A stretch of 64,000 nt of DNA from Adhaeribacter swui (GTDB lineage: Bacteria > Bacteroidota > Bacteroidia > Cytophagales > Hymenobacteraceae): positions 4,594,585 to 4,658,584 of the forward strand of contig NZ_CP055156.1 of the NCBI RefSeq assembly GCF_014217805.1. The letters are read 5' to 3'. The translations under genes and the position numbers were made by a program. Positions 1 through 64,000 of this stretch are shown here, in pieces; the first letter of the stretch is position 1, and each line of letters starts with the position of its first letter. The notes below the pieces were generated by a model. The model was given only the letters and a program-made list of their open reading frames with translations. It did no database searches and was not told the origin of the DNA.

Positions 1-1
1 A

Positions 2-121
2 TTTGTGCATGAACTATTTGTATTACAAGCGACAGGTTTTATTGAAGGCTTAAAAAGATTCCAAGTAAAAAGCCAGAAGATTTCCGATTTTCAATCCGTA
101 GTATGGGTAATCCTAATATAA
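2..121 (+). CDS. possible 3' end of a gene cut by the window edge
   Basis: An open frame enters from the left edge and stops with TAA at 119-121, giving about 39 residues. The segment contains ATGFIEGLKRFQ and no motif I recognise. It could be the C-terminus of a plus-strand protein or a chance open frame. The same strand holds no further coding sequence before the terminator at 302-341. Confidence 0.25.
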   Translation, partial: FVHELFVLQATGFIEGLKRFQVKSQKISDFQSVVWVILI

Positions 122-301
122 ACCAACATTTTCACTATGGCGCGGATTTACTTCCGTGACTTGTATTTAGGTAAGTGTCAGTTTCTTTCTATTTAAGTAA
201 TCATGGAAGAATTTAACTAATAGGCTGTCGATTAGATCCTTCCAGGATAACGTAAATGAGGCAGAATGGCTTATCTCGAACTCACGTTAATATAAACCAA
301 C
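122..301. repeat. intergenic stretch with a repeat arm and a 15-bp direct repeat
   Basis: No gene is visible here. The 15-mer TAATATAAACCAACA occurs at 114-128 and again at 288-302. The 20-mer at 271-290 (TTATCTCGAACTCACGTTAA) recurs in inverted orientation at 60817-60836, where it forms one end of a MITE-like element. The sequence before it (GATTAGATCCTTCCAGGATA) resembles the interior of that element. I read this as the decayed right part of the same repeat family. Confidence 0.45.
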
Positions 302-341
302 AAAAAAGCCGCTTTCCTTTAACGGAGAAAAGCGGCTTTTT
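302..341 (-). terminator. bidirectional Rho-independent terminator
   Basis: AAAAGCCGCTTT and AAAGCGGCTTTT form a GC-rich stem with A-tracts and T-tracts on its two sides. It lies 15 bases past the stop of the treY-malQ gene, so it most likely ends that minus-strand transcript. The symmetric A/T tracts would also work on the plus strand. Confidence 0.8.
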
Positions 342-355
342 AAAAATTTCTAATT

Positions 356-3300
356 CTAGGTTCGGTTATAGAGGTAAGTCCATTCTTTCAGGACGTTTTC
401 TGCTTCTTGGGTGAGCTGGCCGGGTAACAGGCGCCAGCCCCAGTTTCCTTCGCCCTGGCCAGGCGTATTCATGCGGCCTTGCTCGTCGATGCCCAGCAAA
501 TCCTGCAGGGGCAGAATGGCAGTTTTTGCCACTGAAGCATAAGCTAAACGGCTCATCACCCAGTACATATCATCTTCAGTCAGGTCGCGGCCCACATAGT
601 GTTCGATTTGCTGATGGTACTTGTGGCCTTCTTGGCGGTACCAGCCTAGCACGGTGTTGTTGTCGTGGGTGCCGGTGTAGGCAATAAAGTTACGGGCGTA
701 GTTGTGCGGAATGTAATCGTTCTGTGGCATTTCGTCGCCGAAAGCAAACTGCAGTATTTTCATGCCTGGCAAGTTAAAGTCGTCGCGTAATTTTAAAACC
801 AGGTCATTGATCTCGCCTAAGTCTTCGGCCACGAATGGCAAACTGCCTAATTCTTTTTCCATGTAGGTAAAGAAATCAGCGCCCGGGCCGGGTTGCCACA
901 CGCCATTGCGGGCGGTAGTTTCGCCGGCCGGTACTTCCCAGTAATCGGCAAAAGCCCGGAAATGATCCAGCCGAACCAGATCGTACAACTCCATGTTTTT
1001 GCGCAAGCGGCCTACCCACCAGTCGTAATCGCGTTCTTTTAAAACATCCCAACGAAATACAGGCATGCCCCACAACTGGCCATCGTCGCTGAAAGCATCG
1101 GGTGGAACCCCGGCTACGCCCGTCATGTTCCCTGCTTCATCCACGGCAAAAATTTCAGGATTACTCCACACATCTACGGAGTCGTAGGAAATGTAGAAAG
1201 GCATATCGCCGAACAGTTGGATGCCGCGGTTATTGCAATAGGTGCGCAGGCGTTTCCATTGTTTAGCGAAAATAAACTGTACCCATTTAATTTTGTCGAG
1301 TGTTTCCTGGTTTTGCTCCGTTAAATCGGCCAGGGCTTGCAGTTCGCGTTGCTTAAATTGCTCCGGCCACTGGAACCAGGCCGAACCACCATTTTGCGCT
1401 TTTAATACCATGTACAAGGCAAAATCATCGAGCCAGGCAGCTTCGGTGAGGCAATAATCCAGAAACTGCCGCTGCAAAGTCGGGAAATCATTATTTTTAA
1501 AATTTTGCCAGGCCAGGTCCAGAATTTCATCTTTTACGCGTTGTGCTTCCTGGTAATCTACCGACCCGGTTTGCGGTAAGTGGTATTGTTGCAGATCTAC
1601 ATCCGGGAGCAATCCTTCTTTCGCCAGCAACTCCGGACTAATCAGCAAAGGATTACCGGCTCTACTCGAAATAGAAGAATATGGCGAATAACCCTGACCT
1701 TGTTCAATAGGATTAAGCGGCAGCAACTGCCAGTATTTTTGCTTGCTTCGGTTCAGGACATTGGCAAAGTTACGCGCTTCAGGACCTAAATCACCAATAC
1801 CGAACGGCGACGGCAGCGAAGTAATATGCAGCAAAATACCAGCCCCACGTTCGTTAACGGCTTGTAATTTTAAAAGCGATACCGGCAACACGCTAAATAA
1901 ATCCTGCACCAGAAGTTCGTGGGCGTATTTACCCGAAGTCCGGAGCAACATGTTTTGCCAATCGGCGGGAGCATCTTTCGGCAATACAATTTTAGTGTCT
2001 TTCCAATCAATGGCAGATAAATCTACCGTTTCGCCGGAGCTGATGGCGGCTAAGTGCAATGGCACGGCTACTACGTACCAGGTGCGCAAATGCTGGCGGG
2101 CAAAGGCAAAAACGTGAGCCTTATATTCACCGGTTACTTCCAGAGGTATGTACTTGCCTTTGGCAAACAAATCGGCGTTGTTGCGACGCTCCAGCAACAA
2201 GTTGCGGGTAAGCCAGAGTTTCAGGCGGGCATCGTTGCGGTTTTGCCATAAATCGGTCCAGAGCGCTTCTTGTTTGTTCAGGTCGTACGCATCGAGTTCT
2301 TCGAGGTAGTTCAGGCGTTGCTCATAATCCACGGGCCGACGGTTGTCGGGATCAACGAGACTTAGATCCCACAACTCGGTTCCCTGGTACGTATCGGGAA
2401 TGCCGGGACAGGTAAATTTTAACAGTACCTGAGCCAGCGAGTTTACAATCCCGAAATCGGCTACTTTTTTAAAAAACGGCTCAAAACTCTGCCAGAAACC
2501 AGATTGCTTATCCAGCAAAGCCACCGCGAAATCTTTGGTAGCTTGTTCATAATCTTCAGCGGGTGTAGTCCAGTTGGAGTTAATTTTGGCTTCGCGTAAA
2601 GCTTTTTGTAAATATTCTTGTAAACGGTCCGCAAAGCTGGCTTCTTCTTCCGCCAGAATGGGGTAGGCACCCACTAAAGTCTGGAAGATAAAGTACGCAT
2701 CGTTTACATCGGGTTTATGTTCTTTAATTAAGTCCTGCGTCAGTTGTTGCCATTCCTGCACTTTCTGGAGCCATTCTTCGGGTAAATCGGTGAGCACGTT
2801 TAAGCGGGCGCGAACGTCTTCGCCGCGTTTAGTATCGTGGGTGGAGGTAGCGTTAATGGTTAAAGGCCAGTTCTTCTGCCGGTCCTGCATGCGCGCGTGA
2901 AACTCTTCCGGGGTGTGCCCAAAAGCTTCCGGGGAATCGCCTACTTCGTTGTGGCCCACGAAGCGGTTGTAGGTGTACATAAGCGTATCTTCCACGCCTT
3001 TCGCCATAAGCGGACCGCTAAACTGCATCCAGCGCTGGTAGAATTGCTGCGCCCGTTGGTTGTAAGCCTCATCGCCTTGTTGCGGCTTATTCAAAAGTAC
3101 CTTTTCCAGAATATCCACCGCCGGACTTAATTCGGATTTGCCTTTCCGGATGCGCTCAAAAACCTTACTCAATTCGGCGGCTTCTTCCTCGCTTAACGGG
3201 AATTGATTGCCGTAGAAACGGTACACCGGGCATTGCACCAGAAACTCGCCAATGACTTTTTTTAAAATTTCGGCATTTTTACCTTCTAAATCAGGATCAT

Positions 3301-4579
3301 CCTGCAGGTTTAAATCCCGGAATAACTGGTATAAGTTTTCCAGTTCGCCGGCCATGTGATGCTCCAGGATATAGGCTTTTTTCTCGTGAATTTGCTCCTG
3401 CACTTCGGCACCTTCACCTACCAACTGGTGGTAAAAATCGGTAAAAGCTTTTTCGCTGCTTTTCTGGGTAAACAAATTATTAACCAGCGATAAAAAGTCG
3501 TAACCGGTGTTACCCTGGATGGGCCAGTTTTTTGGAATGTCTTCGCCGGGTTCCAGAATTTTCTCCACGATCAGGTAGGTTTCTTCGCCGGTAGATTGCC
3601 GCAGTTGCTCTAAATACCCGGTAGGGTCGTACAGGCCGTCGATGTGGTCGATGCGTAAACCCTGGAAAATACCTTCTTCGCGTAAAGCCTGAATGTACTG
3701 GTGATACGTCTGGAAAACTTCCGGATCCTGAATGTTTAAACAGATAAGCCCGTTTACCGTGAAAAAACGGCGGTAGTTAATGTGCTGGTCCGTTTCCTGC
3801 CAATGGCATAAACGGTAGGCTTGCTCATCGGCAATTTGGGCCAGTTTTTCCGGGTTATTATTGATTTCGGCCAGCGATTTTTCCACCGAAGCTTTTACTG
3901 CTTCGTTTTTCATGAGCCCGGCCAGTTGTTGCTGAAAATCCGAAAACGCCGCCGTATAAGCCGTTGCATCTTCGGTTTGATGCAGTTGTTCTACCGTGGC
4001 CAAAACTTGCTGAATGGCCTGTGTAGGTTCGCCGGAAGTTAATATGGTTTCGTAGGAATGGTAGCCCAGCGGGTAAGCGCTGTCGTAGTACTGCAACACA
4101 AAACGTTGTTGCTCTTCGGAGTAGGCTACTTTTAATTCTTTGTTCTGAATCACTTGTTCCAGCGGTGCGCCTAAAAAAGGCACCATCAGGCGGCCTTTCA
4201 TGGTGTCGCTGTTCTGGGTAATATCAAAGAACTTGGCGTAAGCCGATTGGGGGCCTTTTTCCAGCACGTCCATGAGCCAAGGGTTATGCGAGTGAAAAGC
4301 CATGTGGTTCGGCACAATGTCTTGCAGCCAACTGATTCCTTGTTCTTTTAAATTTTTGCTTAAGGTCCGGAGTTGCTCTTCGGTGCCGATCTCCGGATTA
4401 ACGTGGTACGGATTTACGCCATCGTAGCCATGCGTACTGCCGGGTGTCGCTTCCAGAACCGGGGAAGCGTAAATGGTGCTTACCCCCAGTTTCTGCAGGT
4501 ACGAAATAATACCTTCAAAATCGGCAAAAGTAAATTCTTTATGAAATTGTAGTCGGTAAGTAGCTACAGGATTATGCAT
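356..4579 (-). CDS. treY-malQ: TreY-MalQ fusion: maltooligosyltrehalose synthase / 4-alpha-glucanotransferase
   Basis: The 1407-residue protein joins two GH enzymes. Residues 1 to about 905 are TreY (GH13), which isomerises the reducing-end alpha-1,4 bond of maltodextrins to alpha-1,1. It has VPNH near 89, nucleophile D311 in RIDHIDG, acid/base E339 in LIVEK, and a THDTKRGED motif. Residues about 911-1407 are MalQ (GH77), starting GAGILLHITSLPSPFG, with D1205 in RLDHFR, E1252 in AEDLG and D1306 in THDNN; this half transfers glucan chains between maltodextrins. Each half has roughly full-family length, so both are probably active. No signal peptide, so cytoplasmic. It is followed by a terminator and preceded by TreZ and GlgX on the same strand. 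Bifunctional TreY/MalQ proteins are known, but the order I recall is MalQ first; here TreY leads. Confidence 0.95.
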   Translation of the reverse strand: MHNPVATYRLQFHKEFTFADFEGIISYLQKLGVSTIYASPVLEATPGSTHGYDGVNPYHVNPEIGTEEQLRTLSKNLKEQGISWLQDIVPNHMAFHSHNPWLMDVLEKGPQSAYAKFFDITQNSDTMKGRLMVPFLGAPLEQVIQNKELKVAYSEEQQRFVLQYYDSAYPLGYHSYETILTSGEPTQAIQQVLATVEQLHQTEDATAYTAAFSDFQQQLAGLMKNEAVKASVEKSLAEINNNPEKLAQIADEQAYRLCHWQETDQHINYRRFFTVNGLICLNIQDPEVFQTYHQYIQALREEGIFQGLRIDHIDGLYDPTGYLEQLRQSTGEETYLIVEKILEPGEDIPKNWPIQGNTGYDFLSLVNNLFTQKSSEKAFTDFYHQLVGEGAEVQEQIHEKKAYILEHHMAGELENLYQLFRDLNLQDDPDLEGKNAEILKKVIGEFLVQCPVYRFYGNQFPLSEEEAAELSKVFERIRKGKSELSPAVDILEKVLLNKPQQGDEAYNQRAQQFYQRWMQFSGPLMAKGVEDTLMYTYNRFVGHNEVGDSPEAFGHTPEEFHARMQDRQKNWPLTINATSTHDTKRGEDVRARLNVLTDLPEEWLQKVQEWQQLTQDLIKEHKPDVNDAYFIFQTLVGAYPILAEEEASFADRLQEYLQKALREAKINSNWTTPAEDYEQATKDFAVALLDKQSGFWQSFEPFFKKVADFGIVNSLAQVLLKFTCPGIPDTYQGTELWDLSLVDPDNRRPVDYEQRLNYLEELDAYDLNKQEALWTDLWQNRNDARLKLWLTRNLLLERRNNADLFAKGKYIPLEVTGEYKAHVFAFARQHLRTWYVVAVPLHLAAISSGETVDLSAIDWKDTKIVLPKDAPADWQNMLLRTSGKYAHELLVQDLFSVLPVSLLKLQAVNERGAGILLHITSLPSPFGIGDLGPEARNFANVLNRSKQKYWQLLPLNPIEQGQGYSPYSSISSRAGNPLLISPELLAKEGLLPDVDLQQYHLPQTGSVDYQEAQRVKDEILDLAWQNFKNNDFPTLQRQFLDYCLTEAAWLDDFALYMVLKAQNGGSAWFQWPEQFKQRELQALADLTEQNQETLDKIKWVQFIFAKQWKRLRTYCNNRGIQLFGDMPFYISYDSVDVWSNPEIFAVDEAGNMTGVAGVPPDAFSDDGQLWGMPVFRWDVLKERDYDWWVGRLRKNMELYDLVRLDHFRAFADYWEVPAGETTARNGVWQPGPGADFFTYMEKELGSLPFVAEDLGEINDLVLKLRDDFNLPGMKILQFAFGDEMPQNDYIPHNYARNFIAYTGTHDNNTVLGWYRQEGHKYHQQIEHYVGRDLTEDDMYWVMSRLAYASVAKTAILPLQDLLGIDEQGRMNTPGQGEGNWGWRLLPGQLTQEAENVLKEWTYLYNRT

Positions 4580-4593
4580 TTTTTTAAAATTTT

Positions 4594-4641
4594 ACCCCTC
4601 CGCCTGCGGCACCTCCCCTAAAGACAGGGGAGGAGATGCGG
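4594..4641. repeat. 48-bp palindromic repeat, copy 1
   Basis: First of three copies (others at 4799-4847 inverted, and 29611-29658). The core is a hairpin, CCTCCCCT/AGGGGAGG, around the loop AAAGAC, preceded by CCGCCTGCGGCACC and followed by AGATGCGG. In the other copies the stem is CCTTCCCT/AGGGAAGG, so both arms changed together, which points to a selected or recently copied hairpin. It lies in the treZ/treY-malQ gap, facing copy 2. Confidence 0.75.
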
Positions 4642-4798
4642 CTTTTGGCGTTGAGAATAGTTGATTACTAATATGATATTTGTTTTATATGAGAATTGAC
4701 TTTGGGTAATTAGTCAACTAAATGCTATTGTGTGCTGAATCAAATTTTAAAAATTTTCTAACGCTTAAATAAGCATTACCTCTAATTTGCTCCAGTAA

Positions 4799-4847
4799 CC
4801 GCATCTCCTTCCCTGTTTTTAGGGAAGGTGCCGTAGGCGGAAGGGTC
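4799..4847. repeat. 48-bp palindromic repeat, copy 2 (inverted)
   Basis: Inverted relative to copy 1, about 160 bases away. It runs up to and slightly into the stop codon of treZ (4846-4848). The hairpin CCTTCCCT/AGGGAAGG sits around a GTTTTT loop. The two facing copies could pair with each other in a treZ-treY transcript. Confidence 0.75.
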
Positions 4848-6684
4848 AACTGTTCTGATAAATCACCAGCGACTCGGGTTGTAGATTAACGGGAATTCCG
4901 CTGGAGATGGCATCTGGGGCGGCGGCTTGTCCGTTCCATTCCAGACTGGCCGAATCAAACAGTTTTTGCCAGTTATCGGCGTAGGTTGGGAGCGTAACCG
5001 GTTGTACCTCCTGCGTAAAATTCATGATACATAACACGTGCTGATTCTCGTGCCAGCGGTGCAGCAGCAAGGTTTTGGTTTCTTCGTTGCTCACCACATC
5101 CAGGTTTTGGCGGTTTAAATTTTTTAAAGCCGGCGTATTTTGTCGCAACTGAATCAATGCCTGGTAGTACCGCAGCATGGTTTGGTGCGGTTCCTGGTTC
5201 AGGATCTCCCATTGCAGCTTCGACTGAGTAAACGTTTCTTCGGATTGCGGATCGGGCGCTTCGCCGAGGGCGTGAAAAGCCGCGAATTCAGCTTTGCGGC
5301 CTTTGCGTACGGCTTCCACTAAATCCGGATCGGTGTGGCTCACGAAGTACAGAAACGGGTGCGGCTCCGCAAATTCTTCACCCATAAACAACATCGGCAA
5401 AAACGGACTCACCAACACGGCACCCGCCATAAGCTTCTGCATTTCCAAACTCACCAATTGGCTGGTACGTTCGCCCAACATGCGGTTGCCCACCTGGTCG
5501 TGGTTTTGCGAGAACACAATAAACTGCTGACCCGGGTTGTTCTGAGCTTTTAAACCAAACTTTTTAAAACGGTGGGGCGAATACTGGCCATCGTAAACGT
5601 AGGCGTCCTGGTAGGATTTGGCTAAATGACTAATGCTGGTAAAATCAGAATAATAGCCGGTACGTTCGCCGGTGGCAGTTACCCGCAAAGCATGGTGAAA
5701 CTCATCAATCCATTGGGCATCCATCCCAAAGCCTTGTTCTTCCAGGGGGTTAATGAATTTAGGATCGTTTAAATCCAGCTCTACAATTAAGTGGTGCGTG
5801 CGGCCGGTTTCTTTCATGAGCTGGTTTACGTGCATTTTAATTTCGCGCAGAATATGTACCGCACTGAAATCTTTAATGGCGTGCACCGCATCTAGGCGTA
5901 AGGCATCCACGTGAAAATCACGGAACCACATCAGCACGTTCTCGGCGAAATATTGCCGCACGCCGTCGCACCAGGCATCATCAAAGTTAATAGCGTTGCC
6001 CCAAGGTGTATTGTATTTATCGGTAAAGTACGGGCCATAAGCGCCCAGGTAATTGCCCTCCGGACCCATGTGGTTATATACTACATCCAGCACCACGGCA
6101 ATACCTTTCTGGTGGCAAAGATCTACCAGGGTTTGTAAACCGCAGGCACCGCCGTAGGAATTTTGTACCGCATACGGAAAAACGCCATCGTAGCCCCAGT
6201 TACGCGAACCCGGGAATTGCGCAATTGGCATAATTTCAATGGCATTAACTCCCAGCGATTTCAGGTAATCCAGTTTTTCGGCTATTCCGGCAAAAGTACC
6301 TTCTGGGCTGAAAGTGCCGGTGTGCAGTTCGTATAAAATATAATCCGCTAAGGGCAGGTTGTTCCAGTTGCTATCCGTCCAGTTAAAATCCGAAATATTT
6401 ATAGCTTCGGAATTGCCGTGTACGCCGTCGAGTTGCGATAAAGAAGCAGGGTCCGGAAACTCTTGCTCGTTGTTCAGGACAAATTTATATTGGTCGCCGG
6501 GTTGTAACTCTGTAGTGGTAAGTTGCCAGTAACCAAATTCTTGTTTTTTTAACGGTATTTTATTTTTACCTGCCACCCGGATGTCGGCGCTTTCTAAAAG
6601 CGGTGCCCACAGCACTACGGAAGCTTCGCCGGTAGGAGTAAAGTTAACGCCCAATGAGCGTTTATTGGTAGATATTGCGTTCAT
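4846..6684 (-). CDS. treZ: malto-oligosyltrehalose trehalohydrolase
   Basis: The 612-residue GH13 enzyme hydrolyses maltooligosyltrehalose to release trehalose, acting right after TreY. An N-terminal beta-sandwich (about 1-100, with FTPTGEASVVLWAP) precedes the TIM barrel. Visible motifs are DVVYNHMGPEGN, nucleophile D265 in LRLDAVHAI, acid/base E302 in IVELD, and FSQNHDQVGNR. No signal peptide. Length matches TreZ. It lies between glgX and treY-malQ on the same strand with gaps of 130 and about 265 bases, so the three may be co-transcribed or separately promoted. Start at the ATG in ATTGCGTTCAT read on the minus strand. Confidence 0.95.
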   Translation of the reverse strand: MNAISTNKRSLGVNFTPTGEASVVLWAPLLESADIRVAGKNKIPLKKQEFGYWQLTTTELQPGDQYKFVLNNEQEFPDPASLSQLDGVHGNSEAINISDFNWTDSNWNNLPLADYILYELHTGTFSPEGTFAGIAEKLDYLKSLGVNAIEIMPIAQFPGSRNWGYDGVFPYAVQNSYGGACGLQTLVDLCHQKGIAVVLDVVYNHMGPEGNYLGAYGPYFTDKYNTPWGNAINFDDAWCDGVRQYFAENVLMWFRDFHVDALRLDAVHAIKDFSAVHILREIKMHVNQLMKETGRTHHLIVELDLNDPKFINPLEEQGFGMDAQWIDEFHHALRVTATGERTGYYSDFTSISHLAKSYQDAYVYDGQYSPHRFKKFGLKAQNNPGQQFIVFSQNHDQVGNRMLGERTSQLVSLEMQKLMAGAVLVSPFLPMLFMGEEFAEPHPFLYFVSHTDPDLVEAVRKGRKAEFAAFHALGEAPDPQSEETFTQSKLQWEILNQEPHQTMLRYYQALIQLRQNTPALKNLNRQNLDVVSNEETKTLLLHRWHENQHVLCIMNFTQEVQPVTLPTYADNWQKLFDSASLEWNGQAAAPDAISSGIPVNLQPESLVIYQNS

Positions 6685-6814
6685 TTTATGGATAGTTCCT
6701 AGTCCATAGTCGACGGACCATGGACTACATATAACTGATTAGAGTAAATATTTAAAATTTTAAATTTTTGAGCCAGGTACCCCTTGATGTATTCTGTGAA
6801 CCATCAACTATGGA

Positions 6815-8959
6815 CTAAATAATCGGATGTTGTAACAACACGATGGCACGTGAATCAACATGAACCAAGTCTTCGTCTTTATATACGTCGGTAGGTTCAT
6901 CTACCTGATTTAAGCTGGTGTCCAGAATTTTGGTCCATTTATCGCCGTATTTTTTAATCGGTAACTTAAAGTCCAGGGGAATATCGGAGGCGTTAAAAAT
7001 AATGTAGAACGAATCGTCGAAAACGTGTTCGCCTTTAGGCCCTTTGGAGTGCAAACCAACCCCGCTAAAGTAAACGGCTAATGATTTAGCAAAATCCTGG
7101 TTCCAATGATCTTCGTTCATTTCAGAACCATCGGGTAAAAACCAGGCAATATCTTCCACGCCTATACCTTTAATAGGCTGGCCCTGGAACCAACGGCGCC
7201 GCCGGAAAATCGGGTGGTTTTTGCGCAGGTGAATCAGCTTGCGGGTAAAGTTGAGTAATTCCACGTCGGCTTTGTCCCAGTTGAGCCACGAAATTTCGTT
7301 ATCCTGGCAATACGCGTTGTTGTTCCCGTTTTGCGTACGGCTAATTTCATCGCCGGCTACCAGCATGGGTACCCCTTGCGATAAAAACAAAGTTGTTAAA
7401 AAGTTGCGTTTTTGCCGGTTGCGGAGCGTGTTTACCCACTCATCATCCGTTGGTCCTTCCACGCCGCAATTCCAGGAACGGTTATGATCTTCGCCGTCGT
7501 TGTTGTTTTCGCCGTTGGCCATGTTGTGTTTCTCGTTATAAGAAACCAGGTCGTTCAGGGTAAAACCGTCGTGGGCCGTAATAAAGTTAATGCTGGCGGT
7601 AGGCCGGCGGTAATCGTCGAGGTATAAATCGGAGCTGCCGGTTAAACGGTTGGCAAATTCGGGCAACATGGCTTTTTCGCCGCGCCAGAAATCGCGCATG
7701 CAGTCGCGGTACTTGCCGTTCCACTCGGTCCAGCCCGGCGGGAATTTACCTACCTGGTAGCCGCCTTCGCCAATATCCCAGGGTTCGGCAATTAATTTCA
7801 CTTGGGAAATAACTGGGTCCTGGTGAATAATATCAAAGAAAGAACCCAGGCGGTCTACGTCGTGCAGCTCCCGGGCCAACGCCGAAGCCAAATCAAACCG
7901 GAAACCATCTACGTGCATTTCGGTAATCCAATACCGCAGACTGTCCATAATTAAACGGAGCACACTGGGTAGCATGGCGTTTAAGGTATTACCCGTGCCG
8001 GTATAATCCATGTAATACCGTTTATCTTCCTGGATTAAACGGTAATACGCCGCATTGTCTATCCCCCGGAACGATAAAGTTGGCCCTAAGTGGTTGCCTT
8101 CGGCGGTATGGTTGTAAACCACATCCAGAATAACCTCGATGCCGGCTTTGTGGAACTCCTTCACCATATTTTTAAATTCGGAGACCTGCTCGCCCAAGGT
8201 GCCGCTGCTGGAGTAGCGCACATCCGGTGCAAAAAAGCCGATGGTATTGTAGCCCCAGTAGTTCGATAAGCCTTTGTCCTGTAAAATACTGTCGTTCACG
8301 AAATGGTGAACCGGCATTAACTCAATGGCCGTAATGCCTAGGGATGTTAGATATTGAATGGTTACCGGGTGCACCAGCGCTGCGTACGTACCCCGGATTT
8401 CTTCGGGAATGGCCGGGTGCATCATGGTAAAACCCTTTACGTGGGTTTCGTAGATAATCGATTTATGGTACGGAGTACGCGGAGGCGCATCGCCGTCCCA
8501 GTTAAAAGCCGGATCAATTACTACCGACTTGGGAATATAGGCGGCGTTGTCCTGATCGTTAAAACTTAAATCGCGGTTTTCCTGATCTTCGGCGTGTAAA
8601 TCGTAACCAAACATGGCGTCGTGCCACTGAATGGTACCCGAAATGGCTTTGGCGTACGGATCAATCAAAACTTTATTCGGATTAAAACGGTGGCCATTCA
8701 TCGGGTCGAAAGGACCGTGTACCCGGTAACCATACAACTGGCCCGGTTTAGCCCAGGGCAGATACGCGTGCCACACCTGGTGGGTGCGTTCGGCAATTAA
8801 AATAATTAAACTTTCCGACGGATCGGTATCGTTATCGAATAAGCATAGTTCCACGCCGGTGGCGTTTTCGGCGTACAGGGCAAAATTAACCCCTTCCCCG
8901 TCCCAGGTAGCACCTAAAGGATACGGTTTTCCGGGATACACAACAGGATTTTTAATCAT
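6815..8959 (-). CDS. glgX: glycogen debranching enzyme GlgX (TreX type)
   Basis: The 714-residue protein is an isoamylase-type GH13 enzyme that cuts alpha-1,6 branches of glycogen or limit dextrin. An N-terminal CBM48-like domain (PYPLGATWDGEGVNFALYA) leads into the barrel. Catalytic motifs are DVVYNHTAEGN, nucleophile D356 in FRFDLASAL, acid/base E392 in IAEPWDIG, and TAHDGFTLNDL. It heads the trehalose block: linear chains it releases feed TreY then TreZ, as in TreX-TreY-TreZ gene clusters. No glycogen synthase or branching enzyme lies in the window. The 130-bp gap to treZ contains three copies of ATGGACTA or its complement, with no clear function. Confidence 0.95.
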   Translation of the reverse strand: MIKNPVVYPGKPYPLGATWDGEGVNFALYAENATGVELCLFDNDTDPSESLIILIAERTHQVWHAYLPWAKPGQLYGYRVHGPFDPMNGHRFNPNKVLIDPYAKAISGTIQWHDAMFGYDLHAEDQENRDLSFNDQDNAAYIPKSVVIDPAFNWDGDAPPRTPYHKSIIYETHVKGFTMMHPAIPEEIRGTYAALVHPVTIQYLTSLGITAIELMPVHHFVNDSILQDKGLSNYWGYNTIGFFAPDVRYSSSGTLGEQVSEFKNMVKEFHKAGIEVILDVVYNHTAEGNHLGPTLSFRGIDNAAYYRLIQEDKRYYMDYTGTGNTLNAMLPSVLRLIMDSLRYWITEMHVDGFRFDLASALARELHDVDRLGSFFDIIHQDPVISQVKLIAEPWDIGEGGYQVGKFPPGWTEWNGKYRDCMRDFWRGEKAMLPEFANRLTGSSDLYLDDYRRPTASINFITAHDGFTLNDLVSYNEKHNMANGENNNDGEDHNRSWNCGVEGPTDDEWVNTLRNRQKRNFLTTLFLSQGVPMLVAGDEISRTQNGNNNAYCQDNEISWLNWDKADVELLNFTRKLIHLRKNHPIFRRRRWFQGQPIKGIGVEDIAWFLPDGSEMNEDHWNQDFAKSLAVYFSGVGLHSKGPKGEHVFDDSFYIIFNASDIPLDFKLPIKKYGDKWTKILDTSLNQVDEPTDVYKDEDLVHVDSRAIVLLQHPII

Positions 8960-9550
8960 AAATGGTTAGTACAAATAAGTATATCGGCTTTGGTTTAGAT
9001 GAACAAATTAGACCTTGGAAAGCGTGTACGTATAAAATTGTAAAATGGTCAAACTGTCCGGTAACCGGCGTATCTCTATAAAGTTTTAGCACTTCAGGAT
9101 CAAGAGAATACACCCAAAACTTACTAAAAAATAGTATTGGCGTTAAAATACGTCTTGTACGTAAAATATAATCCGGCAACGGCAAAGCTTAGCGAAAGCG
9201 GTGAAATTCCGTATTTAATGAGCCGTTTTCAGGAACATTGCGTATTTATACGGCTTTAACTTTATACCTTACAACAGGTAGGAGCTAGCTTGATTAAGGC
9301 TTTTCATTTAAATTTTAAAAAATGAGCGGGCTGCAAACCGGAGCACAAGCGTCTTAACCAATCATTGATTCTTAATAAACAAAAACTGCGGCTAACTTAA
9401 AATATTTAAAAATTAAGAGTAAACCAGCGCGGTACTGGGTAAAATGACTTAGCAAAACTTTTAACCCATCTTGGAAGTAAAGAAAGCAGTACCCATTTTT
9501 TGGAAAACAAACAAAAGAAACAAGGCAGAATAGTTTAATTGAGCGCATGC
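8960..9550. other. 590-bp gap between divergent glgX and NDH-2 genes
   Basis: This should hold the promoters of both divergent genes. A minus-strand open frame overlapping the glgX start (8952-9185) has no recognisable features and is not called. I see no repeat or clean promoter match. Confidence 0.4.
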
Positions 9551-10900
9551 ATGGCTACCATTATAGATAATTCAAGAAATGCCAAAATAGCCGAAACGGG
9601 GCAACCGCGGGTAGTAATTGTGGGCGGCGGCTTTGCCGGCCTGGAATTGGTAAAAGCTTTACGCGGCACCGAACTGCAGGTAATCTTAATTGATAAGCAA
9701 AATTTTCATACGTTTCAGCCTTTGTTGTACCAGGTGGGCACCGCCGCCGTAGAAGCCGATTCCATTATTTACCCTTTCCGGAAAATTTTTGATGAGCAGC
9801 AGAATTTTTATTTCCGGCTGGCCGAAGTGCAATCCGTAGATACGGTAAACCAAATGGTAGAAACGTCGATTGGTTTGCTGCGCTATGATTATTTGGTAAT
9901 TGCCACCGGAGCTACCACTAATTTTTACGGCGACGAAGTAATTCAGAAAAACGCCATTTCCATTAAAAACATTCAGGATGCTTTGGCGCTGCGCAACACT
10001 ATTTTGAGCAATTTTGAAAAAGCACTGCAAATAGACGACGACGAGCAACTAAACAGTTTAATGGACTACGTAATCGTGGGGGGCGGACCTACTGGCGTAG
10101 AACTCGCTGGTGCATTGAGTGAGTTGCGCAAACACGTTTTCCCGAGGGATTACAAAGAGTTGGATTTTATAAAAATGGACATTCATTTGATTCAAAGCGG
10201 CGATTTGTTGCTCAAAGGCATGTCGGCGGAAGCTTCTCAGAAAGCCCGGGAATACCTGGAAAGCTTCGGCGTAAAAATTTTGTTTAACCGCAAGGTAAAA
10301 GCATACGATGGCTATACCGTAACCCTGGACAATGGCGATACCTTAATTACCCGAACTTTAATCTGGGCAGCCGGTGTAACTGGCGCGCCCATAGCCGGAC
10401 TGCGCAAAGAAAGTTTACTGCGCGGCAACCGCCTGCAAACCGACGAATACAACCGTATAACCGGTTACCAGAACATTTTTGCCATTGGCGATATTGCCGC
10501 GATAGTTACCCCGGATCACCCTGAAGGTCATCCCATGCTGGCGCAACCCGCCATGCAGCAAGGCAAATTGCTCGGCGAAAATTTAAAAAGGCTAATAAAA
10601 AACCAGCCTTTGCACCCCTTTCATTACCACGATAAAGGTGCCATGGCCACCATTGGCCGCAACCAGGCCGTAGCGGATTTAAAAATTTTTAAAAAAGAAA
10701 TTAAAACCCAAGGGTTTGTTGCCTGGTTTATCTGGGCTTTTATTCACCTGATTTCCATTATTGGTTTCCGGAACCGCTTGTTTGTGCTGGTTAACTGGAT
10801 TGGCAGTTATTTTACTTACGACAAAGGCATCCGCCTGATTCTGGGAAAACCCAAAGAAAACATTCCGGTAGAAGCGGTAACAGAAAAGGCGGTTGGTTAA
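9551..10900 (+). CDS. type II NADH:quinone oxidoreductase (NDH-2)
   Basis: The 449-residue flavoprotein oxidises NADH and passes electrons to quinone without pumping protons. An FAD-binding Rossmann motif (VVIVGGGFAGLEL) near the N-terminus is followed by an NAD-binding motif (YVIVGGGPTGVELAGAL) and the FAD motif FAIGDIA. The C-terminus has hydrophobic helices (GFVAWFIWAFIHLISIIGF) that would anchor it to the inner membrane face. The frame is open from a TTG at 9539, but the ATG at 9551 is the better start. It is the only respiratory gene in the window and appears monocistronic. Confidence 0.9.
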   Translation: MATIIDNSRNAKIAETGQPRVVIVGGGFAGLELVKALRGTELQVILIDKQNFHTFQPLLYQVGTAAVEADSIIYPFRKIFDEQQNFYFRLAEVQSVDTVNQMVETSIGLLRYDYLVIATGATTNFYGDEVIQKNAISIKNIQDALALRNTILSNFEKALQIDDDEQLNSLMDYVIVGGGPTGVELAGALSELRKHVFPRDYKELDFIKMDIHLIQSGDLLLKGMSAEASQKAREYLESFGVKILFNRKVKAYDGYTVTLDNGDTLITRTLIWAAGVTGAPIAGLRKESLLRGNRLQTDEYNRITGYQNIFAIGDIAAIVTPDHPEGHPMLAQPAMQQGKLLGENLKRLIKNQPLHPFHYHDKGAMATIGRNQAVADLKIFKKEIKTQGFVAWFIWAFIHLISIIGFRNRLFVLVNWIGSYFTYDKGIRLILGKPKENIPVEAVTEKAVG

Positions 10901-11052
10901 TCGGGCTTAAATTTCAAATTTTTAGCTGGAATCAGGTTTAATAAATCTCTAGCTCAAGTTTTCCAAATTAGGCCATGCAATTAATCAGCAAGTAATCAAA
11001 TCTGATAGCACCGCAGTGTGGCGCTTGCAAAGAATTTAATTTTTAAAAATTT

Positions 11053-11526
11053 CTATTTTACCGGAATCCAAATTTCTTCTTCCGAATTAGGGTCTTCGTT
11101 TTTATACTTTTCACCCATAATTGCCAGATGTGGCCGCTGGTCTAATTGATAACCGGACGCAGGAAGCCAATGGTTGAAAATAAACGCGTAGGTTTCGGCA
11201 CCAGTACTGGCTGATCCGCGGTGTAGAAAAACAGCGTATAGTCCGGCAGGTATAATTAAAGTTTCTAAACCGGAGGGCACATCCAATAAACTAACAACTT
11301 CCTGAGCCGCCCATTTAATAAAAGCTTTTTTTGGGTTGAACGCGGCAAAAAAGCCAGGATCGTATTCTTCCACCGAATATAAATTAGCGTTGGCTTTGTT
11401 TTTAATTTGCCCCCGGAGGGGCATGAAGGAGCGCCATAGTTCCGGGGTTTGGTTTTCTGAAAAAGTCATTCGGCGGGATTTTTCCAGCATAAACTTTTCC
11501 GGGAGCCATTCATTTCGGAGGTACAT
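11053..11526 (-). CDS. GyrI-like / effector-binding domain protein
   Basis: The 157-residue protein matches the stand-alone small-molecule-binding fold found at the C-terminus of AraC-type regulators (GyrI-like, SOUL-related). Supporting features are LIIPAGLYAVFLHRG, the pattern YAFIFNHWLPASGYQLDQRPHL split across the middle, and the closing EEEIWIPVK. There is no DNA-binding domain, so it is probably a ligand or drug sponge, or a regulator's partner. The ATG at 11526 starts MYLRNEWLPE. It sits just downstream of the broken DUF3179 gene on the same strand. Confidence 0.7.
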   Translation of the reverse strand: MYLRNEWLPEKFMLEKSRRMTFSENQTPELWRSFMPLRGQIKNKANANLYSVEEYDPGFFAAFNPKKAFIKWAAQEVVSLLDVPSGLETLIIPAGLYAVFLHRGSASTGAETYAFIFNHWLPASGYQLDQRPHLAIMGEKYKNEDPNSEEEIWIPVK

Positions 11527-11584
11527 TTGAAATTAATAATTTTAAAAAATCTGTTTTGGGCGAGGTTGCCGGGCAATATCCGGT

Positions 11585-12745
11585 TTAGCGGGATATAGTT
11601 TCTTCGTATTTTTTGGTTTCCGGATGAAAAGATTGCCAACTGTGCCAATACTCCTGGTAAGCGTTTAGTTTAGGTAAAGCAGGAACTACCGGGTTAAGCG
11701 CAGTGCCTAGTAAATGGTATTGATTAAACGAATCATATAAGATATTACCGGTTAAAGTAAATTTTTGATTTTTGTTGGTTCGTTGCAAGGCAGTAAAACT
11801 CTGGTCATCATCTCCCAAAATTACGGCAATGGGTTTTTGATCTAACTCATCGTAAATAATGCGTTCTTTCCGTAAGGTATTCCAGTCGTAAGCTTTGCTG
11901 GCTGGACCCAAGGTTACACCCACCACCCACGACTTGGGTTGCCACGACAATGTATCGCGGCGAGTAAGGGAGCCCTTGCGTTTACCAGTTTCGTAATTGC
12001 TTAAACTATCGTACTCGGCGGTAAAAGTTTTGTCGGGTTGCATAATTAAACTTTGGGGGTACAGCTTTAACCATTCGGCTAATGTTACCTGCGCACTGGC
12101 TACTTCCGGCAGTTTTTGACCTTTTAGTTTACCCGCGATAGCTTCGCCGGTAGCCTGGCGCCACCAACTGCCGGTAGTCTTATCTTCGAACATAGCATTA
12201 AAATGATCCATACCCACGAGCCGGAATTGTTCGTGTTTTCCGTTTACGATAGGTTCAAACACGCGGCCCGAGCGGCAAACCGTGCAATAGGTAACCATAA
12301 TGGGTTTATTATTCACTGAGTCCAGTACCTGGTGGTGGTAACCTAAATATTGAATGGGGTAAGCGCGTGCCTGGTTTTGAACACTAATTCCCAACACCAG
12401 CCTTTCGGATTTTACTTAATTGGCAGTGGCCGGCACCATGGTTAGATGGGTGGTTGGTAAAAACATTGCATCGGCGGCCATATTAAAATTTGCCAGGTAC
12501 GCGATGCCCGCCACCACCACTAAAGCGAATATGGTAAAATACCGGTAAGTCAACCACGTTTTCCTGAAACCAACCAGCATGCCCGCCAAAAATAAGCCCC
12601 GGATGAACCAACGCCAGGAGTAAAGCTGGTAAGCCAAATCAATGCTGTTCATCTGCTGACTACCCGGCATAGGCATAATAAAGTAGATGTTGGCAATTTC
12701 GAATAAGATGAAGCCCAGCACGCTGGCGTAAAACAGTTTTTTCAT
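11585..12745 (-). pseudogene. DUF3179 membrane protein interrupted by an in-frame TAA
   Basis: Two segments in one frame form a single DUF3179-family protein of 386 codons. Codons 1-109 (12745 to 12419) start MKKLFYASV and carry several membrane helices, ending HLTMVPATAN. Codon 110 is TAA (12416-12418). The frame then continues VKSERLVLGISVQNQARAYP and holds the conserved family core: YHHQV, YCTVCRSGRVFEP, FRLVGMDHFNAMFED, SWWRQATGEA. Family members normally read N-K-V at this point, so AAA to TAA is the simplest change. No frameshift is needed. Either a recent nonsense mutation, a sequencing error, or readthrough; a restart at GTG 12397 would lack the membrane part. Confidence 0.85.
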
Positions 12746-12864
12746 AAACAACAATTACTGAGGTGCATCCATTAAGCGGTTTTGGCTTAGTTCTTTTTAA
12801 ATATAATAAAAATTTAAGCGTATTTGTGATTTGTTTCTACAAGGTTTTGTTACCCATATTACCC

Positions 12865-13221
12865 TTAAACAGCAGCTTGTCCAAAAGTTAATAAAGTGCC
12901 GTTCGGGTCGATAACAGAAAATTCTTTTTGATGCCAGAGCTTCCGTTTCAGCGAACCATTCGGGTGTATGAGAACGCCGGCTGTTTGGATTTGCTGGTAC
13001 AATTTTTCAATGGCGGTATCTACGCGCAGGTAAATCATAAAATCAGATTTGGCGGGTTCTAGGTTTGGGTAAGCAAAAAAATGCAGTTCTACTTCATGCA
13101 AGTCGATAATCAGGTAATCGCCGTAATCAGACTGCAACTGAAAGCCTAATTGATCTACGTAAAAGGCAAGGGTTTGTTGTTTATCAATAAAAGGCAGTTT
13201 GGGTATTACTTTCGAAATCAT
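12865..13221 (-). CDS. VOC / bleomycin-resistance-like protein
   Basis: The 118-residue protein has the vicinal-oxygen-chelate fold: LPFIDKQQTLAFYVDQLGF at the N-terminus, a central YLIIDLHEVELHFFAYP, and a C-terminal FSVIDPNGTLLTF. These match bleomycin-binding (Ble) family proteins, which trap the drug as a dimer. Length is usual for the family. Substrate is not predictable. ATG at 13221, no operon partner within 110 bases. Confidence 0.75.
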   Translation of the reverse strand: MISKVIPKLPFIDKQQTLAFYVDQLGFQLQSDYGDYLIIDLHEVELHFFAYPNLEPAKSDFMIYLRVDTAIEKLYQQIQTAGVLIHPNGSLKRKLWHQKEFSVIDPNGTLLTFGQAAV

Positions 13222-13336
13222 GCTGTGGTGCTTACTCGGCGAAAACGAAAATTTTTAAAAATTGTGTTTACATAAAAGCTGTTGCCGGTTACAGCAACAG
13301 CTTTTACAAAAGGGTAGAAGAAACTAAGGGTAACAG

Positions 13337-14158
13337 CTACGACCGGAAAAATTCCAGCAAATCGGCGTTGATGGTAGCGGCTTCGGTGGTGGGCATGCCG
13401 TGCGGAAAACCGGGGTATGAGATAAGCTTGCCATTTTTAAGCAACTTCACGGCTTTTGCGCCGGTCAGTTCAAACGGTACTATCTGGTCGTCTTCGCCGT
13501 GCATTACCAATACCGGAATTTCCACGCTTTTTAAATCATCGGTAAAATCAGTTTCCGAGAATACTTTTACGCAATCGTAGTGGGCTTTTACGGCACCCAT
13601 CATGCCCTGGCGCCACCAGTTGTCCCGGATGCCCTGCGATACTTGGGCTCCTTCGCGGTTAAATCCGTAAAAAGCCATGGTAAAATCCTGAAAATACTGT
13701 GGCCGCCGGGTTGCGGTGCCTTCCCGAATCTCATCAAAAACCGAAAGCGGAATACCATCCGGATTATTTTCGGTTTGCACCATGATGGGCGTAACAGCAC
13801 TAATCAATACGGCTTTGGCTACCCGGCCTTGGCCATGTTTGGCTACGTAGCGGATAACCTCGCCGCCACCCGTGGAGTGGCCCACGTGAATGGCATTTTT
13901 TAAATCCAGGGCTTTGGTAAGTTCGGCTACGTCGGCGGCATAGGTATCCATGTCGTGGCCATTAGGCGTTTGGGAGGAGCGGCCGTGTCCGCGGCGGTCG
14001 TGGGCAATTACGCGGTAGCCCTGATTCAGAAAAAACATCATTTGTGCATCCCAGTCGTCGCCGGACAAAGGCCAGCCATGGTGGAAAAATATAGGTTGAC
14101 CGGTACCCCAGTCTTTGTAAAAAATTTCGGTGCCGTCGGCTACGGTTATTTTACTCAT
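13337..14158 (-). CDS. alpha/beta hydrolase of the cofactor-free haloperoxidase group
   Basis: The 273-residue enzyme has the full alpha/beta-hydrolase triad: S95 in GHSTGGG, D224 in GEDDQIVP and H253 in FPHGM. The oxyanion region is FFHHGWPLSGDDW and RRGHGRS follows. This resembles non-haem chloroperoxidases / aryl esterases, in which the peroxidase activity is perhydrolysis by an esterase. No signal peptide, so cytoplasmic. It stands alone between the VOC gene and a 214-bp gap without features. Confidence 0.85.
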   Translation of the reverse strand: MSKITVADGTEIFYKDWGTGQPIFFHHGWPLSGDDWDAQMMFFLNQGYRVIAHDRRGHGRSSQTPNGHDMDTYAADVAELTKALDLKNAIHVGHSTGGGEVIRYVAKHGQGRVAKAVLISAVTPIMVQTENNPDGIPLSVFDEIREGTATRRPQYFQDFTMAFYGFNREGAQVSQGIRDNWWRQGMMGAVKAHYDCVKVFSETDFTDDLKSVEIPVLVMHGEDDQIVPFELTGAKAVKLLKNGKLISYPGFPHGMPTTEAATINADLLEFFRS

Positions 14159-14372
14159 AGTTTTTAAATAATAAGGTTCGTTTAAATTGGGTAAAGGTAG
14201 TAAATGGTAAGTCTGAGTAATTATAAAGAAATAATTAAGCAGGTGCTACAACTGTATGATAATAAGTTATATGGAGTTAACAAGCAGGTAAAATAACAGC
14301 GTACTTAGAAAATGGTTTTTTTTTAAAGAAACCTTTTTAAGTACGCGGGTAGAGACAAGACTTTGGTAAACT

Positions 14373-14900
14373 TTACAGCGCTATTACTTTTTCGAAAGCA
14401 GCCAGGAGTTGTGGGGGCGTCAGGTGCTGGGTTTCGATAATGGGGATTTGCTGTTCGCGGGCCTGCGCACGGAGGTAGTTAAGCCAGTTTACCAGGTGTG
14501 GGGTAAAAAGTTCGGGTTGGTTTCTCCGGATAGTAAGCCTTTGTTTTACTTCTGGGGCGGGGCAGTCCAGGAGAATAATTTTAAAATTTTTAAAATTTTG
14601 TTGGGCAAATCCTTCCTGAATAAACTGCGGATTGGTTTGGCCTTCCATAAAGATTTTGGTGCTAACACCATCCTGCACCAGTAAATGAATCCACTCCAGG
14701 GTTTTGGCTTTTTGCCAGGCCGCGGGCGAGCCGTATTCTTTTTCCATTTGCGCCAGCGACGGAACACCCCCGGAATCGAAATGAAAAAACGACCACGGCT
14801 GGTTATGGTATTTCTCCCGGAGCAGGTGCACCAACGTGGTTTTGCCCACCCCCGAAGCACCGGTTATAAAGTAAATGGTTTGGTTCCGGGCTTCTTCCAT
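14373..14900 (-). CDS. P-loop kinase-like NTPase
   Basis: The 175-residue protein begins with a Walker A motif, ITGASGVGKTT (about residues 12-22), followed by the kinase-like segments WSFFHFDSGGVPS and IILLDCPAPEVKQRL. The C-terminus has HLVNWLNYLRAQAREQ. The layout is that of small nucleoside or shikimate-type kinases, but the substrate is not evident. It starts at ATG 14900, 20 bases downstream of the DUF4256 gene, so the two are probably one transcript. A TTTTAAAATTTTTAAAATTTT run lies inside the gene and encodes FKNFK. Confidence 0.6.
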   Translation of the reverse strand: MEEARNQTIYFITGASGVGKTTLVHLLREKYHNQPWSFFHFDSGGVPSLAQMEKEYGSPAAWQKAKTLEWIHLLVQDGVSTKIFMEGQTNPQFIQEGFAQQNFKNFKIILLDCPAPEVKQRLTIRRNQPELFTPHLVNWLNYLRAQAREQQIPIIETQHLTPPQLLAAFEKVIAL

Positions 14901-14920
14901 GTATTCACTTTAAACTAAGT

Positions 14921-15496
14921 TTAAACTCTTAAAGAGCCCCGGAAGCCACGAGCGGCGTAATACGATTCGGCGCCGTTGTGGTATACAAAAACCTGGTTGT
15001 ACCGGCGATCACAAAACAAGGCACCGCCTAACTTTCGGATGGCAGCCGGGGTTTTTATCCAACTCGAGGTTTTGGTATCGAAATGGCCTAGTTGCTGTAA
15101 TTCGCGGTATTGTTCTTCGGTTAATAGTTCAATGCCCAGTTCAGCAGCCATATTCATAGCATTGTTCTCGGGTTTAAATTGCTTCCTGGATTCCCAACTG
15201 GCTAAATCGTAACACAAACTGCGGCGGCCTTTGGGACTTTCGGGGGAACAATCGTAAAACAGATATTCTTGTCCTTCGGCATCATAACCCACCACGTCCG
15301 GTTCACCGCCGGTTTCTTCCATAGCGTACAGCGACCACAATTTTTCGGGTTTATTTTCAATTCGGGCTTGTACCTCTGCCCAAGCTATAGCGGGATGGCG
15401 GTTTTTGTTTTTTTCAAAGCGCACTTGTAAAGTTTGCAGCAGTTCTTCCTGTTGTTCCAGCGACAACTCTTTAGCATCAGGGTTTAGGTTAATCAT
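14921..15496 (-). CDS. DUF4256 family protein
   Basis: The 191-residue cytosolic protein of unknown function belongs to DUF4256. Diagnostic segments are ETGGEPDVVGYDAEGQEYLF, DCSPESPKGRRSLCYD, SWIKTPAAIRKLGGALFCDRR and FVYHNGAESYYAARGFRGSL. The frame opens at a TTG (15520), but the ATG at 15496 (MINLNPDA) is preferred. It is followed at 20 bp by the P-loop kinase gene. Confidence 0.8.
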   Translation of the reverse strand: MINLNPDAKELSLEQQEELLQTLQVRFEKNKNRHPAIAWAEVQARIENKPEKLWSLYAMEETGGEPDVVGYDAEGQEYLFYDCSPESPKGRRSLCYDLASWESRKQFKPENNAMNMAAELGIELLTEEQYRELQQLGHFDTKTSSWIKTPAAIRKLGGALFCDRRYNQVFVYHNGAESYYAARGFRGSLRV

Positions 15497-15704
15497 AGTT
15501 TTATAGGTTTTAAGGGACAATTGACCGCTACTTCTATAATTTGGCTAATTATCACCAATAATTCCGGAGAAGCAGTAATTTGATAAATGGCCAATTTTTA
15601 AAAATTTAAAATTTATTCCGGTTTAGCAAATAAAGCCAGGTTAAATTTTACAGATCTGGTGCTTTCAGAAAATGAAAAATTTAAAAATTCTCTTCAATCT
15701 AAAC

Positions 15705-17102
15705 TTATAATGTAATTACGACCCGACGATAGGCGTATAAATTAGGGCTGCCATTATCGTTGCCTTGTAAGATAACGTGCACGGTTCCGGAGCCTTTTAC
15801 CCCGGATAAATCTACCTCGGTAGTTTCGCCCTGGGTGATTGTTAAAGTGGCGTTTTGTACGGTTCCGGCTTCCGGATAAATCCACCATTTCAGGTTTACT
15901 GGCTGACCGTCGGGGTCTTTGGTGCCCGCCGCCGATAAGGTTATTTTTTTACGGCCGCTGGCATTTATATAAAGCACTTTTTTAGTCTGGTCGTTATTTA
16001 CTACCAAGTTGGGGTTATGATTGGCTTTTTTGTAACTATCGGCTACGCACCAGTCCATGCGGGCAGCAAAATCATATTGAAAATGATCGCGCCAGCGCCA
16101 GATGGTGGTACCGTTTGAAGTGAACTTTTTGCCGGGTTCGTATTCAAAAGTGTCGCGACTCAGTAAATTGCTGGTCCATAAAGGCCGGGTTTCGCCGTGG
16201 GGCTGATACAAATGGTAACGACCGCCCCAACCTCCAAAAGCCGGACTTTCGGCCCAACCTAAACCATTGTTGATTAACCCCAGAAAAGACGGCGTATCGC
16301 CTTCCATAATAACCGTTAAAGGCGGGTAAAGCGCTCCGAGCGGACCATGATTTTTACTGATATTTTGTTCTAACCAGGAATTGTCTACTAAATTAAAAAA
16401 GTAATTAACGCCGGTATTATTTTCCTGGTCTCCGGAAATACCGTTCCAGGTAGATGCATAATAGCTTAAATGATCTTGTTTAGATGGATCGGCGATGTAA
16501 AATAAAGCGGGAAATTCTTGGCGAAGCCAGGCCCCGGCATCGTCTTGGTCCGAGATGGAATACACTCTTAATTTGGCGATGAGTTGGTTTAGCTCGGCCG
16601 CCGATAGTTCTTCGCGGGCATCTTGTAAAGCTTGGGCTAAGGTGTTGGCCCCGCCCCACAGCAGCACCCATAAAGGCCGGTTATCTTGTTTTTGAGCCGC
16701 TTTTATTAACAACCGCGAACCAGGCGTAGATTTTCCTTTGCCCGTAGCGGCCATCCCGTATTCCGGCTGCCCCGACGAGATTACCGCTTCCAGAGCTTGT
16801 TGGGTGGGGAAGCCGCTGGCATGTTTCGCTAAGTTGGGGCGCACCAAGCCGTAAGCCGCCACTTGTTTCCGGATTAAGTCTTCCCGAATTCCTTTTTTCA
16901 GCCAACAAGAAGTATGAGCCACTAGTCCTTCTATATCATACTCGTTACTGTAAACTAAAAACCGGACCAGAGATTCTTCATCGTCGGGTTCGTTATTTAC
17001 ATCCGTAAAAACAAAAACCCGGGGCCGGGAACCGGTATTTTGGGCCTGACCAAACGACGTAATTCCGTAAAAAAGCAAAAACAGTAAGCAGATTTTATTC
17101 AT
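15705..17102 (-). CDS. DUF1593 (Sde182-type) secreted nucleoside-hydrolase-like protein
   Basis: The 465-residue protein has a signal peptide (MNKICLLFLLFYGITSFGQA) and so is exported. The domain starting RVFVFTDVNNEPDDEES has the aspartate-rich signature of inosine-uridine nucleoside hydrolase folds, as described for Saccharophagus Sde182. The C-terminal part (from about residue 370; AGTKDPDGQPVNLKWWIYPEAGT) is an Ig-like module. Sde182 relatives are linked with polysaccharide breakdown, but the reaction is not established. No neighbouring glycosidase here. Start ATG at 17102. Confidence 0.8.
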   Translation of the reverse strand: MNKICLLFLLFYGITSFGQAQNTGSRPRVFVFTDVNNEPDDEESLVRFLVYSNEYDIEGLVAHTSCWLKKGIREDLIRKQVAAYGLVRPNLAKHASGFPTQQALEAVISSGQPEYGMAATGKGKSTPGSRLLIKAAQKQDNRPLWVLLWGGANTLAQALQDAREELSAAELNQLIAKLRVYSISDQDDAGAWLRQEFPALFYIADPSKQDHLSYYASTWNGISGDQENNTGVNYFFNLVDNSWLEQNISKNHGPLGALYPPLTVIMEGDTPSFLGLINNGLGWAESPAFGGWGGRYHLYQPHGETRPLWTSNLLSRDTFEYEPGKKFTSNGTTIWRWRDHFQYDFAARMDWCVADSYKKANHNPNLVVNNDQTKKVLYINASGRKKITLSAAGTKDPDGQPVNLKWWIYPEAGTVQNATLTITQGETTEVDLSGVKGSGTVHVILQGNDNGSPNLYAYRRVVITL

Positions 17103-17363
17103 GTTTATTGGAGTGAGTAAATAAAACTACCAGAACCCAGGAGTTAGTTTAAAAGCAAAGTTCGCCCTGGCTGCAGCGCCTAAAGCCGGCCTTTGCAAAC
17201 CCGAAAATAGAAGAAAATAGCTTAGTTTCTACTCCGGGAATTGGCTGCTACCTTTTATAATATTGCAGCCCGGTTTTATACCGGTAAAAGTTGATGAGGA
17301 GCCGCTGGAGAAGGGCGCTACTGAATGCGATAGAAAGTATGGGGCAATCCTGGCTATTTTAGA

Positions 17364-17879
17364 TTATTTATAAGTTAAAACCTTTTCGTAAGCTTTGCGG
17401 GGGCTACCCCGGAAATAGACTTCGCCGCAGTAAGAATAGCCCAGTTTTTCAAAAACTTTTATCATGGCCGGATTGTCAAAATTAGTGTCGGCTTTAATGC
17501 TATAGATGTGGTTTTGGCGGGTAAAATCTGCTACATACTCCAATATTTTTTGAGCTAAGCCTTTACCCAGATGCGTCACGGCGATGGCCACCCGGTGCAC
17601 CACCACAAAATCAGCATTTGTCAGCCATTTACCTTCGATGGCCGCATAGGCGGGTTCGTGGTTAATTATTACTGCGCTGTAACCAACAACAGTATCTTTT
17701 TCGATTAAAACAAACCCATGGCCTTGTTCAATGTCTTTTTGAATAACTGCCGGGTTGGGGTAGCCGTCTTGCCATTGGTTGCTGCCATCTGCTTTCCGGC
17801 GCATAATGGCTTGTTGCAGAATTTCCCAGATTAGCGGCAAATCCGTTGGGTTGGCTTGGCGGAATTGATAGGGTGCCAT
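17364..17879 (-). CDS. GNAT N-acetyltransferase
   Basis: The 171-residue protein has the GNAT fold. The acetyl-CoA pyrophosphate-binding motif appears as VHRVAIAVTHLGKGLAQKIL (about residues 94-113), followed by IYSIKADTNFDNPAMIKVFEKLGY, typical of the final beta-strand region. Substrate unknown. Start ATG 17879 (MAPYQFRQANPTDLP). The upstream gap ends near the SugE-like gene and carries an AT palindrome. Confidence 0.85.
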   Translation of the reverse strand: MAPYQFRQANPTDLPLIWEILQQAIMRRKADGSNQWQDGYPNPAVIQKDIEQGHGFVLIEKDTVVGYSAVIINHEPAYAAIEGKWLTNADFVVVHRVAIAVTHLGKGLAQKILEYVADFTRQNHIYSIKADTNFDNPAMIKVFEKLGYSYCGEVYFRGSPRKAYEKVLTYK

Positions 17880-17971
17880 AAAATTTTACTTGAGTTTTGA
17901 GGAAGTGGCAGCGTACGCAAGGCTCAGGTAAGGCTGCCGAAAATTAAAATTTTTAAAAAATAAAAAACCAG

Positions 17972-18298
17972 TTAATGCGAAACTGACTTTAAGCCGATAA
18001 TAGAGCCGATTAAAGTAATTAAAAAGAAAATTCGCCAGAAATGCGCGGGTTCTTTAAAAACCAAAATACCGATAATGGCCGTACCAACGGCGCCAATGCC
18101 GGTCCAGACGGCGTAAGCAGTTCCGATGGGTAAGGTTTGGGTGGCTTTCATGAGCAATAACATGCTGGCGGTAAGCGAAACTAAAAAGCCGCCGTACCAC
18201 GCATACATTTCGGTGCCGGTAGTTTCTTTGGCTTTGCCTAAACAAGACGCAAAAGCAACTTCAAACAAGCCCGCAATAATTAAGATAATCCAGTTCAT
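17972..18298 (-). CDS. SMR-family exporter, SugE/Gdx type
   Basis: The 108-residue protein has four membrane helices and the small-multidrug-resistance signature WIILIIAGLFEV, with the essential glutamate at residue 13, then GTAYAVWTGIGAVGTAIIG. This second motif is typical of SugE/Gdx proteins, several of which export guanidinium. A homodimer or a pair with another SMR subunit would be needed; no second copy is adjacent. I did not find a guanidine riboswitch in the 180 bases upstream. Confidence 0.85.
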   Translation of the reverse strand: MNWIILIIAGLFEVAFASCLGKAKETTGTEMYAWYGGFLVSLTASMLLLMKATQTLPIGTAYAVWTGIGAVGTAIIGILVFKEPAHFWRIFFLITLIGSIIGLKSVSH

Positions 18299-18476
18299 GC
18301 TTTTTTTGAGTAAAGTTCAGGATTTATCCCGAAGCAGCAAATAACAAATACTATCGGCTAAGCCATTTTCTAAGTTTCGGTACGGTTTTGACTTACTCTT
18401 ATGCGGGTAAATTTTCTAAAATCAGTTGTTTAGTTGCGGCAATCGAATTTATTTTCCGGGGTCGATAGTAGTTTTT

Positions 18477-18947
18477 TTAAATTTCTAAGTTTTTGCGGAG
18501 CACGCGTAAGTACTTTTTCATGGTAACCAGCGTGTAAAATTTTACCAGGATTTTAGGCAACTGAAAACCCAGGCCATGTTTTACGATGCTTTGGTCGAAT
18601 TGCAGTTGGTACGTTACTTTGATGGCCTTATTCGGAAGTGGCTCTACTACCCGGGTGTTTTTGGCCCAGAAAAGGTTTTCTTGAATGGTTTCGCTTACTA
18701 TCCGGTGGTTTTCCCAAAATTCCTGACACTGTAATTTAGAAATATAATGCGGCACCCGCCGCGACAAAAAAGAATCTTCGATAATTAAACTTCCTGGGGC
18801 TACCGTACCGATGTTGATTTCTACCCGGTTAATTTCCTGACGCCATTTACAGTCGTTGGTGTAATCAGCCAGGTACTTAAAAACTATTTCCGGGTTTTTA
18901 GCAATTTCTATGGTGGCGGTTAAATCAAATACATCGTGGTTTTTCAT
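18477..18947 (-). CDS. SRPBCC-family (polyketide cyclase-like) protein
   Basis: The 156-residue protein starts DVFDLTATIEIAKNPEIVFKYLADYTN, the classic first strand and helix of the START/SRPBCC helix-grip fold that binds hydrophobic ligands. The middle has WRQEINRVEINIGTVAPGS and the end a long helix. No catalytic assignment is possible. It is 37 bases downstream of the TRIC-family gene on the same strand, so the two may be co-transcribed. Confidence 0.75.
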   Translation of the reverse strand: MKNHDVFDLTATIEIAKNPEIVFKYLADYTNDCKWRQEINRVEINIGTVAPGSLIIEDSFLSRRVPHYISKLQCQEFWENHRIVSETIQENLFWAKNTRVVEPLPNKAIKVTYQLQFDQSIVKHGLGFQLPKILVKFYTLVTMKKYLRVLRKNLEI

Positions 18948-18984
18948 AAGGGGCGAAAGGTTAAACCAAAGGCAAGGAAATAAG

Positions 18985-19632
18985 TTACCTATCTTTATCT
19001 TCTGCTTTTTCTGCTTTGGGCGAAATAGAACCTAAAACCGGTAAATGGATATGGAATTTAAGCGCAATTACCCGGATTACAATTATGGTTACCGCGGCCA
19101 TTAATTCGGTTAAACCAACCGGAAGTTTAAAGCTGTAACAGATAAAATAAACAACGCCACCGGCAATGCAGCCCAGGGCGTAAATGTCTTTCCGGAAAAG
19201 CAGGGGCACTTCGTTTAACAAAATATCCCGCACTACCCCGCCCAGGGTGCCCGTAATGGTGCCCATAATAATACAAACCCAAAAAGGTAAATCGGCATCC
19301 AGACTTTTGCTGATGCCCACGATGGTAAATAAGCCAAGCCCAACGGAATCAAATAAAAATAAGGTGCTGCTCCATTTAAATACCTGATTTTTAAAAAGCA
19401 GCGTAGCCAGTAGGGCAAAGCCGGTGGTTACAAAATATTTACCGTCCTGCATCCAAAAAGGGGTTATATCTAATAACAAATCGCGGGCAGTGCCCCCGCC
19501 AATGGCCGTTACCAAACCAATAATATAAGCGCCAAACCAGTCAATCTGTTTGCCGGAAGCAAACCGGATGCCGCTAATGGCAAAGGCAAAGGTGCCTAAC
19601 ACTTCAATAATAGTTGTAAAATTTATATCCAA
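18985..19632 (-). CDS. TRIC-like / UPF0126 (YicG) cation channel protein
   Basis: The 215-residue membrane protein has an internal duplication: IGGGTARDLLLDITPFW in the first half and TLGGVVRDILLNEVPLLF in the second. Each half has three membrane helices, and the glycine-rich motifs form the bent pore helices seen in prokaryotic TRIC channels. Length matches the family. A charged tail (PKAEKAEDKDR) ends it. Probably passes monovalent cations, by family. Confidence 0.85.
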   Translation of the reverse strand: MDINFTTIIEVLGTFAFAISGIRFASGKQIDWFGAYIIGLVTAIGGGTARDLLLDITPFWMQDGKYFVTTGFALLATLLFKNQVFKWSSTLFLFDSVGLGLFTIVGISKSLDADLPFWVCIIMGTITGTLGGVVRDILLNEVPLLFRKDIYALGCIAGGVVYFICYSFKLPVGLTELMAAVTIIVIRVIALKFHIHLPVLGSISPKAEKAEDKDR

Positions 19633-19830
19633 GATTTAAAATTTTTAAAAAAGCAGCTAATTACAAGTAAATCTGATTTCTGGAACTAAGCGAAGGTAAA
19701 CGATTTGATAGTTGATAGCTGCCTGTTTGTATCTTTTTTGCACTATAAGTTAATCTGGCAGGTTGGCCGTAGTTCGTAACAAGGTATGTAACGGGGTAAC
19801 GTAACCTGGCCACAACCAGCCTGCTTTGAT

Positions 19831-20226
19831 TTATAGTTTTAGTTTTAAAAATATTTTATTCATTAGGTCAGCATCCAAGGCTTGCATATCTACTAGTTTC
19901 AGCGATTTTACCATTTTTTGAGTGGAGGTTTTATATTTCAGGAAATGCGGGGTTTTTAAATGAGCCGCATACGCTTCTTGGTTGGCGTAAATTTCTAAGA
20001 TTCTAATGTGGTTTAGGTTTTCTTTCTGGTACATCGGAAAAATAGTAATTACGCCTGGTTCTAAACGCACCGTGGCTTCCGCTTCTTCCTGCAAGATTTT
20101 TTTATACGCATTCAGGTAATCGGCCGCAATCTCTACCTCGGCTATGCGGATGAGCATTTCTTTTTGCTGGGCAAAGGCCTGGACAGCAGAAAACAGCAGA
20201 AACAAAACACCAATTAAACGCTTCAT
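19831..20226 (-). CDS. exported ABM-domain (antibiotic biosynthesis monooxygenase-like) protein
   Basis: The 131-residue protein starts with a signal peptide (MKRLIGVLFLLFSAVQAFA). The rest is a ferredoxin-like ABM domain: LIRIAEVEIAADYLNAYK, EPGVITIFPMYQ, IRILEIYANQEAYAAHLKT. Cytoplasmic relatives (YgiN) are quinol monooxygenases; an exported version is common in Bacteroidota with unknown substrate. It is followed by a 200-bp gap. Confidence 0.75.
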   Translation of the reverse strand: MKRLIGVLFLLFSAVQAFAQQKEMLIRIAEVEIAADYLNAYKKILQEEAEATVRLEPGVITIFPMYQKENLNHIRILEIYANQEAYAAHLKTPHFLKYKTSTQKMVKSLKLVDMQALDADLMNKIFLKLKL

Positions 20227-20636
20227 AATTTTTAAATTTTAAGATTTTGCATCACCACCTTACCCGGAGGTAGTAAAAATTTAATCGGCTACTTACCGCT
20301 TAGACCTATGCCAGATAGTTTAACTGAGAAAACTTTATTTCTAACAGCATGCATCTGGTTTCTTACCCTCATCTGAACAAGCAAATAAACTTATAGTTAA
20401 AACAGAAAACGAGCTGCCCGCTTAATATGAAGTAAAATTGTAATTATCTGTAAGCTAACTTATTACTGTTTGCTTATTCGTGATTGCTTTATTTTTAAAA
20501 TTTTGCCCAAAGGAAACAGGCCGGCCAAAGCTTCAATTTTTATTATTTTAACGCTTACTTTGCCGCATCTTTTGCCACTAAAAAAGCCTTAAGTTTAGCG
20601 GCTCCTGAGGTGGCAGTTCACTTTGATGCAAAATTA
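20227..20636. other. 410-bp gap between divergent genes
   Basis: Between the ABM gene (minus) and the acyltransferase (plus). AT-rich, with an ATTTTTAAAATTTT palindrome near 20491. I see no other structure. A GTG at 20610 is an alternative upstream start for the acyltransferase. Confidence 0.3.
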
Positions 20637-21713
20637 ATGAACGACGTAAAACCAAGCGCAAGCCTTGTAAAAACAAAACAGCATTTTGATATTCTGGATG
20701 GATTAAGAGGGGTTGCCGCTCTGGCAGTGGTTATTTTCCATTTTATGGAATGGGTTTTTACGGATATCAACCAAAACATTATTGGTCATGGTTTTTTAGC
20801 CGTCGATTTTTTCTTTTGCTTGTCGGGTTTTGTAATTGGTTACGCATACGACGACCGTTTGGGCAAACTGGGGATGTGGGCTTTTTTTAAGGCCAGGCTA
20901 ATCCGGTTGCACCCATTAGTGGTGCTGGGTTCTGTTTTGGGGTTAGTGGCGTTGCTGTTCGATCCTTTTGCCGCTCCCATTACTTACGACTTTGGCCGAT
21001 TAGCTTTGCTGTTTGCCTGCTCCGTTTTTTTGATTCCTTTTCCGGTAATGCCCGACCGCGCTTTTAACCTTTTTGGATTGAATGCGCCTTCCTGGTCGTT
21101 GTTTTACGAATACGTAGCCAACATTTTTTACGCCATTATTCTGCATCGCTTCAGCCGTAGGGCTTTGGGTGGGTTAACCATGCTGGCGGCGGTGGCACTT
21201 TGTGTGGTGAGTTACCAGGCCGGCAATTTGCTGGGTGGCTGGTCGAAAGATACTTTCCTGGACGGTGGTGCCCGGGTGGCTTATTCTTTTTTAGCGGGTT
21301 TGTTTTTGTTCCGCTCCAATTGGATTATTAAAAACCGGCTGGGTTTCGGGGGATTGGCAATTTTGTTGTTATTAGCCTTTCTGATGCCTGGTTCTAAGTA
21401 CAACTGGCTGACGGAAGCTTTGGTAGTAATTTTTTATTTCCCCTTACTGGTGGCGCTGGGAGCCGGCTCCACCTTATCGGGGCAATGGAAAAAAGTTTGC
21501 CAGTTTTCCGGTAATATATCTTACCCACTTTACATGACGCATTACGCCTTTCTCTGGGTTTATGGCAACTACTTTACCACCAAAAAGCCGCCGCTCAGCG
21601 ATTTACCGTACATTATTGTACCGGCTGTTATTGTGCTGGTAATTTTTGCCTATGTAGTAATGAAGTTTTACGACATTCCAGTAAGGCGCTACCTATCTAA
21701 AAAATGGCGCTAA
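20637..21713 (+). CDS. membrane acyltransferase (acyltransferase-3 / OafA type)
   Basis: The 358-residue protein has about ten membrane helices. It opens with the family signature FDILDGLRGVAALAVVIFHF, whose histidine is the likely catalytic base, then FLAVDFFFCLSGFVIGYAYDDR and RLIRLHPL. Such proteins O-acylate sugars or antibiotics at the membrane. The frame extends to GTG 20610 (MAVHFDAKL), but the ATG at 20637 fits better. Substrate and partners unknown; no polysaccharide genes nearby. Confidence 0.85.
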   Translation: MNDVKPSASLVKTKQHFDILDGLRGVAALAVVIFHFMEWVFTDINQNIIGHGFLAVDFFFCLSGFVIGYAYDDRLGKLGMWAFFKARLIRLHPLVVLGSVLGLVALLFDPFAAPITYDFGRLALLFACSVFLIPFPVMPDRAFNLFGLNAPSWSLFYEYVANIFYAIILHRFSRRALGGLTMLAAVALCVVSYQAGNLLGGWSKDTFLDGGARVAYSFLAGLFLFRSNWIIKNRLGFGGLAILLLLAFLMPGSKYNWLTEALVVIFYFPLLVALGAGSTLSGQWKKVCQFSGNISYPLYMTHYAFLWVYGNYFTTKKPPLSDLPYIIVPAVIVLVIFAYVVMKFYDIPVRRYLSKKWR

Positions 21714-21768
21714 AAAAAACAGGGTGATGCACCTGTTGCATGATTTTAAATTTTTAAAAATTTCCGAT

Positions 21769-22308
21769 TTAAAGGTTTACCTTAAAACAACTGCCTTCCC
21801 GTGTATAGCGGTTGTTATCACTGGGTTGTTGGTACGTATTAATCAAAGAACCAATGCGCCGGTAAAACCCAAAAGAATGGGGGTGACTCGAATTCACGTA
21901 TATTTCTTTAAATTCTAAGGCTCGATAATAAGGGAGGATTATTGAATTTAACCAAAAGCTCCCAAGGCCTTGTCCTTTATCCTGGATATGGAAATATTTT
22001 AACAATAAGGACTGGTCCTCGTTTATAATCGGGTATTTATCTTCCAGCTTTTTAATTTTACCACCTACCATTAAAATAACTCCGGCCGGAGCATTATTTT
22101 TTAAAATAGCATGCGAGTCAATCCAAACCTCCGGATTTCTCAGCAGATTTTCGACCAGTCGGGTGGCGTGGTAGAGCTCGTTATAATCATCCCAATGCTG
22201 GTGCTCTAGTTTCCACTGCACATATCTGCCAATAGGAGCGAGGTACTTATAATCAAACTGCTTATCCAGAATAAATGTATAATTTTCTTTCTCCAGAAGT
22301 ACTTCCAT
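21769..22308 (-). CDS. GNAT-like acetyltransferase
   Basis: The 179-residue protein has a GNAT-like second half: APAGVILMVGGKI, a central YFHIQDKGQGLGSFWLNSII in which GQGLG is the acetyl-CoA loop, and IYVNSSHPHSFGFYRRIGS near the end. The N-terminal third (YLAPIGRYVQWKLEHQHW) is not recognised. It ends 55 bases beyond the convergent acyltransferase gene. Substrate unknown. Confidence 0.65.
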   Translation of the reverse strand: MEVLLEKENYTFILDKQFDYKYLAPIGRYVQWKLEHQHWDDYNELYHATRLVENLLRNPEVWIDSHAILKNNAPAGVILMVGGKIKKLEDKYPIINEDQSLLLKYFHIQDKGQGLGSFWLNSIILPYYRALEFKEIYVNSSHPHSFGFYRRIGSLINTYQQPSDNNRYTREGSCFKVNL

Positions 22309-22486
22309 TTGTTACTGTTTTCTTTTACGTTATCTCTGCAAAGTTAAAAATTTTAAAAATAGCACCTGTTTTGAATTTGTGATTTACCAGTAGCACTTAT
22401 TCCATGCTTTTGCCAGGAGTAATCAGGTTAAAGTTGCTGATATACTGCTTCCAATTTAACGCAGTGCAAAGGGAGCAGTCTATAGT

Positions 22487-22551
22487 GGCCAGTTTTAACT
22501 GGCCGGAAGTTGAAAACTTACCTTTATAAATACCCACCAGCTACAAGCTGG
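22487..22551. repeat. pair of short palindromes in an intergenic region
   Basis: A perfect hairpin, GGCCAGTTTTAACTGGCC (22487-22504), is followed by CCAGCTACAAGCTGG (22537-22551). They lie in the 400-bp gap between the GNAT gene and the RidA gene. Neither has a following T-tract. They may be decayed palindromic repeats like the larger families in this window. Confidence 0.5.
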
Positions 22552-22616
22552 CGGGAGTTGCGGGTTGTCTTCTCAAAGCTAAAATTTAAAAAATTTAAAA
22601 TCTGGTAATAAAAAAT

Positions 22617-22678
22617 AAGCCGTACAGCTTGTTTAAAAACTGGTTATCGCTAACCATTTTCGCCAATTTGTACGGCTT
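22617..22678 (-). terminator. branched terminator downstream of ridA-like gene
   Basis: On the minus strand AAGCCGTACA (22678-22669) pairs with TGTACGGCTT (22626-22617), followed by ATTTTTTATT. Inside the loop GGTTAGCGATAACC forms a second hairpin. This fits a Rho-independent terminator about 40 bases past the RidA stop. Confidence 0.6.
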
Positions 22679-22714
22679 GTAAGATTAAGTAATTACACCG
22701 CTTTTTTGCGGCAT

Positions 22715-23107
22715 TTACTTTACTACGGTGGCTTCCAGTTCTACGGTTAAGTTGGCAAAAAGTCCTTTTACTTCCAGTAAAGTAGTAGCCTGCTGAATTT
22801 GGTGCCGTTGAAGAAAAGGTACGTAAATATCCATACAGGTAGTAAAAAACTCCTGGGTAGAGGTGGTAAATACATTTAGCCGGACGATATTTTTACAGGC
22901 AAATCCCGATTCATGAATGAGTTGTTCCAGATTGGCAATGGTTTGCAGGAGCTGCGAACGCATATCGGCGTTGCTTGGGGTGCCGTTTGCGGCCAGGGCT
23001 ACTTGCCCCGAACAGTAAAGGGTGGCGCTTACGTTCTTTACTTCCACTGCCTGTACCGAATTAGTGTTTTTACCCCAGGCCCAAGGGTCGAATGTTTGTT
23101 TTTCCAT
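22715..23107 (-). CDS. RidA/YjgF-family protein
   Basis: The 130-residue protein matches RidA-type enamine/imine deaminases: SATLYCSGQVALAANGTPSNADM, QLLQTIANLEQLIHESGF, NIVRLNVFTTS, and a C-terminal TTLLEVKGLFANLTVELEATVV. In place of the RidA arginine-containing end (usually V..R.LP....VEIE) the segment reads VKGLFANLTVELEA, so it belongs to a divergent subgroup and deaminase activity is uncertain. The start is the ATG at 23107 (MEKQTFDPW), not the upstream TTG. It is 75 bases downstream of a WYL regulator. Confidence 0.75.
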   Translation of the reverse strand: MEKQTFDPWAWGKNTNSVQAVEVKNVSATLYCSGQVALAANGTPSNADMRSQLLQTIANLEQLIHESGFACKNIVRLNVFTTSTQEFFTTCMDIYVPFLQRHQIQQATTLLEVKGLFANLTVELEATVVK

Positions 23108-23182
23108 TTTATGTTGCTTTAAAATTAACAAGGCAAAGATGGAGCAGGGCCAGGACAGCCTTATGTCAGGGGTTAGAAGAGG

Positions 23183-23902
23183 CTAATGATATTTTTCAAA
23201 AAATTCCTGTAAAGTCATAGGGTGGGGCGCAAACTTCTCTGAAAGCATTTGCATCTTGGTTATTCGATCTAAGCGGAAGTATCTAAACTCCGCCCGTAAA
23301 CGGCAGTAAGCGATTAAAAGCCAATTTTCGGTAGTGCTGATTAGGGCAAAGGGCTCAATGCTGCGGCTGGTGGTTTTGCCTTGTTCGTTGCAATAATCAA
23401 TTTGTATCAGGTAAAAATTGGTGAGGGCGTATTGTAGCTGCGAAAGATGGTTGCTGCTTCTTTCCCGGTTAAGGTTTTGTGCAAAACGGGTACGATCGGC
23501 TAGTAAATTTGCTTTGTCTTTCTCTGCTTGCCGCAGTACCGCTTTTATTTTGTCAATGGCTTCGGTATAATCATTAATAAACGAGGCGTCTTTATTTTTT
23601 AAAACTAATTGTTCGGCCAGAATTAAGGCATTCGCTTGTTTTTCAGAAAACATGATGGGCGGAATTTTATACCCTTCCATTAAGGTATAGCCTTTCCCTT
23701 CTTCGGTAATAACCGGAACCCCGGCTTGTTCCAAAGCCCGGATGTCGCGGTAAATGGTTCTGACGCTTACCTTAAATTTAGCTGCCAGATTTGTCGCGGT
23801 TAGTAGACGTTTGGTTTGCAGTTGCGTGAGAATGGCAGCCAGCCGGGAAAGTCGTTTGGTATCCTGCTCGTTCATTTTTTCATTTTCATTAACTTTTTCC
23901 AT
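23183..23902 (-). CDS. YafY-type HTH/WYL transcriptional regulator
   Basis: The 239-residue protein has an N-terminal HTH_11 domain (RLSRLAAILTQLQTKRLLTATNLAAKFKVSVRTIYRDIRAL split over residues about 17-57) and a WYL ligand-sensing domain (about 140-225; IQIDYCNEQGKTTSRSIEP, WLLIAYCRLRAEFRYFRLDRI). Regulators of this kind usually control an adjacent gene; here the RidA-like gene follows on the same strand. Start ATG 23902; a second ATG (MNEQDTKR) lies nine codons in. Confidence 0.85.
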   Translation of the reverse strand: MEKVNENEKMNEQDTKRLSRLAAILTQLQTKRLLTATNLAAKFKVSVRTIYRDIRALEQAGVPVITEEGKGYTLMEGYKIPPIMFSEKQANALILAEQLVLKNKDASFINDYTEAIDKIKAVLRQAEKDKANLLADRTRFAQNLNRERSSNHLSQLQYALTNFYLIQIDYCNEQGKTTSRSIEPFALISTTENWLLIAYCRLRAEFRYFRLDRITKMQMLSEKFAPHPMTLQEFFEKYH

Positions 23903-24044
23903 AAACTCGGGGACGCCGTTCCAATGGGTAAAGCAATGTGCAAGTTATACAACATGGGTAATATCAGCAATTCCCTTGGCCACTTACAACTGTAGAAACG
24001 GAAAAAGTAAAAAAGGATTAATTAAGTCTCTTGCGGACTGCTGA

Positions 24045-24051
24045 GTTGTGC
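24045..24051 (-). repeat. attC-like outer core at the end of the cassette array
   Basis: On the minus strand GCACAAC (24051-24045) lies 31 bases after the stop of the gene at 24082-24399. It is nearly complementary (5 of 6) to TTGTGT, the first six bases of that gene's cassette (24429-24424). This is what the first core (R'') of its attC should look like. The rest of the site is degraded, and no GTTRRRY partner is clear. Confidence 0.4.
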
Positions 24052-24081
24052 AACAATTACTGCTGTTATATGCTGCTGCTT

Positions 24082-24399
24082 TTATTTTAACTCGTATTCC
24101 CGATCTAAGTTAAGTATATAATGCCCTCTGATATTCTTAGCTAATAGGTCAATTACGATTACTATAAAAGTATTTTGGTTTTCGGTTGGCAACAATACAT
24201 GGTCGTAGGTATTCTCACAACTTCGGTACACTTTTTCCACAAGTTCTTGGTCGTATACTATCATTTGAACTACTCCATAATTCTTTAAACACTCAACGTA
24301 GGGCCAGATTTCAGTTACAGGTTCTGCAGTTATGGTCACATCATGCATCGATATCCCAAAGGTCGATTGGAATTCTTCTGGTGATAATTCTGTAGTCAT
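24082..24399 (-). CDS. hypothetical protein, gene-cassette 5
   Basis: The 105-residue protein is not recognised. It starts MTTELSPEEFQSTFGISMHD at the ATG 24399, with TTTGTCCGGAGC upstream on the plus strand (GCTCCGGACAAA read on the minus strand). The frame is open further upstream, but that would run through the attC-like hairpin, so the ATG is preferred. Acidic, no signal peptide or membrane segment; it has a hydrophobic core segment (FIVIVIDLLAKNI). It occupies a unit bounded by attC-like sites at 24424-24482 and 24045-24051. Confidence 0.6.
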   Translation of the reverse strand: MTTELSPEEFQSTFGISMHDVTITAEPVTEIWPYVECLKNYGVVQMIVYDQELVEKVYRSCENTYDHVLLPTENQNTFIVIVIDLLAKNIRGHYILNLDREYELK

Positions 24400-24423
24400 T
24401 TGTCCGGAGCTTCTTGCTATTAC

Positions 24424-24482
24424 ACACAATGGGCAGTAGCTATAAGGTGGCGTAGATACCTTATAGCCACTGCCCATTGTAC
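24424..24482 (-). repeat. attC-like site between cassettes 4 and 5
   Basis: Read on the minus strand it begins GTACAAT (24482-24476) and ends ATTGTGT (24430-24424). Two 23-nt arms (24458-24480 and 24426-24448) pair with a single mismatch that becomes a G-U pair in the minus-strand RNA; the loop is 9 nt. Seven T residues follow at 24486-24492 on the plus strand, so a terminator reading for plus-strand transcription is possible, but no plus gene precedes it. Confidence 0.7.
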
Positions 24483-24495
24483 AATCTTTTTTTGT

Positions 24496-24930
24496 TTAAG
24501 TAGTTTGCAAACTGAAACTAATTTTCCAGTTAATACCAAATTTATCCACGCAGATTCCATAATAAGAACCCCAAAATTGCTCAGAAATAGGAAGTTTTAT
24601 TTCTCCTTCTTTTGAGAACGAATCAAACAACCTATCAGCTTCTTCTTTACTTTCAGTATTAATATAAAGCGAGAAGTATCTAGCTGCACTATTTTCTTGT
24701 CGTTTGACATCAATAATGTCGGCTCCCATTATAATTGTTTCATTACTAATAGGTAGTCCTATATGCATAATATGTTCATCTTTGCAATGCGGGAAATTCT
24801 GTCTTGCATCTGCAGGCACATCTTTATAACGTCCAATAAATTTGAATTCTTTCTTAAAAACAGATTTATAAAAGTTAAAGGCTTTTTCACAATTCCCATT
24901 AAAATATAAATAGGTGTTAACTGTTGCCAT
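24496..24930 (-). CDS. PhnB-like VOC protein, gene-cassette 4
   Basis: The 144-residue protein is a PhnB-type (DUF1338-unrelated) VOC domain: VNTYLYFNGNCEKAFNFYKS at the start, HIMHIGLPISNETIIMGAD in the middle, SLYINTESKEEADRLFDS, and a closing WGSYYGICVDKFGINW. These proteins are often called 3-demethylubiquinone methyltransferase-like, but no methyltransferase chemistry is shown. AT-richer than the core genes on either side of the array. It ends 14 bases before the attC-like hairpin at 24424-24482. Confidence 0.8.
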   Translation of the reverse strand: MATVNTYLYFNGNCEKAFNFYKSVFKKEFKFIGRYKDVPADARQNFPHCKDEHIMHIGLPISNETIIMGADIIDVKRQENSAARYFSLYINTESKEEADRLFDSFSKEGEIKLPISEQFWGSYYGICVDKFGINWKISFSLQTT

Positions 24931-24960
24931 ATATATTGTTCTTAAATCTACTATTTTATA

Positions 24961-25035
24961 TTTAGTGAGTCCGCTTTATCTGATGGCACATTAAGGATTT
25001 GCGATGGCGTTGCTACCGTAAAGGTGTTATTGTAC
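24961..25035 (-). repeat. attC-like site between cassettes 3 and 4 (partly decayed)
   Basis: On the minus strand it starts GTACAAT (25035-25029), complementary to TTGTAC at the start of cassette 3. CACCTTTA pairs with TAAAGCGG, and GGTAGC with GCCATC, giving an imperfect stem. No GTTRRRY core is visible at its far end, so the boundary with cassette 4 is approximate. Confidence 0.55.
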
Positions 25036-25045
25036 AAAGTTGTTC

Positions 25046-26071
25046 TTATGCCTTTTCTAATCTATTAAGATAACCTAATGACTTAATTCTGCTTTGTATT
25101 TCTTTATCTACTTTTACTTTTGAAGTATAAAAACCGAATGTGTTCAGTGATTTCGGTAGGCACTTATTGATTAAGTTGTCAAAGTCAAGATTAGTTTTAT
25201 AAATCCATAGCTTTCTGAGGCTTTCTGTTTTGTCTAACCCATCCAAAAGTGAAAAAGACTTACAATTTAAAATAGCTAGTTCTTCTAGATGTTGAAGAGG
25301 CTTTTCAAATACTAGTTCATTTAATTGAATTAGGTCCTCTATTTGGAGCTTCTTTAGCTTTCTGAAGGATGCAATGTTATTTATCTCAGTAAAGCCTCTT
25401 ACTCTTATAATTTCAAGTTCTTCCATGTCGTTTTCTTCTATTTCATTTATATTGCTTCTGCCTCCTAATATTAACTTAAGTATCTTCAACTTTTTTAATT
25501 TATTTACAAAGCCGATAGGTGCTTTACTTATGGAGTTAAGTGACAGTTCCTCCAAATTGCTAAGTTCTCCAAGTGCTTCAATGTTTTTGGTGTGACCGCA
25601 GCAAATTAAGTAATTAAGTTTTTGGTAATCTTCTAGATACTTTAGTTTTAGAGCTTTACTCCTTGTGTCAAAAAGCAATAGCTTTTGTAATGACTTCAAG
25701 TTGTCTGAATTTAGAAGTTCAGATTCTCTCAGCTCATAGAAGCCTATGCTCAGTGTATGAAGATGCTTAAGTTTAGTTAGGGAAGACAGGTTCTCCACAT
25801 GATAAAGGCAATCCATGTACAGAGACTTTACCTCAGGAAGCTTTTCAAGAATTTTGCAGTCAAAGCGTCCTTTATCTTCATAGTGCCCATAGAATCTAAC
25901 CTCTAGTAATTCATTATTCTTTGCACACAGCATATTAAGATCAGCGAGAATCTTATCATCATAGACTTTTTCTGAAAATTGGATGACAACAGTTTTACCT
26001 TCACTCAAATCTGACTCAATTGAGTGAGTGTCTAAAAAGGCAGGGTTATTTATTCGATCAAAGAGTATCAT
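25046..26071 (-). CDS. leucine-rich repeat protein, gene-cassette 3
   Basis: The 341-residue protein is built of irregular leucine-rich repeats: LPEVKSLYMDCLYHVENLSS, LTKLKHLHTLSIGFYELRE, LSNLEELSLNSISK, LKKLKILKLILGG, FRKLKKLQIEDLIQLNEL, LQHLEELAILNCKSF. No signal peptide, so cytoplasmic. LRR proteins of this sort mediate protein binding; partner unknown. The ATG at 26071 is only 15 bases inside the cassette start, a spacing typical of integron cassette genes. The codons are strongly AT-rich compared with flanking core genes. It is long for a cassette gene. Confidence 0.8.
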   Translation of the reverse strand: MILFDRINNPAFLDTHSIESDLSEGKTVVIQFSEKVYDDKILADLNMLCAKNNELLEVRFYGHYEDKGRFDCKILEKLPEVKSLYMDCLYHVENLSSLTKLKHLHTLSIGFYELRESELLNSDNLKSLQKLLLFDTRSKALKLKYLEDYQKLNYLICCGHTKNIEALGELSNLEELSLNSISKAPIGFVNKLKKLKILKLILGGRSNINEIEENDMEELEIIRVRGFTEINNIASFRKLKKLQIEDLIQLNELVFEKPLQHLEELAILNCKSFSLLDGLDKTESLRKLWIYKTNLDFDNLINKCLPKSLNTFGFYTSKVKVDKEIQSRIKSLGYLNRLEKA

Positions 26072-26079
26072 TCAATTTT

Positions 26080-26145
26080 GTACAACGGGCCACGTATATG
26101 CAAAACCCAAAGTGAAACAAGGATTTTGTATATACATTATTAGGC
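26080..26145 (-). repeat. attC-like site between cassettes 2 and 3
   Basis: On the minus strand it runs from GCCTAAT (26145-26139) to GTTGTAC (26086-26080). The arms GTATATACAAAATCC and GGGTTTTGCATATAC pair over 15 bases with two G-U or mismatched positions, around a 12-nt loop. The first core is complementary to TTAGGC at the start of cassette 2; the last core supplies TTGTAC to cassette 3. Confidence 0.75.
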
Positions 26146-26157
26146 AATGATTTTTCT

Positions 26158-26586
26158 TTACTCCAATGAATTACTTCCTTCAGATAATTTCCAATTATAT
26201 TTACTTAAGGCACCGCCCCTATGATTTTTAGGGTCGTAATGGAAGTAGGTTAATTTATTCTTTTTAATTAAGTATGTATGAGTAATTTCACCAGCTTCAT
26301 TAGATAACCAAGTTAGCATTAATGTATCTTTCCTTATCTGCCATTTCCCTTTTTTAACCTCTGTTCTTACTAATTTTGTTGATTTAAGGCTTTTCTGCCT
26401 ATAGTGAATAGTTTGCTCAAAAGTAGAGTCAGCTTTACAAACTTCAATTATGTCTTTAATCTGATTGAATCCTAAAGCTTTCTTTACATGAGATGTACGA
26501 TTAAATTTTGAACATCCTAAATCATTAGGAAGCAGGTTAAACAAGAAAGTAATTACAAATAACAATTTAATCTGTTTCTTTTTAAT
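26158..26586 (-). CDS. hypothetical exported protein, gene-cassette 2; non-canonical start
   Basis: The recognisable reading frame has no ATG near its start. A TTG at 26565 gives 135 residues, but the in-frame codons just upstream encode IIKKKQIK before LLFVITFLFNLL, making a good signal peptide (basic start, then hydrophobic core). I therefore place the start at ATT 26586 (or ATA 26589), a few bases after the cassette start; a TAG at 26593-26595 closes the frame. The mature part (KKGKWQIRKDTLMLTWLSNE, KNKLTYFHYDPKNHRGG) is unrecognised. Possible lipoprotein via NDLGC, but weak. Confidence 0.55.
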   Translation of the reverse strand: MKKKQIKLLFVITFLFNLLPNDLGCSKFNRTSHVKKALGFNQIKDIIEVCKADSTFEQTIHYRQKSLKSTKLVRTEVKKGKWQIRKDTLMLTWLSNEAGEITHTYLIKKNKLTYFHYDPKNHRGGALSKYNWKLSEGSNSLE

Positions 26587-26590
26587 TATG

Positions 26591-26657
26591 GCCTAACGGT
26601 CTCGGACAGGCAACGGGTGAGGCGATAGCCGAACATGATGCCTGTGCTGTGTTACCT
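26591..26657 (-). repeat. attC-like site between cassettes 1 and 2
   Basis: On the minus strand the site starts AGGTAAC (26657-26651) and ends GTTAGGC (26597-26591), a perfect GTTRRRY core. ACAGGCA pairs with TGCCTGT inside. AGGTAA is complementary to TTACCT, the first bases of cassette 1 at 26996-26991. Confidence 0.8.
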
Positions 26658-26702
26658 GATTGAGTTTTACTTTTTTTCTACATTGATGAATTGAATATCA
26701 AC

Positions 26703-26903
26703 TCAGAAAAAGTATTCAGTCATTTCTTCTATAAATTCTTTATCAGTAATTGGTAAGCCTGACTTTGAACCTAATACCGAATCAATACCACATTTGGGGC
26801 AAACTGCTGTTTCTCCTCCATTATTTTCGTTAATCCATTCCACAATTTCAGTCGGTGAATAGATTCCTTGGCAATAGAAGCATACACATTGCTCACTCTC
26901 CAT
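26703..26903 (-). CDS. small zinc-ribbon protein, gene-cassette 1
   Basis: The 66-residue protein has two CxxC pairs, C8-F-Y-C11 and C35-P-K-C38, a compact zinc ribbon. It resembles a family of small cytoplasmic proteins of unknown function ending ITDKEFIEEMTEYFF (others read PITKEFL..MH.YWF, from memory). The ATG at 26903 is used; the longer frame would start at a TTG inside the attC-like site. Sits in the first complete cassette, 26597-26996. Confidence 0.7.
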   Translation of the reverse strand: MESEQCVCFYCQGIYSPTEIVEWINENNGGETAVCPKCGIDSVLGSKSGLPITDKEFIEEMTEYFF

Positions 26904-26990
26904 TATTTCTTTTTTATGTGAAGAGCTTTTGTCGTGAGCTGCAATAAGAAAATCCTTGGTATATTTCTTCAAATTTTTAATTCCTCTTAC

Positions 26991-27037
26991 AGGTAACAAG
27001 CAGGTAAACGGAGTAACTCCGTTTACCTGCGTTATAT
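26991..27037 (-). repeat. attC-like site at the upstream end of the cassette array
   Basis: On the minus strand ATATAAC (27037-27031) is followed by a perfect 14-bp stem, GCAGGTAAACGGAG / CTCCGTTTACCTGC, with a 3-nt loop, and then GTTACCT (26997-26991). It lies 60 bases from the alpha-galactosidase stop. TATAAC would belong to a lost upstream cassette starting TTATA. Confidence 0.7.
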
Positions 27038-27097
27038 TTTACTTTCTTATTCCATATATCCTGCCAAAATCAACCGATAACCGGAACAAACCACTAT

Positions 27098-29329
27098 TTA
27101 CCGGGCTTCGGTTATTTCCAAAATAACGCTGGTGCGGCGGGCGTTTACATTGGGGTTGAACCCTACTGTCATGAGGTAGTTGCCGGAGTAGGAGGTGTTA
27201 CCGGTAATAGAAGATTGAGTGCCGGGATACAAGTTAATTTCTTTTACCTGGTACTTTTTATTCGGGTCTAAGCCGCCCATTTTAACCGGCGACAAAGTTC
27301 CGGCACCGTAGCGGTTAGATACCAAATAGTTAAACATGACCGCCCGGTTTTTAGCTTCGTTTACGTACATCACCGAGGCAAAATCGTTGTCGCGAGGGTT
27401 GGCCAACCGGTATAAATCGCCGTGCCAGATCACGTCGCTTAGGGACTTATAAGTTTTAACGGCGTCCTGGCAGAATTGCAAGTCGTTTGGTTCCAGTTTA
27501 CTTACCACAATGTCAAAGCCCAGTTTGCCCATCATGGCTACGTCTGTGCGGTATTTAATGGGTTGCTTGCCCCAGTCAGTTACGTGGTTGTCGTGGGCTA
27601 TGGCCGGGAAAAAGTAAGAATACTCGTACTGCATAAAAATCCGCTCCAACGGATCGGTATTGTCGCTTACCCAGAACTCGGTAAAATATTTTAAAGCACC
27701 ATAATCCACGCGGCCCCCACCGCCGGAACACAACATCATGGGTAAATCCGGGTATTTGGCCCGGAAACGCTCGAGCACTTTGTACAAACCGCGTACGTAA
27801 TCCACGTACAAATGCGATTGCTTATTTTTTAAATATTCCGAATGCGCGTTGTAAATAACGGCGTTGCAATCCCATTTAAAGAAAGCTACATTCGGGTTTT
27901 TGGTCATAATATTATCCAGCACGCCAAACACAAAATCCTGCACTTTAGGGTTGCTTAAATCCAGTACCAATTGGTTGCGGTACAAATGCTCTTCCCGCTT
28001 CGGTTGGCGAATTACCCAGTCGGGGTGTTTTTCGTAGAGCTCGCTTTTGGGATTTACCATTTCGGGCTCTACCCAAATACCAAATTTTACCTGGTTGTTC
28101 TGCGCCTCTTTTACTAAATAACCGATGCCGTGCGGCAATTTTTTAACATTTTCCTGCCAATCCCCTAAGCCAGCATTATCGGCATTGCGGGGGTATTTGT
28201 TCGCGAACCAGCCATCGTCAAGCAAAAACATATCAACGCCCAGGCGCTTGGTATCTTTAATCAACTCGGCCAGTTTGGGCTCGTTAAAATCGAAGTAAGT
28301 AGCTTCCCAGTTATTCAGCAAGGTTAAGCGGGAACCATTTCCTTGCATAATGCGGTAATTGCGGGCCCAGCGGTGCAGGTTGCGGCTGGCAGCGCCTTTT
28401 CCTTTATCCGAGTAAGTGTATAGGAACAAGGGGGTAGTAAATTCCTGCCCTTTGGTTAAGGTGTATTCCGAAGCGTGCGGGTTTATCCCGGCAATCAAAC
28501 GTAGATTATTCAATGGGTCTACTTCTAAATCAACCCGGAAATTTCCTGTCCATTCTACGGAACCGTACAATACGCGGCCTTCGTCTTCGGTAGCGGGACG
28601 GTCCAGCGAAACCATAAAGGAAGGCGGTTGGTATAGGTTGGCGCGGGTACCCAGTTTTGTATCCAGTACTTTAATGCCCGGAGTCAGGCGAGTTTCTTCG
28701 GTTTGCATTTCTTTGGCCCAATCGCCGTGGTAGTGTTTGAGCCAGTAATTATTAGCCGACACGTACAAATTGGCCGATGCATATTTATTCAGGGTTACAT
28801 TGCCTTTTTCGTTGTTTTTAATCACCGACCATTGCTCCACTACGTCTTCGGCGGTGTACACTTTGTAATACAGGGTAACTTCCAGGCCATAAACCGGGTC
28901 GCGAAGCACTACGCTGGTGGTAGAAACGTTATTATCAGTTTTCTGCACGTTATGGCGCACGTACTGCAAATCCAGCGAAGTATTGCCATCGGCGTGCGTT
29001 ACCTGAATAGCGGGTTCTACCAGGTTGCGCGAGCCACTAGGCGTATATGCCGCATTTAAAATGCCGGAATAATCGTCGCCGCGGCGGTACATAGCCGGTG
29101 CGTATTGGTACTCCGCGCTGTTATTAAGCTTAGTGCCGAAATGTATAATGCCCACCCGTTTATCGGTGCCTACTTGCAAAGCCATACCGAAACGTTGTGT
29201 TTCGATGGGGATAATGGTTGCCTGTTGGGCCCATGCGGATGTTATAGACCAAAAAAGTAAAAAACTTAAAAATATGCTTTTTTTTAAAAAATGGCCAAAC
29301 TGGTAACGGCTCGGGTTAAAAGCGATCAT
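27098..29329 (-). CDS. alpha-galactosidase, GH36
   Basis: The 743-residue glycosidase removes terminal alpha-1,6-galactose from raffinose-type sugars or galactomannan. A hydrophobic segment ending SFLLFWSITSAWA (about residues 17-33) is a signal peptide, so it is exported. The N-terminal beta-supersandwich is followed by the barrel, with LLDDGWF, nucleophile D487 in FFKWDCN, SGGGGRVDYG and acid/base D556 in WVSDNTDP. The ATG 29329 is preferred over an upstream ATG (29383). It stands directly beside the integron-like array; no partner transporter is adjacent. Confidence 0.92.
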   Translation of the reverse strand: MIAFNPSRYQFGHFLKKSIFLSFLLFWSITSAWAQQATIIPIETQRFGMALQVGTDKRVGIIHFGTKLNNSAEYQYAPAMYRRGDDYSGILNAAYTPSGSRNLVEPAIQVTHADGNTSLDLQYVRHNVQKTDNNVSTTSVVLRDPVYGLEVTLYYKVYTAEDVVEQWSVIKNNEKGNVTLNKYASANLYVSANNYWLKHYHGDWAKEMQTEETRLTPGIKVLDTKLGTRANLYQPPSFMVSLDRPATEDEGRVLYGSVEWTGNFRVDLEVDPLNNLRLIAGINPHASEYTLTKGQEFTTPLFLYTYSDKGKGAASRNLHRWARNYRIMQGNGSRLTLLNNWEATYFDFNEPKLAELIKDTKRLGVDMFLLDDGWFANKYPRNADNAGLGDWQENVKKLPHGIGYLVKEAQNNQVKFGIWVEPEMVNPKSELYEKHPDWVIRQPKREEHLYRNQLVLDLSNPKVQDFVFGVLDNIMTKNPNVAFFKWDCNAVIYNAHSEYLKNKQSHLYVDYVRGLYKVLERFRAKYPDLPMMLCSGGGGRVDYGALKYFTEFWVSDNTDPLERIFMQYEYSYFFPAIAHDNHVTDWGKQPIKYRTDVAMMGKLGFDIVVSKLEPNDLQFCQDAVKTYKSLSDVIWHGDLYRLANPRDNDFASVMYVNEAKNRAVMFNYLVSNRYGAGTLSPVKMGGLDPNKKYQVKEINLYPGTQSSITGNTSYSGNYLMTVGFNPNVNARRTSVILEITEAR

Positions 29330-29610
29330 AGTAGTTTTAGTTAAACAAAGGTATAAGAAGATGCTGCCCGTTTCGGGCGGCATAATACCGGTAAATTACT
29401 GGTAAGTTTTGAATATTTTTTAAAATTTTTTATCGTAAAAGGTGGTTGATATTAGAGGAGTCTTCTGAAATAATGGGATGAACGTTTAGTATAATTTTAG
29501 GTATTTCCTTTAGTATAATTATTTTTGTTCGCATAGCTGCGGCTTTAGCTTTATATTATATTGAAGTTGTTTCATTGCTTAGGTCTTGTTCTTTTTGTCT
29601 TGATATAAAT

Positions 29611-29658
29611 ACCCTTCCGCCTACGGCACCTTCCCTAAAAACAGGGAAGGAGATGCGG
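29611..29658. repeat. 48-bp palindromic repeat, copy 3
   Basis: Same orientation as copy 1 (4594-4641), with the stem CCTTCCCT/AGGGAAGG and an AAAAAC loop. It sits in the 560-bp gap between divergent alpha-galactosidase and sialate O-acetylesterase genes. The rest of this gap (29330-29889) shows no gene; a minus-strand open frame at 29621-29869 crosses the repeat and is not credible. Confidence 0.75.
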
Positions 29659-29889
29659 TTATTCTGGTATTCTTTGATCCGACAGCAAAGTATATAATTA
29701 TAAGATAGGGAAAGATTTTACCTAAATCCTGCGATACCTTTAAAGTAGGCGTTGCAAACGAAAGATTAATCGACAACAAAATACCAGCGATCCATTTCTG
29801 CTTTCTACAAAAATTAGTGAACCACATCTTTTTAATAAATTTCAATCTTATATTTAGCGGTACTAACAACTAAACTTTAATTGCACTTC

Positions 29890-31299
29890 ATGTTAAAAAA
29901 CGCGTTCCGGTTTGGGGCTATCTGCCTTTTATTTCTTTTTTCAAGTAAAGCAGCAACGGCTGTTTCGTTACCTAAAATATTTGGCAGCCACATGGTGCTG
30001 CAACAAAATGCCGAAGTAACCATGTGGGGCTGGGGTAATCCGGGGGAGGAAATTACGGTTACGGGTAGCTGGAACCAGGAAGCCGTAAAAACCAAAGCAA
30101 GTAATTTGGCGCAGTGGCAGGTAAAATTAAAAACCCCGGCGGCGGGAGGTCCGTTTTCTGTTACGGTAAAAGGCCAAAATACCATTAACCTGGAAGATGT
30201 GTTGGTTGGTGAAGTATGGCTTTGCTCGGGGCAGTCGAACATGGAGTGGACTACCAAAGCGGGCATTGACAATGGTGCCGCCGAAATCCCGAAAGCTAAC
30301 TTCCCGTCGATCCGGTTTTTTACGGTGCCTCGCCGGTCAGCGGATGGGGTGCAGTTAGATGTAGATGGGGAGTGGGTGGTGTGCTCGCCCGAAACCATGC
30401 CCAACTTCAGCGCGGTAGGTTACTTTTTCGGTCGGCAAATTTACCTAAATTTAAAAATGCCGGTGGGCTTAATTAACAGCAGTTGGGGCGGCACGCCCGC
30501 CGAGGTTTGGGTAAACCCCCAGGCGATTTCCAAAACCGAAAACTTAGCACAGGCGGCTGCTAAACTGCAGGAAGTTCCCTGGGGACCGGTAAGACCCGGT
30601 AAAACTTATAACGCCATGATCGCGCCGCTTATTCCGTACCAAATTGCCGGCGCTTTATGGTACCAGGGCGAAGCCAACGTGAGCGACCCGGGCAACTACG
30701 CTCAATTATTGCCCGCCTTAATTCAGAACTGGCGCCAGGAGTGGAACAAAGATTTTCCGTTTTATTTCGTGCAATTAGCACCTTACAAATACGGTCGGCC
30801 GCACGAAGGTGCCATGCTTCGCGAAGCGCAACGCCGCACGTTAACTACGCCCAATACCGGTATGATCGTGATTACCGACATTGGCAACAAAGACGATATC
30901 CATCCACGCAACAAAATTGATGTGGGTTTACGATTAGCGAACCTGGCTTTAGCGAAAACCTATGGTAAAAAAGAGCTTACCTATTCCGGCCCCCTTTATA
31001 AAAGCATGAAGGTAGAAGGAGATAAAATCCGGATTCAGTTTGACCATGCGGAGTCGGGCTTGGTTGCCAAAGATGGAAAAGCGCTTACGCATTTTGAAAT
31101 TGCCGGTTCTGATAACCGGTTTGTGCCGGCCACGGCCAAAATCAGCGGCAAAACGGTAGTGGTGCAAGCCAAAGAAATTAAGAACCCTGCAGCGGTACGG
31201 TTTGCCTGGGATAATATTGCTGAACCCAACTTATTTAACAAAGCCGGTTTACCCGCATCTACCTTTAACACCCTGGAAAACTTTGCGGATAGCAATTGA
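29890..31299 (+). CDS. sialate O-acetylesterase-like SGNH esterase
   Basis: The 469-residue esterase has a signal peptide (about residues 1-25, FRFGAICLLFLFSSKAATA) and the SASA family blocks: GSHMVLQQNAEVTMWGWG, S116 in LCSGQSNMEW, LINSSWGGTPAEVW, WYQGEANV and IGNKDDIHPRNK carrying the catalytic Asp/His. It removes O-acetyl groups from sialic acid or plant glycans. ATG 29890 is used rather than a TTG at 29881. It is followed by its own terminator and faces the alpha-galactosidase gene. Confidence 0.9.
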   Translation: MLKNAFRFGAICLLFLFSSKAATAVSLPKIFGSHMVLQQNAEVTMWGWGNPGEEITVTGSWNQEAVKTKASNLAQWQVKLKTPAAGGPFSVTVKGQNTINLEDVLVGEVWLCSGQSNMEWTTKAGIDNGAAEIPKANFPSIRFFTVPRRSADGVQLDVDGEWVVCSPETMPNFSAVGYFFGRQIYLNLKMPVGLINSSWGGTPAEVWVNPQAISKTENLAQAAAKLQEVPWGPVRPGKTYNAMIAPLIPYQIAGALWYQGEANVSDPGNYAQLLPALIQNWRQEWNKDFPFYFVQLAPYKYGRPHEGAMLREAQRRTLTTPNTGMIVITDIGNKDDIHPRNKIDVGLRLANLALAKTYGKKELTYSGPLYKSMKVEGDKIRIQFDHAESGLVAKDGKALTHFEIAGSDNRFVPATAKISGKTVVVQAKEIKNPAAVRFAWDNIAEPNLFNKAGLPASTFNTLENFADSN

Positions 31300-31319
31300 T
31301 ATTACTTAACAAAACGCAG

Positions 31320-31359
31320 AAAAGGCAATAGGAGGTTAAAACCTTTTATTGCCTTTTTT
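31320..31359 (+). terminator. Rho-independent terminator of the esterase gene
   Basis: AAAAGGCAATA pairs with TATTGCCTTTT, with inner pairing of AGGTT/AACCT, followed by TTTTTTA. It begins about 20 bases past the stop. Confidence 0.85.
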
Positions 31360-31586
31360 AATATTCGCCAAATTCTAAATTTTTAAAAATTTACAAGCGG
31401 AATAACTAGCATAAGCCTTCATTCTTGTAGGCGAAATGAAAAATGAATCAGCTAAATTGTTTTAATTCTAAATATTTTAAAAATTATATTTTTTACGTAG
31501 TCGATTGTTTTGCTGGAATGGTCGATAAATAAAGGCCGTTGATCGATGCTTGCCTTGTATGGTAAATTTTATGGCATATCTGGCAC

Positions 31587-31594
31587 TAGCTTTG
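31587..31594 (+). promoter_or_regulatory. possible Bacteroidota -7 promoter element
   Basis: TAGCTTTG matches the TAnnTTTG -7 consensus of this phylum and lies 70 bases before the Spy-like gene. I could not find a TTTG at the expected -33 distance, so the call is weak. Confidence 0.3.
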
Positions 31595-31664
31595 AATAAT
31601 CTGAAGTACCCTGGTAGTATAAACCGGGATATTAAAATAATAATAAATTTTAAAAGTAAAGATT

Positions 31665-32171
31665 ATGAAAAAGTTAGCAGTAATGTTCGTCTTGGGTTTA
31701 ACTTTAACCGGAACTTCTTTTGCGCAAACTATCCGGCAACCCAACCAAAAACAAGATAAAACTTTAAAATACGAAAGTCACGAAAAGCAAGTTTTTAAAC
31801 GTGGTAAAAACCAGCGGCCCGTCTTGTCGGCGGAGGAGCGGGCAACCCGGCATACCGAAATGCTGAGTCAAAAGTTAGATTTAAGCAAAAACCAGAAAAA
31901 GAAACTACAGGCCCTCAATCTAAAACAGGCTCAGCAAATGCAAGCTTTAAATCAACAATATGCCCAGGGTGGAGGTCCTAAAAACGCTGCTACCCGGGAA
32001 GAAAGAAAACAACTCCGGGCCAATTGGGAAAAAGATTTTAAGCGTATTGTAAGTAAAAAACAATATGCCCAATACGAAGCCCAGCGCAACCAAATGCAGG
32101 CAAAGCGGGGTAAACATTTTGGGAAAGAAGATCATTCTAACTTCCGGTTCCGCAAACCAATAAACGGTTAG
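31665..32171 (+). CDS. Spy/CpxP-like periplasmic protein (DUF4890 type)
   Basis: The 168-residue protein has a signal peptide (MKKLAVMFVLGLTLTGTSFA) and a basic, mostly helical body. The segment EMLSQKLDLSKNQKKKLQAL with ATREERKQLRANWEKDFKRIVSKKQYAQYEAQRN (split) resembles the LTXXQ-motif proteins Spy and CpxP, periplasmic chaperones of envelope stress. The tail is rich in K and R. It stands alone between two terminator-like structures. ATG 31665. Confidence 0.7.
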   Translation: MKKLAVMFVLGLTLTGTSFAQTIRQPNQKQDKTLKYESHEKQVFKRGKNQRPVLSAEERATRHTEMLSQKLDLSKNQKKKLQALNLKQAQQMQALNQQYAQGGGPKNAATREERKQLRANWEKDFKRIVSKKQYAQYEAQRNQMQAKRGKHFGKEDHSNFRFRKPING

Positions 32172-32189
32172 CAATTACGCTGATAACAA

Positions 32190-32226
32190 CAAAAAAGGTA
32201 AGCCCACCAGCTTACCTTTTTTGTTT
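32190..32226 (+). terminator. bidirectional Rho-independent terminator
   Basis: AAAAAAGGTAAGC and GCTTACCTTTTTT form a strong stem with A- and T-tracts on both sides, 18 bases past the Spy-like stop. It lies between converging genes and may serve the T9SS gene too, though that stop is 130 bases away. Confidence 0.85.
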
Positions 32227-32358
32227 AAATGAATTTTTTAAAATCTATCTTTTAATTATCTCTAAAACCAGGTAAGTATTTATTCGTCGGAAGATAAACT
32301 TTAAAAATTAAACTTTAAAAATCGTTTTACAATCAGCTATCTTTTAAAATCTGGAAGG

Positions 32359-32742
32359 TTAATTTAAAAACACCTTACGCATTTCGCTGTATTTATCGGC
32401 TTGTAATTTTACGTAATACAAACCTTTGTTAAATTTACTAAGCTCTAACGTTTTGGTAAACTGATCTTCGGTTTCGTAAAACTTTTCTTGTAAAACTACA
32501 TTGCCTATTACGTTAATTACCTGCACTTGCACCGGCTTTTGTTTAAAACCTTGCAGCGATATAAATAATTTACCGGTAGTCGGGTTGGGGTACACTTTCA
32601 CTTCCTGAGTCGGTTCCTGTACTTTGGCCACCGTTGCCACAGTCTGCTTGTGATTGGAGCTGCATAATCCGGAGGCGAAAACCGGAGCGGCTAAGTTCAG
32701 GCTGCAAAGGCTGATTACTAAAATTTGTAATGCTTTATTCAT
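32359..32742 (-). CDS. minimal T9SS type A sorting-domain protein
   Basis: The 127-residue protein has a signal peptide (MNKALQILVISLCSLNLAAPVFA), a short linker (about 24-47) and a C-terminal type IX secretion sorting domain: VYPNPTTGKLFISLQG, VQVINVIGNVVLQE, GLYYVKLQADKYSEMRKVFL. Proteins with this domain are normally large secreted cargo; here no cargo domain is present. Possible roles: a surface peptide, or the remnant of a truncated cargo gene. No gap in the frame suggests decay. Confidence 0.85.
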   Translation of the reverse strand: MNKALQILVISLCSLNLAAPVFASGLCSSNHKQTVATVAKVQEPTQEVKVYPNPTTGKLFISLQGFKQKPVQVQVINVIGNVVLQEKFYETEDQFTKTLELSKFNKGLYYVKLQADKYSEMRKVFLN

Positions 32743-33143
32743 AAATTTTTTAAATGATTCTGGTCTCTGGGCATTATTGCCAATTGGGTTTAAAACTAAA
32801 CTGCTTAATTTTAAGCTTTTAATGTTTAATTTATCTGTTAGATAACGTAAGGCATTAAAGGTTTAAAACGATGTAAATTTATTTATTACAGAATAGGCAA
32901 ATTTAGTGCTGAACTTACATCGTAAGAAAAGAATATTTAGTAGGATGATAAATTTTTTGAAAAAACCGCACCAGTAAGCGTTTTGGTTTCCTATTTATAG
33001 ATATTAAGATATGAATTTTTAAAGAAAAAATAATTATTTTCTAAAAATAAAATTGATGAGTATATTGTATTGGTAAACGCTAGCAGCAAAAATTAAGGCT
33101 GTTACAAAATCAGTTTCCATACTCGTAGTAGAATTATAGTGCC
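32743..33143. other. 400-bp AT-rich gap between divergent genes
   Basis: No gene or repeat found. It should hold the promoters of the T9SS protein (minus) and the VCBS protein (plus). Confidence 0.3.
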
Positions 33144-36100
33144 TTGAGAACAAGATCATTTCCTGACCCCCATTTACTAACCTCTTCGCCAGTTTACCGG
33201 CACTTAAAATCCGTTTTAACTTCCTGGAAAATTGCAGCAGTTGGTTTTTTAGTTTCTGCGGTAAATCCGTGCGCGGCCCAGTTTACCTTGGTACCCGCTC
33301 AGCAAACCGGCGTTTCTTTTGTAAATAAATTAATTGAATCCGAGTCGGCCAATGTGCTGGCTTATGAATATTTCTACAACGGGGGTGGGGTAGCCGTTGG
33401 CGATTTAAACAACGACGGTTTACCCGATTTGTATTTTACCGGTAACATGGTGCCGGACCGCTTGTATGTAAATCAGGGCAACTTGCAATTTAAGGATGCT
33501 ACGCCAAAGTCCGGCTTAAACAATGCTAAAGGCTGGAAAACGGGAGTGTCGCTGGTAGATTTAAACCAGGATGGCTGGTTGGATATTTACGTGTGCTACT
33601 CCGGCAATGGCGAACCACGAAACCGACGCAATAAGCTTTACATTAACAATAAAAATTTAACTTTTACCGAAAAAGCTGCCGAATACGGTCTGGACTTACC
33701 CACCCACAGCACGCAGGCGGTATTTTTTGACTACGACAAAGACGGCGACCTCGACTGTTTTGTTTTAAACCACAACGTAAAAGATTTTAAACGTTTTGAT
33801 GCGGCCGCCGTGAAAGCCATGCGGGATGAATTTGCCGGTGATCGCTTGCTCCGCAACGATAATGGTAAGTTTGTGGATGTTAGTGCTGCGGCCGGTATTA
33901 AAGGCAACCCCATTGGCTTTGGTTTGGGCATAGCCATTGCGGACATTAACCAGGACGGCTGGCCCGATATTTACGTTTCGAACGATTACATCGAACAGGA
34001 TTACTTGTACCTGAATAACGGCAATGGCACCTTTACTGATAAATTAGAGCAAGCCGTTGGCCATTTAAGTTATTTTTCGATGGGTAACGAAGTGGTAGAT
34101 ATTAATAACGATGGCTTGCCTGATATTCTAACCTTGGATATGCTGCCCGCCGACAACTACCGGCAAAAATTGCTGTACGGTCCGGAAAATTACGAGACCT
34201 ACCAAAACATGCTCCGTAACGGGTTTTACCACCAGCTCATGCGCAACATGCTGCAATTAAATAACGGCGATGGTACTTTTAGCGAAGTAGGGCAATTGGC
34301 GGGCATTTCTAACACCGATTGGAGCTGGGCACCTTTGGTAGCCGATTTCGATAACGATGGCTGGAAAGATTTATTTATCACCAACGGTTATCTGCGCGAT
34401 TATACCAACATGGACTTTATGAAGTTCTACGCCGACCAGAAAATGAAAGAAGCCCAGGGCAGCCCCACCGCCCTTATGGACATCATGAAACAAATGCCCT
34501 CTACCGCTACCCAGAATTATATCTTCCGGAACAACGGCCGTTTGGGTTTCGAGAACAAAGTAAAAGACTGGGGCTTTGATCAAACATTTTTGTCGAACGG
34601 AGCTGTTTATGCCGATCTGGATAACGATGGAGATTTGGAAATTATCACCAACAACGTAAACCAGGAAGCCGCCATTTACCGCAACGAGGCCCATACCAGC
34701 GCCAGTAAGTATCTGCAAATCCAATTAGGTAAAAGTTACGCTGCCAAAGATTTAGGCGCTAAAGTGTGGGTTTATGCCCAAAACAATAAACAATACCAGG
34801 AATTTTATCCATCCCGAGGGTTTCAGTCGAGCATGTACCAGCCCTTGCACTTTGGTTTAGGAACTGCCTCCAAAGTGGATAGCTTACGCATTGTCTGGCT
34901 CGATGGCAAGCAACACGTGTTAACCCAGGTACCAGCTAACCAGAAAATTATCGTGGAGCACCCCAATGCCAGCTCTACCTGGAAGCCTATGGCCAAAGCA
35001 AAACCTTATTTCCTGCCCATGAGCCGCGTTACCTTGCCCTACGAGCACCAGGAAGACGAGTACAACGATTTTAAACGGCAACTGCTCATGCCCAATATGC
35101 TCTCGTACCAGGGACCCAAGTTGGCGCAAGCCGACGTCAATAAAGATGGCCTAATTGATATTTACGCCGCCGGGGCAAAAGGGCAAGCCGGTACTTTGTT
35201 GTTACAGCAAAAGAACGGAACCTGGAAAGCTACCAATCCACCAGCCTTTATGGCCGACTTTATGTTCGAAGATACGGATGCCGTTTTTTTTGATGCCGAC
35301 CAGGATGGCGACCCGGATTTGTACGTGGTGAGCGGGGGCTTTGCTTACATGGAAAAAGACATGCTGCTGCAAGACCGGTTGTATTTAAACGATGGGGCCG
35401 GTAATTTTACGAGAGCGCACGGCAATATTCCTTACGAAAGCAGCAGCGATGCCTGCGTAACTACCCTGGATATTGACAAAGACGGGGATTTAGATCTTTT
35501 TGTAGGTGGGCGGGTTATTCCGGGTAAATACCCGGAACCAGCCAATAGTCGCCTTTTACTCAACGATGGCAAAGGTAAATTTACCGAAGCTACTGCCCAG
35601 CTCGCGCCTTTTTTAGAAAAATTTGGCTTGGTTACCGATGCGGTTACCCTGGATGTAAACAAAGATTCGTGGCCCGATTTAGTAGTAGTGGGCGAGTGGA
35701 TGCCGATTACGGTTTTACTTAACCAGCAAGGTGTTTTAAAACCAGCCGAAAATGCCATCAAAGGAGCCAGCACCTTGGGCTGGTGGAGCCGTTTAGCTTT
35801 GGAAGATTTAGATAAAGACGGGGATTTAGATATAGTAGCCGGTAATTTTGGCCAAAATACGCAACTTAAGCCCAGCGAAAAAGAACCCGTAACCGTGGTG
35901 TACAGCGATTTCGACCAGAACGAAGCCATTGATCCGTTTGTGTGCTATTACATTCAAGGCAAATCGTACCCCTTAGTTACCCGCGATGAAGCTTTAAATC
36001 AAATTATTCCGCTGCGTAAAAAGTTTACATCGTACCGCTCTTACGCCAATGCTACTTTGCAGGAAATTTTTACGACGGAGCAGTTGCAGCAAGCCAAAAC

Positions 36101-36494
36101 TTTAAAAGCCACTAATTTTAATTCCTTAATCCTGGAAAATAAAGGCGATGGTACTTTTGCCACCCACGAATTACCCCAGGAAGCGCAGTTTGCGCCCGTT
36201 TACGCCATTGCGCTGGTAGATGTAGATCATGATGGTCTAAAAGATATTATTCTGGGCGGTAATCAATCTTATACCCGTTTAAAAATCGGGAAAATGGATG
36301 CCAATTACGGTACCGTGCTGCGCAACAACGGGAATTTTAAATTTACTTACGTGCCCCAGTGGCAAAGCGGCCTGCAGGTAAAAGGCGACGTGCGTGATAT
36401 TGCTGTTATTAAAAAAGGCAGCGCCACCTGGTTGTTATTTGGCCGCAATAATCAAGCTACACAAGGGTATTTATTAAACACCCCCGGTTTATGA
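33144..36494 (+). CDS. VCBS/FG-GAP repeat protein with ASPIC/UnbV domain
   Basis: The 1116-residue exported protein has repeated calcium-binding FG-GAP/VCBS loops (VGDLNNDGLPDLYFTGN, VDLNQDGWLDIYV, FDYDKDGDLDCFV, ADINQDGWPDIYVSND, DIDKDGDLDLFVGG) forming two propeller blocks. An ASPIC/UnbV domain lies between them (about 520-610; GAKVWVYAQNNKQYQEFYPSRGFQSS split). A signal peptide precedes AQFTLVP. There is no ATG near the start; the TTG at 33144 is the best guess. Its stop overlaps the start of the following haloperoxidase-like gene (ATGA), implying translational coupling. Such proteins sit on the outer surface. Confidence 0.85.
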   Translation: MRTRSFPDPHLLTSSPVYRHLKSVLTSWKIAAVGFLVSAVNPCAAQFTLVPAQQTGVSFVNKLIESESANVLAYEYFYNGGGVAVGDLNNDGLPDLYFTGNMVPDRLYVNQGNLQFKDATPKSGLNNAKGWKTGVSLVDLNQDGWLDIYVCYSGNGEPRNRRNKLYINNKNLTFTEKAAEYGLDLPTHSTQAVFFDYDKDGDLDCFVLNHNVKDFKRFDAAAVKAMRDEFAGDRLLRNDNGKFVDVSAAAGIKGNPIGFGLGIAIADINQDGWPDIYVSNDYIEQDYLYLNNGNGTFTDKLEQAVGHLSYFSMGNEVVDINNDGLPDILTLDMLPADNYRQKLLYGPENYETYQNMLRNGFYHQLMRNMLQLNNGDGTFSEVGQLAGISNTDWSWAPLVADFDNDGWKDLFITNGYLRDYTNMDFMKFYADQKMKEAQGSPTALMDIMKQMPSTATQNYIFRNNGRLGFENKVKDWGFDQTFLSNGAVYADLDNDGDLEIITNNVNQEAAIYRNEAHTSASKYLQIQLGKSYAAKDLGAKVWVYAQNNKQYQEFYPSRGFQSSMYQPLHFGLGTASKVDSLRIVWLDGKQHVLTQVPANQKIIVEHPNASSTWKPMAKAKPYFLPMSRVTLPYEHQEDEYNDFKRQLLMPNMLSYQGPKLAQADVNKDGLIDIYAAGAKGQAGTLLLQQKNGTWKATNPPAFMADFMFEDTDAVFFDADQDGDPDLYVVSGGFAYMEKDMLLQDRLYLNDGAGNFTRAHGNIPYESSSDACVTTLDIDKDGDLDLFVGGRVIPGKYPEPANSRLLLNDGKGKFTEATAQLAPFLEKFGLVTDAVTLDVNKDSWPDLVVVGEWMPITVLLNQQGVLKPAENAIKGASTLGWWSRLALEDLDKDGDLDIVAGNFGQNTQLKPSEKEPVTVVYSDFDQNEAIDPFVCYYIQGKSYPLVTRDEALNQIIPLRKKFTSYRSYANATLQEIFTTEQLQQAKTLKATNFNSLILENKGDGTFATHELPQEAQFAPVYAIALVDVDHDGLKDIILGGNQSYTRLKIGKMDANYGTVLRNNGNFKFTYVPQWQSGLQVKGDVRDIAVIKKGSATWLLFGRNNQATQGYLLNTPGL

Positions 36495-37816
36495 AACAAG
36501 TAATACGATGGTTCCTGGTTCTGGCTTTAATTATTACCCAAGGGAACTACGCAAAAGCCCAAACTTACCCGGCAGATGCTAAAATCTACGTACAAACTTT
36601 AAAAAAGCTCACCGATGTAATGGTCCAGGATGTTACTGGTCCGTGTGCGGCTGCCCGGTATTATGCTTACGCCAACCTGGCTGCCTATGAAGTACAGAAC
36701 CAACAAGCGCATCCCATCCATTACGCTTCTTTACGGGGTTTATTGCGGGATTATCCGGAATTTGCCCCGGCCGGTAAGGGCAAATTGGTAAACGCCAATT
36801 TTGCGAGCGTTTACACCCTGCTCCGTATGGGTGAAGAATTACTGCCTTCGGGTTATTTACTGGAAGAACCCCGTAAATTGTTAGTGGCCGAAGCACAAAA
36901 GAAGCATCGTTTAAGCAAGGAAGCTGTTGATGCTTCGGTGGCGTACAGCGACCAGGTAGTAAAACAAATAATGCAGTATGCCGCTAAAGATAATTATTTA
37001 AAAACTACGGGCTTATTGCGGTATACGCCCTTAAACACCGCGAGTAGCTGGCAACCCACCCCGCCAGGGTATATGGAAGCCTACGAACCCCATTGGGGCA
37101 CTTTACGGCCTTTTATGCTGGATAGTGCCGCGCAATTTAAGCCTTTGCCCGCCGTACCTTACAGCGGACAAGCTGGCACGCCTTTCCATAAATTAGCCAT
37201 GGAAGTGCATGATGTAGTTAAAAACATGAACCAGGAGCAACACAACATTGCCAACTTCTGGGATTGCAATCCGTTTTTTCTGGTGCAGCAAGGCCACGTA
37301 AGTTACGGTACTAAAAAAATATCACCCGGCGGCCATTGGGTTGGTATTACCGGAATAGCTTGTCTTAAAAAACAGCTTTCTTTAGCCGAAACTATTCGCT
37401 GGCACACCTTGGTCGGTATTACCATGGCCGATGCTTTTATTTCGTGCTGGAATGAGAAGTACCGGAGCAACCGCATCCGGCCCGAAACTTTTATTAACAC
37501 CCACATCGACCGCAATTGGCGCTCTTTGTTGCAAACGCCCCCTTTTCCGGAATATACCAGTGGCCATAGCGTGGTATCGGCGGCCGTAGCTACCATTCTC
37601 ACGGCTTTAGCCGGCGAGAATTTCGCGTATACCGACACCGTAGAGGTGGAATTTGGTTTACCGGCCCGCCATTTCAGCTCGTTCCGGCAAGCCGCTCACG
37701 AAGCCGCGGTTTCGCGTTTGTACGGGGGCATACATTACCGCGATGCCGTAGACAATGGCTTTATCCAGGGTCAGCAAATAGGGGAGTTTGTATTACAAAA
37801 ACTAAAACTAGAGTAA
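36491..37816 (+). CDS. vanadium-dependent haloperoxidase / PAP2-fold secreted protein
   Basis: The 441-residue protein has a signal peptide (MKQVIRWFLVLALIITQGNYAKA) and the vanadate- or phosphate-binding motifs of the VHPO/PAP2 superfamily: KYRSNRIRPE, EYTSGHS with H359, and SRLYGGIHYRDA with H415. It either oxidises halides with peroxide or works as an acid phosphatase; the sequence alone cannot decide. It overlaps the upstream VCBS gene by 4 bases, so the two are coupled. The pairing with a VCBS/ASPIC protein and a SusC/D pair is recurrent in Bacteroidota as I recall. Confidence 0.85.
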   Translation: MKQVIRWFLVLALIITQGNYAKAQTYPADAKIYVQTLKKLTDVMVQDVTGPCAAARYYAYANLAAYEVQNQQAHPIHYASLRGLLRDYPEFAPAGKGKLVNANFASVYTLLRMGEELLPSGYLLEEPRKLLVAEAQKKHRLSKEAVDASVAYSDQVVKQIMQYAAKDNYLKTTGLLRYTPLNTASSWQPTPPGYMEAYEPHWGTLRPFMLDSAAQFKPLPAVPYSGQAGTPFHKLAMEVHDVVKNMNQEQHNIANFWDCNPFFLVQQGHVSYGTKKISPGGHWVGITGIACLKKQLSLAETIRWHTLVGITMADAFISCWNEKYRSNRIRPETFINTHIDRNWRSLLQTPPFPEYTSGHSVVSAAVATILTALAGENFAYTDTVEVEFGLPARHFSSFRQAAHEAAVSRLYGGIHYRDAVDNGFIQGQQIGEFVLQKLKLE

Positions 37817-38887
37817 CAAATAGATTAGATAGCTATCAAATAGACTAAAAACGTTGCCCGGGGTGATGTTCTCAATAGCAATACCGGAGAGACACCTCCA
37901 AATAAGAACGTTACCTCTATTTTTAATAAAGCCTAAGCAGCTTCAAATTTAAATTTCCAAAATAGCTTCCCGGTTATTTTACTTACATCACACTGCAGAA
38001 ATAAAATTTTAAAATCTACGTTTCTACCCGGCGTTGTGCCGCCGCTGTGTATCAGCAACGGCACAAATTAGGTAGATTATTTTGGATTATTTTAATTAAT
38101 TAAACTTAACCAAAGCCTGTGTTCTAAGTTTAGATGTAATCCGGTTGCTAAAATTTAAAAATCGTATTTAATTAAGAATAACCAACATCTGTAGTAGAAA
38201 CAACAAAAGACATTTTTCTTTAAAGTTAAACCGAACAAAACTTACCTGCTTTTTCTTTTCTTCTGTTACTCATGTAAGCTACCAACTAAGCATATACGGG
38301 TACTTTATAATCTTATAACTAGTCCGTAGTTGAAGGGGTAAATTTTAGGAATGCCTTTCACCCAGAAGTTATTACTCTAAAGCAGCCAAGCTTTCCTACA
38401 AATAAAAATATTTAAAAATTTTTTTACAATCGAGTATATAAACTATACGGGCTTTCTCTATTCAATCATAAAGCTATTACTATAATATAGCAGTTTATCT
38501 AACATGAGCGCAAAGATGCACCGATAGTTATTTTGAATTACAATTTAGCTTAATAGAGTAATCCTGATGCTAAAACTGTACTTTTCTGTAAAAATAAAAT
38601 TTTAAAAAAGGGTTCTTTTGTCTTAAATAAATTAAAGAGTTGCTCTTACTTAATTAGTATTTATTTAATAGCTTAAATATTATTCAATAGAATGTTAAAA
38701 TTTTACAATTAAAGTTCTTTATCTCGAATTTAATGCTATATTTATAACCATCTATTCTTTTCAAATGCTACTTTAATGACCTACTGCTGACCACCCGTAT
38801 GGGATGGTAGAATGCTGCTGAACCGGTATGTACCGGAGCCTATTATTGAATTACATTTTACTTATCAAACACCAAACAATCAAAGAA
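37817..38887. other. 1.07-kb gap before susC with an inverted repeat
   Basis: AT-rich and without a credible gene. Nested inverted repeats lie at 38023-38076: TCTACC/GGTAGA outside and TTGTGCCG/CGGCACAA inside. No T-tract follows, so it is not a clear terminator. The susC promoter is expected in the last 200 bases, but I could not match the consensus. No anti-sigma/ECF pair is nearby. Confidence 0.35.
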
Positions 38888-41800
38888 ATGAGAAAAAAAT
38901 TACTTCTTATTTCCTTTATGTTGTGCTGGCTAACCATGCATGCCATGGCCCAGGTTACCATTAAAGGAAAAGTAGTTGCTGCCGGTAATGAGCCCTTACC
39001 GGGGGTAAGTATCCTGGTTCAGGGCACCACGCAAGGTACAACAACAGATGCTAACGGGGATTACTCCCTGCAGGCGCCAGCTACCGGTACCTTGGTATTT
39101 TCTTACATCGGGTATTTGTCTAAAACGGTGGCCATTAACAACCAAGCTACCATTAATGTAACTCTAGAGGCAGATACCAAACAATTAAACGAGGTGGTAG
39201 TAACGGCTTTGGGTATTCAGCGCGAGAAAAAAGCCTTGGGGTACTCGGTTACCGAAGTAGGTGGCGAAAATTTGACCCAAGCCCGGGAAAATAACCTGTC
39301 CAATGCTTTATCCGGTAGAGTAGCCGGGGTAAACGTAAGTGGGGTAGCATCCGGTCCAGCCGGTTCTTCGCGGGTAGTAATCCGGGGTAACAAGTCGCTG
39401 CAAGGTAATAACCAGCCATTGTATGTGGTAGATGGTATCCCGATGGACAACTCTAACTTTGGCCAGGCCGGGGTTTGGGGTGGCGTTGACCGCGGCGATG
39501 GCATGGCCAGCATTAACCCCGACGATATTGAATCTATTTCGGTGTTAAAAGGTGCGAGCGCCGCAGCGCTTTATGGTGCCCGGGCAGCTAACGGCGTTAT
39601 TAACATCACTACTAAAAAAGGTACTAAAAGAAAAGGTATTGGGGTAGAGTATAACTCTAACTTTGTTATGGAAAGCATTAACAACCAAACCGACTTACAA
39701 AAAGAATACGGTAGTGGTAACTACGTGCGCTCTAACCCGAACGACCCAACCTCCGGGTTTGTAGCCTCCAAACCAACCAGTGCGCAACAAGCTTACAATT
39801 GGGGTGATGTTTCCTGGGGCCCGCGGTTTGATGGTAGCCCGGTAATTCAGTTTGATGGCGTAACCCGGCCATATTCCTACACCGGCGATAATTGGAAACG
39901 TTTTTACGAAACTGGTTCGGCCTGGACCAATACCCTTTCCTTAACGGGTGGTGGCGATAATCAAACATTCCGTTTTTCCGTATCGGATTTGCGGAGTAAA
40001 TCTACTATGCCCAATTCTAGCTTCGACCGCTTAAACATGTCTTTAGCTACTGACGGTAGATTTGGTAAAAAATTAACTTTCAATGCCAAAGTGCTGTATT
40101 CCCACGAAGATGCCGACAACCGGCCGTGGTTATCAGATTCGCCGAACAACGCATTTCAGTCGATTTACCGGATGCCCGGTAACTACAATGTACTAGACTA
40201 CAAAGGTGATCCAAATAAATTAGGCGCTATTCCAGCCAATACAGATCCTGCTTTGCTGAGCATTTGGGGTAAAGCTGTGGGCGAAGAATTTCAGCAATCT
40301 AATAACCCATGGGGCCAGAACCCTTACTGGGTTGCCTATCAAGTATCTGTAGATGATGTGCGCGACCGGATTATTCCTTCGGCGCAATTGCGGTATAATC
40401 TCACCGATTACTTATACATTTCCGGCCGGGCTGGTATGGACTGGTTTACCCGTCGCGACCAACAAATAGTGCCCCAAGGTACCGGCCACACACGTGGTGG
40501 TTCCATGAACGAAGGGGAAGACCGAGTGCGGGAAATAAACCTGGAATCTATCCTGGGCTTCGATAAAACCTTTGGTAAAATTGGGGTAAATGCTTTTGTA
40601 GGTGCTAATCGCATGCGTCGGAGCAGCGAGCGGTTAAATTTAAATGGTAATGGTTTTAACGTTCCTTTCGAACACTTTATTAATAATGCAGCAACCCGTA
40701 CCTATGATTTCGGCTACTCCGAATCAGGTATTAACTCTATTTTTGCTTCAGCAGAAATTAGCTTTAATGAATATCTGTATTTAACAGGTACCATGCGGAA
40801 AGATTGGTTCTCAGTTTTAAATCCGAATATCAATGATATTACCTATCCTTCCATTGGTGCTAGTTTTGTATTTACCGATGCATTTTCTACAATGCCGGCA
40901 TGGCTTAGCTTTGGTAAAATACGGGCCTCTTGGGCCCAAGTGGGTAACGTAACCGTAGGACCTTACCAAACAAATAACACCTATTCTTTATTGGGCGCAA
41001 CCCATTTGGGTCGACCCATGGCTTCCTTTTCTACTGCTGGTGGCAACAATGGTTCTATTCCTAACCCCGACCTTTTACCATTAACTTCTACCGAAATTGA
41101 GGTAGGTACTGATTTGCGCTTTTTGCAAGACCGTTTAGGCGTTGAATTTACCTACTACCATCAAAAAACTACGAACGACATCCTGAACGCTACTATCTCC
41201 CGTGCATCTGGATTTGGATCTACGTTAGTGAACGTGGGTGAACTGGAAAATAAAGGGATTGAAGTATTACTAAACGCAACCCCGGTTAGAGGTGCTTTCA
41301 CCTGGGATGCTTCCTTAAACTTTGCTCGTAACCGCAATAAGGTTATTAAATTAATTGAAGGTAATGATGAATTAATCGTGGAAGAGCCTCGCACCAGGAC
41401 TGTGTTCGTTAAACACATCGTGGAACAACCTTTTGGTGAATTAACCGGTTGGGTACAAAAGAAATCTCCCGATGGGCAGTTAGTATTTGAAGCCAACGGT
41501 GCTCCGGTACAATCCGACAAAATGGAAATTATCGGTAATGGTTTAGCTGATTGGACGGGTGGTTTTAATAACTCCTTCTCCTTTAAAAACTTTAACCTGG
41601 GAGTGCTGGTGGATTTTAAATTGGGTGGCGATATTTACTCCGGTACGAACGTGCGCTTAACCCAGTGGGGCTTACATAAGCAAACTTTACAAGGCCGGGA
41701 AGGTCAACCTCCTTTAACCGTATCAGGTGTAACTCAAAATGGTACCGACGCGGCCGGCAATCCAATTTATGAGCAATTCTCTAAAACCTTAACGCCGCAA

Positions 41801-42103
41801 GAAGCGCAAAATTACTGGAACCAATTAGGCGAAAGAGCCCAGGACCGGTTCGTATACGATGCTTCTTTTGCGAAACTGCGCCAGTTAACTTTTGGCTACA
41901 ACTTCCCACAGTCTATTTTAAAGAAAACGCCTTTCCAAAGCTTAAGCCTTTCTTTTGTAGGTCGTAACCTAGCCATTCTCTGGAAGAAAACCGACAACAT
42001 TGATCCGGAATCCAGCTACTCCAGCGGTAATGGTCAAGGTTTGGATTACTTCGGTATGCCCCGTTCGCGGAGCTACGGTTTTAACTTGCGGGTAGGATTT
42101 TGA
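38888..42103 (+). CDS. SusC/RagA-family TonB-linked outer membrane transporter
   Basis: The 1071-residue protein imports glycans or peptides bound by its SusD partner, powered by TonB. A signal peptide (MRKKLLLISFMLCWLTMHAMA) precedes a carboxypeptidase-like domain (VTIKGKVVAAGNEPLPGVSI to about residue 100), the plug (NLSNALSGRVAGVNVSG, VVIRGNKSLQGNNQPLYVVD) and the beta-barrel with an aromatic end (YGFNLRVGF). The ATG at 38888 is used, as the upstream ATG (38828) would bury the signal peptide. No N-terminal signalling domain, so no direct ECF regulation is expected. SusD follows after 23 bases. Confidence 0.93.
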   Translation: MRKKLLLISFMLCWLTMHAMAQVTIKGKVVAAGNEPLPGVSILVQGTTQGTTTDANGDYSLQAPATGTLVFSYIGYLSKTVAINNQATINVTLEADTKQLNEVVVTALGIQREKKALGYSVTEVGGENLTQARENNLSNALSGRVAGVNVSGVASGPAGSSRVVIRGNKSLQGNNQPLYVVDGIPMDNSNFGQAGVWGGVDRGDGMASINPDDIESISVLKGASAAALYGARAANGVINITTKKGTKRKGIGVEYNSNFVMESINNQTDLQKEYGSGNYVRSNPNDPTSGFVASKPTSAQQAYNWGDVSWGPRFDGSPVIQFDGVTRPYSYTGDNWKRFYETGSAWTNTLSLTGGGDNQTFRFSVSDLRSKSTMPNSSFDRLNMSLATDGRFGKKLTFNAKVLYSHEDADNRPWLSDSPNNAFQSIYRMPGNYNVLDYKGDPNKLGAIPANTDPALLSIWGKAVGEEFQQSNNPWGQNPYWVAYQVSVDDVRDRIIPSAQLRYNLTDYLYISGRAGMDWFTRRDQQIVPQGTGHTRGGSMNEGEDRVREINLESILGFDKTFGKIGVNAFVGANRMRRSSERLNLNGNGFNVPFEHFINNAATRTYDFGYSESGINSIFASAEISFNEYLYLTGTMRKDWFSVLNPNINDITYPSIGASFVFTDAFSTMPAWLSFGKIRASWAQVGNVTVGPYQTNNTYSLLGATHLGRPMASFSTAGGNNGSIPNPDLLPLTSTEIEVGTDLRFLQDRLGVEFTYYHQKTTNDILNATISRASGFGSTLVNVGELENKGIEVLLNATPVRGAFTWDASLNFARNRNKVIKLIEGNDELIVEEPRTRTVFVKHIVEQPFGELTGWVQKKSPDGQLVFEANGAPVQSDKMEIIGNGLADWTGGFNNSFSFKNFNLGVLVDFKLGGDIYSGTNVRLTQWGLHKQTLQGREGQPPLTVSGVTQNGTDAAGNPIYEQFSKTLTPQEAQNYWNQLGERAQDRFVYDASFAKLRQLTFGYNFPQSILKKTPFQSLSLSFVGRNLAILWKKTDNIDPESSYSSGNGQGLDYFGMPRSRSYGFNLRVGF

Positions 42104-42126
42104 TGAACTAAAAAGTAAAAACAAAA

Positions 42127-43737
42127 ATGAAACACATACATAAAATTATTTTAGGCGCCATGGGGTTGGTAGTGCCCCTGGCTGGCTGCGATACCGATGA
42201 GTTGCATAATTTAAACGTGAACCCGCAAGCCGTAAACCAGATTGATTTAAATTACCTTTTTACGGCTTCGGAGTTGGGTATTGCTTCTAACGGTTCGGCT
42301 GGCGATAACCGGTTTATCGATTGGCGAACCAACATCGGGATGACCGCCTATGCCATACAGCATCTGGCAAATGCCGGTGGCGGTATTGCGCCCGGCGATA
42401 AGTACACCGATAACTTTGAAACGGCTTCGGCTCCTTTTGAATTTACCTACAACGACCAGTTAAAAAACATTGCTGAAATTTTAAAACAAACTGGTCCGGG
42501 TGGTTTTGCCGAAGGAAAGTATCAGAATTTACGGAATGCTTCCCGGATTTTACGCGCCTTTAGCTTTCATCGGTTAACCGACTTTTACGGCAACGTTCCT
42601 TACTTTGAAGCCAACCAAGGTATGGAAGGAATTTTCTTTCCTAAATACGATAAGCAATCGGCTATTTACGCCGATTTATTAAAAGAACTGGACGAAGCCG
42701 CCACTGCTTTAAATGCCTCTAACCCTGACGAAGGATTTTCGAAATCGGATTTTATTTACGAAGGCGATATTGCTAAATGGAAAAGATGGGGCTACTCACT
42801 GATGTTACGCTTAGCTATGCGCGTTTCTAACGTTAACCCCGATCTGGCAAAGCAATATGTTACCAAAGCGGTAGCGGGTGGCGTATTTACCAGCAACGCC
42901 GACAATGTGTGGGTAAAAATGGGCACCGGACCCAGCCAATGGATTAACCAAAACGGTATTTCGCGGGCCTTTTATCCGGGCGATGGCGGACAGCCTTCTT
43001 ACTTAAGCAAAACTTTAGTTGATTTTCTGAAGGGTGCTAATCCAAACTCGGTAGCAGATGATGATCCGCGGTTAATGATTTTAAGTGGCGGTATTGCCGA
43101 TTGGTCCGCTGCCGAGTGGAAACCCATTAACACCGACCCATTAGCCCAAAAAGGCATGCCCAACGGATTTGACCAGAGTGGCCTGGATGCTTTAGAAGGT
43201 AAACCCGTAGATCAGGCAAAAACCTATTCGCGAATTAACTTTTTAATGCTGCAACTGGATGACCCATATATGATTATGAACTACGGCGAAGTAGAATTGC
43301 TGTTGGCCGAAGCTTTGGAAAGAGGAATTGGTACCGGCATATCCGGCTCGGCCGCGGACCATTACAATGCCGGGGTAAAAGCTTCTATGCAAATGTATAC
43401 TCCTTACGATGCTTCGCTTACAGTTTCGGATGCCGCCGTAGCCACCTACCTGAATGCGTACCCTTATGGAGTAACAAAAGGCAATTTACCAATGATTTAC
43501 GAGCAGTTGTGGGTAAACAAATTCTTTAACTGGTGGGAAGCCTGGTCTGACTGGAGAAGAACCGAATATCCGCAGTTAACCCCGGTTAATTACCAGGGCA
43601 ACGTAACCAACGGCACAATACCGGTGCGGTTAAAATACCCATCTACCGAAGCGGCTGGTAACCAAAATTACACCACTGGCGCTACTAAACCCGATACCTA
43701 CACCACCAAAGTTTGGTGGGATGGCGGTACCGAATAG
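42127..43737 (+). CDS. SusD/RagB-family outer membrane lipoprotein (SusD-like type 2)
   Basis: The 536-residue lipoprotein binds the substrate on the cell surface and caps its SusC partner. The lipobox VPLAGC puts the lipid-bearing cysteine at residue 21. The TPR-like helical core includes NASRILRAFSFHRLTDFYGN, YADLLKELDEAATAL, WKRWGYSLMLRLAMRVS and NYGEVELLLAEALERG. It matches the SusD/RagB branch usually called SusD-like_2. It follows susC in the same operon, and is closed by a terminator. Confidence 0.93.
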   Translation: MKHIHKIILGAMGLVVPLAGCDTDELHNLNVNPQAVNQIDLNYLFTASELGIASNGSAGDNRFIDWRTNIGMTAYAIQHLANAGGGIAPGDKYTDNFETASAPFEFTYNDQLKNIAEILKQTGPGGFAEGKYQNLRNASRILRAFSFHRLTDFYGNVPYFEANQGMEGIFFPKYDKQSAIYADLLKELDEAATALNASNPDEGFSKSDFIYEGDIAKWKRWGYSLMLRLAMRVSNVNPDLAKQYVTKAVAGGVFTSNADNVWVKMGTGPSQWINQNGISRAFYPGDGGQPSYLSKTLVDFLKGANPNSVADDDPRLMILSGGIADWSAAEWKPINTDPLAQKGMPNGFDQSGLDALEGKPVDQAKTYSRINFLMLQLDDPYMIMNYGEVELLLAEALERGIGTGISGSAADHYNAGVKASMQMYTPYDASLTVSDAAVATYLNAYPYGVTKGNLPMIYEQLWVNKFFNWWEAWSDWRRTEYPQLTPVNYQGNVTNGTIPVRLKYPSTEAAGNQNYTTGATKPDTYTTKVWWDGGTE

Positions 43738-43756
43738 CTAATTTTTAAAAAATACG

Positions 43757-43787
43757 AAAGGCTCTGAAGTGATTCAGGGCCTTTTTT
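43757..43787 (+). terminator. Rho-independent terminator of the susCD operon
   Basis: AAAGGCTCTGAA and TTCAGGGCCTTT form a stem with a GTGA loop and TTTTTT after it, 20 bases past the susD stop. It separates susCD from the CE15 gene, which therefore has its own promoter. Confidence 0.85.
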
Positions 43788-43859
43788 ATTGGTAATAGTA
43801 ATGCTAGAAAAATGTTGGAGTGATGATGTAACGATGGTGTAATGATATTGGAACAAGGC

Positions 43860-43886
43860 TGGCACGAGTGTGGATGCTCGCGATAA
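43860..43886. repeat. solo end of the 145-bp palindromic repeat
   Basis: GCACGAGTGTGGATGCTCGC followed by GATA matches one terminal hairpin of the repeat found at 47203, 61104 and 62337. The rest of the element is missing or unrecognisable. The surrounding 43788-44268 gap has no gene. Confidence 0.5.
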
Positions 43887-44268
43887 AACTAGATTGATGC
43901 TCCTGCAAGTAAATCTACTCCGGCTAAAAGCTGATATAGTTTCTCGCCCGAGAAAAATTTAATTATAATTACCAATCCCACTTATTTAGGACGCCCAAAT
44001 TTTTAAAAGTTCTTCTTTTTAATTCCTTTTTATTCGCGCTGATTTCTTTAAAAATCAAGTATATTCACGATTCTTCAGGAGAAGCAATGCGGTGAACCAG
44101 GGCATTTATTCTTCTATTATTTCAAAGCTCATTTTTTAAAATTTTAAATTTTAGAAAGTTTTAGATAAGTAAAAAACGCTGTGCCGTTATTGCCATTACT
44201 TACTCTATTTTACTTTAATCACCTAAAACTATAGTTGCAGCTAAACCCAAAACTCTATTATTAACTTT

Positions 44269-45819
44269 ATGAAAAAATTAGGTTACCTGTTATTTGTTTT
44301 TGCCTTTTCCGCGGCTTCGGCTCAAAATAGGGTTGCTACTAACGCGGCTAATTTACCCCAGCCGGTAAACTTTACTACGGAGCAGGACCACCAAAACATG
44401 ATGCAGCAGTTGGGCATTAAAGCGCTGCGGCCCGGCCCCAGCGGCGACGAATCGGCGCCAAACCACGCCAACTACGACGAAGCTTTGGCAAACCCATACC
44501 CCAACTTACCGGAAGTTTTAACTTTAAAAAACGGTAAAAAAGTAACCACGCCCGAACAATGGTGGAAGCAACGCCGCCCGGAGATTATCGAAGATTTTGA
44601 AAAAGAGGTAGTGGGGAGAGTACCTAAAAAAGTACCTAAGGTAAACTGGAAAGTGCTGATTAACGAACGCGAAGTAGTAGGCTGGACGCCGGTAATAGCC
44701 AAGCAACTAGTAGGGCAGGTAGATAACAGCGAGTACCCCTTACTGGAAGTAAATATTGCCATGACGGTAGTGACCCCCGCCAATGCTAAAGGCCCGGTAC
44801 CGGTATTAATGATGTTTAGCCGCAGCGCTTTGCCTGCGCCGGCGCAACCACCCAAAGAAAGTCTGGAGAAAATTAACAATGCTTTAAAAGACTTACTGGT
44901 TAAAAGCGATCCGTCGTTAAAGGCTATTTTCGAGCAATATCCGGCTTATACGCCCATTCCGGCGGCTGTTCCGTCGGGTTTCCCAATGGGGACGCCGGCC
45001 GGCGATCCGCCTACGCCTAACCAATTACTAGCGGCAGGTTGGGGCTATGTGTTGATTGAGCCCGGCAGCATTCAGGCTGATAACGGGGCGGGTTTAACCA
45101 AAGGCATTATTGGTTTAGTAAACAAAGGCCAACCACGTAAACCCGACGACTGGGGCGCTTTGCGGGCCTGGGCCTGGGGAGCTTCGCGCGGCTTAGATTA
45201 CTTAGAAACTGATCCGGCCGTAGACGCAAAAAAAGTAGGCATCGAAGGCGTATCGCGGTACGGAAAAGCAGCTTTGGTAGCGCAAGCCTTTGACCAACGC
45301 TTTGCCTTGGGTTTAATTGGTTCGGCGGGAGAGGGCGGTACCAAGTTGCACCGCCGTAATTTTGGCGAAGCAGTGGAGAACCTAACTGCCAGCGGCGAAT
45401 ACCATTGGATGGCGGGAAATTTTTTAAAATACGGCGCGTCGCAGTCTAGCTTTGGCAGTAAAAATGCCAACGATATTCCCGTGGATGCCCACCAACTCAT
45501 CGCTTTGTGTGCCCCGCGACCTACCTTTATCAGCTACGGCATTCCCGAAAAAGGCGATTCGAAGTGGCTCGATCAGCAAGGTAGTTTTATGGCCACGGTA
45601 GCCGCCGGACCCGTATTTCGCTTACTCGGCGCTCGCGATCTGGGCGTAACCGAAAGTTATAAAACGGCCAAAATGCCCAGCGTGAACATGGATATGCTGG
45701 ATGGGGAATTAGCCTGGCGCCAACACGATGGCGGCCACACCGATGCACCCAACATCAAGTACTTTATTCCGTGGGCCAATAAAATGCTCTGTTATAAGTC
45801 TTTAACCGCTAACCGGTAA
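44269..45819 (+). CDS. CE15 glucuronoyl esterase-like protein
   Basis: The 516-residue esterase cuts the ester bond between lignin alcohols and glucuronic acid on xylan. A signal peptide (MKKLGYLLFVFAFSAASA) exports it. The alpha/beta-hydrolase core has S329 in GVSRYGKAA, where most CE15 members have G-C/H-S-R-x-G-K, then SAGEGGTKLHRRNFGEA, and H490 in DGGHTDAP. Length is usual. It follows the susCD operon after a terminator and about 480 bases, suggesting the locus acts on hemicellulose. Confidence 0.85.
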   Translation: MKKLGYLLFVFAFSAASAQNRVATNAANLPQPVNFTTEQDHQNMMQQLGIKALRPGPSGDESAPNHANYDEALANPYPNLPEVLTLKNGKKVTTPEQWWKQRRPEIIEDFEKEVVGRVPKKVPKVNWKVLINEREVVGWTPVIAKQLVGQVDNSEYPLLEVNIAMTVVTPANAKGPVPVLMMFSRSALPAPAQPPKESLEKINNALKDLLVKSDPSLKAIFEQYPAYTPIPAAVPSGFPMGTPAGDPPTPNQLLAAGWGYVLIEPGSIQADNGAGLTKGIIGLVNKGQPRKPDDWGALRAWAWGASRGLDYLETDPAVDAKKVGIEGVSRYGKAALVAQAFDQRFALGLIGSAGEGGTKLHRRNFGEAVENLTASGEYHWMAGNFLKYGASQSSFGSKNANDIPVDAHQLIALCAPRPTFISYGIPEKGDSKWLDQQGSFMATVAAGPVFRLLGARDLGVTESYKTAKMPSVNMDMLDGELAWRQHDGGHTDAPNIKYFIPWANKMLCYKSLTANR

Positions 45820-45834
45820 ATTAAGAAAATTTAA

Positions 45835-45874
45835 AAAAAGGCGCTCCGGAACTTCCCGGTAGCGCCTTGTTTTA
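45835..45874 (+). terminator. Rho-independent terminator of the CE15 gene
   Basis: AAGGCGCTCCGG pairs with CCCGGTAGCGCCTT, followed by GTTTT. It begins 16 bases past the stop. Confidence 0.8.
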
Positions 45875-46328
45875 AATCAGATGGAGGTGGATGTTCTGCT
45901 TTTTTTAACTTAAATAATGTGCGTATGAAATTAGCATTTTTATACTCTAAGAATAAATAACAACAAGAAATATAAGCTTCTAATTATAAGATTTTTTGTA
46001 GCCATGAGTGGTGTCCTCACTACTCATTTTTTTCTAAATTACTCTTGATCTAAAGCCGTTGCTAGCACTTGTAAATTATAAATTTTAAAAATTAGAACAG
46101 TTCCGTTCAGTAGTGTAGTTGCTTGAGCGTGGAAGCTGCATTGATGATTTTATTTAAATAGAAGTACCTGCTGCGGGAACACGCCAAAATTAATGCATTC
46201 AAATTTCTGATATTGGTAGTAAGGATACTACTGATATTGGTTTTGTCAATATCACTCCGAATGCAAATCGGCCGCGTTTATCGTATACCTAACATCCGAA
46301 TATAGAACATCGAATTTTCAGTCAAAAA
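45875..46328. other. 455-bp gap between converging genes
   Basis: AT-rich, with TTTTAAAAATT palindromes. No coding sequence, and no copy of the repeat families. Nothing else seen. Confidence 0.3.
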
Positions 46329-47141
46329 CTAATTTCCCGAAGAGACAAACTGTTTTACATGGCTGTTCCGATACAATTGTAATAAAACCAGAACCGTTAA
46401 AAAACCGAAACCTATCCAGGCACTCGCTATAATCTGTGGACTATCGGCTAAGTTTAATTCCTGGTGCTTCCGGATAATGCCGTAAAAAGCCCAAATAGTT
46501 ACTAAACCAATAAACGGATTGCGCCGCTTTAAAACTAAAAATAAAGTTAAAAGCGTGGCTACTCCTAGCATAAGAATGGTCCAAAAACCGGCCGATAAAC
46601 CAAATCCATTCCAACCAGATGCTGCCAGAACAGAACTCGCATTAGCCACTGTAGCAATGCAAATCCAGCCCAAATAAATGCTCAACGGGAATTGCGTAAA
46701 CCACCGCGAAGCCACCGTACGGGCCGGATTATAAATTTGCAACCGGAGGTGCATGGCTATTAAAGTAATTAGCTGAAATACAATTAAAACGACTGATAAA
46801 GTTAGTTGTTCATAGACCCAGGCAAAAGTCCAGGCGCCGGTAGCCAGGTTGTTTAAAATAAACCAATAGCCCAACCGATTCACATCCTGATTGGCCTCGT
46901 GTCTAATATCCGCTCTAAAAGCTTTTACTAAGTGGTAAATACAAAATGCCGTTAAAGCCAAATAAATCACGCCCCAAATAGAAAAAGTAAGCCCCGCCGG
47001 CGTAAACAAGGCTGGATATTTATCCGACACATCGCCAATGGTTTGGTCGTTCAGCAACCGGAATTGCGTAAGTTGCGAGGGTATTAAGTGTACCAGAAAA
47101 AATATAAAATTGAGAACCGCTAACGTTTTAATTTTTTTCAT
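46329..47141 (-). CDS. TspO/MBR-related tryptophan-rich membrane protein
   Basis: The 270-residue membrane protein has about seven helices. FTPAGLTFSIWGVIYLALTAF resembles the TspO-like opening, with further aromatic segments WTFAWVYEQ, YLGWICIATVANASSVL and IGLVTIWAFYGIIRKHQ. True TspO has five helices and about 160 residues, so this is a longer relative. Function unknown; TspO relatives bind porphyrins. ATG 47141. Confidence 0.6.
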   Translation of the reverse strand: MKKIKTLAVLNFIFFLVHLIPSQLTQFRLLNDQTIGDVSDKYPALFTPAGLTFSIWGVIYLALTAFCIYHLVKAFRADIRHEANQDVNRLGYWFILNNLATGAWTFAWVYEQLTLSVVLIVFQLITLIAMHLRLQIYNPARTVASRWFTQFPLSIYLGWICIATVANASSVLAASGWNGFGLSAGFWTILMLGVATLLTLFLVLKRRNPFIGLVTIWAFYGIIRKHQELNLADSPQIIASAWIGFGFLTVLVLLQLYRNSHVKQFVSSGN

Positions 47142-47202
47142 AGTAGGTGGCTTTAATGCATTTTTAAAATTCTAAAATTTCAAATTTTTAAAAATTCCTA
47201 CT

Positions 47203-47342
47203 ATCGCGAGCGTCCTCGCTCGTGATGCTTATCGTCCAGCCTCTGGCTGGTAGGAACTTACTATAGTTGTAGTAAAAAAGATCTTCGGTTCGCCCGGCCA
47301 GAGGCCTACCAAATAGTAGCCACGAGCGAAGACGCTCGCGCC
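47203..47342. repeat. 145-bp palindromic repeat, copy A (inverted)
   Basis: Each end is a hairpin (CGCGAGCGTCCTCGCTCGTG at the left; GAGCGAAGACGCTCGCG at the right), and inside lie CCTCTGG/CCAGAGG arms with the segments CGGTTCGCCCGGCC and TTATCGTCCAGCC. It is inverted relative to copies B and C. No coding capacity, so a MITE- or BIME-like element. Confidence 0.8.
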
Positions 47343-47528
47343 AGCATTGATTTTTTAATATTTAAATAATAGACCTAATACCAGTTTGACTATAGAGGGT
47401 CGTTTAAGCGTAATATACCGAAATATTTACTTTTGTAGGAACGTGCCGCAGCACGTTCCTATTCGCCCAAATGTTAACAAACGAGAACCGGCTCCAAGTA
47501 ATAACCTTAGCATCCAGTCAACCACCCC

Positions 47529-47639
47529 TGCCCCTCCTAATCTTAGGAGGGGAGCTTTTTTTAAATTACCATTTACCAGTTTCCATTTACCAATTACAAA
47601 TAATTCAAAACCTACTACATACTACATACTACATACTAC
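47529..47639. repeat. hairpin with T-tract and 7-bp tandem repeat
   Basis: CCCCTCCTAA (47531-47540) pairs with TTAGGAGGGG (47543-47552), then seven T residues. No plus-strand gene precedes it. The unit TACTACA is repeated almost four times at 47613-47639. The gap 47142-47651 otherwise holds only repeat copy A. Confidence 0.55.
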
Positions 47640-47651
47640 CTGCTACCTAAA

Positions 47652-50081
47652 CTAGAACTCAATAATAAACCCCAGAGTCGGTACCAGATTGCCGTCGTCG
47701 TTATTTAAGATTAAAGGAATAGCGTTGCTGCCGTCGTCGCTTAACAGGTTGCCGTCGGTGGTGGCGAAGCCGGTGTTGTCGGCGTTGCGTTGGAACGTAT
47801 AGCGGTCGTAGCCCGGTGTTTTACTGCCCAAAACGTTGGCAATATCCAGAAACAGGTCGAAAGTGAATTTATTAAAATTCCACTTTTTATCTACCCGGAT
47901 ATCAAACTGACTGAATGGCCGCAACCGCTCGGAATTTAAACGGGAATAATCCAGGATGCCCACGCCCAAAGAACCGTAATTGCGTTTCGAGGCTTCTAAA
48001 TCGAATGGCGTAGTGGGTGCGCCGCCGGCAAAACGGTATTTGGCGCCGAGCTCCCAATTACGGGGCAGCTTTTTACCCAATAATCCCGAAATTAAATGGC
48101 GGTAATCCCAGGAACTTGAAACGTATTTACCGTTGGTGCCAGCAAATTCGCTCACTACGTAGGTATACGAAAGCACCGAAAACACACTGCTGGTCAGCTT
48201 CTTTTGCAGGTAAAATTCCAACCCATAAGCCCGGCCTTTGCCGTTGGTAACTACAGGCTCGTTGCCAATAGAGCCAAAATCACCGCCCTGGTTGGCCAGC
48301 GAAATGCCGTCGCGGATGGATACCGGGTAGTTGTTGTATCTCTTGTAAAAACCTTCTAAAGTAAACCGCAGATCCAGGCGGGGCAAAAATTCGGTTCCTA
48401 AAACGTAGTGCGTAGATTTAATGTAATCGGCTGTTTTGTTCAGGTATTGGCCGTCTTGCTGGTAACCCAAAACCGTGTAGGTGGGCAGCTTGTAGTAAAT
48501 GCCGGAAGAAGCATTAATCGTCCATTTATGCGAAACCACATACGAAATAGCGCCCCGCGGCGACAAAGTTTTTAAAGGCTTATTGCCGTTTTGGGTAAAC
48601 GAATTTAAATCTGTGCGAAGACCAAATGACAAGCCCAGTTTATTATTGAAAATTGATTTTGAAACTTGGGCAAAAGCGCCATAGCGGAAAAAATCGAGAT
48701 TGGTGTTGTAATTTACAGTTAAGCCGGGTTGCACCACGGCGCCTTCTTCGTTTATTAATTCCGGCCGGATAACGTTAAAAACATCGTTGGTGAACTGCAC
48801 GTATTGCCCCGACACACCATAGGCGTATTTAAACCCGTTGCGGAATTTGTTTACGTCCAGCCGCAGTTTGTTTTCGGTTTCGCGGGAGTTGGATTTTAAA
48901 GTACGTAGCGCCGGATTGTTGTTTTGGGCATCGGTAAATTTTTCCAGGTCGATGTTAAAGGCATTACGGCTGAGTGCCAGGTTGATGTACCCGTCGTTTA
49001 CTAATCTTTTTACCGCTACCCCCGTGGTGTAATTCCATTGATTGTTCAAGGGAATAGACCGCAGAATGTATTCGTTTTCGGGGGTACTGTTGCGGGGTAT
49101 GCCAAACGAAAATTCATCGATAGCGCCTACGCCGATAAAGGAAAGCGAAGTTTTAGCGTCTATTTTATGGTCTACTTTGTACTGAAAATCCCAGTAATTG
49201 GGCCGGATAGGTAAATCCAGGAGCTTAAACAAAAACTGCAAATACGAGCGCCGCGCCGAAACTAAATAAGTAGTGCGTGACGAGATAGGGCCTTCGAAAG
49301 TAGTCGAAAATTCCGAACCGCTTAACCGGATATTACCCGAAAAACGATCGGGGTTGCCGTAGCGTTGCCGGAACTGAAACACCGACGATAGGGCATTGTC
49401 GTAACGAGCATCAAAAGCCGAGGAGCTAACTTTTAAGTCTTCAATAAACGATACGTTCAAAATCCCGGTCGCCCCGCCCGCGCTGCCTTGCGTGGTAAAA
49501 TGGTTGATCAACGGAATCTCGATGCCATCGAGGTAATACACGTTTTCGCTGGGTGCGCCTCCCCGGATAATAATGTCGTTGCGGCTACCGCCACCCGCGC
49601 CATTGCTGGCCACCCCCTGTAAAACCTGCACCACTTTCGAAATATCAAAATTGCCACCGGGGTTACTTCTAATTTCTTCCAGGCTTAAACTTTGCACCGA
49701 AAGTGGCGTGATTAAATCGGCCACCGCGGCGCTTTGCCGGCGATTGGTGGTAATTTCCACTTCCTGCAAGGTGTTAGCAGTGGGCGCCAGTTCAAAATTT
49801 AAAATCTGGATATTGCCCGAGGTAACGTTGATGTTAAACTTGCTCTGGGCTTGATAACCAATATACGAACTTTGCACGGTATAGCTGCCCAGCGGAATGT
49901 TTTCGAGGCGGTACGTGCCGTTTTCGTTGGTAACCGTGCCCAATTGGGTATTGGCTAATTGTACCGTAACCCCAATTAAGGCTTCCTGGGTATTTACATC
50001 GCGTACGGTACCCGTAATAACGCCGGTTTGCGCATAACTAAATACCGGTAACAACCAAGCTAGTAAAAGTAAATAACGCAT
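47652..50081 (-). CDS. TonB-dependent receptor with carboxypeptidase-regulatory-like domain
   Basis: The 809-residue outer membrane protein has a signal peptide (MRYLLLLAWLLPVFSYA), an N-terminal CarboxypepD_reg-like domain (GVITGTVRDVNTQEALIGVT; about 20-105), a plug (FDISKVVQVLQGVASNGAGG, NDIIIRGGAPSENVYYLDGI) and a barrel ending LGFIIEF. No SusD partner is adjacent, so it likely imports a small ligand such as a chelate or peptide; the ligand is unknown. A MarR regulator is divergent from it across 380 bases. Confidence 0.9.
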   Translation of the reverse strand: MRYLLLLAWLLPVFSYAQTGVITGTVRDVNTQEALIGVTVQLANTQLGTVTNENGTYRLENIPLGSYTVQSSYIGYQAQSKFNINVTSGNIQILNFELAPTANTLQEVEITTNRRQSAAVADLITPLSVQSLSLEEIRSNPGGNFDISKVVQVLQGVASNGAGGGSRNDIIIRGGAPSENVYYLDGIEIPLINHFTTQGSAGGATGILNVSFIEDLKVSSSAFDARYDNALSSVFQFRQRYGNPDRFSGNIRLSGSEFSTTFEGPISSRTTYLVSARRSYLQFLFKLLDLPIRPNYWDFQYKVDHKIDAKTSLSFIGVGAIDEFSFGIPRNSTPENEYILRSIPLNNQWNYTTGVAVKRLVNDGYINLALSRNAFNIDLEKFTDAQNNNPALRTLKSNSRETENKLRLDVNKFRNGFKYAYGVSGQYVQFTNDVFNVIRPELINEEGAVVQPGLTVNYNTNLDFFRYGAFAQVSKSIFNNKLGLSFGLRTDLNSFTQNGNKPLKTLSPRGAISYVVSHKWTINASSGIYYKLPTYTVLGYQQDGQYLNKTADYIKSTHYVLGTEFLPRLDLRFTLEGFYKRYNNYPVSIRDGISLANQGGDFGSIGNEPVVTNGKGRAYGLEFYLQKKLTSSVFSVLSYTYVVSEFAGTNGKYVSSSWDYRHLISGLLGKKLPRNWELGAKYRFAGGAPTTPFDLEASKRNYGSLGVGILDYSRLNSERLRPFSQFDIRVDKKWNFNKFTFDLFLDIANVLGSKTPGYDRYTFQRNADNTGFATTDGNLLSDDGSNAIPLILNNDDGNLVPTLGFIIEF

Positions 50082-50463
50082 GTGTTATGTTTTAATAATA
50101 AATTTTTATGATAACATAATACTCCATAATTTGTTTTTAAGCTGAAGACTTAAGCAAAAAATTTAAATTAAGTTTAGGTGCAGGAGCTGTTTTGTTACTG
50201 GTCATTCCATTTACTAATAAGAATCGTTTTGGATTGAAATATTAGAAAAATCATTACCAACGGAGCTTACTTAAAAGTAGTCAGGGAAGACACTGTCCAC
50301 GGCTGCTGCCATGGGTTATATCGGAATAGCCAAATTTAGAGACCTGCTGCCGTTAGTTGTGGCGTGATGCCGTAGGTTGTGTCATCACAGCCTTCCTTTT
50401 GCATAAGTCTTAGTGAAACTACTTCATTAACATTAATTTTAAAATTTTACCAAGCCTATCTAT
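50082..50463. other. 380-bp divergent promoter region
   Basis: Lies between the TonB receptor (minus) and the MarR regulator (plus) and should hold both promoters and any operator. I see no clear inverted repeat typical of a MarR site. Confidence 0.3.
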
Positions 50464-51093
50464 ATGTCGGCTACCAAATACCAATTACTGCAGGAGCTTT
50501 TGCCTTACCTGGACCGCTACGAGCAGGAGCAGGGCCCGGCGGCAGTAAACTTACCGGATTTTCAGAAATGGCTGGGCGAGCGGTTGCTGCAGGAAAAAGA
50601 AACCATGCCCGCCAGTACCCCGGCCGAAGCACTGGACGGAGAGATTGCCCGTTATTTAACGTTACTTAACCGCTACGCCAAGTTTTACATTAAAAAAGCC
50701 CTGCACCACACCGAGTTTGTTTCGCTGGATGATTTTGGCTACCTGATGCACTTACTCGATGGCGGCCCCACAACCAAATCTACCCTGATTCAAAAAAACA
50801 TTCAGGATATTCCGTCGGGCACCGAAATTATTAAACGCCTGATCCGGCAAGGCTGGGTAAACGAAGCCCGCGACGAAACCGATAAGCGAAAAGTGTATTT
50901 AACCATTAACGACCGCGGAAAAGCGGCTTTGTTTGCTTCGCTGGGCCAACTCCGCAAAGTTTCCCGCATTGTGAGCGGCAACCTGGACCTACTCGAAAAA
51001 CAGCAATTGCTTCGGATTTTAAAAAAACTCGAAAACTTTCATCAGCATCAGTTTGTCCCAAATAAAGATAAATCCATAGATGAGTTTTTATAA
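50464..51093 (+). CDS. MarR-family winged-helix regulator
   Basis: The 209-residue regulator has a long N-terminal extension (about 1-70) and a winged helix: FVSLDDFGYLMHLLDGG, TKSTLIQKNIQDIPSGTEII (recognition region), RQGWVNEARDETDKRKVYLTIN (the wing with the DxRD-like DETDKRK). The last helix region KKLENFHQHQF completes the dimer domain. Divergent from a TonB receptor, which may be its target. ATG 50464. Confidence 0.85.
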   Translation: MSATKYQLLQELLPYLDRYEQEQGPAAVNLPDFQKWLGERLLQEKETMPASTPAEALDGEIARYLTLLNRYAKFYIKKALHHTEFVSLDDFGYLMHLLDGGPTTKSTLIQKNIQDIPSGTEIIKRLIRQGWVNEARDETDKRKVYLTINDRGKAALFASLGQLRKVSRIVSGNLDLLEKQQLLRILKKLENFHQHQFVPNKDKSIDEFL

Positions 51094-51499
51094 TGGTAGT
51101 GTATTAAAATAAATGGCGATAAATTAGTCTAACCCGTTTTTTTACTAAGCCAATAAATTTTTTTAGCCGAATAGAGGCGCAGGTAACGGAACTAAAATGG
51201 TCGGGGTGCAGGAGGATGGTTATTATGAATTCGATAGAAGCGCTAACCAGAAAAAAACATACCTGCCCTGTATCAGCAAAAAATAAAACTGCCGAGTTTC
51301 CCGCCTAATTCTTCCATTATAACAGCATTAAAGAAGAGGAGCTTACTGTTTATGGGTGTTTTTCTTCTCTCGAACGCATGTTCTGTTATTAAATCCGGTT
51401 ATTAAATTTATTTAGTTGAGTGTAAGGTTATAACTAAAATTTCCGAACTATTTATAAAGGTGCCCGTTTGCGTATAGCAGAAATCAAATTAAATAAGCT
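51094..51499. other. 405-bp gap before the catalase gene
   Basis: No gene found. GAAGAGGAGCTTACTG/AAAACACC-like patches have no clear pairing. It should contain the manganese catalase promoter. Confidence 0.3.
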
Positions 51500-52444
51500 A
51501 TGTTTCATCACGTAAAAGACTTACAATTTAATGCCCGTGTATCTAAGCCAGATCCTCGGTTTGCAACATTATTATTGGAACAATTTGGCGGCGAAAACGG
51601 TGAACTGGCGGCAGCCATGCAATATTTTACCCAAGCTTTTGCAGCTAAAATGCCTTATCCGGATAAGTATGATATGCTGATGGATATTGCCACAGAAGAA
51701 TTTAGCCATTTGGAAATTGTAGGGGCAACTATCCAGATGCTACTTAAAGGCGTAAACGGCGAGTTAAAAGATGCTGCCGATCAATCTGAAATTATGGAAG
51801 TGATGAACGGGAAAGCGGCCAAAGAAAATATTATTCACCAGGCTTTGACTAACCCGCAATTTGGCACCCTTAGTGCCGGCGGACCCCGCCTTACCAACAG
51901 CCAGGGCATTCCATGGTGCGCTTCCTATATTCATTCTAACGGCGACTTAACCGTAGATTTGCGCTCCAATATTGCTTCCGAATCCAGGGCCAAGCTGGTG
52001 TACGAGTATTTAATGCAATTTACCGATGACCCTTACGTAAAAGAAACCCTCTCTTTTTTAATGACCCGGGAAGTAGCCCATTTTGAAATGTTTCAGGCGG
52101 CTTTAGAAACTATTAAACCAAACTACCCGCCCGGAGTATTACAAGCCGACCCGCGTTTTACCAACCAGTACTTTAACTTGTCGCAAGGCGAAAGTGCCCG
52201 TGGCCCCTGGAATGAAGGCGAAATGCCCAAAACCGGTAAATCCTGGGATTATATAGCCGACCCGCTGGCGCACGTGAAAGAAACTACGGGATTGCAGAAT
52301 CGGGAGAAAGGCATTGAAAAGGAAATGAAGTTAACTGAAAAACTAAACAAAGAGTTAAGTAAAACCAAAAGTGCCGAAATTACCAGTGCCGAACCAAAAG
52401 GGGTAGCGCAATGGAGCAATTACGACGGAGAAGATTCTAAATAA
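51500..52444 (+). CDS. manganese catalase
   Basis: The 314-residue non-haem catalase breaks down hydrogen peroxide with a di-manganese centre. The four-helix bundle ligands are visible: E35 in GGENGELAAAM, E67 and H70 in ATEEFSHLE, E161 in ASESRAK and H194 in REVAHFEMF. The C-terminal tail (about 235-314) is charged and lysine-rich. No signal peptide. It is monocistronic, closed by a terminator, and would protect against oxidative or desiccation stress. Confidence 0.93.
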   Translation: MFHHVKDLQFNARVSKPDPRFATLLLEQFGGENGELAAAMQYFTQAFAAKMPYPDKYDMLMDIATEEFSHLEIVGATIQMLLKGVNGELKDAADQSEIMEVMNGKAAKENIIHQALTNPQFGTLSAGGPRLTNSQGIPWCASYIHSNGDLTVDLRSNIASESRAKLVYEYLMQFTDDPYVKETLSFLMTREVAHFEMFQAALETIKPNYPPGVLQADPRFTNQYFNLSQGESARGPWNEGEMPKTGKSWDYIADPLAHVKETTGLQNREKGIEKEMKLTEKLNKELSKTKSAEITSAEPKGVAQWSNYDGEDSK

Positions 52445-52527
52445 CGTTCCGGGTTATTTTAACCTACTTAGTTGGATAAAATAAACCCTTAAATTTAAAG
52501 TTATCTTTTATTACTAAGCTAATGCAG

Positions 52528-52566
52528 AAGCTTGTTAGGTTTAACCTGGCAAGCTTTTATTTTTTA
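52528..52566 (+). terminator. Rho-independent terminator of the catalase gene
   Basis: AAGCTTG pairs with CAAGCTT, with an inner AGGTTTAACCT palindrome, followed by TTATTTTTT. It lies about 85 bases past the stop. Confidence 0.7.
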
Positions 52567-52629
52567 ATTATTTAGCGGAAAGCTTACTTTTAACTACCGC
52601 ACCATAGTGTGCTTCCAATTAAGCCTTGG

Positions 52630-53054
52630 TTACTTTTTATTATTAGAAAGCTTGGTTAATTGTTGTAAATCTGTTAAGTCCTGGCTTCTTGCTGATGATT
52701 CTTTATTGGTAATCATATCTTGTAATCCAATAAAGCTTATTTCCAGGTCTTCAAGTTTAATAGTTTGCTTATTTGGGTAAGCTTCGGTAAAAGAAACACC
52801 ATCAATTGAATTTAAAATATCAATCCGTAAAGGTAGGTAACCAATCTGGCTCACATAACCTTTTTTCAGGAAATCAGCCTGACTTAAACCTAATGAACCT
52901 ACGCCAAAAGCTTGCAGTACATTTACCATTCTATCCGAAATGTTAATCCAGATATCCAGGTCGCCGGTGTGCCTTAGCCGCCTACTATCAAATATTCTAC
53001 TTTATATTGATTTAAGAGCGAGATAAAATCCCGGAAGTCTGGTAATAACTCTAT
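52630..53054 (-). pseudogene. nucleotidyltransferase-family gene, decayed (DUF6036-like)
   Basis: On the minus strand one frame encodes ELLPDFRDFISLLNQYKVEY followed by LIVGG, then hits TAA; a second frame resumes HTGDLDIWINISDRMVNVLQ and continues to the stop at 52630. The missing piece is the family block GGYAVxxHGxPR, so about ten codons are deleted with a frameshift near 52975-52985. The ATG is also lost: the codon before ELLPD is ATA. The C-terminal 99 codons are open. Such nucleotidyltransferases occur in toxin-antitoxin and defence pairs. Confidence 0.75.
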
Positions 53055-53128
53055 GTTTTAAGAGGCCTTTAACTTTCTGGTAAGTATTATTGATTTATCT
53101 AAGCGTTGACCCGGCTTTACCGATTGAC

Positions 53129-53251
53129 TTACAGTAACGTTACGGCCCGTAAACGTTCTGCTATCGGGCGCGATAACCAATAGTTAAAATCTTCATCTTC
53201 CGGAATTTCTTTCATCGGTCTCGAAGTAACCACCAATTGTATTTCCCGCAT
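53129..53251 (-). pseudogene. truncated partner of the nucleotidyltransferase
   Basis: A 40-codon frame starting MREIQLVVTSRPMKEIPEDE contains DFNYWLSRPIAERLRAVTLL and then TAA. I recall full-length partners with the same DLNYWLSRPxxERLxAVExL block continuing with a basic C-terminus, so this copy is cut short. It lies just upstream of the nucleotidyltransferase remnant on the same strand, consistent with a decayed two-gene unit. Confidence 0.5.
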
Positions 53252-53618
53252 GTAAGTTGCTATTTTAAGGTAAAAAATAAATATACGAATAATCAGGCAA
53301 TAAGGGCAGATTGTATTTGATTCAGTATTTACAACGGCCAGCAAATTTTTTCAATAAAATTAAGGTTCGCGTTTTTATCATAAACAACTTTGGCCAGCAC
53401 TATTTTACCAAGTGGTTCCTCCTTTTCCTTTTAGCAACACACCTACACCAGGAATAAGAATGTAAACACACCCAAAACGTTAGTTTTTATTAGGTTAATA
53501 CTCCGAAAAAATAATTTTTTTAAAATAGGTATAGCTATATGGTTAGTTTAAAGATGTAGAAATAGCTATGACTTTTAAATTGACCCGTAAAATTTTTAAG
53601 CACAATATACAAAGTAAA

Positions 53619-53654
53619 GAGACACAAGTATCTAGATATTAGATGTTAGACTTT
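53619..53654. repeat. inverted repeat, left arm
   Basis: Matches the reverse complement of 55084-55120 with three differences. The conserved part includes TAGATATTAGATGTTAGACT. The two arms bracket the aldo/keto reductase gene. Confidence 0.75.
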
Positions 53655-53809
53655 GCGTAGGTAAATAACTAAAATTCAATTACTTGTTACATTAAAATCG
53701 AAACCAAGTATTGTAAAATTAATTTTGTCCAGGTACTTATCTATTCGTAAACCCCCGATTTGCAAACAAGTTACAGGGTTTTGCATACAGCCAGCTTTAC
53801 CGGCTTAGT

Positions 53810-53817
53810 TAATTTTG
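53810..53817 (+). promoter_or_regulatory. possible Bacteroidota -7 promoter element
   Basis: TAATTTTG matches TAnnTTTG 20 bases before the aldo/keto reductase ATG. A TTTG at 53780-53783 lies upstream with 26 bases between, a little more than the usual spacing. Confidence 0.35.
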
Positions 53818-53836
53818 AATTGTAAAATTAAACACT

Positions 53837-54841
53837 ATGGAAATGCAAAAAATAAAATTAGGAAATCAGGGTTTATCGGTTCCGGTTATTGGTTTAGGGT
53901 GTATGGGTATGACCGGCTTTGAAGAAGCTAACACGTATGGCGAAGCAGATGAGCAGGAAGCCATGGCTACCATTCACCGATCATTGGAATTAGGCGGCAA
54001 CTTTCTGGACACCGCCGACCTATATGGGCCCTTAAAAAACGAGCGGCTTATTGCCAAAGCCATTAAAGGCAACCGGGACAAATACATTATTGCTACCAAA
54101 TTTGGTTGGGAAATAGATGATAACGATAAAATAACCTGGGCTATTAACGGTAAAAAAGAATATGTAAAAAAAGCTTTGGAGCGTTCTCTCAAAAACCTCA
54201 ACACCGATTATATTGACTTATATTACATGCACCGTCTGGATAAATCCACGCCTATCGAGGAAACGGTTCAAGCCATGAGCGATTTGGTAAAAGAAGGTAA
54301 AGTAGGGTATATCGGCTTATCAGAGGTATCTTCCGAAACCGTGAAAAGAGCCCATGCCGTTCACCCGGTTACGGCAGTGCAAAGCGAATATTCCTTGTTT
54401 GAGCGCACCGTGGAAGAACGCGGCGTTTTGCAAACCCTTCAGGACTTGGGAATAGGCTTTGTTGCTTACTCACCCCTAGGTCGCGGGTTTTTATCGGGGC
54501 AAATCCGGAGCATCAATGATTTACCGGAAAACGATTTTCGCCGGTCAATTCCCCGTTTTCAGGAAGAGCACTTTTATAAAAACCTGGAGTTGGTTAAAGC
54601 AATCGAGACTATGGCCGCAGAAAAAAATGTTACTTCCTCGCAGTTGGCCTTGGCTTGGGTCATAAGCAAAGGCATTGTTCCTATTCCGGGCACCAAACGC
54701 CGGAAATATGTAGAAGAAAACATAGCGGCTACCACTATCCAACTTACCGAATCTGACTTATCTAAATTAGAAAGTATTGTGCCGCTAGGTACTGATACCG
54801 GTAAACCCTACGATGAATTCAGCATGGGGCTGATTGATTAA
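53837..54841 (+). CDS. aldo/keto reductase (AKR13-like)
   Basis: The 334-residue NADPH-dependent reductase has the catalytic tetrad context: FLDTADLYGP (Asp, Tyr), IIATKFG (Lys) and LYYMHRLD (His). Cofactor-binding regions VAYSPLGRGFLSG and IPGTKRRKYVEENI follow. No signal peptide. It is followed by a terminator and then a divergently arranged pair of arms and an AraC regulator, which is the likely controller. Substrate unknown; relatives reduce aldehydes. Confidence 0.92.
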   Translation: MEMQKIKLGNQGLSVPVIGLGCMGMTGFEEANTYGEADEQEAMATIHRSLELGGNFLDTADLYGPLKNERLIAKAIKGNRDKYIIATKFGWEIDDNDKITWAINGKKEYVKKALERSLKNLNTDYIDLYYMHRLDKSTPIEETVQAMSDLVKEGKVGYIGLSEVSSETVKRAHAVHPVTAVQSEYSLFERTVEERGVLQTLQDLGIGFVAYSPLGRGFLSGQIRSINDLPENDFRRSIPRFQEEHFYKNLELVKAIETMAAEKNVTSSQLALAWVISKGIVPIPGTKRRKYVEENIAATTIQLTESDLSKLESIVPLGTDTGKPYDEFSMGLID

Positions 54842-54847
54842 TTTTTT

Positions 54848-54878
54848 AAAACGGCTGCATTTATTAATGCAGCCGTTT
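54848..54878 (+). terminator. Rho-independent terminator of the aldo/keto reductase
   Basis: AAACGGCTGCATT pairs with AATGCAGCCGTTT, 7 bases past the stop; the T-tract is short (TTTACATTT). Confidence 0.75.
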
Positions 54879-55083
54879 ACATTTCTTATTAACTCATGTT
54901 ACACAAAGTAATAAGTCTAAAGGATTGTAGATTACACGGAGGTAAATACTGTCAATCTGGTTAAAGCTTAAATGATTTTTTTTAGTAGCATCCGTTGTTA
55001 AGTAATTAAACAAAAGCACTCTAACATAGTTGAATAATTAGAACTTTTATCAAAATTTTGATTATTCAATTACTTAATCACAA

Positions 55084-55120
55084 AAAGTCTAACATCTAAT
55101 ATCTAAATACTAATGTCTCT
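55084..55120. repeat. inverted repeat, right arm
   Basis: Reverse complement of the 53619-53654 arm with three mismatches. It lies 20 bases before the AraC gene start. It could be an operator half, or one terminus of a small mobile unit carrying the reductase. Confidence 0.75.
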
Positions 55121-55141
55121 TTCCTTAATTACTATCGTTTT

Positions 55142-56038
55142 ATGAACGCCATTAAATCTATTTCCGAATTTCACCGGTTATTGTCTTTGCCGGCACCCCG
55201 GCACCCACTGGTAAGCGTGATAAATTTGAACGAATGCATTTTTTTGGAAGATGAGGTGTGGCAAGGTTTTGTAAACCAATTTTACTGCGTTGCCCTAAAA
55301 CGAGAAGCAAAAGGAAAAATTAAATACGGGCAGCAGCACTACGATTACGACAAGGGCGTATTAAGCTTTACAGCCCCTAACCAGGTACAATCTTTGGATT
55401 TGCAGAATATGGAATGCGGCTCGGGCTACCTGCTTATTTTTCATCCGGATTTTTTGCTGAAACATACTTTGGCCAGCACCATACATCAATATGGCTTTTT
55501 CTCTTACGCCGTAAACGAGGCCCTGCATCTTTCCGAAGAAGAAGAGGACGATCTGATTACCATTTTAAATAAGATTAACAAAGAATGTGCGCACATCGAC
55601 CGGCACACCCAGGAAATTATTTTATCGCAGATTGATTTACTGCTCAACTATTCTAACCGTTTTTACGAGCGCCAGTTTATTACCCGTAAAAACAACAACC
55701 ACCAGCTTCTTACTAAATTCGAGCAATTAATTAACGAGTACTTTACTGCCAACGATACCGCCGAACAAGGCTTGTTAACCGTGCAGTATATTGCTGAACG
55801 CATGAACCTTTCGCCCAACTACCTGAGCGATATGCTGCGGGTGCATACCGGGCAAAACACCCAACAACACATTCACGAGAAATTGATCCAGAAAGCAAAA
55901 GAAAGGCTATCCACTACCAACTTATCGGTCAGCGAAATAGCCTATGCCCTGGGCTTTGAACATGCACAATCGTTCAGTACGCTTTTTAAGAAGAAAACGA
56001 ACATGTCGCCCCTGGAGTTTCGACAGACATTTAACTGA
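55142..56038 (+). CDS. AraC-family transcriptional regulator
   Basis: The 298-residue regulator has an N-terminal cupin-like ligand domain (about 1-170; GVLSFTAPNQVQS, GYLLIFHPDFLL) and a C-terminal double HTH (about 205-298; QYIAERMNLSPNYLSDMLR, SVSEIAYALGFEHAQSFSTL). It ends with FKKKTNMSPLEFRQTF, the family signature. It follows the aldo/keto reductase on the same strand, but a terminator separates them. The inverted-repeat arm 20 bases upstream may be its binding site. Confidence 0.92.
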   Translation: MNAIKSISEFHRLLSLPAPRHPLVSVINLNECIFLEDEVWQGFVNQFYCVALKREAKGKIKYGQQHYDYDKGVLSFTAPNQVQSLDLQNMECGSGYLLIFHPDFLLKHTLASTIHQYGFFSYAVNEALHLSEEEEDDLITILNKINKECAHIDRHTQEIILSQIDLLLNYSNRFYERQFITRKNNNHQLLTKFEQLINEYFTANDTAEQGLLTVQYIAERMNLSPNYLSDMLRVHTGQNTQQHIHEKLIQKAKERLSTTNLSVSEIAYALGFEHAQSFSTLFKKKTNMSPLEFRQTFN

Positions 56039-56223
56039 ATACTAATCGATGAAAGACGCTTAAGTTCAGACTTTATGCATTTACTAGCGCGCTTTTAATG
56101 CAGTTTATGCAAAACTTGAATGTTCTCTGCTGTAGACTAGGTTTTAGTTTCAGATTAAAAACTATTTAAATATAATTATTTCCAAAATAACTTTTGTGCG
56201 CGTTATACTGCGTTAGACGCGCG

Positions 56224-56418
56224 TCATAAAATGTTCTGGCTAGGAAGGTTGTTTATTTTGCCTATTTTATACTCCGCATTAGCTACTTGCAGTTTGGTCT
56301 TAAGGCTTTCTAAATCTTTAAACTGAGTTAAATCACCTACCTGGTTCCACCTAATGGCTTCTAAGTTCTTCGTTAAAAAATAATCAACCAGAGAAGCATC
56401 ATTCCCTCCTCTGACCAT
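56224..56418 (-). pseudogene. fragment of an Mrr-type restriction endonuclease N-terminus
   Basis: The 64-codon frame (MVRGGNDASLVDYF, EAIRWNQVGDLTQFKD, YKIGKINNLPSQ) resembles the N-terminal domain of Mrr-like restriction proteins, which read MWMVRAG...IGWNELGDL...PGKI...GQ. Directly upstream the sequence is ATG TGA ATG, so the expected W codon TGG is replaced by TGA. No nuclease domain follows on either frame. It is probably a stump left after deletion, downstream of the Zn-hook ATPase. Confidence 0.5.
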
Positions 56419-56521
56419 TCACATGGTTGTTTGTTGTGTATTTAAAATAAAATCCAAGATTAATAATGTAATTATTAATTAATAAAAAAATATATTCAAA
56501 ATGTATTAAAGACTAAATATT

Positions 56522-59008
56522 CTACTTTTGAATTAAGGATTTGTAAAAACATTTACTTCCATCTTTGTCATATTTAAAACAATCATAAAATGAATCAATC
56601 TGACTCATAAAGCCTAATAAGGTTGAAGAATTTAAACTCATAATTGAATTAGTTTCAAAATGGCTTAACCAATTTCCAAGAATAGAAGGAATAATTGTTG
56701 TTTGTACTGCAAGAGTCTGATTTGCATCAAGAATACAAATGTTTGCTAATTTTGTTAATTTAATATGGGCTTGAATTGCGTTTAAACATTCGCTAATTGT
56801 TCTGGTATCTTCTTTTAAGGCCATATCAAAAGGAACTGGTATTCTAAGCTTTCTAATTATATCTAGTGATACATATTCCAAATACTGCCTCATTAATGGA
56901 GTTGCAATATTGATGTTGCCAAAATTTAATTGGTTAATAATTGTAGTTTTTAATTGCTCATTTTCATTATTAATTATAAGAACTTTTCCATGTGGCGCTA
57001 ATCCTTGTAATTCAATACTTCTCCATTTACTTTCTGGTTGAGATGATTGTGAATTAAAATATTTCCTTAAGAGACCATCATGGCTAAGAATAATTATCTG
57101 TAAACCATCGGGATTAAAAGCAGTTGAAATTTCATTATATAACAAGTTCATTAAGCTTAATTGATTCCCCGCATCAAAACTTGAACATATATCATCAAAA
57201 ACTACAAATTTAGCTTTATGCTTGCTCCTCATTAATGAAGCTAAAAAGATAGAAATTGCTAATGCGTTTCTATAGGATTCAGAGAGTAAGGGAGTAGCGT
57301 TTAAATTATCGGTGTTAAAGAAAGTCTCCAGTTCAAGGTCAAGGTCCTGAGATTTTACAGCTCTAGTTAAACTGGGTACTATATTATTGTTATTAATTAT
57401 TTTACTAAAATAATTTCTGGTATTACTTTCAATATCAACACAAATAGTTTGATTTAACTTTGTCTCTGCACTTGAAATTTGTTGTGTAAGGTTAGAAAGA
57501 TAATCTTGCCACTGTTTTATTTTAACCACTTGTTTTTTTAATTCTTTACCCTCTTCTGTTACTTCAACTAGCTGTTTAATTTTAAAAACAAGTTGCTTTA
57601 CATTATTTATTTTCTCAAAAGTTTCTGAAATTGATGCAGGAAGCTTCGCTTTTAAGTTTTCTACTTCTTCAAATAACTTATTTTGCTCTTCAGAAACTTT
57701 TTTATCTGTTTCAATTAGATAGCTAACTAGCTTATTGTACTCTTCTTTATTAATAGATTCTGAGCTTATTAGTCTTTCAGCCTCTGTATATAAGTTTATG
57801 TTCTTATTATTTTCTAAATATAAACCGATACTTATGATTCGTTGCTTTCCAGAAAATACATTCCACTGTTTTTTAATTTGTAGATTCAATTGCTTTATTT
57901 CTTCAAAATCTTTTAGCTTGTTAATAATTACATCATATAAAGATTTATTGCCGTCAAATATTAAATCGGAAGAATCACATAACGGGCACGTATCTTTTTG
58001 CAGATTTGATTTTTCAAAAATGTCTTTTGCTGTATTATATAGGGTATTAAACTCTTTTCCTAAAGTTGAAACTATTAATTCATCTTTTGCCTTAATCAAT
58101 TCGCCAATTTTAGATAGTTCTTCAAATTCAGCAGTTGAATTTTTACTTTGTAGTAAAGCGAGGCTTTCTTTTCGTTTATTTTTTTCAACCAATTCATTCT
58201 GTGTTTTTCCACCTTCTGCCTCCTTTAATGTAGCTATGAGAAGGTCAAAATTTACTTTTAGCAACTCCTCTTCAATAAGAATTTTTTCTAATATGGGAAT
58301 ACTCCTTAAAATTAAAATAGCTTTTTTCTCTAAAGTAGCTAAATCATTATAATCAACATCTTGTAATTCTAATTTCTCTAATAATGATGTAATTTCTTCT
58401 GCTATAGTTTTATATCTATTCCTTGTATTATTTAGTTTGGTATTTAAATTTTCAAAGTTAAAATCCGTTTTAATATTCCTATTTAATGTATCAAGACTTT
58501 GTTTTAATGCTGATATTTTGGAAAGTCCAATTAAAGAAGAAAATGCTCTTCCCCTTTCAAGTGGTTTGTTATCAATAAAAGAGCGGAATATGTTATAATC
58601 AACTAATAGCCCATCATGGTTTAAAGAATTTTAAAATTCTTTGATATTTGATTCTTCGGGAGAAGTTATTGAGTATCCACCTGTTCTATCCTTTCTAATT
58701 TGAACATTAATAATTTGGGATGAATCGTCAGGTTTAAAGCATAAATTAATAATTGAGTTACCTGTTGAATGAAATTTATTGATATAATAATCCTCTGACT
58801 TTTCTTTAGAATGTAAAGCCTTAAGTCTTGGTATTTCATCTTTAAGGGCATAACTTAATGCATCGTATATGGAGCTTTTCCCAGAAGCATTAGGTGCAAA
58901 AATAGAATGCACCTTTTTATCATCTATTTTAATCTTCAATGGAGAAAGTTCATTATTAATTCCTCTGAAACCCTCAATTTCAATTGAAGATAAAAAATAC
59001 CTTTTCAT
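56522..59008 (-). pseudogene. Zn-hook ABC/SMC-like ATPase interrupted by an in-frame TAA
   Basis: One frame of 828 codons encodes a RecF/Rad50-like ATPase. Residues 1-125 start with KRYFLSSIEIEGFRG and carry Walker A, APNASGKSS (38-46). Codon 126 is TAA (58631-58633). The frame continues NSLNHDGLLVDYNIFRSF with coiled coil, a Zn-hook CPLC (341-344), more coiled coil, the signature LLSESYRNALA and Walker B KFVVFDDICSSFD. The C-terminal 200 residues are unrecognised. The only restart in the second half is a TTG at 58264, which would lack Walker A. It overlaps the upstream 72-codon gene by one base (TAATG). Confidence 0.8.
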
Positions 59009-59226
59009 TAACTTTTTGTATTAAGGGCTTCTTGAACTTCTTTAGTGATTTTTGTTCTTATTTCTAACTTTTTAGGGTTAGAGAGATCATTTTCAAATTG
59101 GAGCAACAATTCTTTATTATTATATAAGATCTGACCAAGTATAGGATTCTTTTCAATAGCGAATGCAAAAAAAGACTCAAGATTTTCCTCTTGTGAATCA
59201 GACGGTTCAAATTCGAAATTTTTCAT
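59008..59226 (-). CDS. small acidic protein upstream of the Zn-hook ATPase
   Basis: The 72-residue protein starts MKNFEFEPSDSQEENLESFF and contains LQFENDLSNPKKLEIRTKIT. No signal peptide or membrane helix. It is not recognised. Its stop overlaps the ATPase start by one base, so the two are translationally coupled and probably form one system. It may be an adaptor or inhibitor of the ATPase. Confidence 0.6.
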   Translation of the reverse strand: MKNFEFEPSDSQEENLESFFAFAIEKNPILGQILYNNKELLLQFENDLSNPKKLEIRTKITKEVQEALNTKS

Positions 59227-59287
59227 AATTATATATTTTTTTATTTTAACTATTTATTAAGTAAGTATAAATATTTAATCGGTTAAC

Positions 59288-59602
59288 TCCCCTCTACAAT
59301 AGCAATTACAATAGCAATCTCCTCCGGCGTAAGCTCATAAAGTTGATAAAACAATTCATTTAGCTGCTTTTCCAGTGAAGTACCAGGTGATCGGGGTTGT
59401 AAAAAGTATTATTCAGCAAATTCATTAAATGGATTTTATAATTTTCTTTGCTTTCCTTCTCGTCTTTCTGGCTGAGCAAATGCACCAAATTGGTTTTTGA
59501 TGCCTCCATGATGGCGCTATTAGTTTTGATTAGGCAGTAAGCTTTATTCAGACTTTGTTTAATAGAAAGCGAAGAGGAGGTAATCATGTAAGCTTGGTAC
59601 AA
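59288..59602 (-). pseudogene. C-terminal remnant of a restriction-modification methylase
   Basis: A frame at 59602-59360 encodes AIMEASKTNLVHLLSQKDEK and LLNNTFYNPDHLVLH, then a frameshift near 59385-59395 joins it to SLEKQLNELFYQLYELTPEE followed by IAIVIAIVEGS. The closing pattern LxxQLNxLxYxLYxLTxEEIxIVEG is what I know from Eco57I-like methylases and related enzymes. A 12-bp tandem duplication (TACAATAGCAAT twice) explains the doubled IAIVIAIV. Only the end of the gene is left. Confidence 0.45.
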
Positions 59603-59842
59603 GCTGGAAGCTACAATATAAATAATAATATCATTGCTTGGTGCAAGCTCCAGCTTAAAATGACTATTAAATGCTATATGGTTGAAAATAATCAGTAACC
59701 TAAGTGCCGATTACTTATTAGGGATAAATAGTAGCTGAGTTTAGTTAAGTATTGCTGTCATTTTTATTAATTTTTAATTCTCCATTCGTAAACTCTTTCC
59801 ACCTGAGTCGGTATAAATCCCAAACACTTATAATAAAATACC

Positions 59843-60793
59843 ATGGAAAGACAGATGAAAGCGGCGGTTTACGAGGAGTTTGGCGGGGCCGATAAAATTC
59901 AGATTCGCAGCACGGCCATTCCGGAAATAAAAGAAGGCGAGGTATTGGTCCGTTTAAAGGCGGCCGGCGTTAACCCGGTGGATGCCGCTGTGCGGGAAGG
60001 TTATTTAAAAAATTACCTACCTTATACTTTCCCGATTATACCGGGCTGGGACATGGCCGGCACGGTAGAAGACCGGGGTTTTAGTGCCCGCCGGTTTGCG
60101 GTTGGCGATGCCGTCTACGCCTATGCCCGACGACCCATGGTGCAGTACGGAACATTTGCCGAGTACATTGTTATTCCGGAGAGTTATCTGGCGCACAAAC
60201 CCGAAAAACTGTCTTTTGAAGAAGCTGCCGGCATTCCGCTGGTCGGGCTTACGGCTTACCAGTCTATGTTCGATGTAGGTAAGCTGCAAGCAAATCAAAC
60301 CGTGTTGATATTGGGAGCTTCCGGGGGAGTAGGTAGTTTGGGTATTCAGTTAGCCAAAGCCAAAGGCGCGCGGGTAATTGGAGTAGCCAGCGCCAAAAAC
60401 CACGATTTTATGCAAGAACTGGGCGCCGATCATACGATCGACTACAGCCAGGGCGATATTGGGGCTGCCGTAAAAGCGTTAGTACCCGAAGGGGTAGATT
60501 TAATTTTTGACTGCGCCAGCGGCGATACCTTGCAGCAAAGTTTATCGGCCCTGAAATCCAAAGGCAAACTGGTTTCCATTCTGCACCACGGCGAAGGCCT
60601 GGACCCAGATATTGATTTTCAATACGTGTTCGTGGAACCCAATAGCACCCAATTGGAGCACATGCGCGAATTAGCCGATCAGGGAAAATTAAAGGTACAC
60701 GTAAGTAAAACGTTTACTCTGGACCAAACCGCCGAAGCTTTAAATCAAATTCAAACGAAGCATACTACCGGCAAGATTGTGATTGTGCCGTAA
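59843..60793 (+). CDS. zinc-independent NADPH:quinone oxidoreductase (MDR family)
   Basis: The 316-residue enzyme is a medium-chain reductase. The N-terminal GroES-like domain (MKAAVYEEFGGADKIQI, VLVRLKAAGVNPVDAAVREG, FPIIPGWDMAGTV) leads into a Rossmann fold with VLILGASGGVGSLGIQLAKA (about 148-168). Structural zinc cysteines are absent. It reduces quinones or enals with NADPH. No operon partner. ATG 59843. Confidence 0.9.
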   Translation: MERQMKAAVYEEFGGADKIQIRSTAIPEIKEGEVLVRLKAAGVNPVDAAVREGYLKNYLPYTFPIIPGWDMAGTVEDRGFSARRFAVGDAVYAYARRPMVQYGTFAEYIVIPESYLAHKPEKLSFEEAAGIPLVGLTAYQSMFDVGKLQANQTVLILGASGGVGSLGIQLAKAKGARVIGVASAKNHDFMQELGADHTIDYSQGDIGAAVKALVPEGVDLIFDCASGDTLQQSLSALKSKGKLVSILHHGEGLDPDIDFQYVFVEPNSTQLEHMRELADQGKLKVHVSKTFTLDQTAEALNQIQTKHTTGKIVIVP

Positions 60794-60812
60794 ACGAAAA
60801 GTTGTTAGAACT

Positions 60813-61051
60813 AATTTTAACGTGAGTTCGAGATAAAAAAAGAATTAAACGCTATCCTTCTCTAAGCACGTCATTCCGGAAGAACCTAATCGGTTACCTA
60901 CTGGTTAGATCTTTCCGGAATTCTTCGAGTTCTTGCAGGATGACTTAAATGGACAGCAAGATCCAGAAAAATAGAATTTTGTCTTGTTAACACAGCTATG
61001 AATTTTTTCTGTATTTAAAATTAGTGCTTACATCGAACACACGTTAATTTT
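60813..61051. repeat. MITE-like element with terminal inverted repeats
   Basis: The ends TTAACGTGAGTTCGA (60817-60831) and its near reverse complement TCGAACACACGTTAA (61033-61047) match at 14 of 15 positions. The interior has an inverted pair around ATTCCGGAA and TTTCCGGAAT (near 60875-60920). No open frame of note. A 20-bp end of the same type is at 271-290. Non-autonomous if mobile. Confidence 0.6.
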
Positions 61052-61103
61052 ATCAATAATTTTAAAAATTAGTAAAAATTCCCTTTTGGAAGTTCGGAAA
61101 GAT

Positions 61104-61248
61104 GGCGCGAGCGTCCTCGCTCGTGGCTACCATGTGGTAGGCCTCTGGCCGGGCGAACCGATATACTAGAATAAAAAGCAAATCAGCAAGAATTTCCTAC
61201 CGGCCAGAGGCCGGACGATAATCATCACGAGCGTGGACGCTCGCGATA
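61104..61248. repeat. 145-bp palindromic repeat, copy B
   Basis: Left end GCGCGAGCGTCCTCGCTCGTG-like hairpin, then TAGGCCTCTGGCCGG, a centre with ATATACTAGAATAAAAAGCA, then CCGGCCAGAGGCCGG and the right hairpin CACGAGCGTGGACGCTCGCG. It has the same orientation as copy C. A CCCCTTTTGAGGGGGTGGGG patch lies next to it at 61271-61290. Confidence 0.85.
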
Positions 61249-61355
61249 TGGATACATTCAGAACTCATTGTCCCCTTTTGAGGGGGTGGGGGAGGAAATA
61301 ACGATTAAACCCGTATGTTTGAGGTAGTCCTTTTTAAAACTAAAACTAACTGAAT

Positions 61356-62219
61356 CTATTTCATATTGGCGCGCCGCACCAGAATATCGGCAATATCGTC
61401 GCCATCTTCGCGGTGTTTATCTATCTCGATGATGCGGGTGCGGCAGCCTACCTCTTTTAAAATAGTTTGCATGCGCAAAGCTCCTTCGCGGCCGGTTTGG
61501 TGCATATCCGGTATAATCATCACTTTGCGGCCTTGTAGTACGGCCGCTTTTTCTTTTTTTAAACTAACTGCCCCACCGGTAGCTACCCAGATAAAGTCCG
61601 GAAAATGCACGTGCCCGATAATGGCCGATTTTTCACTTTCAACCATTACTATCTTGGCCGTAGCCGGATATTGCGCCAACTGAAATTCCCCGAATAAGCA
61701 ATATTCGTAACCTTCCTGGTTGGTAAATACCAATGGGCTAGGTTTACTGCGGGCTTCGTCTTCGCTGGCTTTTACCCGGTGCCCATCGGGCTTGTAGTAA
61801 ATGCGTTTGGGTTTGCGGTAATTACCGGCTTTGTCCTGGTACCAGAAAATAGTACCGCCGGCTTTGGTGGTGCCAATCGAAAAATACTGCAGTAAGTAAT
61901 CGGCGGTAGTGGGGTATTTGGTTTGCAGCCAAACGGCAAAATTATTGTGTGCGTAACTTTTTAAAGTTTGCTTCACTAAGTCCGCGCTGATTATTTGCAA
62001 GGGCTTTTTAGGCGTAGGCGTAAAAACCGGAAGTACAAAATTTTCCTGAGCAGAGGTGTTTGGGAAAAAATTTTGGCCGCAACTGTGGCAGTGTCCGAAT
62101 GCCGGGTTAGGTACACCATCCAGGATAATAGGCGAAAATTTACCGTCCCGGTTATTCTTTCCGCACGGGCAGGTAGGAGCTACCTTATACCGGTTCGACT
62201 GCACAAATTTAAAAATCAT
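61356..62219 (-). CDS. DUF6371 / Toprim-like primase-related protein
   Basis: The 287-residue protein has an N-terminal zinc finger, C-P-C-G then C-H-S-C (about 16-45), as in DNA primases, and a Toprim-like half: IVMVESEKSAIIGHV, WVATGGAVSLKK and VMIIPDMHQTGREG. It resembles DUF6371 proteins found with mobile elements and phages. The ATG 62219 has an AGAAGG ribosome site; a longer frame from 62306 is less likely. The gene lies between two same-oriented copies of the 145-bp repeat. No integrase or replication gene is adjacent. Confidence 0.75.
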   Translation of the reverse strand: MIFKFVQSNRYKVAPTCPCGKNNRDGKFSPIILDGVPNPAFGHCHSCGQNFFPNTSAQENFVLPVFTPTPKKPLQIISADLVKQTLKSYAHNNFAVWLQTKYPTTADYLLQYFSIGTTKAGGTIFWYQDKAGNYRKPKRIYYKPDGHRVKASEDEARSKPSPLVFTNQEGYEYCLFGEFQLAQYPATAKIVMVESEKSAIIGHVHFPDFIWVATGGAVSLKKEKAAVLQGRKVMIIPDMHQTGREGALRMQTILKEVGCRTRIIEIDKHREDGDDIADILVRRANMK

Positions 62220-62336
62220 AACCTTCTCATTCGTTAAGTAATAGTAAGCAATTCTCCTGGAACCCGGTAGGATAATAGCATAAAAGATAAAAGTTATTCT
62301 ACTCAACCAGTCCCATTAATTTTTTATATCAAAGCT

Positions 62337-62482
62337 GGCGCGGGCGTCTTCGCTCGTGGCAACTAGCCGGTAGTTCCTCTGGCCAGACAAACCGATATAC
62401 TAGAATAAAAAGCAAATCAGCAACAGAATTCCAACCGGCCAGAGGCCGAACATAAGCATTACGAGCGAGGACCCTCGCGATA
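62337..62482. repeat. 145-bp palindromic repeat, copy C
   Basis: Parallel to copy B, with a shared centre ATATACTAGAATAAAAAGCA at the same relative place. End hairpins are GCGCGGGCGTCTTCGCTCGTG-like and CGAGCGAGGACCCTCGCG. The 62220-62626 gap holds this repeat and otherwise nothing recognised. Confidence 0.85.
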
Positions 62483-62626
62483 GACTGTAAACAGAAGAGA
62501 ATAGAAGAGGCGTGATTTGGCTCAGTAAATTTTTAAAATTTTAGCAGATAAACCCTACCCACTGCAGGAGAAGCACGCGTTATTTTATTACATTACAGGC
62601 TAATGCGTACTTAAAATTAGAATCGT

Positions 62627-63781
62627 ATGAAAGCCAAGTTATGGATTTTAACAGTTTGCTGTTGCGCTTTGGTATTAAGCATTCTGGCCTGGAAGCCCAA
62701 CGCAACCCCAGCGCTTAACGCAGATAAAAAAGCGCCGGGTACCGGGCGCTACTTGTACGTGGCCGTGCCGGGCATCCGCGATTACCTGGGTTACGGCGGA
62801 CACGGCATCCTGGTCTTTGATATGGATAACAACCATCAATTCGTAAAACGCATTAAAACAAAAGGATTGCGGGAAAATGGGAAGCCCTCCAACGTGAAAG
62901 GCGTAGCCGTAAGTGTGCCGCTCAACAGCATTTACGTGAGTACCCTGCAATCGGTGCAACGCATCGATTTAACTACCGACAAAATTATCTGGGAAAAACC
63001 GTACGTGGGTGGCGCCGACCGCATGGCCATTTCGCCGGACGGTAAAATTATGTACTTACCTTCGCTGGAAAATACGTTCTGGAATGTGGTGGATTGCGAA
63101 ACGGGTAATATTTTAAAAAAAATAGAAGTAGTGGGCCGGGCGCATAATACCATTTACGGGCCTTCGGGCAAATACGCTTACCTCGCCGATATTGCCTCGC
63201 CTTTGCTGCACGTAGCCGATACCAAAACCCATACCATCGTGAAAAAAGTAGGTCCGTTTGGCCGCGGCATCCGTCCGTTTACCATTAATAGCACCGAAAC
63301 GCTGGCCTTTGTTACGGTAGATAGTTTGCTGGGCTTTGAAGTAGGCGATTTAAAAACCGGTAAATTGCTCGAACGCAAAGTGGTAGAAGGTTGGAACAAA
63401 GGGCCCGTGCGGCGCCACGGCAATCCCAGCCACGGCATTGGCTTAACCCCCGACGAAAAAGAAATCTGGCTTGCCGATGGCCATAACATGCGCCTGCACG
63501 TTTTTAGCGCCACGCCGCCGTACCAGCAGCTTACCACCATTCCCCTGCAAGACATGCCCGGCTGGATCACCTTCAGTATGGACGGCAAATACGCTTACCC
63601 ATCTAGTGGCGAAGTAATCGACGTAAAAACCCGTAAAACTTTACTTACCCTGCAAGACGAAAATTACAACAACGTGTCCAGTGAGAAAATGGTGGAAGTG
63701 CACCTGGTTAACAACAAAGCCGTAAAAGCTGGCGACCAGTTCGGCATTGGCCGGGCCACTACCCGGAAGCCCGATTTTTAA
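62627..63781 (+). CDS. exported YncE-like beta-propeller protein
   Basis: The 384-residue protein has a signal-type N-terminus (MKAKLWILTVCCCALVLSIL) and repeats of a YVTN/YncE-type propeller: SVPLNSIYVSTLQSVQRIDL, MAISPDGKIMYLPSLENTFW, IYGPSGKYAYLADIASPL, IGLTPDEKEIWLADGHNMRL and ITFSMDGKYAYPSSGEVID. Likely periplasmic or surface; ligand unknown. The stop is at 63779-63781. Downstream to the window end (63782-64000) no gene is seen. Confidence 0.8.
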   Translation: MKAKLWILTVCCCALVLSILAWKPNATPALNADKKAPGTGRYLYVAVPGIRDYLGYGGHGILVFDMDNNHQFVKRIKTKGLRENGKPSNVKGVAVSVPLNSIYVSTLQSVQRIDLTTDKIIWEKPYVGGADRMAISPDGKIMYLPSLENTFWNVVDCETGNILKKIEVVGRAHNTIYGPSGKYAYLADIASPLLHVADTKTHTIVKKVGPFGRGIRPFTINSTETLAFVTVDSLLGFEVGDLKTGKLLERKVVEGWNKGPVRRHGNPSHGIGLTPDEKEIWLADGHNMRLHVFSATPPYQQLTTIPLQDMPGWITFSMDGKYAYPSSGEVIDVKTRKTLLTLQDENYNNVSSEKMVEVHLVNNKAVKAGDQFGIGRATTRKPDF

Positions 63782-64000
63782 AAAATTAAAATTCAGAATG
63801 GATTCAGTCAGAGCGTTTCCAAAATAGCTATCTGGTAGTAAGTCGTTTTTATAGTTGATGGCACTAATTAACCACTGCAGTAAATTGAAATAAATAATTT
63901 TTAAAAAAGTTTCACGGCTAGCTAAACCGGGTATACCACTCCACAAGAGTGTTTTACAAACTTAATAAGGGAGTTATGGTACATTTTTAAGTTGCCATTG

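Follow-up and report, generated by a model that had tools for sequence, protein, structure and literature searches.

The five minus-strand open reading frames at positions 24045-27037 of the analysed stretch, 64,000 nucleotides of Adhaeribacter swui DNA referred to here as the window, form a genuine, partly decayed integron cassette array. In the reading that we favour, with a probability of roughly 0.8, this is the decayed array of an integron native to the Hymenobacteraceae, in which a tyrosine recombinase of about 480 amino acids (Rec480), found in Adhaeribacter, Pontibacter and Rufibacter, inserts cassettes at an attI-like site. The builder of the window array is most likely this patchless relative of the integron integrase, not IntI itself.

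Cassettes and attC sites of the window array

An earlier note on this DNA had proposed an integron cassette array of five small unrelated genes with structured spacers. The array is upheld by an attC covariance model, by the self-consistency of the cassette ends and by cassettes shared with other arrays. The five frames are indeed there (98, 135, 341, 144 and 131 aa), although the third is not small. All features lie on the minus strand. An attI-like leader of family A, about 95 bp long and recurrent in the genus (26997-27087), stops exactly where the cassettes start. A sequence check revealed that its core is conserved at 26994-27036, with a palindrome inside and a GTT end that coincides with the cassette junction; the palindrome folds strongly (z -6.7, DNA folding). 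The leader probably works as the junction site. Although directly upstream of the cassettes, it had been missed by the earlier note.

In cassette 1 (26597-26996; 98-aa frame at 26703-26999, zinc-ribbon-like by eye), the R' box TTACCT at 26996 pairs at six of six positions with R'' AGGTAA(C) at 26657. Its attC site, which includes the R' box of cassette 2, spans 26591-26657 and is matched by our covariance model R2 with 56.8 bits (E 1.2e-12). Cassette 2 (26086-26596; 135-aa frame at 26158-26565) has R' TTAGGC at 26596, which pairs 6/6 with GCCTAA(T) at 26145; its attC site (26080-26145; 31.6 bits, E 4.8e-6) is spaced 450 bp from the first, and similar stretches occur at six other genomes or places of the genus. 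Cassette 3 (24992-26085, 3' edge approximate) encodes the 341-aa protein (25046-26071), leucine-rich-repeat-like according to Pfam, and its R' TTGTAC at 26085 pairs 6/6 with GTACAA(T) at 25035. The boxes thus agree fully in spacer 1, and in spacers 2 and 3 with a final T instead of the usual C. Since 39 bp of spacer 3 are 90% identical to three places in genome G003, one of which (L042) the R'/R'' rule identifies as an attC, we read 24985-25036 as a decayed attC without an R2 match. Cassette 4 (24430-24991, edges approximate) carries the 144-aa frame (24496-24930) of VOC/glyoxalase type, which matches Pfam 3-dmu-9_3-mt/Glyoxalase. Its hairpin (24420-24483) appears to be an altered attC with a long perfect stem, recognised partially by R2 (24466-24439; 14.4 bits, E 0.16). 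A plus-strand match in the window that was taken as chance scores 13.9 bits, barely below this value. Cassette 5, together with a terminal attC remnant to which R2 gives no match, occupies 24045-24429; its frame is listed at 24082-24477 but probably starts later, and GCACAAC at 24051-24045 is complementary at 5/6. The 3' half of the array is decayed.

All these complementarities are as the earlier note gave them; in random 12-base stretches of the window, the complements of the first three hexamers occur at rates of 0.0045, 0.0016 and 0.0025. On the other hand, only part of the claim of structured spacers is supported by DNA folding alone: spacer 4 folds strongly (z -7.7), whereas spacers 1, 2, 3 and the last are unremarkable (z -0.40, -0.84, +0.73 and -0.27). 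Spacers 1 and 2 give the best two R2 matches of the 64-kb window, but spacer 4 is matched partially and spacer 3 not at all.

R2 was built from 28 sites, all of other genomes. It replaced a motif scan whose strict rules missed class 1 attC, most of which were found once an extrahelical base was allowed. The stems show compensatory changes, with a covariation of 0.852 against 0.209 in shuffles. Each of the seven pairs of the inner stem (L''/L') is changed on both sides, and 95.4% of its cells are paired, compared with 28-33% in slid versions; the consensus stem has unpaired columns inside. In 11 control loci that contain or adjoin integrons of class 1 or other types, R2 gave only two weak matches (E 4.8) and is therefore no general attC finder.

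With at least two close attC sites and no IntI nearby, the array qualifies as a CALIN, as had been suggested; yet an attI-like head sets it apart from a bare CALIN. The integrase model TIGR02249 has no match in the window, and the nearest among the matches listed lies more than 200 kb away. "Integrase-less" proved true of this genome, which has no IntI above the cut-off and the other integrase only as a remnant. Among the window proteins, the 98-, 135- and 131-aa frames reach no Pfam family above its cut-off, and none of the five matches the PADLOC defence models at E 0.01. A comparison of the window with Rfam at the gathering threshold was negative.

Leaders and cassette turnover in Adhaeribacter

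Some 18 leader places were counted in this genome. Twelve of its 17 attC clusters (29 of 34 sites) lie behind a leader, compared with 0.8% of random places; for five of the 17 no leader was found. At the alpha-galactosidase gene the same leader follows in four species, each with a different first cassette, and R2 attC sites lie behind it in G003, G004 and G005 as well. Cassettes have thus turned over at one locus, and the gene order is not conserved across relatives, in keeping with the integron reading of the earlier note. Two of the window cassettes, 1 and 4, are also found elsewhere in the genus, within other arrays, and breakpoints fall at GTT as the earlier note predicted. Cassette 1 is 80% identical to a G003 cassette, the homology beginning exactly at G26997. 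Cassette 4 shares 89% identity with the cassette that comes first after a G005 leader, although its own junction in the window is decayed.

From 71 leader matches we used 32, leaving out opposite-strand palindrome doubles, L047 (the same place as L120), L041, L050 and L133:10085. Three of the 32 have no GTT at the core end, and among the other 29 an R'/R'' match follows in 21, compared with 46 of 780 swapped pairs. By eye, some single matches in this count and in that of the Rec480 platforms look accidental. A pattern scan of genome contigs for the leader returned none, either because the pattern is too strict or because near relatives are absent there. The idea that the leader is a coding 3' end was rejected, since the frames of several copies carry stops. 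Leader family B, judged by eye, retains a short open reading frame.

It is conceivable, if unlikely, that REP-like palindromes or terminators are all that the leaders represent, with no role of their own, and that cassettes came to lie behind them via secondary sites. Such elements would fit a palindromic core found at many places, as well as the same-strand frames of at least 70 codons that end at most 300 bp upstream of 21 of the 32 copies. However, cassettes start at the same leader GTT in nearly all GTT-bearing copies, different cassettes occupy one orthologous leader, and a related site stands behind Rec480 in three genera.

The Rec480 platforms and their recombinase

A leader-like end was recognised by eye behind all 21 Rec480 loci. 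These sites lie 133-200 bp past the 3' end of Rec480, and the attC arrays after them run in the direction of the gene: 81 attC sites were found in 19 of the 21 named loci (L144 and L155 were left out of the count), all of them downstream and on the Rec480 strand. R'/R'' matches stand behind 16 of 20 platforms, compared with 20 of 338 swapped pairs; the remaining platform of the 21 has no measurable junction owing to a contig end. Of the 21 sites linked to Rec480, the leader-core model R1 detects only 10. In 17 of 21 loci a promoter-like pattern, defined post hoc and misplaced in one match, covers the Rec480 stop codon; 0.76% of random stretches contain it. Recombinase, head site and attC array thus occur together at Rec480 loci of three genera. 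For order-wide relatives, the matches of 30 of 119 genomes were made into loci, and only those were examined. L157 (stop), L159 and L161 are outside A6.

No attC sites were detected in 22 of 60 family genomes; these 22 all belong to genera g4 and g5, and the 14 from g5 are listed without Rec480. In the present genome only a remnant of about 50 codons is left, next to a leader and a cassette, and its arrays are therefore probably static. In G004 the Rec480 gene appears in the form of two overlapping frames. As G005, rich in leaders and in attC sites, yielded no Rec480-like match, a working Rec480 is missing from two of the four leader-rich genomes, the present one included.

Rec480 keeps the catalytic residues and lacks the IntI patch of about 50 residues. 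Two Rec480 proteins score 201.4 and 199.6 bits against TIGR02249 (cut-off 265 bits), and the best NCBIfam score is that for XerA (NF040815; 208 of the 220 bits required). In a tree with long branches, IntI forms one clade (support 100/99), Rec480 and relatives another (99/98). Ten of the 42 loci L180-L221 had no open reading frame in the recombinase comparison, and the tree does not include CytRec_L182 and TR297_L066. Rec480 has an additional N-terminal part of about 170 residues, in which two modules weakly resemble the folds of the XPB damage-recognition domain and of HARP. XPB accounts for the best six VIA rows (Z 5.7-6.9, rmsd 2.0-2.1 over 53-56 residues), and HARP reaches Z 3.8. Foldseek returned nothing for this part at E 0.001, the best rows being HIV reverse transcriptase, and Pfam gave no match of the modules to XPB or HARP domains.

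A small chance still falls to an ordinary origin, in which the arrays go back to a canonical IntI with the patch that has since been lost or broken, and Rec480 is a bystander. In the accessible text of PMC8138268, integron function is said to depend on the patch as an essential element, and true IntI proteins above the TIGR02249 cut-off do occur at the same chromosomal place in G003 and G005. Yet these are 2 of 150 family genomes, the G003 gene contains a stop, and the G005 protein has lost catalytic residues. Moreover, no attC was found at E 0.1 in the 119 kb around the two copies (about 60 kb each), whereas Rec480 directly precedes arrays in three genera. That there is no integron at all, merely unrelated genes and terminators with chance complementarities, would suit spacers 1 and 2, which fold energetically no better than shuffles, but is hardly credible in view of the self-consistency, covariation, model matches and shared cassettes.

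A proposed patchless integron lineage and its relation to known systems

As the presumed catalyst, Rec480 would insert circular cassettes via attC sites folded as single strands, and the target would be a palindromic, attI-like site with GTT at its end. A full platform begins with the gene for Rec480, whose stop codon is overlapped by promoter-like sequence, and continues with the attI-like site and cassettes in the same direction. The leader may serve as both attI and promoter. In four of the eight Adhaeribacter genomes the leader has also been dispersed to a dozen or so further places, often just behind unrelated genes, where each copy may have gained its own cassettes in trans; the window leader behind the alpha-galactosidase gene is one such copy.

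We read these data as an integron lineage that has no patch and whose attI-like sites are dispersed. It seems to be a distinct and widespread type of integron, with a recombinase that lacks a part thought essential. With somewhat less assurance, it is reasonable to propose a second integron lineage outside IntI, in which an XerA-like recombinase handles folded attC without the patch, perhaps through its two N-terminal XPB/HARP-like modules, of a kind that recognises distorted or forked DNA. Such a lineage would be common in the Hymenobacteraceae and would predate the family, as relatives of the same layout occur in other Cytophagales families. With its attI dispersed in Adhaeribacter, a dozen or more arrays could be supplied in trans by a single enzyme. 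If true, the patch would be one solution among others, the origin of integrons from Xer-like recombinases would become directly testable, and the integron count of Bacteroidota would change; the available part of PMC9024848 names one complete integron of this phylum for IntegronFinder 2.0, in Salinibacter ruber.

Classical integrons (IntI, attI and attC, e.g. class 1 on R100) likewise have unidirectional cassettes with G/TT junctions, R''/R' boxes (AAC, GTT), a paired inner attC stem and a site-specific platform with a head site. In contrast, Rec480 falls outside the IntI clade and has no patch, its attC type is modelled by R2 without recognition of class 1 attC, its site follows the recombinase gene on the 3' side with the array in the same direction, and the head site is dispersed in the genome. 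Usually, intI is divergent from the cassettes, and integrons with a turned integrase are known. In archaea, attI has been placed downstream of intI, according to the text available of PMC9668308. The simple 'Integron-like' tyrosine recombinases, as far as PMC8138268 was accessible, and archaeal XerA share the core-binding and catalytic domains with Rec480 but not its extra N-terminal part; no patchless member of that subgroup is tied to attC arrays in the same portion of the paper. At least one intI survey discarded all sequences that lacked the patch, the additional domain (PMC2426708, in part), and IntegronFinder gives the name CALIN to attC clusters without IntI (PMC9024848, in part). As far as these excerpts go, such arrays would therefore be filed as orphans. 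The window array resembles a CALIN in having attC sites without an integrase in the window, and differs from it in its attI-like leader, one of the many in this genome.

Cassettes and attC sites of the window array

Five open reading frames lie on the minus strand at 24045-27037, behind an alpha-galactosidase gene, where the G+C content is 0.336 vs 0.428 in the window. The complementarities that the earlier note had read between the cassette starts and their own spacers proved exact when the sequence was re-read. The attC covariance model used here (R2) was trained on 28 sites from other genomes and none from the A. swui genome (G000): nine from G003, one from G005, two from G002, thirteen from named Pontibacter and Rufibacter records, and three from G012, G017 and G022. 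It does not serve as a general attC model. All seven pairs of its stem show changes on both sides; the covariation is 0.852, compared with 0.209 for shuffles, and does not exceed 0.104 in slid versions. The attC model score that the earlier note asked for was obtained for spacers 1 and 2, in part for spacer 4, and not for spacer 3. The two best R2 matches of the 64-kb window are spacer 1 (26657-26591, minus strand; 56.8 bits, E 1.2e-12) and spacer 2 (26145-26080, minus strand; 31.6 bits, E 4.8e-6). In the same scan spacer 4 reaches 14.4 bits (E 0.16), close to a 13.9-bit match on the plus strand, which we take to be chance, and spacer 3 has no match. Thus, decay has affected the second half of the array and left the first half intact.

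Comparison between species, which had been proposed as a check, revealed four different first cassettes behind the alpha-galactosidase leader, an attI-like sequence located at 27087-26997 in the window. These cassettes start with TTACCT, TTGGAT, TTGTAC and TTAGCT in G000, G003, G004 and G005, respectively, and R2 sites follow the leader in the latter three genomes as well. A strict walk along R' and R'', the complementary boxes of a cassette's own attC, succeeds at this locus in G004 (two cassettes) and fails in G003 and G005. No leader is seen in the 260 bases examined behind the gene in G001, G002 and G006, and the G007 contig stops shortly past the gene. Behind hflX (identified by eye), G005 has a leader and cassettes, and G003 a partial leader followed by cassettes with attC sites. 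The predicted cassette edge at GTT was also recovered, as a G003 stretch sharing 80% identity with cassette 1 begins precisely at the GTT of the junction, with its G (26997). In G003 this counterpart takes second position in its array and carries a diverged attC. Cassette 4 has a counterpart of 89% identity in G005, at an unrelated place, where it comes first after a leader.

Leader copies and their association with cassettes

The leader, about 95 bp, lies past the alpha-galactosidase stop codon and ahead of cassette 1, and is found repeatedly across the genus. Some 43 bp of it form a palindromic core, which usually ends in TAGTT. A model of this core (R1) gives 33 matches in G000 at E 0.05, many of which are the two strands of one palindrome; 18 places were counted, including C1:45452 and C2:110185 on contigs of 141 kb and 117 kb that are possibly plasmids. 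With strand doubles included, G000, G003, G004 and G005 have 12-19 matches each; the counts are 1-6 for the four remaining Adhaeribacter genomes and 0-3 for 33 genomes outside the genus. Among these, copies are numerous only in the first four.

GTT stands at the core end in 29 of 32 leader copies from six genomes. Behind 21 of these 29, R'' is complementary to the cassette's own first bases; among swapped pairs the rate is 46 of 780. At two of the eight leaders that fail (L034 and L037), an insertion sequence lies inside the attC, and R2 still finds attC sites at these loci. In G000, R2 matches at least 34 attC sites at E 0.1, a lower bound since 150 of 1823 candidates were scored. Of the 34 matches listed, 29 (12 of 17 clusters) follow a same-strand leader at a distance below 6 kb, vs 0.8% of random places. 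Upstream of 21 of the 32 leader copies, a same-strand open frame no shorter than 70 codons ends within 300 bp, and three of these frames encode Rec480, a tyrosine recombinase of about 480 residues without the IntI patch.

The insertion sequence, which encodes a 523-aa transposase, is the same at both G005 loci (L034, ~8790-10470; L037, ~8395-10070). It sits at the identical point in two different attC sites, adjoining the R' box, and may target attC. Leaders of a second family, about 150 bp long, occur in L036, L081, L128, L129, L130 and L131; the end of a short ORF in them (..PTPSIVQITGTTPFIR or similar, by eye) overlaps the attI-like core.

Rec480 loci and their distribution

The leader is located 3' of a Rec480 gene in G003 and G007, and 3' of Rec480 remnants in G002 and G000. 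The gene of G006 is intact with a variant site, that of G001 has no in-frame start near the usual place, and that of G004 is spread over two frames. A scan of named genomes yielded 21 Rec480 relatives in Pontibacter, Rufibacter and Adhaeribacter, all followed by an AGTT-ending stretch (by eye), of which R1 recognises 10 at E 1. The sequence past AGTT mostly differs, with a similar start common to L151, L152 and L155; in L143 the contig stops at this stretch. In the 20 measurable cases the junction falls 133-200 bases past the end of the Rec480 match. The R'/R'' test was passed by 16 of 20 platforms vs 20 of 338 swapped pairs, and two of the four failing platforms have a flank of less than 160 bases. 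R2 was run on 19 of the 21 loci and detects, at E 0.01, a total of 81 attC sites in 18 of them; every site lies downstream of the Rec480 gene and on its strand. A promoter-like pattern, picked post hoc and with one match misplaced, spans the Rec480 stop codon in 17 of 21 loci vs 0.76% of random stretches. From these arrangements we infer that Rec480 may drive recombination at the leaders.

In G000, about 50 codons of the gene end are left, with a frame break within; a degenerate leader follows, and then a cassette whose attC is good. Because Rec480 is reduced to this remnant, the arrays of G000 are probably static today. G005 is rich in leaders, and a Rec480-like match is missing among its TIGR02249 hits, which the proposed model does not explain; a loss of Rec480 after the spread of the leader is our guess.

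Two further features were noted at Rec480 loci. A conserved, divergent gene for a zinc-ribbon-like protein of about 128 residues, scoring slightly below the DUF2116 cut-off, lies upstream in L114 (15733-16116, minus strand) and likewise in L116 and L117. In G003, a second, shorter recombinase of Rec480 type (L115; C1:6723292-6724098) is found near more attC-like spacers.

At E 1e-4, R2 finds 7-73 attC sites in each of 38 of 60 family genomes and none in the remaining 22, eight of genus g4 and 14 of g5; none of the 14 g5 genomes has a Rec480 match at E 1e-60, in a listing that shows g5 and not g4. Across the order, patchless relatives were found in 119 of 291 genomes. Ten of 30 order-wide loci examined have R2 sites at E 0.1, nine in the same family and one (L186, E 2e-4) in another. 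By eye, a palindrome with GTT is visible behind the recombinase gene at several more loci (L180, L185, L191, L199, L201); it was not seen behind the gene at others, some of which have an ssb-like gene there. Such a gene (MRGLNKVTLIGNLGKEPEVQ or similar, by eye) directly follows the patchless recombinase in L183, L187, L188, L190 and L193 (Cytophagales).

Rec480 and the canonical integron integrase

The array had been called integrase-less, and this extends to the genome, as G000 has no TIGR02249 match over cut-off. One patch-bearing IntI over cut-off is present in each of G003 and G005, flanked by the same neighbours. The G005 gene (L079:9672-10658, minus strand) has lost catalytic residues: K replaces the first catalytic R, the beta-strand K stretch is absent, and two H are changed to Y and L. 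The G003 gene (L080:9409-10302, minus strand) carries a stop. R2 finds no attC at E 0.1 in about 60 kb around either gene, and the leader copy closest to the G005 IntI is about 20 kb off. IntI is present in two of 150 family genomes. Matches at E 1e-45 occur in 108 of 395 GTDB phylum genomes, one graded 'same class' and 107 'same phylum'.

In the parts of the literature accessible to us, with preprints and most subscription papers outside its scope, we found no account of a Rec480/leader system for Cytophagales genera or Bacteroidota. For Bacteroidetes, the IntegronFinder 2.0 paper names one integron as complete, that of Salinibacter ruber (PMC9024848), and Bacteroidota are counted among integron-bearing phyla (PMC8618304; PMC9668308). 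One survey retained only sequences carrying the additional domain (PMC2426708).

Rec480 comprises Phage_integrase and SAM-like domains and scores 208 bits with NF040815 (cut-off 220) and 201 with TIGR02249 (cut-off 265). Structure prediction divides its N-terminal 170 residues into two comparably ordered modules (pLDDT 84.9, pTM 0.51 modelled alone). Foldseek returned nothing at E 0.001 for this part. Archaeal XPB N-terminal domains take the top six places among the structural matches of the first module (Z 5.7-6.9, where chance is possible), and one of them comes from an XPB-Bax1-forked DNA complex; SMARCAL1 HARP gives Z 3.8, a value that can also occur by chance. The predicted fold is a hint, no more, that the N-terminal part might bind distorted DNA. 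An alignment with IntI1 shows that the IntI-specific domain of about 50 residues is missing from Rec480 and that the catalytic R, K, HxxR, H and Y are retained. In a recombinase tree of 57 rows and 280 columns, with long branches flagged, IntI is a clade of its own (100/99), separate from the clade of Rec480 and its relatives in Cytophagales (99/98); the branch uniting these two against Xer is weak (78/27).
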